The notes below the pieces were generated by a model, which worked only from the letters and a program-made list of their open reading frames with translations, was not told the origin of the DNA and made no database searches. A program made the position numbers and the translations under genes. This document shows positions 1 to 21,172 of a stretch of 21,172 nt of DNA, piece after piece (within the stretch, counting starts at the first letter, position 1; each line of letters begins with the position of its first letter). This DNA is from a virus: positions 1 to 21,172 of the IMG/VR virus record IMGVR_UViG_3300033148_008314, one strand, 5' to 3'.

Positions 1-2
1 AG

Positions 3-1109
3 TGGCTACGCAACCTGATCGCCGAGAGATTGATTGCCGACGGCGACGTAGACGAACGGAGTATCAAAGATGTCAAAGCCAAAGACCTTCGAGGATACAC
101 GCAGTGTCACTTCTTCGCCGGGATCGGAGGGTGGAGCTACGCGCTCCGACTCGCGGGGTGGCCGGATGACAAGCCGGTTTGGTCGGGGAGTCCACCTTGT
201 CAGCCGTTTTCAGCCGCCGGCAAAGGCAAAGGCAAAGAAGACCCGCGCCACCTCTGGCCCGAATTCTTCAGACTCATCTCTAAGTGTCGACCTCAACAAA
301 TTTTTGGAGAACAGGTTGCGGCAAAGGCTGGACGTGAGTGGCTCTCTGGAGTACGTGCTGACTTGGAAGATGTGGGATATGCTGTCGGGGCCGCAGATCT
401 GTGCGCTGCGAGCGCGGGGGAGAAAGGATACCAGGCGAGTTGGGGCTGGGAAGACGAAGAGACGGGAGAAGTGTCTTGGGATGAGACTGTTCCAATCATC
501 GTCGGAGCACCTCATATCAGGCAGCGGCTGTTCTGGGTGGCGGACTCCGAATGCAACGGATGGAGATCACGGCGGTCCGAATGCAAGGGACAGCACCGGC
601 GGACTTCATCTGAGCGGACAGGCCGCAGTGGCGGGCTGGCCAACACCAACAACTCCAAGCGGAGGACAGACGCCCCCGCCGGGGACCAGCTCAACAGGGA
701 AGACTCCCGACGGACGAAAGGTTCAAGTAACGCTGAAGGATGTCGCGGCGCTGGCAGGATGGCCGACGCCGATAGCCAACGACGACAACAAGAGTCCAGA
801 GGCCCATTTGGCAATGAGGAAGCGAATGGGGGAACGGGACGGCAGCGGGGCCAACAGGACGTCAATCACCAGTCTACAGGTAATGGCAAAGACGGTGGGT
901 GGGCCAGCTTCGATGTCCTCCCATGCAGAGACGGAAAGTCTCGGCGTGTTGAATCCGGAACATTCCCGCTGGCTCATGGGGTTCCCGCCAGAGTGGGCAA
1001 GCTGCGCGCCTACGGCAATGCCATCGTCCCGCAAGTCGCAGCTACGTTCATAGAAGCATACATCGAAGCAGTGATCTCCTACCGAGACTCGGGCTCAATC
1101 TCCACCTGA
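3..1109 (+). CDS. dcm: DNA (cytosine-5-)-methyltransferase, 5' partial
   Basis: Transfers a methyl group from SAM to C5 of cytosine in DNA, probably protecting phage DNA from host restriction. The frame is open from the first bases of the window, and the residues before the first possible start (TTG at 30) still read like protein, so the true start lies upstream. Counting from that TTG, motif I FAGIGG is at residues 29-34, the catalytic GSPPCQPFS loop has its cysteine at 57, GEQVA (motif VI) is near 93, IRQR (motif VIII) is at 163-166 and the C-terminal GKLRAYGNAIVPQ block is near 325. The middle third (about residues 170-290) is low-complexity, rich in Arg, Gly, Asn and Asp, and contains ADSE/ANTN/ADAD repeats, which is usual for this phage subfamily as I remember it. 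Oddities are an apparent 27-residue insertion before motif VIII and a second coding-like frame over almost the whole gene. Family call is secure; the recognition sequence is unknown. Confidence 0.9.
   Translation, partial: WLRNLIAERLIADGDVDERSIKDVKAKDLRGYTQCHFFAGIGGWSYALRLAGWPDDKPVWSGSPPCQPFSAAGKGKGKEDPRHLWPEFFRLISKCRPQQIFGEQVAAKAGREWLSGVRADLEDVGYAVGAADLCAASAGEKGYQASWGWEDEETGEVSWDETVPIIVGAPHIRQRLFWVADSECNGWRSRRSECKGQHRRTSSERTGRSGGLANTNNSKRRTDAPAGDQLNREDSRRTKGSSNAEGCRGAGRMADADSQRRQQESRGPFGNEEANGGTGRQRGQQDVNHQSTGNGKDGGWASFDVLPCRDGKSRRVESGTFPLAHGVPARVGKLRAYGNAIVPQVAATFIEAYIEAVISYRDSGSIST
70..1053 (+). CDS. Overprinted ORF inside the methyltransferase gene (GWPTP-repeat protein)
   Basis: A 327-residue ATG-started frame lies entirely within dcm, offset by one base. 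It does not look like a random shadow. It contains a compact EYVLTWKMWDMLSGPQICALR block (about residues 94-114), three spaced (G)W(R/P)TP repeats, and a C-terminal HSRWLMGFPPEWASCAP block. I recognise all of these from memory as recurring in proteins encoded next to phage Dcm genes. The WPTP repeats are the frame-shifted reading of the ADSE/ANTN/ADAD repeats of the methyltransferase. No function is known to me. It could be a real overprinted protein, or a conserved by-product of constraint on the methyltransferase frame. No good Shine-Dalgarno precedes the ATG at 70, so expression is uncertain. Confidence 0.5.
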   Translation: MSKPKTFEDTRSVTSSPGSEGGATRSDSRGGRMTSRFGRGVHLVSRFQPPAKAKAKKTRATSGPNSSDSSLSVDLNKFLENRLRQRLDVSGSLEYVLTWKMWDMLSGPQICALRARGRKDTRRVGAGKTKRREKCLGMRLFQSSSEHLISGSGCSGWRTPNATDGDHGGPNARDSTGGLHLSGQAAVAGWPTPTTPSGGQTPPPGTSSTGKTPDGRKVQVTLKDVAALAGWPTPIANDDNKSPEAHLAMRKRMGERDGSGANRTSITSLQVMAKTVGGPASMSSHAETESLGVLNPEHSRWLMGFPPEWASCAPTAMPSSRKSQLRS

Positions 1110-1115
1110 GTCTCG
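1083..1115 (+). terminator. Stem-loop at the dcm stop codon
   Basis: CGAGACTC (1083-1090) pairs perfectly with GAGTCTCG (1108-1115) across a 17-nt loop and overlaps the dcm stop codon. There is no U-tract, so it is more likely an mRNA 3'-end or processing structure than a classical intrinsic terminator. Confidence 0.3.
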
Positions 1116-1128
1116 TACCATGGCACCC

Positions 1129-1154
1129 GCCGGGAGGTGTGGAGGAATCCCGGC
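1129..1154 (+). repeat. Hairpin with 12-nt purine-rich loop, copy 1
   Basis: GCCGGGA (1129-1135) pairs with TCCCGGC (1148-1154) around a 12-nt loop ending GGAGGAA, followed by AAA. A second copy with the same layout is at 1609-1638. Its stem differs in length but keeps perfect pairing, its loop is also 12 nt and ends GGCGGAA, and AAA follows. This suggests a conserved structured RNA element. Confidence 0.5.
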
Positions 1155-1170
1155 AAACAGTATTGTCGCC

Positions 1171-1193
1171 CAGGTCATCATGGGGATGACTGG
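1171..1193 (+). promoter_or_regulatory. Hairpin immediately upstream of the RBS of the 1214 gene
   Basis: GTCATC (1174-1179) pairs with GATGAC (1185-1190) around a 5-nt loop. The outer CCA/TGG pairs extend the stem across a bulged G. The structure ends about 9 nt before the SD AAGGAG (1202-1207) that serves the ATG at 1214. Several other genes in the window have the same hairpin-then-SD arrangement. Confidence 0.45.
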
Positions 1194-1213
1194 CGAGGGC
1201 GAAGGAGAACAAC

Positions 1214-1555
1214 ATGGGTATGGTGAAGCTGGCCGGGTTCAGACTTGGACGACTTGTGACTCTTGAGATCGACGAAGACAGAATCGAGCGAATGGTTCAG
1301 AAGGCCTATGAGAACATCAACGGCAAATGTAAGTCGGGGCCAGTGCACGTCACCTTGGATACCTCCCTGAAGAAGACGTACACCGCATTCTTCGATCCAG
1401 ACGGCAACCTGCTCGACCGAGTAGCAATGAAGACCGAAGTGGTGGCCTTCGGGCACGAAGGAGCAATGGACGCCGCACGGAACAAGTTTGAATCGATGAT
1501 GAATGACAGCTACCGCGTTCGCATGAACGAAATCAGCGTGAAGCCGAAGGGATAG
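1214..1555 (+). CDS. Hypothetical protein, 113 aa
   Basis: A small protein that I do not recognise. It starts at ATG 1214 behind a good SD (AAGGAG, 7-nt spacing), so the start is secure. The sequence alternates hydrophobic and charged residues and looks like an alpha/beta fold: residues 44-70 (HVTLDTSLKKTYTAFFDPDG) read as two beta strands with a turn, and 80-95 as an amphipathic helix. There are no membrane segments, signal peptide, cysteine motif or obvious catalytic signature. It is the last gene before the 430-nt non-coding region and is probably co-transcribed with dcm. A strong hairpin follows the stop codon. Confidence 0.75.
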   Translation: MGMVKLAGFRLGRLVTLEIDEDRIERMVQKAYENINGKCKSGPVHVTLDTSLKKTYTAFFDPDGNLLDRVAMKTEVVAFGHEGAMDAARNKFESMMNDSYRVRMNEISVKPKG

Positions 1556-1561
1556 ATCGCC

Positions 1562-1596
1562 GCGATCATGGGACTCTCTCTCGGTTCCATGATCGC
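1562..1596 (+). terminator. Strong stem-loop after the 1214 gene, no U-tract
   Basis: GCGATCATGG (1562-1571) pairs perfectly over 10 bp with CCATGATCGC (1587-1596) around a 15-nt loop, just after the TAG stop of the upstream gene. No T-run follows. It is likely an mRNA-stabilising or factor-dependent terminator structure. Confidence 0.4.
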
Positions 1597-1608
1597 CCAA
1601 CGCCCCTG

Positions 1609-1638
1609 GCCGGGGGAGGGCGGGCGGAATCCCCCGGC
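1609..1638 (+). repeat. Hairpin with 12-nt purine-rich loop, copy 2
   Basis: GCCGGGGGA (1609-1617) pairs with TCCCCCGGC (1630-1638), nine perfect pairs, around a 12-nt loop ending GGCGGAA. It is the second copy of the element at 1129-1154. The extra G residues in the left arm are matched by extra C residues in the right arm. It abuts AAAGGAG, a good SD for the tiny reading frame at 1655. Confidence 0.5.
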
Positions 1639-1654
1639 AAAGGAGAATATACCG

Positions 1655-1702
1655 GTGAGGTGTGGAAACACCGCAATCCTTGCCCGTGATCGTATCAAAT
1701 AG
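1655..1702 (+). CDS. Possible 15-residue leader peptide
   Basis: A GTG-started frame of 15 codons lies 9 nt downstream of AGGAG (1641-1645) and ends in TAG at 1700-1702. The peptide would be MRCGNTAILARDRIK. The hairpin of 1609-1638 sits just in front of its SD, as at true genes in this window. A GGTGT-GGAA-ACACC tetraloop hairpin (1659-1672) lies inside it, and a 7-bp hairpin, GGGTTCT/AGAACCC (1706-1727), follows the stop. This could be a regulatory leader peptide, but it is too short for coding statistics to help. Confidence 0.3.
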   Translation: MRCGNTAILARDRIK

Positions 1703-1753
1703 GCAGGGTTCTAGGGCTACAGAACCCATTTCCGAATGAGGTCCATCTAGTGC

Positions 1754-1782
1754 TTGACATCTGTCCGACTACTCCATATGCT
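1754..1782 (+). promoter_or_regulatory. Sigma70-type promoter of small RNA cassette 1
   Basis: A perfect TTGACA -35 (1754-1759), a 17-bp spacer and TATGCT -10 (1777-1782). The predicted start near 1789 lies only about 65 nt before a strong intrinsic terminator, so its transcript would be a very short RNA. Unlike the four other promoters in the window, it lacks the TAYYGTTGAC dyad. Confidence 0.6.
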
Positions 1783-1788
1783 TGCACT

Positions 1789-1855
1789 CGACCGGCCAGC
1801 CAGTCACCTCCATGGCCTCGGGGAGCGAGCCCGCACTCGCTCCCCGTTCTTTTTT
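1789..1855 (+). ncRNA. Candidate small RNA between a promoter and a terminator
   Basis: Bounded by the promoter at 1754-1782 and the terminator at 1819-1855, giving a transcript of roughly 67 nt with no ORF of useful length. The 5' single-stranded part contains CACCTCC, which is identical to the anti-Shine-Dalgarno core of bacterial 16S rRNA. Pairing with ribosome binding sites is therefore possible but unproven. It may instead be a decoy or the attenuated leader of the downstream operon. Confidence 0.4.
1819..1855 (+). terminator. Strong intrinsic terminator
   Basis: CGGGGAGCGAG (1819-1829) pairs over 11 bp with CTCGCTCCCCG (1836-1846) around a 6-nt loop, followed by TTC and six T (1850-1855). 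It separates the upstream transcript from the replication operon promoter just downstream. Confidence 0.9.
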
Positions 1856-1882
1856 CTACTTCGACTTGGTTATTCCCAACTA

Positions 1883-1915
1883 TACTGTTGACAGTACACC
1901 CGGGAGGCCTATACT
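1883..1915 (+). promoter_or_regulatory. Replication operon promoter with overlapping operator dyad
   Basis: TTGACA (1888-1893), a 16-bp spacer and TATACT (1910-1915). The -35 box lies within a perfect dyad TACTGT-TG-ACAGTA (1883-1896), the best copy of a motif found at three other promoters in the window. A repressor bound here would block sigma contact. It is placed to drive 1987-10432. Confidence 0.7.
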
Positions 1916-1969
1916 CGCTAGGCTTCAACTGGAGGAGTTGGCTCGAGACGTATAACCTACAACCTGATT

Positions 1970-1985
1970 ACACCTGCGGGGGTGT
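1970..1985 (+). promoter_or_regulatory. Hairpin occluding the RBS of the nuclease gene
   Basis: ACACC (1970-1974) can pair with GGTGT (1981-1985) directly before the ATG at 1987, burying the only SD-like sequence (GGGGGTG). A second small hairpin, CAACT-GGAGG-AGTTG, lies earlier in the leader. Translation of the first gene of the operon may therefore be weak or regulated. Confidence 0.35.
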
Positions 1986-1986
1986 T

Positions 1987-2766
1987 ATGACTAACGACGC
2001 GACGACCAAGAAGCCTCACGTATCCGTATCATCACTATCCAAGTATCGACTCTGCCCCAGGCAGTGGTACTACTCCTACGTCGAGAGACGGCCGCGCCAG
2101 AAGAACGATAACCTGATCATCGGGAGCGCCCTACACTCAGGGTGCGAATACAACTACCGCCAGAAGATCACCAGCGGGAATGATTGCGCAGAAGACGAAG
2201 TCATCCAGGTGGCAATCGAGAAGGTACGCGCAGAAGCCGAGAACGGCTACTCGTCGGCCAAGAGCTACACTATCAATGACATGGAAGGCGTCGTCGAAGG
2301 ACTTTGCAGGGTTCACCACGAAAAGGTCGCCCCGCACGTAATGCCCGCATTCGTTGAGTACGAATTCACAGTAGATCTCGGGGAAGACTTCCCGGTGACC
2401 CTCTACGGATTCATCGACTGTATCACGGTCGAGGATCTAATCATCGATATCAAGTCGTGGGGCAGGGCCAAGGGCCAGCGCTATGCGGATAACGATATGC
2501 AGTTAACCGCGTACGCCTTTGCGTTCCGATCCATCTTTAGGCGGATCGAATCCGGACTAAGGTTCGATGTTGTCACAAAGACCGGGTACAAGTACGCACC
2601 ACTCAGCACAACGCGCACAAACCAGGATATCAGGTGGTTTCTACTCCAACTCGAACAATTGGTCGATGGTATGCAGAGGGGGGTGGTCTTCCCTAACGAC
2701 GACCACTTCCTGTGCAGCGAGATGTATTGCGACCATTGGTCGGTGTGCAGGGGCGAGGGGGTCTGA
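1987..2766 (+). CDS. PD-(D/E)XK nuclease with Cas4/AddB-type cysteine set
   Basis: A RecB/Cas4-like nuclease of 259 residues, expected to cut or resect DNA ends during phage recombination. Visible motifs are the N-terminal SSLSKYRLCPRQWYY block, GSALH at 46-50, the metal-binding D144 (GFID), D154-I-K156 and Q172 of the QLTAYAF motif. Cys23 and Cys243, Cys248 and Cys254 form the one-plus-three pattern that holds a 4Fe-4S cluster in Cas4 and AddB. I chose ATG 1987 because the family begins a few residues before the SxSxL motif. An in-frame extension back to 1750 would run through the terminator and promoter. First gene of the replication operon; an ATPase and an ssDNA-binding-like protein follow. 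No cas1/cas2 or CRISPR array is nearby, so a role in adaptation is not supported. Confidence 0.85.
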   Translation: MTNDATTKKPHVSVSSLSKYRLCPRQWYYSYVERRPRQKNDNLIIGSALHSGCEYNYRQKITSGNDCAEDEVIQVAIEKVRAEAENGYSSAKSYTINDMEGVVEGLCRVHHEKVAPHVMPAFVEYEFTVDLGEDFPVTLYGFIDCITVEDLIIDIKSWGRAKGQRYADNDMQLTAYAFAFRSIFRRIESGLRFDVVTKTGYKYAPLSTTRTNQDIRWFLLQLEQLVDGMQRGVVFPNDDHFLCSEMYCDHWSVCRGEGV

Positions 2767-2777
2767 TCGGAAAAATA

Positions 2778-2791
2778 GCCACATAGGTGGC
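2778..2791 (+). promoter_or_regulatory. Tetraloop hairpin before the RBS of the AAA ATPase gene
   Basis: GCCAC (2778-2782), loop ATAG, GTGGC (2787-2791). It ends 3 nt before AAAGGAG (2795-2801), the SD for ATG 2809. One of a series of hairpins directly upstream of SD sequences in this window. Confidence 0.45.
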
Positions 2792-2808
2792 CAGAAAGGA
2801 GCCGCGCA

Positions 2809-3969
2809 ATGGGTAAAGTTGAGGTGGATGTGCCGGACGACGGTACGGGAGCCGTCAAGACCGAAGTGGGAAAGACGACAGGCAAGAGCATCGAGAAGAC
2901 CGAAGCGGGAGTCAGGGTGTCCTTCCCTAAGAAGAAAGCCGCCAAGAAGAGCGCCAAGAAGAAGACGAAGTCGGACAGTAAGGCTCCGGCCAGCAGCAGC
3001 GGCAAGAAGCTAATTACTAATGTCGATCTCTCCCCGTTCTCGAAGCCAGCCGAAAAGAGATCGCGGTTGAAGATCTTCATCTGGGGCGACTCAGGCGTCG
3101 GCAAGACGACGTTCATGCTCGGGTTCCCTGGCCTAGCAGTCATCGACTGCGACAACGGAACCGACCCGTTCAAGAAGAGGTTTGAGTTCGAGGTCAAAAA
3201 GACGGTCAACGTCGACGAGGCGAAGCGGATGGTCCAATGGCTCGCCACGCATGAGCACCCATACCATACGCTCGGAATCGATCCGATCACAATCATCTGG
3301 GAGTCGATGCAGAAGAAGTGGAGCGACATCTTCCTCGAGCGCAACAAGAAGGGGAAGGGCCACAAGCACGAGTTCTACGAGATGCAGGTCCGCGACTGGC
3401 AAACACTGAAGTCCGATTTCAAGTCACTGATCAGGATGCTGCTGGCGCTGGACATGAACATCGTAGTCACCGCACGCGCCAAGACCAAGTACAAGGACAA
3501 GGACAAGGGCAGCGAGTTCATGGTCCAAGACGGAGTCACCTTCGACGGTGACAAGAGCCTGCCGTACATGTTCGACACCGTGCTGAACCTCGAAGTCAAG
3601 GACGGCAAGCGCATGATCTCTTGCGCCAAGGACAGGTGGGAGATCTTCCCGACAAACAAGAGCGTCCCGCTTTCGATGAAGTACGTCGAGAAAATATGGG
3701 ACAAGATGGAGCTTGGATCTCCATCCGGGCAGATCATGTTACCTCCAGAGGAAGAGGTCGTCAGTGATCAGCAAGTATTCCACTTCGCCACTAAAGAGCA
3801 GCAGGGGAAGATTATGTCCATTGCGCGAGGATTGGAATTCACAGAGCAGCAAGTTTCGGATGCTCTTGCCGCTCGCGAAGTCACCTCGGTAGACAAGCTT
3901 TCCGAAGAGCAAGCTGAGAGCATGATCGAAAACCTCAAGAGTATCAAAGAAGCTCGTGAACAAGCCTGA
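2809..3969 (+). CDS. Sak4-like AAA ATPase (AAA_24 family)
   Basis: A RecA-fold ATPase of the type phages use in recombination, often called Sak4. It is usually found beside a single-strand DNA-binding protein, as here. Walker A is GDSGVGKT at 93-100. The Walker B-like strand HTLGID is near 153-158. The core runs to about residue 300. Two additions flank it: a Lys/Ala/Ser-rich N-terminal tail (about 40-70, including KKKAAKKSAKKKTK) resembling histone H1-type tails and probably disordered, and a helical C-terminal domain (about 320-386). The tail may bind DNA, but that is inference. ATG 2809 has a good SD. The predicted role is loading or annealing of single strands with the DUF669-like partner just downstream. 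Confidence 0.75.
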   Translation: MGKVEVDVPDDGTGAVKTEVGKTTGKSIEKTEAGVRVSFPKKKAAKKSAKKKTKSDSKAPASSSGKKLITNVDLSPFSKPAEKRSRLKIFIWGDSGVGKTTFMLGFPGLAVIDCDNGTDPFKKRFEFEVKKTVNVDEAKRMVQWLATHEHPYHTLGIDPITIIWESMQKKWSDIFLERNKKGKGHKHEFYEMQVRDWQTLKSDFKSLIRMLLALDMNIVVTARAKTKYKDKDKGSEFMVQDGVTFDGDKSLPYMFDTVLNLEVKDGKRMISCAKDRWEIFPTNKSVPLSMKYVEKIWDKMELGSPSGQIMLPPEEEVVSDQQVFHFATKEQQGKIMSIARGLEFTEQQVSDALAAREVTSVDKLSEEQAESMIENLKSIKEAREQA

Positions 3970-3970
3970 C

Positions 3971-4008
3971 GATAGTGCGGGCTATCTGTGTGGGCATGAT
4001 GACCCACA
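3971..4008 (+). promoter_or_regulatory. Tandem hairpins before the RBS of the DUF669-like gene
   Basis: GATAG (3971-3975)/CTATC (3982-3986) is followed by TGTGGG (3989-3994)/CCCACA (4003-4008). The second hairpin ends 3 nt before AAAGGAG (4012-4018), the SD of ATG 4026. Confidence 0.45.
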
Positions 4009-4025
4009 ACGAAAGGAGTCTCACA

Positions 4026-4511
4026 ATGCCGAAGATGGATGTCAGGAAGGTAGACGAGGCATCGGATTACACCCCGATACCTGAGGGGACGTATCCGTGC
4101 GAGTGCGACGATGTCAAGGAAAAGACCACCCGGTCCGGCGACGAGATGTGGTCGGTAAGGTGGTCGGTGATCTCTGGCGAGTATGAAGGCCGATCGTTCT
4201 TCGACAACCTGGTCTTCTCTGAGGTTGCGCTTCCTCGCGTGAAGCTCGTCGCGAAGCGTGTGGCCGGGCTGGATGTCGATAGCGGACCAATCGACTTCGA
4301 GCCGGATCACCTGGTCGGGAAGCGAGCGATGATCGAAGTAGAGATCAACGAGTACACCGACGACAACGGGAAGCTCAAGCGCAACAACAAGCCTACGTTC
4401 GGGGGGTATGACTATTTCGACGAAGGCGATGATGGAGGCGCTCCAGCCGACGACAAGCCGATTCTCGGGGCCGCCAACACCACTGAAGGGAAGGTCAAGC
4501 CTCCTTTCTAG
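4026..4511 (+). CDS. DUF669-like protein, probable ssDNA-binding accessory
   Basis: 161 residues. The layout matches the phage DUF669 family, which is found beside Sak4-type ATPases and thought to bind single-stranded DNA: an N-terminal DYTPIPEGTYPCECDDVKEK segment, a beta-rich core (MWSVRWSVISGEYEGRSFFDNLVF), a VGKRAMIEVEINEYTDDNG strand pair, and an acidic, glycine- and proline-rich tail (about 125-161) like those that recruit partners in SSB proteins. ATG 4026 follows a strong SD (AAAGGAG). An upstream in-frame GTG at 3975 would include the tandem hairpins and was rejected. It probably coats single strands produced by the nuclease and handled by the Sak4-like ATPase. The family call rests on pattern memory. 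Confidence 0.65.
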   Translation: MPKMDVRKVDEASDYTPIPEGTYPCECDDVKEKTTRSGDEMWSVRWSVISGEYEGRSFFDNLVFSEVALPRVKLVAKRVAGLDVDSGPIDFEPDHLVGKRAMIEVEINEYTDDNGKLKRNNKPTFGGYDYFDEGDDGGAPADDKPILGAANTTEGKVKPPF

Positions 4512-4541
4512 GTGTAGCATATCTCAAGCGTGATCTACAGT

Positions 4542-4557
4542 GCCAGCCTAAGCTGGC
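4542..4557 (+). promoter_or_regulatory. Tetraloop hairpin before the RBS of recD2
   Basis: GCCAGC (4542-4547), loop CTAA, GCTGGC (4552-4557), immediately followed by GGAAGGA, the SD of ATG 4571. A weaker TGTAG/CTACA pairing lies just upstream, so this too may be a tandem pair. Confidence 0.45.
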
Positions 4558-4570
4558 GGAAGGATTTTAG

Positions 4571-6721
4571 ATGGATACCATCCGAGGGAAAATCAGGCGC
4601 GTAATCTTCAGCAAGAATGGATTTCTCATCGCAAAGCTCGACGATGGAGCGATCATACTGGGGGAGATGACCTCCCCCAGCATGGTTATTGAATACGAGT
4701 TTCACGGCGAATGGAAGCACCACGAAACATACGGGGCTCAACTCAAATTCGAAAGCTACGAAGGCAAGTCGCCGAAAGACAGCGACGCTGTCATCGCTTA
4801 CATACGAGAGAACTGCAAGTGGGTCGGAGATTCGACCGCGAAAGCCATAGCAAAAACCTATGGCGAAGATGCGCTGGAGGTCCTCAAGAATGACCCGGAG
4901 CGCGTCACAAAGGAAATCAGGGGCCTTACGCTTGATCGGGCAACTGAGGTATCAGAAAAGCTGAAATCCATCGCAGACCAAGAAGCGCTCTACGTCGAAC
5001 TCAAGAAGCTGTTCCTTGATGTCCCGGTGAGGAAGGCCGCCATCAAGAAGATGGTGGATATGTGGGGAACAGATGCTCCGGCGCAGATCAGAAAAGACCC
5101 GTACATCCTCCCAGACGAGATCAACGGGATTGGCTTCGCAACCGCAGACATCATCGGCCAAAAGCTAGGTGTCAAACAGAATGACGAACGCAGGGTGCGC
5201 GGCGGCATTCTCCATGTGATGAAAGAAGCATCCGGCACGCAGGGGCATACATGCCTCCCGGTATCAGAAGTAGTCAAGAGGTCCGTTGATCTAATTTCGT
5301 GCAAGGGAGATACTGTCGCAAAGATGATCCACGAATGCGAACAGCGGGGGCAGCTCGTTTCGGAAAGCAAGAACCTCTACCTCTATAAGATGCACAGGGA
5401 CGAGGTCTACGTGGTCGGGAAGCTCAAGAGCCTTACATCTCAAGAGACGAGCTGCATCAAACCTGAACTTGAGGGGCTGGCCGACGACCAGGCGGAGGCG
5501 GTCAAGACCTGCCTCAAGCATAACGTTTCGATCCTCACCGGCCCGGCGGGGTCGGGCAAGTCGTTCGCGATCAAACGAGTAATAGACTCGCTAGCGGCCT
5601 CCGGGGGAACAACCAAGCTGGCGGCCCCTACCGGGAAAGCTGCAAAGCGAATGTTCGAGCACACGAACTACGAAGCACAGACTATCCATATGCTGTTAGG
5701 GCCCGAGCCCAGAACAAGCAAGAGCGGCAAATTGTCGTTCAAGTTTCTCCACGACGAAGGAAACCCCTTAGATATTGACACACTCGTCCTTGACGAAGTC
5801 AGTATGCTGGACCTGCCGCTGTTCGCGTCCATGCTTCGAGCCCTCCCGGAGAGCGTACGCCTCATAATGATAGGAGATGTCAACCAGCTGCCGGCCGTAG
5901 GTGCAGGCAACGTCCTCCGGGACATGATCACGTCCGGGGCAATACCAGTGTCTAGTCTAACAACGATCAAGCGCCAAAACCCTGGACTGTTGTTGAGGAA
6001 TGCGCACGCCGTGAAAGACGGGCTCAACATCGATGTCGAGAACGGCGAGCCAGGCGGTGATTTCTACTTCTTGAGTATGGGGCAGAAGTCTGACATCGTG
6101 AAAGAGATCACCGACCTTGTATCAAAGCGGCTACCTGGCACATACGGGTATGACAGCATGCGTGACATCCAAGTTATCTCCCCATTCCGCGAGAAGACGA
6201 TTCTGTCGTGCAAGTCGCTGAACACTGAGCTTCAAAAAGTACTTAACCCGAGGGGCGCCGCCATTGGCAAGACGATCTTCAGAAAGGGCGACAAGGTCAT
6301 CCAGAAGCGGAATGACTATTCTCTGGGCATCGTCAACGGGGATATCGGGATTGTTAAGGGCTCGGAAAAGGAAAGCAGCACGCACAAGATCATTGTGGCA
6401 TTCACCAACCCGGACAAAATCGTGTCGATACCGATGTATGAGAATAACCTACAGCTTGCGTATGCGTTGACCATCCATAGCGTCCAGGGCAGCGAGTGGC
6501 CGGCGGTCGTCTGCCCGATCCACACTTCGTTCGGGTCGTTGATCATGCAGAGGCCGTTGGTGTACACGGCGATCACAAGGGCGAAGAGTCTTTGTGTGGT
6601 CGTCGGCCAGCTCAAGGCGATGCGAGCAGCGATCAAGCGTAACAGGCCTATCAATAGGTACACAACTCTGAAGGAGAGGCTCACCAAAGAATTCCAGACG
6701 TCTGTGGCTGTACTAAACTAG
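4571..6721 (+). CDS. recD2: RecD2-type SF1B DNA helicase
   Basis: An ATP-driven 5'-3' DNA helicase of 716 residues, the usual RecD2 length. It has an N-terminal beta-barrel (1-65) and helix-hairpin-helix-type repeats (about 70-200, including GIGFATADIIGQKLG), then the two-domain helicase core. Core motifs are GPAGSGKS (Walker A, 324-331), APTGKAAKR (Ia, 352-360), LDEVSMLD (Walker B, 407-414), GDVNQLPAVGAGNVL (III, 435-449), the HSVQGSEW motif (about 634) and YTAITRAK (VI, about 663). All key residues appear intact. It sits mid-operon after the DUF669-like gene. In phages such helicases serve replication restart or recombination rather than an RecBCD complex; no RecB or RecC is present. The start has a hairpin and SD directly in front of it. 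Confidence 0.93.
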   Translation: MDTIRGKIRRVIFSKNGFLIAKLDDGAIILGEMTSPSMVIEYEFHGEWKHHETYGAQLKFESYEGKSPKDSDAVIAYIRENCKWVGDSTAKAIAKTYGEDALEVLKNDPERVTKEIRGLTLDRATEVSEKLKSIADQEALYVELKKLFLDVPVRKAAIKKMVDMWGTDAPAQIRKDPYILPDEINGIGFATADIIGQKLGVKQNDERRVRGGILHVMKEASGTQGHTCLPVSEVVKRSVDLISCKGDTVAKMIHECEQRGQLVSESKNLYLYKMHRDEVYVVGKLKSLTSQETSCIKPELEGLADDQAEAVKTCLKHNVSILTGPAGSGKSFAIKRVIDSLAASGGTTKLAAPTGKAAKRMFEHTNYEAQTIHMLLGPEPRTSKSGKLSFKFLHDEGNPLDIDTLVLDEVSMLDLPLFASMLRALPESVRLIMIGDVNQLPAVGAGNVLRDMITSGAIPVSSLTTIKRQNPGLLLRNAHAVKDGLNIDVENGEPGGDFYFLSMGQKSDIVKEITDLVSKRLPGTYGYDSMRDIQVISPFREKTILSCKSLNTELQKVLNPRGAAIGKTIFRKGDKVIQKRNDYSLGIVNGDIGIVKGSEKESSTHKIIVAFTNPDKIVSIPMYENNLQLAYALTIHSVQGSEWPAVVCPIHTSFGSLIMQRPLVYTAITRAKSLCVVVGQLKAMRAAIKRNRPINRYTTLKERLTKEFQTSVAVLN

Positions 6722-6753
6722 AGGAGCGGGCAGGCTAACGGGAGGCCGCGCCG

Positions 6754-7221
6754 ATGATCATTGTTGTCGATACGCAAGAACAGACGCCGTACACGTTCGA
6801 ATACTATGGCGTGACCACTGAGAGCAGGAAGCTCAAGAGTGGCGACTACTCTGTCGCCGGATACGAAGATCAGGTTTCCGTTGAACGCAAAACACACTCT
6901 GATGCATTCGGGTCACTCGGGAAGGGGCGTGCTCGGTTTAAGCGCGAGATGATTCGTCTGAGCGAGTATAGATACGCCGCCATTATCATCGAATGTAATC
7001 TATCCTCATTCTTGGAACGACCGCCTTGCTCGTCGATGAACCCAATCGCCGCGATCAATTCTCTGATCTCATTTGATATCAAGTACGGTGTTAGAGCTAT
7101 CTTCGCCGGGTCGAGAGGGCTGGCTGAGGCGTATACATTCCGCCTGCTGCAGAAGTTCTACAGCTACTGCGTAGAAATCGAAGCTGGTAAAACCATAGAT
7201 AGGCCGAGGAATGTCAAATAG
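6754..7221 (+). CDS. ERCC4-domain (XPF-like) nuclease
   Basis: 155 residues, a free-standing ERCC4 nuclease domain. Metal-binding residues are visible: D6 and E9 in VDTQEQ, D31 in SGDYSV, and the signature E44-R45-K46-x3-D50 (VERKTHSD). Such enzymes cut 3' flaps and branched DNA. They are typical of archaea and eukaryotes (XPF/Mus81) but also occur alone in phages. There is no helix-hairpin-helix tail, so DNA targeting must come from a partner. GGGAGG lies about 9 nt before the ATG. The 3' end overlaps the next gene, the primase-helicase, by 11 nt, implying translational coupling and probably cooperation at the replication fork. Confidence 0.85.
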   Translation: MIIVVDTQEQTPYTFEYYGVTTESRKLKSGDYSVAGYEDQVSVERKTHSDAFGSLGKGRARFKREMIRLSEYRYAAIIIECNLSSFLERPPCSSMNPIAAINSLISFDIKYGVRAIFAGSRGLAEAYTFRLLQKFYSYCVEIEAGKTIDRPRNVK

Positions 7222-10200
7222 CTGGCAGGAATATAAGGCCGAGATAGAGCAACGCCTAAAGGTCGAACCGATGCGCGTGTATGGCAACATAGGAAAATCG
7301 GAAAAAGCCGAATCCAACGAAGATGGTTGGATGATGGGGCTCTGTCCATTCCACCGCGATACCAGCCCTTCGTTTGCGTTCAACGTTCAGCACTTGGGAT
7401 GGGCATGTTTCGCCGGCTGCGGCAAAGGCGACGTCTGGGACTTCATCACGATCACCAGCGGCCGAACATTCAAAGAAGCGATCACTGACATGGGCGACGA
7501 GCTCGGGATCAAGCGCCCCGGCAGTGCGGACTTCGTGAATAGACCACCGATCAAAAGGGATGCAATCGAAGCTCACGAGAAAGAGCTCTGGGAGAGCAAG
7601 AAAGCGTCTCTACTGGATTATCTTCGCAATGACCGCGGGCTCGCTGACGAGACGATCAAGCTGCGCAGGATTGGATGGTCTTCCAAAAAGAAGCGATACG
7701 TCATACCGGTCTTCGACGAGAAGGGCGTGTGCTGGAATCTCCGGCTCTACAGCCCGACTGCCAAAGCAAAGATGATCAACCACCGGACCAACACTATTCG
7801 GTATGGCAAACCGGCCAGATTGTACGGTCTTGAGTTGCTCGCCAAAGACAAGAGTGATTTTGCGATGATCACCGAGGGCGAGTTTGATTCCATGCTCGCC
7901 GTTCAGTTTGGGATTATGGCGGTCAGCGGCACGCATGGATGCGGAACGTTCAACGAGAAATGGGTGGGCCATTTCAAGGGCAAGAAGGTCGCCCTCTTCT
8001 ACGATCAGGATGAAGAAGGCAAGCGGGCAGTCAATGAAATCGTGTTGCCGCATTTCAAGTCGGCAGTGAAGAGTGGCCAGGTCAAGTCGGTTAGCATTAC
8101 CTCTCCTCCTCTCGCCGGCACGAAAGACGACAAGGACATTACCGACTGGGTCGTGAAGCGTGGTTGTACGCCAGCTCCATTCAAGAAGATGGTCCACGAC
8201 TCCCCGGTTCACGTCTTCGAAGACGACCCGCAGACTACTCAGGATCAATACGAGCTGCTCGAAAAGGCTGCTAACAATCCTCCGATCCCGATCAGAAGCT
8301 TTGCGGAGATCGACCGCACCGACCTGATCGGCAAGCGCGTCTCCTGTGAGATCACGGTATGCAGCGAATCCAAGCAGTCCTACTTCGCCGCCGAAGAGTT
8401 TCGAGTAAGGTCCTGTATACTCAAGTCAGCCGGAAGATGTGCACTGTGCTCTGGCCCGATACGAATACCACACGGTGCTCGAGATTTCATCGGGTCATGC
8501 ATGTCGAGCGATGCCCAGGTGTCCGCGATGCTCGCACGGAACTACTGCTCGAAGGGACAGCGACCTCAGATTGAGGTCACGTCCAAGAGGACCGTCCGTG
8601 AGTTTCTCGCGCACCAGAAGGTAAGCCGCGTCAGCAACGTCCAAGTGAATATCCAGCACGAGCAGGAAGATGACGAAGCCATCATCGAGGCCGTCGAGAA
8701 AGCGGCCGACGACAAGAACCCCCCGGAGCGCAAGAAGCGTAAGCGCGGGCGCCCTAAAGCCAAGGACGATATGTACGACGAGAAGAACAATCAATTAGTC
8801 GAGAGAAACGTCTACTACCTGTCGGATAAGTCGATCACTCCCGGCAACTACTACGCTGAGGGCTGGGTGACAGACCGGCCGCAGGACCAGGGATCCACCT
8901 TCCTGATAGACTATTTGGAGCCCCAGGAGGACGATTATGAGTCGTTCGACAAGAACGATCATATTGACGATCTAAAGGCCATAGACGCATTTTCTATGGA
9001 ACAGATAGTCGAGGACATCAGGAACAATGTTACTCGCGTCTACGAGCGCGACGAGCTCCTGCTGGCCACCCTGATGGCGTACCTAAGCCCACGCTTCTTT
9101 AATTTCAACGGGGAGCGCCTCCGGGGGTGGATGTGTATGGCAATTATCGGAGATGTCGGGACCGCCAAGACCAAGACGTTTTCAACGTTGGCACAGTGGA
9201 TCGACGTGGGTGACGTATTCAGCAGCCTGACTGGTTCAAGAACAGGACTGGCGTATTCTATCCAGCAGGCCGTTTCGAAGTCGTGGCACGCCCGGATAGG
9301 CCGGTACCCGGCAAACTCTCGAAAGCTGCTCATGGTCGACGAAATACAGTTGATGCGTCATGAGGAACTGAAGCCGATATCCAAGGCTATGGACGAAGGT
9401 GTTCTGAAAATCGATCGGGTTGTCGAGAAGACCTACGAATCTCAAACTCGTGTGATCTTCATCGGAAACCCGAAGCAGCCGCAGATGGATAACTACCAGC
9501 TGGGCTGCCAAGCTCTCAAGCAGGTGTTTCCGATCATGATCATCAGGCGTCTGGATCTGGTGGTCCTGGCTAACAGGCACGACGTTACAGGCATCAGTAG
9601 TATTCTCCACCAGACGCACGAGAAGCCCAAGAAGCAGCTTATCACCGCCGACATGCTTCGTTCGCTCGTCTATCTCATGTGGAAGATACGGCCCGAGCAA
9701 ATTGTGTTCACTGATGACGCTGTGCAGGAGTGCATGAAGCAGGCCGACGTCCTCAGCGAAAAGTTCGGCAGCGCATCGCCAGTGCCCCTGGTCGCAAACT
9801 ACGAGATCGATAAGAAGCTCGCCCGGCTGGCTATACCAATAGCCGCGCTCGACGGGTCGTTTGATGATGAGTTCGAAACCTTAACCGTAGAGGCAAAGCA
9901 CGTAGGAATGACCTCAACCACGCTGGATATGATCTACAGCGCGGAAAACTTCCAGCTGGACACTTACTCCGAGCAAATGAAGATCCGGGAGTCGGTAGAA
10001 GACTATGACAAAGTCGTTCAGATGTTCGACGACAGTATCAAAAACGAGTGCCATGGCAGGAACGGTAGCAGCTCCCAGTTGAAGCGCATGTTGTTCTCTA
10101 TCTGGTCTCAGAATATTGAACAGGACGGTGTCAACGGCCAGCAGGCATCTATCTCGCGCAACGACATTGTCGATTCTACCGGCCTGAGCAAGAAGTTTGT

Positions 10201-10432
10201 GTCGAACAAGATGCAGATGTTGAAGTCGACAAACCTAATCTCATCGTCTCGGCACGGATACGAGAAGACGCCGAAGTTCGCACGGCTGTTCCGGCGCCTG
10301 CTGAGGGATCGCCCTGGGTTCTTCGACGAGGTCAAGAGTTACTCCGTTGTCTCCGGGGAGGATAGTTTCGCGCCGAGGGATGATGACGGCCACCTAGATT
10401 TTACAGGTGAATCGGGCGCGGATGACGACTAA
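7211..10432 (+). CDS. Toprim primase fused to an MCM-like helicase
   Basis: A 1073-residue multidomain replication protein. The N-terminus is bacterial DnaG/phage type: a CHC2 zinc finger (C45, H48, C66, C70) and a Toprim catalytic core with EGEFDS (222-227) and DQDEEG (265-270). Residues 365-450 look like an MCM-style OB region with a Cys cluster (C402, C410, C413, C430, C446). A basic linker (about 503-520) follows. The C-terminal AAA+ core reads as MCM: Walker A GDVGTAKT (647-654), the helix-2-type TGSRTGLAYS segment (674-683), Walker B LLMVDE (706-711), sensor 1 GNP (752-754), the RRLDL arginine-finger region (779-783) and a winged helix (about 975-1040). The product should make primers and unwind the fork. 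The start overlaps the ERCC4 gene. MCM versus another AAA+ clade is judged from motifs only. Confidence 0.85.
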   Translation: MSNSWQEYKAEIEQRLKVEPMRVYGNIGKSEKAESNEDGWMMGLCPFHRDTSPSFAFNVQHLGWACFAGCGKGDVWDFITITSGRTFKEAITDMGDELGIKRPGSADFVNRPPIKRDAIEAHEKELWESKKASLLDYLRNDRGLADETIKLRRIGWSSKKKRYVIPVFDEKGVCWNLRLYSPTAKAKMINHRTNTIRYGKPARLYGLELLAKDKSDFAMITEGEFDSMLAVQFGIMAVSGTHGCGTFNEKWVGHFKGKKVALFYDQDEEGKRAVNEIVLPHFKSAVKSGQVKSVSITSPPLAGTKDDKDITDWVVKRGCTPAPFKKMVHDSPVHVFEDDPQTTQDQYELLEKAANNPPIPIRSFAEIDRTDLIGKRVSCEITVCSESKQSYFAAEEFRVRSCILKSAGRCALCSGPIRIPHGARDFIGSCMSSDAQVSAMLARNYCSKGQRPQIEVTSKRTVREFLAHQKVSRVSNVQVNIQHEQEDDEAIIEAVEKAADDKNPPERKKRKRGRPKAKDDMYDEKNNQLVERNVYYLSDKSITPGNYYAEGWVTDRPQDQGSTFLIDYLEPQEDDYESFDKNDHIDDLKAIDAFSMEQIVEDIRNNVTRVYERDELLLATLMAYLSPRFFNFNGERLRGWMCMAIIGDVGTAKTKTFSTLAQWIDVGDVFSSLTGSRTGLAYSIQQAVSKSWHARIGRYPANSRKLLMVDEIQLMRHEELKPISKAMDEGVLKIDRVVEKTYESQTRVIFIGNPKQPQMDNYQLGCQALKQVFPIMIIRRLDLVVLANRHDVTGISSILHQTHEKPKKQLITADMLRSLVYLMWKIRPEQIVFTDDAVQECMKQADVLSEKFGSASPVPLVANYEIDKKLARLAIPIAALDGSFDDEFETLTVEAKHVGMTSTTLDMIYSAENFQLDTYSEQMKIRESVEDYDKVVQMFDDSIKNECHGRNGSSSQLKRMLFSIWSQNIEQDGVNGQQASISRNDIVDSTGLSKKFVSNKMQMLKSTNLISSSRHGYEKTPKFARLFRRLLRDRPGFFDEVKSYSVVSGEDSFAPRDDDGHLDFTGESGADDD

Positions 10433-10460
10433 GGCGTGGGATAGACATTATACCTAGGAG

Positions 10461-10713
10461 TTCGGAGCACAGTTTCTAACCTAAGGGGCACAATGAGTTA
10501 CACCGAAAATCACCGCGACTGTGCCCCGATCTTTTTGTTTGGAGACCCCTACCCCCACCGACACACACTACTACTGTCACTATACCTACAATATATAAGT
10601 GTCAGTGACAAATTAAGTCCAGATGCTCTTATTCATTTTAATAGTTCGGGGCACAGTTAAATGAGATATGTATTTAAGTATGTATATTACATGTACTTAA
10701 ACTGTGCCCCGAT
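10461..10713 (+). other. Candidate replication origin: GGGGCACA-type repeats plus AT-rich hairpin
   Basis: The 313 nt between the primase-helicase and the next gene hold no credible ORF. Instead there are five copies of a GGGGCACAGT-like word: direct at 10464, 10485 and 10648, and inverted at 10518 and 10701. The last direct/inverted pair, TCGGGGCACAGTT (10646-10658) and AACTGTGCCCCGA (10700-10712), is perfect over 13 bp. It encloses an AT-rich stretch with its own dyad (TTTAAGTA/TACTTAAA). A further dyad, TGTCACT (10575-10581)/AGTGACA (10604-10610), lies between. Iterated sites plus an AT-rich segment next to replication genes are typical of phage origins, but this is inference. Confidence 0.5.
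10485..10536 (+). terminator. Probable terminator of the replication operon
   Basis: GGGGCACA (10485-10492) pairs with TGTGCCCC (10520-10527) across a 27-nt loop, followed by GATC and five T (10532-10536), then GTTT. The right arm can alternatively pair with a third copy (TCGGAGCACAGT, 10462-10473) with one mismatch. The loop is long for an efficient terminator. Confidence 0.5.
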
Positions 10714-10726
10714 AGGGTTGCCTATC
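10711..10726 (+). promoter_or_regulatory. Tetraloop hairpin before the RBS of the 10746 gene
   Basis: GATAGG (10711-10716), loop GTTG, CCTATC (10721-10726). GGGAGGAG, the SD for the TTG start at 10746, follows 4 nt later. Same arrangement as at 2778, 3989 and 4542. Confidence 0.45.
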
Positions 10727-10745
10727 AAGAGGGAGGAGTCGTAAG

Positions 10746-11501
10746 TTGAGGATTTCCCGTGTGAAGGAGCGGTATATCAAAACGACACGTCACGAATCAG
10801 GTGGTTTGGCGGAAAACCGACTTACCGAGAATGTATTAAAAGCGCCTATTTGTGACAGTACGCTGCTAGAGAGTGTCACCGACTGTAGACGTATAGGAGG
10901 CAAATCCGGATCTCAAACCCCGGCAACCGGGGGCCCCGGGATAATTGAGACGCCCAGGTCAGCCGCGGGGAAGGACCCCATCGCCGGCGACTCGGCATAC
11001 TGCCGTCTGAAATTCCCGTGGGCAGAAGGCGATTTCATTGTCTACTGCGTCTCCCGGGAGGATCTATGGAAGGTCAGAAAGGACATGCGATCTCGCGGTG
11101 TGAAACCGATTATCTACCTGAAAGCAGAGTTGGCTGTGATTACCAAGGCGACAGAAGGACAGTCTGACGGGGAAGCCGCGGCGACATTTCAGAGGATTCA
11201 TAAACTCAAGAAGAAGTCCGGTGGCTGGATCGTCGGAACGGAAGGCGGGCGGAAGGTGGTCCAGGTGATCAACAAGAAGCCGCCAGACGGAATCAAAAAT
11301 CTCCAAGCCGAATACAATAAGGTGCTCGCAAGAATTAAGAAGGCCGTAGTGTTTTTGCAGAGCGCTTCAGATGAAGAGAAGGAAGAATGGGGTGGGGCAT
11401 ATACAGAGGTATTGGGTAGAGCTTCGGCAATTACTAAAGAGTTGCTCTCAAAGGGCTATGGCCCGACGAGCGGCCAATTAACAAACGGATTCGACGTATG
11501 A
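10746..11501 (+). CDS. Hypothetical protein, 251 aa
   Basis: Not recognised. I chose TTG 10746 because a very strong SD (GGGAGGAG) sits about 8 nt upstream. The first 90 residues are low-complexity, polar and Gly/Pro-rich, probably disordered. Residues 95-130 (LKFPWAEGDFIVYCVSREDLWKVRKDM...) look folded, with alternating strands and helices. The C-terminal 70 residues are helical and charged, with coiled-coil tendency around KNLQAEYNKVLARIKKAVVFL. DNA in the N-terminal part carries an inverted pair, GTGACA (10852)/TGTCAC (10874), like one in the origin region next door, so the 5' end may double as a protein-binding site. The stop overlaps an ATG (11498), suggesting coupling to a downstream small frame. 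Confidence 0.6.
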   Translation: MRISRVKERYIKTTRHESGGLAENRLTENVLKAPICDSTLLESVTDCRRIGGKSGSQTPATGGPGIIETPRSAAGKDPIAGDSAYCRLKFPWAEGDFIVYCVSREDLWKVRKDMRSRGVKPIIYLKAELAVITKATEGQSDGEAAATFQRIHKLKKKSGGWIVGTEGGRKVVQVINKKPPDGIKNLQAEYNKVLARIKKAVVFLQSASDEEKEEWGGAYTEVLGRASAITKELLSKGYGPTSGQLTNGFDV

Positions 11502-11590
11502 GTGTATCGACCTGGGCGGGTTGCAGTCAAGATTGGTGGATTTCTGCGCGGCAACATTGCGAGGAGGCGTTTTCCCCAAGGATGATCTGA
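11498..11590 (+). CDS. Possible 30-residue ORF overlapping the upstream stop (ATGA)
   Basis: The ATG at 11498 overlaps the TGA of the previous gene in the classical ATGA coupling arrangement and opens a 30-residue frame ending at 11590. The peptide is Trp- and Cys-containing and not recognised. A different frame over the same DNA (11521-11697) looks more protein-like, so the true coding frame here is uncertain and a frameshift is possible. Confidence 0.25.
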   Translation: MSVSTWAGCSQDWWISARQHCEEAFSPRMI

Positions 11591-11697
11591 TAGCCAGCAC
11601 GAAAGTCGGCGGATTGTCTGCCGCCAGGACTTCAGCGCATAGTCATTGTAGGGGAGTCGTTTTTGATGGCAGGCCTGCTGGCGATGAAGTTCGATGA
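11521..11697 (+). CDS. Possible short or frame-disrupted gene, 58 aa
   Basis: From about 11482 to the TGA at 11695-11697 one frame is open and reads like a folded protein (LQSRLVDFCAATLRGGVF, then PKDDLIASTKVGGLSAART). Codon usage is similar to the neighbours. It lacks an ATG; the first usable starts are TTG 11521 and GTG 11533, neither with a good SD. It could be the continuation, after a frameshift or sequencing error, of the ATGA-coupled frame that begins at 11498, or the remnant of a decayed gene. Confidence 0.3.
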   Translation: MQSRLVDFCAATLRGGVFPKDDLIASTKVGGLSAARTSAHSHCRGVVFDGRPAGDEVR

Positions 11698-11722
11698 CGA
11701 GGGAAAGGATTCTTCCAAATGA
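11666..11722 (+). CDS. Possible 18-residue peptide coupled to the next gene
   Basis: ATG 11666 lies 9 nt behind GGGGAG (11651-11656). Its TGA (11720-11722) overlaps the ATG of the deoxyribosyltransferase-like gene (11719). The peptide MAGLLAMKFDDEGKDSSK is unknown. Its main effect may be to deliver ribosomes to the next start, which has no SD of its own close by. Confidence 0.3.
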   Translation: MAGLLAMKFDDEGKDSSK

Positions 11723-12138
11723 AAGTCTACATCGCATCGTCGTGGCGGAACGAGCACGCAGTCCGGATGCTCACGGATCTACTCCGTGCGGAAGACATCG
11801 AAGTAATCAGTTTCATCGAGCGTGCGGCAGAGTCAGAGAAGCTCGCGCACAACCCGGATCGCAAGACACTTGAGGAGTGGATCTGGAGCGACGACGGGGA
11901 AAAGAAGTTCGATTTTGACACTGACGGTGCAACGAGGTCAGATGTCGTTGTCTATGTCGGGCCGTCGGGGACAGACGCATGGGCGGAAGTCGGCGCGGCC
12001 TGGGCGAACGGGATCACGGTCATGGGGCTCTGGGCGAAGAGCGAGCCGGCCGGGTTGATGCGGAGGATGGTCCACTGGTACAGCGATTATCACGCGCTTG
12101 TTGAGAGCGTGAAGGGGTACAAGCAGGGTGGATTCTAG
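11719..12138 (+). CDS. Nucleoside 2-deoxyribosyltransferase-like protein
   Basis: 139 residues. The N-terminal MKVYIASSWRNEHAVRML, the central TRSDVVVYVGPSGTDAWAEVGAAWA (about 73-97) and the GITVMGLWAKSE strand match the Rossmann-like nucleoside 2-deoxyribosyltransferase/DUF4406-type fold. In this fold the SS/R of the first loop and the D/E of the (S/D)xxxExG motif bind and cleave a nucleoside or nucleotide glycosidic bond. In phages such proteins are thought to salvage or detoxify nucleotides, or to act on signalling nucleotides; substrate cannot be inferred here. Asp-Ala-Trp-Ala-Glu near residue 88 probably supplies the catalytic Glu. Start ATG 11719 overlaps an upstream stop codon. It is followed by a small unknown gene with its own SD. 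Confidence 0.7.
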   Translation: MKVYIASSWRNEHAVRMLTDLLRAEDIEVISFIERAAESEKLAHNPDRKTLEEWIWSDDGEKKFDFDTDGATRSDVVVYVGPSGTDAWAEVGAAWANGITVMGLWAKSEPAGLMRRMVHWYSDYHALVESVKGYKQGGF

Positions 12139-12152
12139 CAAGGAGAAAAAAG

Positions 12153-12443
12153 ATGCCCGAGAAGCAAAGCTGGATGGAGAAGTTCACGGCGGAGTACCTC
12201 AAGGCGAGCGAGTTCGATCCGATGACCGAGAAGAACTCACTGACGGTCCAGACGTTCAGATCGATCGCGCAGATAGTTGCGCTCAGGGCCCAGGGCCTCG
12301 ACCACCGGAAGATGGCGTTGCTCGCGGCTGACATCTTCGAGTACCAACTCCTTAACCGGAAGCGTGCCATCGACGACGTTGCGCGGATCGCGGTGAAGGA
12401 GACCGAGAAGGAAGTTGCGGCGGCGAAGGCTGGGCCGCAGTGA
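12153..12443 (+). CDS. Hypothetical protein, 96 aa, helical
   Basis: Not recognised. ATG 12153 follows a good SD (AAGGAG, 8-nt spacing). The protein is predicted to be almost entirely alpha-helical, with long charged helices around residues 5-20, 30-70 and 72-92, and no cysteines. The charge pattern suits a small oligomeric or nucleic-acid-associated protein, but nothing specific supports that. It ends the short operon that begins at 10746; a non-coding regulatory region of about 320 nt follows. Confidence 0.7.
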   Translation: MPEKQSWMEKFTAEYLKASEFDPMTEKNSLTVQTFRSIAQIVALRAQGLDHRKMALLAADIFEYQLLNRKRAIDDVARIAVKETEKEVAAAKAGPQ

Positions 12444-12486
12444 ATCAGCCAACTCAAGAACAGCGCCGGGTAGAAACTCAATAGAA

Positions 12487-12521
12487 TACTGTTGACGATT
12501 GCCTCGTAGGAGGTGTATACT
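12487..12521 (+). promoter_or_regulatory. Promoter of small RNA cassette 2, with operator half-site
   Basis: TTGACG (12492-12497), 18-bp spacer, TATACT (12516-12521). The upstream half of the shared operator is perfect (TACTGT, 12487-12492) but the downstream half is degenerate (ACGATT). The transcript would start near 12528 and meet a terminator about 100 nt later. Confidence 0.6.
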
Positions 12522-12527
12522 TTCACC

Positions 12528-12627
12528 TCACTGCCATCCTCGTAGATGGCCCCATGTTCCAGACGCACCCATTTCTTGTGAGCCTCTCGTCCGGCCTTGT
12601 CCTCCGGGTGAGAGGCTCGTTCCTTTT
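12528..12627 (+). ncRNA. Candidate 100-nt small RNA
   Basis: Bounded by the promoter at 12487-12521 and the terminator at 12580-12627. It contains a perfect GCCATC (12533-12538)/GATGGC (12545-12550) hairpin, a single-stranded stretch and the terminator hairpin. No ORF longer than 11 codons is present. Layout parallels the cassette at 1789-1855: CACCTC near the 5' end, a terminator ending CGTTC then T-run, and an operator promoter for a major operon immediately downstream. Confidence 0.45.
12580..12627 (+). terminator. Intrinsic terminator of small RNA cassette 2
   Basis: GAGCCTCTC (12580-12588) pairs perfectly with GAGAGGCTC (12610-12618). An inner CCGG/CCGG pairing closes part of the 21-nt loop. 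The stem is followed by GTTCC and four T (12624-12627). It also ends any read-through from the operon upstream. Confidence 0.75.
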
Positions 12628-12635
12628 ACACGGAA

Positions 12636-12669
12636 TATTGTTGACAGTGCATATCGTTGAAGATATAGT
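12636..12669 (+). promoter_or_regulatory. Repressor-integrase operon promoter with two operator copies
   Basis: TTGACA (12641-12646), 17-bp spacer, TATAGT (12664-12669). One dyad, TATTGT-TG-ACAGTG (12636-12649), covers the -35. A second, TATCGT-TG-AAGATA (12652-12665), lies 16 bp further on and reaches the -10. Two operators within the promoter of a Cro/CI-like gene suggest autoregulation. Confidence 0.65.
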
Positions 12670-12681
12670 TGCGGGTCCTTG

Positions 12682-12748
12682 GGGCGTGTAATCGAGAGCG
12701 GCGGGATAAGTGAAGAGATCCTGTTCTTGGTTCACGCCCTTTTGTTTT
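12682..12748 (+). terminator. Terminator-like structure in the repressor leader (possible attenuator)
   Basis: GGGCGTG (12682-12688) pairs with CACGCCC (12733-12739) across 44 nt, followed by TTTTGTTTT. It lies between the operon promoter and the SD of the repressor gene (GGAGG, 12754-12758). If functional it would terminate leader transcripts of about 70 nt, so it may act as an attenuator. The long loop makes this tentative. Confidence 0.4.
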
Positions 12749-12764
12749 GCATCGGAGGATAGAC

Positions 12765-12995
12765 ATGGCAGAGAAGCGAAGCATGGTCCGTAGGCAAGTC
12801 GTCGCAATCATGAAGAAGAGAAAGCTGACAGTGAATGCTGTCGCGGGCGGAATGAAAAAGCGCGAGAGCGCTGTCCGTGCCTGGCTCTATGGCCAGCGGG
12901 AAGATGCCAAGATCAGCACTCTCGAGGCCGTGATGAAGGTCATGGGCCTGAAGGTGAAGATCGTTGAGAAGAAGAAGAGGAAGGCAAGCAAGTGA
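12765..12995 (+). CDS. Cro/CI-like helix-turn-helix regulator
   Basis: A 76-residue DNA-binding protein. The segment from about residue 20 to 58 (LTVNAVAGGMKKRESAVRAW followed by LYGQRED and ISTLEAVMKVMG) fits the Cro/CI-type HTH: helix 2, turn, recognition helix ending in VRAWLYG, then the helix that normally packs as SLETLLKLAEALG. The C-terminus is a basic tail (KIVEKKKRKASK). ATG 12765 has an ideal SD. It is the first gene behind a promoter with two operator copies and heads an operon that ends with the integrase, the usual position of a phage lysogeny regulator. I infer that it binds the TAYYGT-TG-ACRRTR dyads. Its size suits a Cro-like or arbitrium-type short repressor with no separate dimerisation or cleavage domain. 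Confidence 0.7.
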   Translation: MAEKRSMVRRQVVAIMKKRKLTVNAVAGGMKKRESAVRAWLYGQREDAKISTLEAVMKVMGLKVKIVEKKKRKASK

Positions 12996-13450
12996 TAGAC
13001 AATGAAGATGATGCCTACGAAAATACTGTTCCTGAAGACGACAGCCCGGGCACAGACAAGAGCGACAACCCCGAGCTGGTGAAGATGCTCCGAAAGCTTG
13101 CCGATGATCTCGAAGCGGAGAAGGATGTGTTCGTGGTCGTCTCTGCTGAGACTTTCAGTGAAGACGAAAAAGGCGAGATGGTCAACGTCCCCGATACAGG
13201 AATTGGCGGCAAGGTTCCGGATCAGCTGGATCCGATCAGGGTGCTTGTCGGGTGCGTCGGGAATATGATGAAGATCATAGGTGGATCGGACCAGATTGAT
13301 CTGACCGGTCTTCCTCTTGAGGAGGCGATGAAACTCCTTGGAATCGGTGAGTTTGCGAAGGCACTGAACCCAACCGAGCCGCCAAACAAAATCGGAGGCA
13401 ATACGAAGCGTCGCCGAAACAGAATCATCAGGGGAGGTTTCGGTGGGTAA
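12992..13450 (+). CDS. Hypothetical protein, 152 aa, acidic N-terminus
   Basis: Not recognised. The GTG start at 12992 overlaps the stop of the HTH gene (GTGA), so translation is probably coupled. Residues 1-35 are strongly acidic and likely disordered. Residues 36-75 form a helix and strands (LRKLADDLEAEKDVFVVVSAETFSED), and 80-125 contain a second helical region (LDPIRVLVGCVGNMMKIIGG). The last 15 residues are basic, Arg- and Gly-rich (KRRRNRIIRGGFGG). Acidic head and basic tail might allow self-association or DNA/RNA contact, which is speculative. Its end overlaps the RuvC-like gene by 8 nt. Confidence 0.7.
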   Translation: MIDNEDDAYENTVPEDDSPGTDKSDNPELVKMLRKLADDLEAEKDVFVVVSAETFSEDEKGEMVNVPDTGIGGKVPDQLDPIRVLVGCVGNMMKIIGGSDQIDLTGLPLEEAMKLLGIGEFAKALNPTEPPNKIGGNTKRRRNRIIRGGFGG

Positions 13451-13973
13451 GCTCACCAGGATCATGGCCATCGACCCGAGTCTGACGCGCACGGGAATCT
13501 GTGCGGTCGACTTTGATGAGAAGACTGAAGAGGTCTCAAGCGATAGCGCTGTTTTCAAAGCTGTCAAAGTGAAGAAGAGCAAGCGCAGTATCGTCACCAG
13601 GTCTCTTCTGATTATGGACGAGATCATGGGGTTTATTGATCTCGTAGATCCAAACATCATCATCATCGAAATTCCCGAAGGAAGAATCAGCGCTCGCCAT
13701 GCCGGCGGGGGGGCCGGCTTGGCGAAGTACGGGTTCTGTGTTGGGATGATATACGGAAGGATCTCTGGTTTACCTTTCAAGAGGATTGTTCCAGTCGGTT
13801 CGAGTTTCTGGACTCAAGGTTTCGGCCAGGAGAAACGCCGCAAGAAAGCACTCACATCGCTGCCTGCACTGGAGGACATCAAAGACCCGGGATATGACAT
13901 CTCTGACGCTGCGGCGCTTTCTCTCTGGTGGATCTACATAGGAAGGCACAAGAATATATGCCTGGGTACATGA
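13443..13973 (+). CDS. RuvC-like Holliday junction resolvase
   Basis: 176 residues with an RNase H-like fold. The four acidic residues of the RuvC active site can be placed: D11 in AIDPSLTRTG, E76 in IIIIEIPEG, and D152 and D155 in GYDISDAAALSLW, the equivalent of the C-terminal Asp pair of E. coli RuvC. Spacing and length (about 170 residues) fit RuvC. It should cut four-way junctions made during recombination or replication of phage DNA. The HAGGGAG segment (86-92) is a glycine-rich loop where RuvC contacts DNA. GTG 13443 overlaps the end of the upstream gene, and the stop overlaps the next ATG (13970). Its place in the repressor operon rather than the replication operon is unusual. Confidence 0.8.
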   Translation: MGKLTRIMAIDPSLTRTGICAVDFDEKTEEVSSDSAVFKAVKVKKSKRSIVTRSLLIMDEIMGFIDLVDPNIIIIEIPEGRISARHAGGGAGLAKYGFCVGMIYGRISGLPFKRIVPVGSSFWTQGFGQEKRRKKALTSLPALEDIKDPGYDISDAAALSLWWIYIGRHKNICLGT

Positions 13974-14557
13974 AGAAGTTCTGGGTAGCGCTCGACGGAT
14001 CAATCGTAGAGGTTCCCAGCGACAAGGACTACATCTCATTTGTAATGGAGCGTCCATACGCTTTTGGGTTGTCTCAGGACGACGTAAACTTCTACACGGA
14101 GACACCAAAGGATGGGGACCTCGATGACGCCATGAAGGATCGTATTCTGGCGTTGGGGTGCGGCGGCCTGATGAGTACTGATGACCAGCACTCATCGAAG
14201 GATATGCCGATGATCATGCTCGAGATCACCGAGGAGAACGTAGTCCACCGTAACAAGCCCGGCCTCCTTACAATCTGTTTCTGGCGCGAGAGCTATCCGA
14301 TGAATGACCGGATGGTGAGCTTCTTGCGTAGGAAGCAGAATGGAACAGAGGGAATCACCAAGGATATGGATGTCCTGATGGTCGAATGGAAGAGCCAGCG
14401 TAAGTGGACGCAGACGGTGAACTCATTTCTGGTCGGGTACCAGTTCGCTGATGATCCGTCCAAGGGTGTTCGCTGCATTCGGTGTGGCGAAAGCATCAGC
14501 CGAGATGAGCTGGTTTCTAAGACGCAGTGTCCGCGGTGTGCGTTGATGTTGGCATAG
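13970..14557 (+). CDS. Hypothetical protein with C-terminal zinc ribbon, 195 aa
   Basis: Not recognised as a whole. I chose ATG 13970 because it overlaps the RuvC-like stop as ATGA; upstream in-frame starts (13928, 13958) would extend into that gene without a better SD. The last 30 residues hold a zinc ribbon (CIRCGES-x13-CPRC). The body (about 1-160) is mixed alpha/beta with no catalytic signature I can name. Zinc ribbons of this kind commonly bind nucleic acid or mediate protein contacts. Phage Mu Com, which activates mom translation, is also a small zinc-ribbon protein, and a mom-like gene lies downstream, but this protein is much larger than Com and the link is only a thought. Confidence 0.7.
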   Translation: MKKFWVALDGSIVEVPSDKDYISFVMERPYAFGLSQDDVNFYTETPKDGDLDDAMKDRILALGCGGLMSTDDQHSSKDMPMIMLEITEENVVHRNKPGLLTICFWRESYPMNDRMVSFLRRKQNGTEGITKDMDVLMVEWKSQRKWTQTVNSFLVGYQFADDPSKGVRCIRCGESISRDELVSKTQCPRCALMLA

Positions 14558-14567
14558 GGGGAATATC

Positions 14568-14777
14568 ATGGCGAGCAAGAAGTCATTGTATAAGATTTCC
14601 AATGACTGGGGAGTCAGACATGTTGTTGCCACGAGTCTCGAAAAAGCAATAGAGAAGTGGCAGTCGAGTATTATTGTTTTGCGAAAGAAGGACTGTAGAA
14701 ATCCGATCACGAGAAAAGAGATCGGCGAGCCAGACAGCACTGAAATTGTCTGCTACTCTGATCAACTTGTTGTGTAG
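14568..14777 (+). CDS. Small KKSLY-type protein, paralogue 1 (69 aa)
   Basis: Unknown function. It begins MASKKSLYKIS, continues to VVATSLEKAIEKW, and is clearly related to the protein at 20861-21049 (MAAKKSLYRVT...VMATSCAKAAEKW). The shared half, about 32 residues, reads as two short strands and a helix: a compact beta-beta-alpha unit that turns up in small phage proteins thought to handle protein or nucleic acid contacts. The C-terminal halves diverge, except that both end with ..E(I/D)V... strands. GGGGGA lies before the ATG at suitable distance. The gene sits between the zinc-ribbon protein and the nucleotidyltransferase-kinase fusion. Confidence 0.7.
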   Translation: MASKKSLYKISNDWGVRHVVATSLEKAIEKWQSSIIVLRKKDCRNPITRKEIGEPDSTEIVCYSDQLVV

Positions 14778-14790
14778 GGGAAAGCCAGGA

Positions 14791-15882
14791 ATGAAACACA
14801 TCCTCGTCAGCGGCTGCTACGATATCCTCCACGCTGGGCACATCCAGTTCTTTAGAGACGCGAAGGATCGTGACGACTATTTGACGGTGTGCGTTGCTTC
14901 TGACCGAGTAATACGGGAGTACAAGGGCCGGGAACCAGCGATGCCTGAGGAACACAGAGCCGCGGTGATCAGAGCAATCAGAGGGGTCGACGATGTCTGC
15001 ATCGGTGACGATGATCCTCCTCACCTGAATTTCATGTCGTGTCTCATCAAGAGGAACATCGACCAACTCGTATCAACAGAAGATGACCAGAACACTGAAG
15101 AAAAAGTGGAGCTGTGTATTTCTCTTGGGTTGTCTTTTCGTCAACCACCAAAAAGACCACCGCAGTGCGGCCCAATCTCAACCACAACAGCCAGGCGCCG
15201 GGCCGCACTCCCGTCGCACGTCCCGCTGCGCGTTGACTTCGCCGGCGGATGGCTCGACGTTCCGAAGTTCTCGGACCCGGAGGGCTACATCGTCAACTGC
15301 GCGATCACGCCGACGGTGTCAATGGATCACTGGCCGTATCATATCCGCGCCGGGCTGGGCGGGTCGGCCGCGAGATCTCTTCTCATGGGAGACGACCCCG
15401 TAGACTCAGAGCTCGAGATCGCTGGCTGGCAGGACGCCGCGAGCATTCAGCAGACCGGGCTGTGTGTGTGGCGATCTGGGCCGAAGCCGAAGCTGGAGAT
15501 GCAGGTCAACGCTGACTGGTTGAACGGGAAGCTGGCTCTTCTCTGGACCGGCAAGGAGCATGACACGAAGGGGCTGCTTGATCGGGAGAGAAATTATGGG
15601 CAGATCGCGTATGCTTCTACTGCGGCAGCCGGAGCCGTCAGGGATAAGAATTTGTTCATTCTTGGCATGGGAATAAGAATGTCATATGATCAACAGCGAG
15701 ATGAAGGTATGGACGACATACCATTGTCTTACAGCCCGGGAGGAAAGCTGCTCGGTTTCAAGTACGCTGGAAGTGGCCATGGGGGATACGTCATCTGCTT
15801 GTTTGGAGACCAGGTTGACAGAGACTGGTTCGTGGAAAACAACAAGGAAGCCATTGCCGTCGAACCATACTCGAAGTGGTAG
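14791..15882 (+). CDS. Cytidylyltransferase-like domain fused to a GHMP sugar kinase
   Basis: A 363-residue two-domain enzyme. Residues 1-115 form a nucleotidyltransferase of the RfaE2/glycerol-3-phosphate cytidylyltransferase type: SGCYDILHAGH (7-17) with the HxGH signature (14-17), then ASDRVIREYKGREP. After a linker with STTTARR, residues 145-363 are a GHMP kinase: PLRVDFAGGWLDVP (145-158, like D-glycero-D-manno-heptose-7-phosphate kinase and fucokinase), GLGGSAAR phosphate loop (188-195) and AGSGHGGYV (326-334). Together the domains could phosphorylate a sugar and activate it as an NDP-sugar, perhaps for modifying DNA, surface glycans or a host metabolite; the substrate is unknown. I recall the same fusion in bacterial genomes. 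ATG 14791 precedes the first conserved strand; an upstream extension from 14674 would run through the previous gene. Confidence 0.8.
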   Translation: MKHILVSGCYDILHAGHIQFFRDAKDRDDYLTVCVASDRVIREYKGREPAMPEEHRAAVIRAIRGVDDVCIGDDDPPHLNFMSCLIKRNIDQLVSTEDDQNTEEKVELCISLGLSFRQPPKRPPQCGPISTTTARRRAALPSHVPLRVDFAGGWLDVPKFSDPEGYIVNCAITPTVSMDHWPYHIRAGLGGSAARSLLMGDDPVDSELEIAGWQDAASIQQTGLCVWRSGPKPKLEMQVNADWLNGKLALLWTGKEHDTKGLLDRERNYGQIAYASTAAAGAVRDKNLFILGMGIRMSYDQQRDEGMDDIPLSYSPGGKLLGFKYAGSGHGGYVICLFGDQVDRDWFVENNKEAIAVEPYSKW

Positions 15883-15890
15883 GAGCATAC

Positions 15891-16157
15891 ATGTCAAGAT
15901 ACAACGAGCTTGTGAAAGTAGAACGGTTTACCTTGGGAGCGTTCCCGGAGTCAGAAAAGCGAAGCGATGGAAGATACATGATACCGTCTACACCACATCC
16001 AGAGATAACAGATAAGCGAGGCCCATCACTTTTGGTTGGTATCGAAGAGGGAGATTTTATAGTCACTGTGCGTAATGGCCACGGTTATTTCTACCAGCTA
16101 GTTATGAAAGAAACAGCTGACTTAATTGCAAGGCAAATAGAACACGAGAAATCATAA
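15891..16157 (+). CDS. Hypothetical protein, 88 aa
   Basis: Not recognised. ATG 15891 follows AGGAG (5-nt spacing), better than the in-frame start 15 nt earlier. The centre (LLVGIEEGDFIVTVRNGHGYFYQLVM) looks like three beta strands, and the end is an amphipathic helix. There are no cysteines or membrane segments. The stop overlaps the next start in a TAATG arrangement, so the two are probably translated together. Confidence 0.65.
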   Translation: MSRYNELVKVERFTLGAFPESEKRSDGRYMIPSTPHPEITDKRGPSLLVGIEEGDFIVTVRNGHGYFYQLVMKETADLIARQIEHEKS

Positions 16158-16507
16158 TGCCCGAATTCAAAGTCCTTCCATACAAGTCTCACGATGAGAC
16201 CTTCATCGAGAAGCTGGCCATTGCCGTCCTTGATGGCAACGCTGTAGTCAACTGGTCGTTCGATGAAAACAAGAGTGAGGAGATCGCATTCCTCCCGGTA
16301 AAGCAGCTGACTCCTGAGGAGTTGGTGTCAATTCGTCAGAGGTGCGGTGGGTTGTATTTCTACGCGAAATCTGAGTGGGCATCTCCGTTGATAGTCGGAG
16401 AAATCCCAATATTCCATACGGTGGCCCCGCTTAGCCGTGAAGAGGCCGAGGCGTTCGCGGTGATGTACAAGGACGAAAAGGTCAGACGTCTTGCGAACGG
16501 ACGGTAG
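16157..16507 (+). CDS. Hypothetical protein, 116 aa
   Basis: Not recognised. ATG 16157 overlaps the upstream TAA (TAATG). The protein is alpha/beta: a helix over residues 12-25, a strand pair (AVVNWSFDENKSEEIAFLPV), the segment LTPEELVSIRQRCGGLYFYA, then two strands and a C-terminal helix rich in charged residues. One cysteine only. No catalytic signature is visible. It is embedded in a run of small unknown genes typical of phage accessory regions. Confidence 0.65.
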   Translation: MPEFKVLPYKSHDETFIEKLAIAVLDGNAVVNWSFDENKSEEIAFLPVKQLTPEELVSIRQRCGGLYFYAKSEWASPLIVGEIPIFHTVAPLSREEAEAFAVMYKDEKVRRLANGR

Positions 16508-16509
16508 CG

Positions 16510-16761
16510 GTGGTATTATACCTGAAGGCGGAGTCGAAGAAGCGCGGACGTCTCTGGGTAGTCGGATCGATCGATGACGACGGGGTGTTCGAAGTCATAA
16601 GGGTCTTGGAACCGATGAAGGACAACCGTGGTTTGTGTCTGGTTTTGAGCTCAAAGGACGAAGAAGACAGAGGTATTGATCTGGGCAAGTTGTCGAAGGG
16701 GTTCGCGGGGGCGGCGAGAAGAGAAAAGGAGAAATGGGATGAAGCTCTTAGAGCTAGTTGA
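16510..16761 (+). CDS. Hypothetical protein, 83 aa
   Basis: Not recognised. GTG start at 16510, two nucleotides after the upstream stop, with no independent SD, so it depends on re-initiation. The first half is beta-rich (VLYLKAESKKRGRLWVVGSI, then DDDGVFEVIRVLE); the second half is a charged helix. Its end overlaps the next gene, which starts at 16739, by 23 nt. The SD for that gene lies within this one. Confidence 0.6.
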   Translation: MVLYLKAESKKRGRLWVVGSIDDDGVFEVIRVLEPMKDNRGLCLVLSSKDEEDRGIDLGKLSKGFAGAARREKEKWDEALRAS

Positions 16762-17206
16762 GAACATCAAAGGTGACGATCGGTTTAAGGTCTTCGGGGC
16801 AAAGCTAGGCCAAGATCCGGTAGATGATGAGATGGTTGTTTTGAGTCATGTAACTAAGGCCGCGTTCGCGATCAAGACGCACAATATGACCGAGGCAACC
16901 TGGGAAGATTACATCGACATGTTCCTGGGGCGCCGGTACCCCGATGTCATGACGTGGGTAACACGTATTATAGGGTACTATTCATTCGTGAAGTCTGGCG
17001 CTCAAGGTATTTCGTGGAATCTATCGAAGATCTCCGAATTAGCCGACAGGCAAAAAGGCAACTATGACATCCTGGACAGCAAGGTCGTATCGGTCAACCC
17101 GGAACAGTTGCCAATCACTTTCTCAACCAGCCACGTAAAACCAGTATCAGAGGCCGAATGGAAGAGACGCTTGAGAGAGAAGGGAATCATCGAAGATGCC
17201 GCTTAA
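16739..17206 (+). CDS. Hypothetical protein, 155 aa, with NrdD-tail-like motif
   Basis: ATG 16739 is preceded by AAAGGAGA at good spacing; the longer in-frame start at 16676 lacks an SD and was not used. The middle (residues about 78-105: TRIIGYYSFVKSG, then SWNLSKISELADRQKGNY) resembles the C-terminal block of anaerobic ribonucleotide reductases and of small phage proteins annotated after them, where GYY...SxWN.gK..E...R is conserved. The glycyl radical loop and the zinc-binding cysteines of NrdD are absent, so it cannot be a reductase on its own. The rest is helical. Function unknown. The 3' end overlaps the following gene by 11 nt. Confidence 0.65.
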   Translation: MKLLELVENIKGDDRFKVFGAKLGQDPVDDEMVVLSHVTKAAFAIKTHNMTEATWEDYIDMFLGRRYPDVMTWVTRIIGYYSFVKSGAQGISWNLSKISELADRQKGNYDILDSKVVSVNPEQLPITFSTSHVKPVSEAEWKRRLREKGIIEDAA

Positions 17207-17483
17207 GGATATAGCAACGAAGGCGATGAAGACGCTCAGGGCCGGCAGCGCAATGTCGCATGTTGGAGATGGCGACGGGAAGCCATTGCGCGAAGAGTTC
17301 ACCATCACGATCAAGCAGAGCGTGTTGGCAGGCGACAAGGAATCAGTGGATATGCTCCTTGATTTGTTGGAGTCCAAGTTGCAGAACATCGGTGGTCTAT
17401 CGCCATTGATCGAGATGTGCGATCTCGAGAAGCCGGTCATTGCTGATGGGTTCCCGAAAGTGTCTATCGAGGAGCGGTCATGA
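17196..17483 (+). CDS. Hypothetical protein, 95 aa
   Basis: Not recognised. ATG 17196 lies within the end of the previous gene (11-nt overlap), so translation is probably coupled. The sequence is helical in the middle (ESVDMLLDLLESKLQNIGGL), with a strand before it (EEFTITIKQSVL). It has no cysteine clusters and no transmembrane segments. The stop overlaps the ATG of the next gene (ATGA). Confidence 0.65.
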   Translation: MPLKDIATKAMKTLRAGSAMSHVGDGDGKPLREEFTITIKQSVLAGDKESVDMLLDLLESKLQNIGGLSPLIEMCDLEKPVIADGFPKVSIEERS

Positions 17484-17731
17484 GCACCAGAGACGAAATG
17501 TCATCCGTAGAGAAGAAGTCATTCCAGAGGTGCATCGACAACACTATTCTGGCGATGGATGAGTTCCGCGGGGTCCTGATGAAGCTTCGAAGTATGGATA
17601 ACCCGTTGGAGGCTGACGAAGAAGAGCTCGTATCAAAGCACAATGCTTTGGGCGAGAACACAGATCAGGTGATGGATGTTCTCGGGTATGCGGATGAGGA
17701 CGATGATGACGACGGGGAGGATGAAGGATGA
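17480..17731 (+). CDS. Hypothetical protein, 83 aa, acidic tail
   Basis: Not recognised. ATG 17480 overlaps the upstream stop as ATGA, behind GAGCGG, a usable SD. Helical through about residue 65, ending in a strongly acidic tail (YADEDDDDDGEDEG). Such Asp/Glu tails are seen in phage DNA mimics and in proteins that bind basic partners, but the body gives no clue to function. The stop overlaps the next ATG. Confidence 0.65.
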   Translation: MSTRDEMSSVEKKSFQRCIDNTILAMDEFRGVLMKLRSMDNPLEADEEELVSKHNALGENTDQVMDVLGYADEDDDDDGEDEG

Positions 17732-18033
17732 ACACGATAAATTGCGATATCTGCGGCAACGAGATCGAAGATGCAGATCCGGAAGTTACCATAATCGCGG
17801 TTGACAGCCACGATGAGGATGGCGAGCCGTGCAAGGAGCTCATTCAGGTCGCGGTATACGACGAGGATGATGAGCCGATAGGTAAGCATTACTGCAAGGC
17901 CTGTCTGATCATCAAGCTGCAGGAAGACTGGTCGGAAGGCATAGATCTCGGTTCGGCATTCCAGGGTGAGGGTGGCACGGCTGTAGCTGATCCGGAGGAA
18001 GTCGAGACCGAGCCGGCCGACGATGAAGGGTAG
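17728..18033 (+). CDS. Zinc-ribbon-like small protein, 101 aa
   Basis: Begins MNTINCDICGNEIEDADPEV and has a matching pair, HYCKACLI, about 50 residues later, giving a CxxC...CxxC zinc-binding set (C6, C9, then near 54-57). The region between is beta-rich and acidic (VTIIAVDSHDEDGEPCKELIQVAVYDED). The tail is Glu/Asp/Ala-rich and probably disordered. It is typical of small phage proteins of unknown role. The ATG overlaps the upstream stop (ATGA); GAGGATGAAGG before it can act as SD. Confidence 0.7.
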   Translation: MNTINCDICGNEIEDADPEVTIIAVDSHDEDGEPCKELIQVAVYDEDDEPIGKHYCKACLIIKLQEDWSEGIDLGSAFQGEGGTAVADPEEVETEPADDEG

Positions 18034-18039
18034 AGTGCT

Positions 18040-18354
18040 ATGGGTGATATGAGGGCGTTGGGAGCCGACATAAAGTGGCAGACAGATCGGATCGCTCGAG
18101 GAATAATAGTCCTTGGTGGTCGTTATGTTGCGAACCAGATAAACAGCAAGCAGCTGCTTCAGGGCATGCGCAATATGACTGCGAGGGTCGCGTCACAGGT
18201 CGACAGGCTCGATGTCACTGTGCTACAGGGCCATGTCGAGGACATGAGTAAGTATCACCAGGACGGAGAGCTCAGGTTGGGGGGCCACACTGAGGATATG
18301 AAGAATTACCGGGCCAATGATCCTGATGACACAGACGCGGATATTGATTTCTGA
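18040..18354 (+). CDS. Hypothetical protein, 104 aa
   Basis: Not recognised. ATG 18040 lies 7 nt after the previous stop; the SD is weak (AGGGTAGAG). Residues 1-75 form amphipathic helices with regularly spaced hydrophobics (IARGIIVLGGRYVANQI...LLQGMRNMTARVASQVDRLDV), giving a possible coiled coil or helical bundle. The C-terminus is acidic (NDPDDTDADIDF). The final A of the TGA stop is the first base of the integrase ATG, so the pair is tightly coupled. Confidence 0.65.
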   Translation: MGDMRALGADIKWQTDRIARGIIVLGGRYVANQINSKQLLQGMRNMTARVASQVDRLDVTVLQGHVEDMSKYHQDGELRLGGHTEDMKNYRANDPDDTDADIDF

Positions 18355-19232
18355 TGATCGGTAAGGATGAGATAGAGCGGTTCATCGCTGAGGGTATGTA
18401 TGCTGATACTACTCAGGTCTCATACCGCAAGACCTTGATGAGATTTACCTCTATCGTGAAGATCCCGTCAAAGGGTTGGGAGTCCCGCGCTGTAGCGTTC
18501 CGCGATGCAAAAGAATGCGGAACGTATGGCAAGGCACTGTATATCGCGACCGCCAGGTCATTTCTGAACTGGTGCCTGTCTGAGGACCTGATCCAGAAAA
18601 ATCCCCTCAAGAAGGTCCGCATCCGCCTTCCAACCAAGAGCAACCGGTCATCGCTCACCGACAAAGAAGTGAAGTCGCTCCTCGGATCAATGGACAGTGA
18701 GGCCAAGCGCTTGAAGCGTACTAAGAGGATCGCGGTCCTGCGTGACAAGGCAGCAATAGTATTTATGCTTCACACAGCGATGCGCGTCGGCGGGGTGATC
18801 AGCCTGGACATCGAGGACTTCAAGCACAGTGAGGGCGTGGCGATTGCCAGTTACAGGAACAAGGGGGGAATCGGGAAGGACTCATCAGCACATGTGACGA
18901 AGAAGCCGCTTGATGCCGTGAAGCGGTATCTCGAGTCTACGGGACGAACTTGGAAGTCAACGGGCCCGTTGTTTTGTTCTCAGTCTGGGAAGAGAACCAG
19001 CTATCACGGCTTAACAAAGTCGATTATGAAGAGGCTGAAGGCCTCAGGTATCCGGGAGGAGGTCTCTCCGCACTGGATGCGCCATACAGCTGCGACAAAA
19101 GCCTATCGTGCTGGCGCGGACATCAAGGCAGTGCAGAGGCTCCTCGATCACAAGGATTTGAACACGACTGACAGGTATGTCCATACGCTGGACGATGCCA
19201 AGCATTCCGCCGAAGGCAAAATCAGTTACTAA
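18354..19232 (+). CDS. int: Tyrosine recombinase (phage integrase)
   Basis: 292 residues. The N-terminal SAM-like core-binding domain covers about 1-95 and the catalytic domain about 98-292. All active-site residues are present: R144 in TAMRVGG, K175 in the GGIGK loop, H240 and R243 in SPHWMRHTAA, H266 in LLDHKDLNTT and the nucleophile Y275 in DRYVH. It should catalyse site-specific integration or excision of the element, or resolve multimers as XerC/D do. It lacks a clear arm-binding N-terminal domain, so a simple Xer-like mode is possible. ATG 18354 shares a base with the upstream stop (TGATG). Last gene of the repressor operon. Tandem repeats at 19308-19354 just downstream could be its binding sites. 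Confidence 0.92.
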   Translation: MIGKDEIERFIAEGMYADTTQVSYRKTLMRFTSIVKIPSKGWESRAVAFRDAKECGTYGKALYIATARSFLNWCLSEDLIQKNPLKKVRIRLPTKSNRSSLTDKEVKSLLGSMDSEAKRLKRTKRIAVLRDKAAIVFMLHTAMRVGGVISLDIEDFKHSEGVAIASYRNKGGIGKDSSAHVTKKPLDAVKRYLESTGRTWKSTGPLFCSQSGKRTSYHGLTKSIMKRLKASGIREEVSPHWMRHTAATKAYRAGADIKAVQRLLDHKDLNTTDRYVHTLDDAKHSAEGKISY

Positions 19233-19242
19233 TAGACTAGAA

Positions 19243-19276
19243 TATCGTTGACGGTACATGGCGCTGAGAGTATATT
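19243..19276 (+). promoter_or_regulatory. Promoter of the mom-like gene, with operator dyad
   Basis: TTGACG (19248-19253), 17-bp spacer, TATATT (19271-19276). The -35 overlaps the dyad TATCGT-TG-ACGGTA (19243-19256), matching 5 of 6 positions between arms. Fourth member of the shared-operator set. Confidence 0.65.
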
Positions 19277-19307
19277 CTATAGCGGTGATGTAGTGCATCC
19301 GATAATG

Positions 19308-19354
19308 GTTCGGCAGGTAGTGCCGACAAGTGTTCCGACAAGTGTTCGGCAGGT
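19308..19354 (+). repeat. Direct and inverted repeats in the mom leader
   Basis: GTTCGGCAGGT occurs at 19308-19318 and 19344-19354. Between them CCGACAAGTGTTC occurs twice (19323-19335 and 19335-19347), sharing one base. The central TGCCGA (19321-19326) can pair with TCGGCA on its left (19310-19315, 5-nt loop) or on its right (19346-19351), but not both. This is either an RNA switch in the mom leader or a set of protein-binding sites such as integrase arm sites or attP. Confidence 0.6.
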
Positions 19355-19377
19355 CATTCTGGAGAAACGGGCGAATA

Positions 19378-19956
19378 ATGGCGTATAGGGCTACAATCCT
19401 GCTCGGCGACGACCGCGACAACGCTGCGGCAACGATCAAGGAGAACCACTATACGCACAGCGTGCCGAGCGGGAAAAGCCACTATGTCGGCTACGGCCCA
19501 GCTATAGTTGTCTGGTCGATTCCAGCCAACTGCAACATTGCCAAGTTCGTGCTGGGGTGGAAGGGTTGCGTGTGGGAGCTGTCGAGATTGTGGGCTCCCG
19601 ATGGGCACGAACCCAACCTGTTGACTATGGCTATCAGCGCGGCGGTTCGCGTCATCACCAGGCTTGAGAAACCGGACGCCCTCGTGTCCTATGCCGTTCC
19701 CAACGCTGGTCACGGTGGCGGCATCTACAAGGCGGCATCGTGGGTGTACCACGGCCAGAGCGAGGAATCGCGGGTGTATCGCGGGCCAGACGGGCAGACG
19801 GTTGCCCGCAGGGCGTTTCATTCTGGCAAGCGCGGGCTGCGCAAGGCTGAGATTGAGGCGTTGGGATACGAACAGTTGAAGCTGCCGGGTAAGCTGCGGT
19901 TTGTGAGGCCAATAGGGAAGCGGTCGCGCAGGGCTGTGCTCGCTACGGCGAAATGA
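19378..19956 (+). CDS. mom: Mom-like DNA adenine modification protein
   Basis: 192 residues of the GNAT-like Mom family. Mu Mom adds a methylcarbamoyl/acetamido group to adenine N6 and makes DNA resistant to many restriction enzymes. The family hallmarks I can read are ENHYTHSVPSGKSHY near 22-36, WELSRLWAPDG (66-76) and the C-terminal VSYAVPNAGHGGGIYKAA (103-120) followed by SWVYHG. Length is close to Mu Mom (about 230 residues) but slightly shorter. I chose ATG 19378; the longer frame from 19330 would lie in the repeat region and lacks an SD. The SD before 19378 is poor (GGAG 13 nt away), which suits translational control, as known for Mu mom. It has its own operator-bearing promoter. In this window Dcm would be the second protective modification. 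The call rests on pattern memory. Confidence 0.7.
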   Translation: MAYRATILLGDDRDNAAATIKENHYTHSVPSGKSHYVGYGPAIVVWSIPANCNIAKFVLGWKGCVWELSRLWAPDGHEPNLLTMAISAAVRVITRLEKPDALVSYAVPNAGHGGGIYKAASWVYHGQSEESRVYRGPDGQTVARRAFHSGKRGLRKAEIEALGYEQLKLPGKLRFVRPIGKRSRRAVLATAK

Positions 19957-19997
19957 CTAGTAGACCAGTACTCAGATGGTAACGACGGGGGTGAATG

Positions 19998-20204
19998 ATG
20001 GGTGAGTACGGAGAAACAGGACGGTATGCGGAGATACAGGGGTGCGGCATGTGCGCCGAAAAGGACAAGCGCATCGCGGAGCTGGAGACAGTGCTCCAAC
20101 AGGCATACGACTTTATCGAGAGCGTCGAGCCACAGGGTCACATCGGCTTACGGCATAGCGACATGAGGAGCAAGATACTAGACGTGCGTGGGGAGATCAC
20201 GTGA
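19998..20204 (+). CDS. Small coiled-coil protein, 68 aa
   Basis: Not recognised. The second ATG of an ATGATG pair (19998) is preferred because of its spacing to GGGGG; 19995 is equally possible. It has a CGMC pair near residue 16-20, followed by a helix with heptad spacing (DKRIAELETVLQQAYDFIESV), suggesting a short coiled coil. Its stop overlaps the GTG of the next small gene (GTGA). Confidence 0.6.
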   Translation: MGEYGETGRYAEIQGCGMCAEKDKRIAELETVLQQAYDFIESVEPQGHIGLRHSDMRSKILDVRGEIT

Positions 20205-20347
20205 GGTCAGCCAAACCACGGAAGCTGCCGCGCTGTAGGGCCACGGGCGGACTCTGCGTGTTTTGGCTCGACGGCTGTTGTATCAAGCTGGGCCTGTGTG
20301 ACAAGAAATTGCCAGTGGAAACATCATCAGATAGGAATCCAGAGTGA
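20201..20347 (+). CDS. Cysteine-rich small protein, 48 aa
   Basis: GTG 20201 overlaps the upstream TGA (GTGA), and the TGA at 20345-20347 overlaps the next GTG (20344), so the small frame fits exactly between its neighbours. Five cysteines lie in a row (C12, C19, C26, C27, C33) within RCRATGGLCVFWLDGCCIKL. This may be a metal-binding knuckle. It resembles no family I can name. The tiling of start and stop codons is the main evidence for coding. Confidence 0.5.
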   Translation: MRSAKPRKLPRCRATGGLCVFWLDGCCIKLGLCDKKLPVETSSDRNPE

Positions 20348-20586
20348 ACGTCACGTACATCTGCAGCATAGAACACGAACGGCTGATGCTTGAGAAGGAC
20401 ACAGAGATCGCTGGATTGAAGGCGAAGCTGTTCACGGCATCGTCCGAGCGAGACACGCTGCATGCGAACTACAGCCAACGGATTGATGCGTTAGAGACCA
20501 TGCTGGAACACATCCACAAGGTCCATCGCGAGGACTTCGTGGGTCATGCCGACATACACTCTACTGGCAGTCAGGGAGGCGAATAA
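20344..20586 (+). CDS. Small coiled-coil protein, 80 aa
   Basis: Not recognised. GTG 20344 overlaps the stop of the preceding frame. A long helix (about residues 10-60, LMLEKDTEIAGLKAKLFTAS and LHANYSQRIDALETMLEHIH) has heptad hydrophobics, like the smaller protein at 19998, to which it may be distantly related. It ends in a His- and Gly-rich tail. Its final base overlaps the first base of the next ATG. Confidence 0.6.
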   Translation: MNVTYICSIEHERLMLEKDTEIAGLKAKLFTASSERDTLHANYSQRIDALETMLEHIHKVHREDFVGHADIHSTGSQGGE

Positions 20587-20864
20587 TGGGTCGAAACTTC
20601 CGAGTCGCATGCCACTGGTGCCGCACGAAAGCGTTCCTGTTCAGGGGCGGCGAATCCGCTGGCCTGCACGCCTTCTACAGCAAGCACGAGCCATGCATGC
20701 GAGTCAACCCCAACCAAGTCGAGTGCCTAGACGACCAGATGCAGGAGGAGGCTTGGATGCGGGATGACAGCTACCAAGACGACACCGAGGTCGAAGAGGC
20801 CACGCGCAGAAAGACAATGCCAGTGGAAAGATTATCGGCAGGTAGTTCTGAAAGGACAGAATGA
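20586..20864 (+). CDS. Small zinc-finger protein, 92 aa
   Basis: ATG 20586 follows GGGAGG, a strong SD. The N-terminal 35 residues contain a CxxC (ACHWCRTKAF) and a later H-x5-H-x2-C (HAFYSKHEPC), which together form a plausible zinc finger of the CCHC type. The C-terminal half is acidic and then basic, without structure I can recognise. A small zinc-finger protein close to a mom-like gene recalls Mu Com, the translational activator of mom, but Com has CxxC...CxxC and lies upstream of mom, so this is only a possibility. Confidence 0.6.
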   Translation: MGRNFRVACHWCRTKAFLFRGGESAGLHAFYSKHEPCMRVNPNQVECLDDQMQEEAWMRDDSYQDDTEVEEATRRKTMPVERLSAGSSERTE

Positions 20865-21049
20865 TGGCTGCGAAGAAATCGTTGTACCGGGTTACTGGCG
20901 ACGGGATCGGCTATGTGATGGCGACATCCTGCGCCAAGGCTGCAGAGAAGTGGCGCGAACACAAGAAGGATGAGTATCCAAGCGACTCCAGCATGTGGGA
21001 CGTGAACAGCGTCGAGCGGATTGCTGACAAAGAGGACGTTGTTCTCTGA
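20861..21049 (+). CDS. Small KKSLY-type protein, paralogue 2 (62 aa)
   Basis: A related copy of the protein at 14568-14777: MAAKKSLYRVTGDG-IGYVMATSCAKAAEKW aligns with MASKKSLYKISNDW-GVRHVVATSLEKAIEKW. The second halves differ. Function unknown. The start ATGATG overlaps the upstream TGA, so either ATG (20861 or 20864) may be used. Two copies over 6 kb apart in one element suggest a useful small module rather than random sequence. Confidence 0.65.
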   Translation: MMAAKKSLYRVTGDGIGYVMATSCAKAAEKWREHKKDEYPSDSSMWDVNSVERIADKEDVVL

Positions 21050-21093
21050 CGTCATGCCGAAGGATTCTCCACTGGCAGTGAAGGAGCTGGACA

Positions 21094-21172
21094 ATGATTA
21101 AACTGGAGCAGTGGTTCGCAGATCACATGGAGAAAGCCAGGGGCTCTATCGAGTATTGGCAGGAACGAGCCA
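21094..21172 (+). CDS. Hypothetical protein, 3' partial at window end
   Basis: ATG 21094 lies 7 nt after AAGGAG (21081-21086), a strong SD, and the frame stays open to the window edge (MIKLEQWFADHMEKARGSIE, then YWQERA). The visible part is helical and charged. No call is possible from 26 residues. A 15-codon frame (21054-21101) overlaps its start and may be a coupling peptide. Confidence 0.5.
   Translation, partial: MIKLEQWFADHMEKARGSIEYWQERA

Follow-up and report, generated by a model that had tools for sequence, protein, structure and literature searches.

A phage C5-cytosine methyltransferase probably encoded as two polypeptides by one stretch of DNA, with the module array and motif IX in a nested gene

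Known methyltransferase plans and the phage locus

The C5-cytosine methyltransferases (C5-MTases) of the Bacillus phages SPR, phi3T and rho11 are multispecific single polypeptides with exchangeable tandem target-recognition modules between motifs VIII and IX. In M.EcoHK31I, the smaller gene is said to lie inside the larger one in another frame, reportedly a finding of Lee, Kam and Shaw in 1995. According to the introduction of one paper (PMC3404938), the larger subunit of M.EcoHK31I carries motifs I-VIII, motif X and the predicted TRD and the smaller subunit carries motif IX, and in M.AquI the break falls inside the variable region, the smaller subunit carrying IX and X.

We analysed a window of 21,172 nucleotides (IMG/VR record IMGVR_UViG_3300033148_008314, positions 1 to 21,172), in which a locus at 3..1109 very probably (about 0.87) encodes one C5-cytosine methyltransferase as two polypeptides from one DNA stretch, the nested subunit comprising a multi-module array and motif IX. 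The features are as follows (L numbers denote related loci):

3..1109, + strand: frame 0 ORF (alpha), 368 codons within the window, catalytic polypeptide of a C5-cytosine methyltransferase, bearing motifs I-VIII and X
58..72, + strand: Shine-Dalgarno GGAG (58-61) and ATG (70-72) of the +1 gene, inside the frame-0 codons CGG AGT ATC AAA GAT GTC
70..1053, + strand: nested gene (beta), in +1 with respect to the Dcm frame, starting at ATG, 327 aa, module array and motif IX
111..131, + strand: motif I FFAGIGG, frame 0
192..212, + strand: catalytic motif IV PPCQPFS, frame 0
303..317, + strand: motif VI variant FGEQV, frame 0, located by alignment
504..539, + strand: motif VIII GAPHIRQRLFWV, frame 0
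535..633, + strand: module 1 GWRTPNATDGDHGGPNARDSTGGLHLSGQAAVA, +1 frame
634..756, + strand: module 2 GWPTPTTPSGGQTPPPGTSSTGKTPDGRKVQVTLKDVAALA, +1 frame; similar modules by eye in L005, L021 and L350
757..891, + strand: module 3 GWPTPIANDDNKSPEAHLAMRKRMGERDGSGANRTSITSLQVMAKT, +1 frame; this module also opens the array of L081
949..1005, + strand: motif-IX-like segment LNPEHSRWLMGFPPEWASC, +1 frame only
1002..1028, + strand: motif X LRAYGNAIV, frame 0 only, directly next to motif IX in the +1 frame

The frame 0 ORF is open at the 5' end of the window, and its start codon probably lies outside. It matches PF00145 (E 2.5e-12) and phrog_363 (E 1e-71) and contains motifs I, IV (PCQ), VI and VIII, motif VI reading EQV where most C5-MTases have ENV. 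An earlier note, made from the sequence alone, had credited this frame with all Dcm motifs; this does not hold, because motif IX is absent from frame 0 and the IX-like segment lies in +1. Frame 0 also lacks a recognisable TRD and has a low-complexity stretch at the position expected for it, and the succession of TRD region, motif IX and motif X is found over the two frames combined but not in frame 0 alone. The +1 product has three copies of GW(R/P)TP at aa 156, 189 and 230 (nt 535, 634 and 757), each heading a module, followed by the motif-IX-like LNPEHSRWLMGFPPEW. The remaining details given for its 327 residues, EYVLTWKMWDM and HSRWLMGFPPEWASCAP, are likewise present, and the repeats do read ADSE/ANTN/ADAD in frame 0 and WRTP/WPTP/WPTP in +1. 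The profile search that the note had proposed matched the +1 product to phrog_1008 over residues 10-326 (E 1.6e-26); no Pfam family was matched and the NCBIfam search was empty. Both phrog_363 and phrog_1008 are labelled DNA methyltransferase, but their entries do not mention nested halves of one enzyme.

As in M.EcoHK31I (YGGCCR), the larger polypeptide of the window carries I-VIII and X and the smaller one IX; unlike in that enzyme, where the TRD is predicted in the larger subunit, the nested subunit holds the TRD-position modules, 1-7 to an array. Because this placement departs from that prediction, we do not file the window enzyme as a member of the M.EcoHK31I type, and the likeness is one of layout. 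M.AquI shares the split in the variable region, and its smaller part with IX and X recurs in the relatives L118, L151 and Upyo, whereas in the window type the catalytic frame keeps motif X and the overlap of the two genes is nearly complete. The tandem exchangeable modules between VIII and IX recall the SPR, phi3T and rho11 enzymes, a likeness of layout, but in the window they occupy a second frame, each module opening with W/LPTP; a single polypeptide is found only in fused mycobacteriophage relatives, the window using two frames. The two-polypeptide plan of C5-MTases is thus already known, and what seems new is the nested, putatively target-recognising multi-module subunit and the handover of selection from frame to frame. 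Among the papers covered, a literature search returned no description of nested phage C5-MTase genes, which is weak evidence for absence.

Conservation, start site and selection in the overlapping frames

Across 149 unique homologous loci the +1 frame contains 18 stops vs 576 expected from synonymous-codon permutation, and the +2 frame of the same loci is without depletion (2236 observed vs 1912 expected), as is the +1 frame of 20 fused mycobacteriophage methyltransferases, for which a nested gene is not expected and which served as negative control (188 vs 198). For the window gene alone, +1 is stop-free in 0.9% of the permutations (P = 0.009), and the statistical strength therefore lies in the homologues. 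A first set of 89 loci gave +1 frames open across nearly the entire overlap in almost all cases, with stops near the ends, and +2 frames usually with 10-28 stops. Where frame 0 has ended (L118 and L151), +1 is still open with modules, IX and X; in L086, which has an intein in its PCQ motif, numerous stops interrupt +1 as far as codon 408, after which it stays open until codon 665, so that the extein downstream of the intein has no +1 stop before the latter codon. As far as sequence comparison reaches, this confirms the +1 frame as a conserved nested gene rather than a product of chance; the earlier note was right in taking both frames as real, its ORF at 70-1053 being found exactly as described and +1 stops being uncommon within the overlap of homologous loci.

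Several insertions were observed in these genes. Apparent inteins lie at the catalytic PCQ motif (VHNCQPF junction) in L086 (1374-3425) and L330 (2302 onward), and HNH homing endonuclease-like insertions in the catalytic region of L084 (2124-3575, in the +1 frame) and, after the +1 stop and just before motif X, in L081. In the window itself, an insertion of ~28 codons at about 414-500, between the LCAA and VGAPHIRQ segments, is open in both frames and absent from >90% of aligned non-redundant homologues.

The nested gene also has its own selected start, with a Shine-Dalgarno sequence written into frame-0 codons. GGAG is separated from the +1 ATG by 8 bases, in a region that reads VDERSIEDV in frame 0 of the homologues. 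The Asp codon creating the ATG is GAT in 111 and GAC in 3 of 120 homologues, vs a gene-wide GAT:GAC of 1079:1505 (Fisher 8e-37 for the excess at the start site); GG closes the Arg codon in 94/120 and Ser is encoded by AGY in 98/118, by which AGGAGT or CGGAGT is built. A selected Shine-Dalgarno sequence and ATG favour separate initiation over frameshifting.

Rates were obtained by classifying single-base differences in 900 pairs from the 149 loci (the pairs are not independent, and intervals come from sequence resampling); they describe the homologues rather than the window's own gene, are based on a small number of doubly synonymous sites, and amount to f0 NS/SS 0.17 (0.13-0.28) and f1 SN/SS 0.59 (0.45-0.96) over the catalytic part, f1 SN/SS 0.225 (0.17-0.32) and f0 NS/SS 0.81 (0.61-1.20) over the module region, and 0.22 for f1 and 0.32 for f0 at the IX/X junction (LNP-to-end). 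Frame-0 codon-position differences in the module region (0.174/0.035/0.064) have the pattern of a gene read in +1, and a smaller locus set with another filter gave a concordant picture. In these comparisons constraint changes frame along the gene, from frame 0 over the catalytic part to +1 over the modules and to both at the IX/X junction. The +1 frame is only weakly constrained across the catalytic part (f1 SN/SS 0.59); in the module region frame 0 is the secondary, weakly constrained reading, near neutral in the homologues where the TRD-position modules sit in +1. Synonymous variation, a point on which the earlier note wished its proposal to be judged, is thus constrained by the +1 frame.

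Motif IX and the modules in nested, split and fused relatives

Relative to the catalytic motif, motif IX is in the +1 frame in 84/85, 80/80, 28/32 and 6/6 loci of four sets, and in 73/74 resolvable loci from bacterial genomes. L105 and L107, apparent exceptions in this count, are spurious PCQ matches. In the loci read in detail, motifs I-VIII, the modules, IX and X each occur once over the two frames, IX and X being in either frame: IX and X are both in +1 in the Gordonia phage Upyo, L118 and L151; L103 has the modules alone in +1 and IX and X in frame 0; and in L104 the +1 frame holds one module and IX.

Other phages carry the whole enzyme in one frame. In gp65 of Mycobacterium phage DLane and gp4 of Gordonia phage Fitzgerald, a single protein unites I-VIII, LPTP modules, IX (EWMMGWPAGWV-type) and X (GNGVCP), and an in-frame fused ORF was found in 20/27 fetched loci, whereas L261, L264 and L267 are split and have IX and X in +1. 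The fused proteins match both families, DLane gp65 (L251) hitting phrog_363 (5e-78) and phrog_1008 (1e-72). A second-half profile built from other phage loci finds DLane at residues 247-459 (4e-34) and also the +1 protein of the window (3e-20); the databases behind these two E-values were very small. In Phanphagia, close to DLane, the gene is split and the second part starts inside the first, in +1. By comparison with these relatives, the +1 protein supplies motif IX and most likely target recognition to one and the same enzyme, a half that other phages carry joined in frame to the catalytic one. The main proposal of the earlier note, an old, conserved second gene, is supported: stop counts and constraint both bear it out. 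The gene is not a de novo overprinted novelty, since relatives occur outside the overlap, in frame within complete enzymes and as non-nested split genes.

Closely related mycobacteriophages carry one enzyme in different forms, fused in L245 (DLane) and split side by side or split overlapping among L246 (Ovechkin) and L248 (Phanphagia). In L120 (2317-3078) the catalytic part I-VIII, one module and IX are fused in one frame and motif X is lost, probably by a small deletion; L120 is one of four related prophages and was compared with L111-L113. Frame disruptions in L137 and L350, and a frame-0 stop in L285 with +1 still open, are read as decay or sequence error, L285 and L350 being copies in bacterial genomes.

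The model of the fused relative L276 has a good catalytic part and a module region with pLDDT mostly below 40; it matches M.HhaI (Foldseek 2e-12; VIA Z 22, model 1..367 on HhaI 12..325), and a search with the fused-set profile picks up both HhaI and HaeIII. The window +1 protein alone gave an AF2 model (pLDDT 56, pTM 0.25) too poor for a fold search, and the +1 profile had no match among solved structures up to E 10. A profile of the IX-X region of relatives hits the plant DRM-type methyltransferase 4onj, beside DRM2 entries, at E 0.0045, with LEPDEVEMLLGFP...SLGNSF in the aligned segment. By position, by this weak DRM-type match (E 0.0045) and by a coarse structural alignment, we call the +1 segment motif-IX-like.

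The 269 arrays hold 1-7 modules each, and in all 22 module clusters with at least 5 members (22/22; the single-linkage clustering is approximate) the modules occur at several ordinal positions and behind several predecessors, so that the tandem and exchangeable organisation of the multispecific phage C5-MTases is found here as well. Window module 1, which contains GGPN, is found again in phages of Gordonia and Arthrobacter and in other phage loci, L103, L118 and L152 included. In L118 and L152 it is kept in +1 although frame 0 has stops across the module, and the +1 reading is therefore the retained one. From their place between VIII and IX, the modules are probably TRDs. We consider it about as likely as not that the nested gene serves as a cassette of exchangeable specificities, in which every W/LPTP module recognises a DNA sequence of its own and phages gain, lose and swap modules over a near-neutral frame 0 that need only stay open as filler; if so, one gene evolves in two frames, the selective burden passing at motif VIII and being shared at IX/X.

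The proposed enzyme, its alternatives and its distribution

What the alignments establish is the conservation of the nested gene, its own start site, frame-specific selection, a complementary partition of motifs and a fused form in relatives. On this basis, frame 0 would be translated into a catalytic subunit with I-VIII and X, and the nested gene, from its Shine-Dalgarno sequence and ATG hidden in frame-0 codons, into a second subunit with three W(R/P)TP modules at the usual TRD position and then motif IX. The alpha and beta subunits would most likely associate and rebuild the complete enzyme, activity perhaps being found only in combination. The rebuilt enzyme most likely methylates the DNA of the phage itself, with the modules selecting the target sequences and several modules possibly giving several specificities, and this methylation most likely protects phage DNA from host restriction.

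An open +1 frame could also be a mere shadow of Dcm conservation and high GC, with DNA-level motifs repeating in both frames. The GC content of 60%, the P of 0.009 for the window alone, which is not astronomically small, and the possibility that some +1 conservation over the catalytic region (f1 SN/SS 0.59) is shadow would agree with this, but +1 stops are depleted where those of the +2 frame and of the fused relatives are not, +1 is the more constrained frame in the modules, and modules persist where frame 0 carries stops (L118, L152). At the start site, moreover, GAT outnumbers GAC by 111 to 3. With selection and start-site results already contradicting it, we regard a shadow ORF as hardly credible. 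That the +1 product is an independent overprinted accessory protein, for example an anti-restriction protein merely overlapping the methyltransferase, is very unlikely: a few phage annotations list it as a gene of its own (K1ind2, 'Mte8-like') and it has no Pfam or solved-structure match, but the same modules and IX occur in frame inside complete C5-MTases, frame 0 is without exactly the motif that +1 supplies, and the IX-X profile matches DRM-type methyltransferases. Of the two roles that the earlier note had offered for the second protein, assistance to the methyltransferase is in essence retained, and nothing points to a separate counter-defence protein.

A programmed frameshift from frame 0 to +1 after motif VIII would yield one polypeptide with no separately initiated subunit. 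Along the DNA, where VIII in frame 0 is followed by modules and IX in +1 and then by X in frame 0, the motifs keep the order of a canonical enzyme, and in L120 nature has joined I-VIII to one module and IX; against this stand the strongly selected Shine-Dalgarno sequence and ATG of the +1 gene and the need for two shifts in the window type, because a single shift loses motif X. We therefore think such a frameshift very improbable and prefer two separately initiated subunits of one enzyme.

The nested arrangement is widespread and mostly unannotated. Known phage records were matched by frame 0 in 317 cases and by +1 in 196, and both frames are annotated in a few, e.g., K1ind2 and PhiXhv-18, epsilon15 having only frame 0; a search for 'Mte8' in the literature found no functional account. 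Bacterial genomes contributed 80 loci, mainly from Proteobacteria and also from Planctomycetota, Verrucomicrobia, Nitrospirae and further groups (taxa as named in the record titles), and a plasmid search returned 11 records. Since most records seen annotate only one frame, annotation often omits the putative target-recognition half of this large family of phage methyltransferases, and the half that is annotated may pass for a complete enzyme. Few long overlaps on one strand have products that can both be given a function. The coexistence of fused, split and nested forms here provides a natural series of how a gene part moves into another frame, which could also show whether module arrays predict phage methylation patterns.

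In the window, a replication/recombination module adjoins the methyltransferase gene (1981-10432 and 18354-19232), with a PD-(D/E)XK nuclease, an AAA_24 ATPase, DUF669, a RecD2-like helicase, an ERCC4 nuclease and a primase-helicase, and with a phage integrase near the end. A further phage gene at 14674-15882 contains a cytidylyltransferase-like domain (PF01467, E 1.6e-12).
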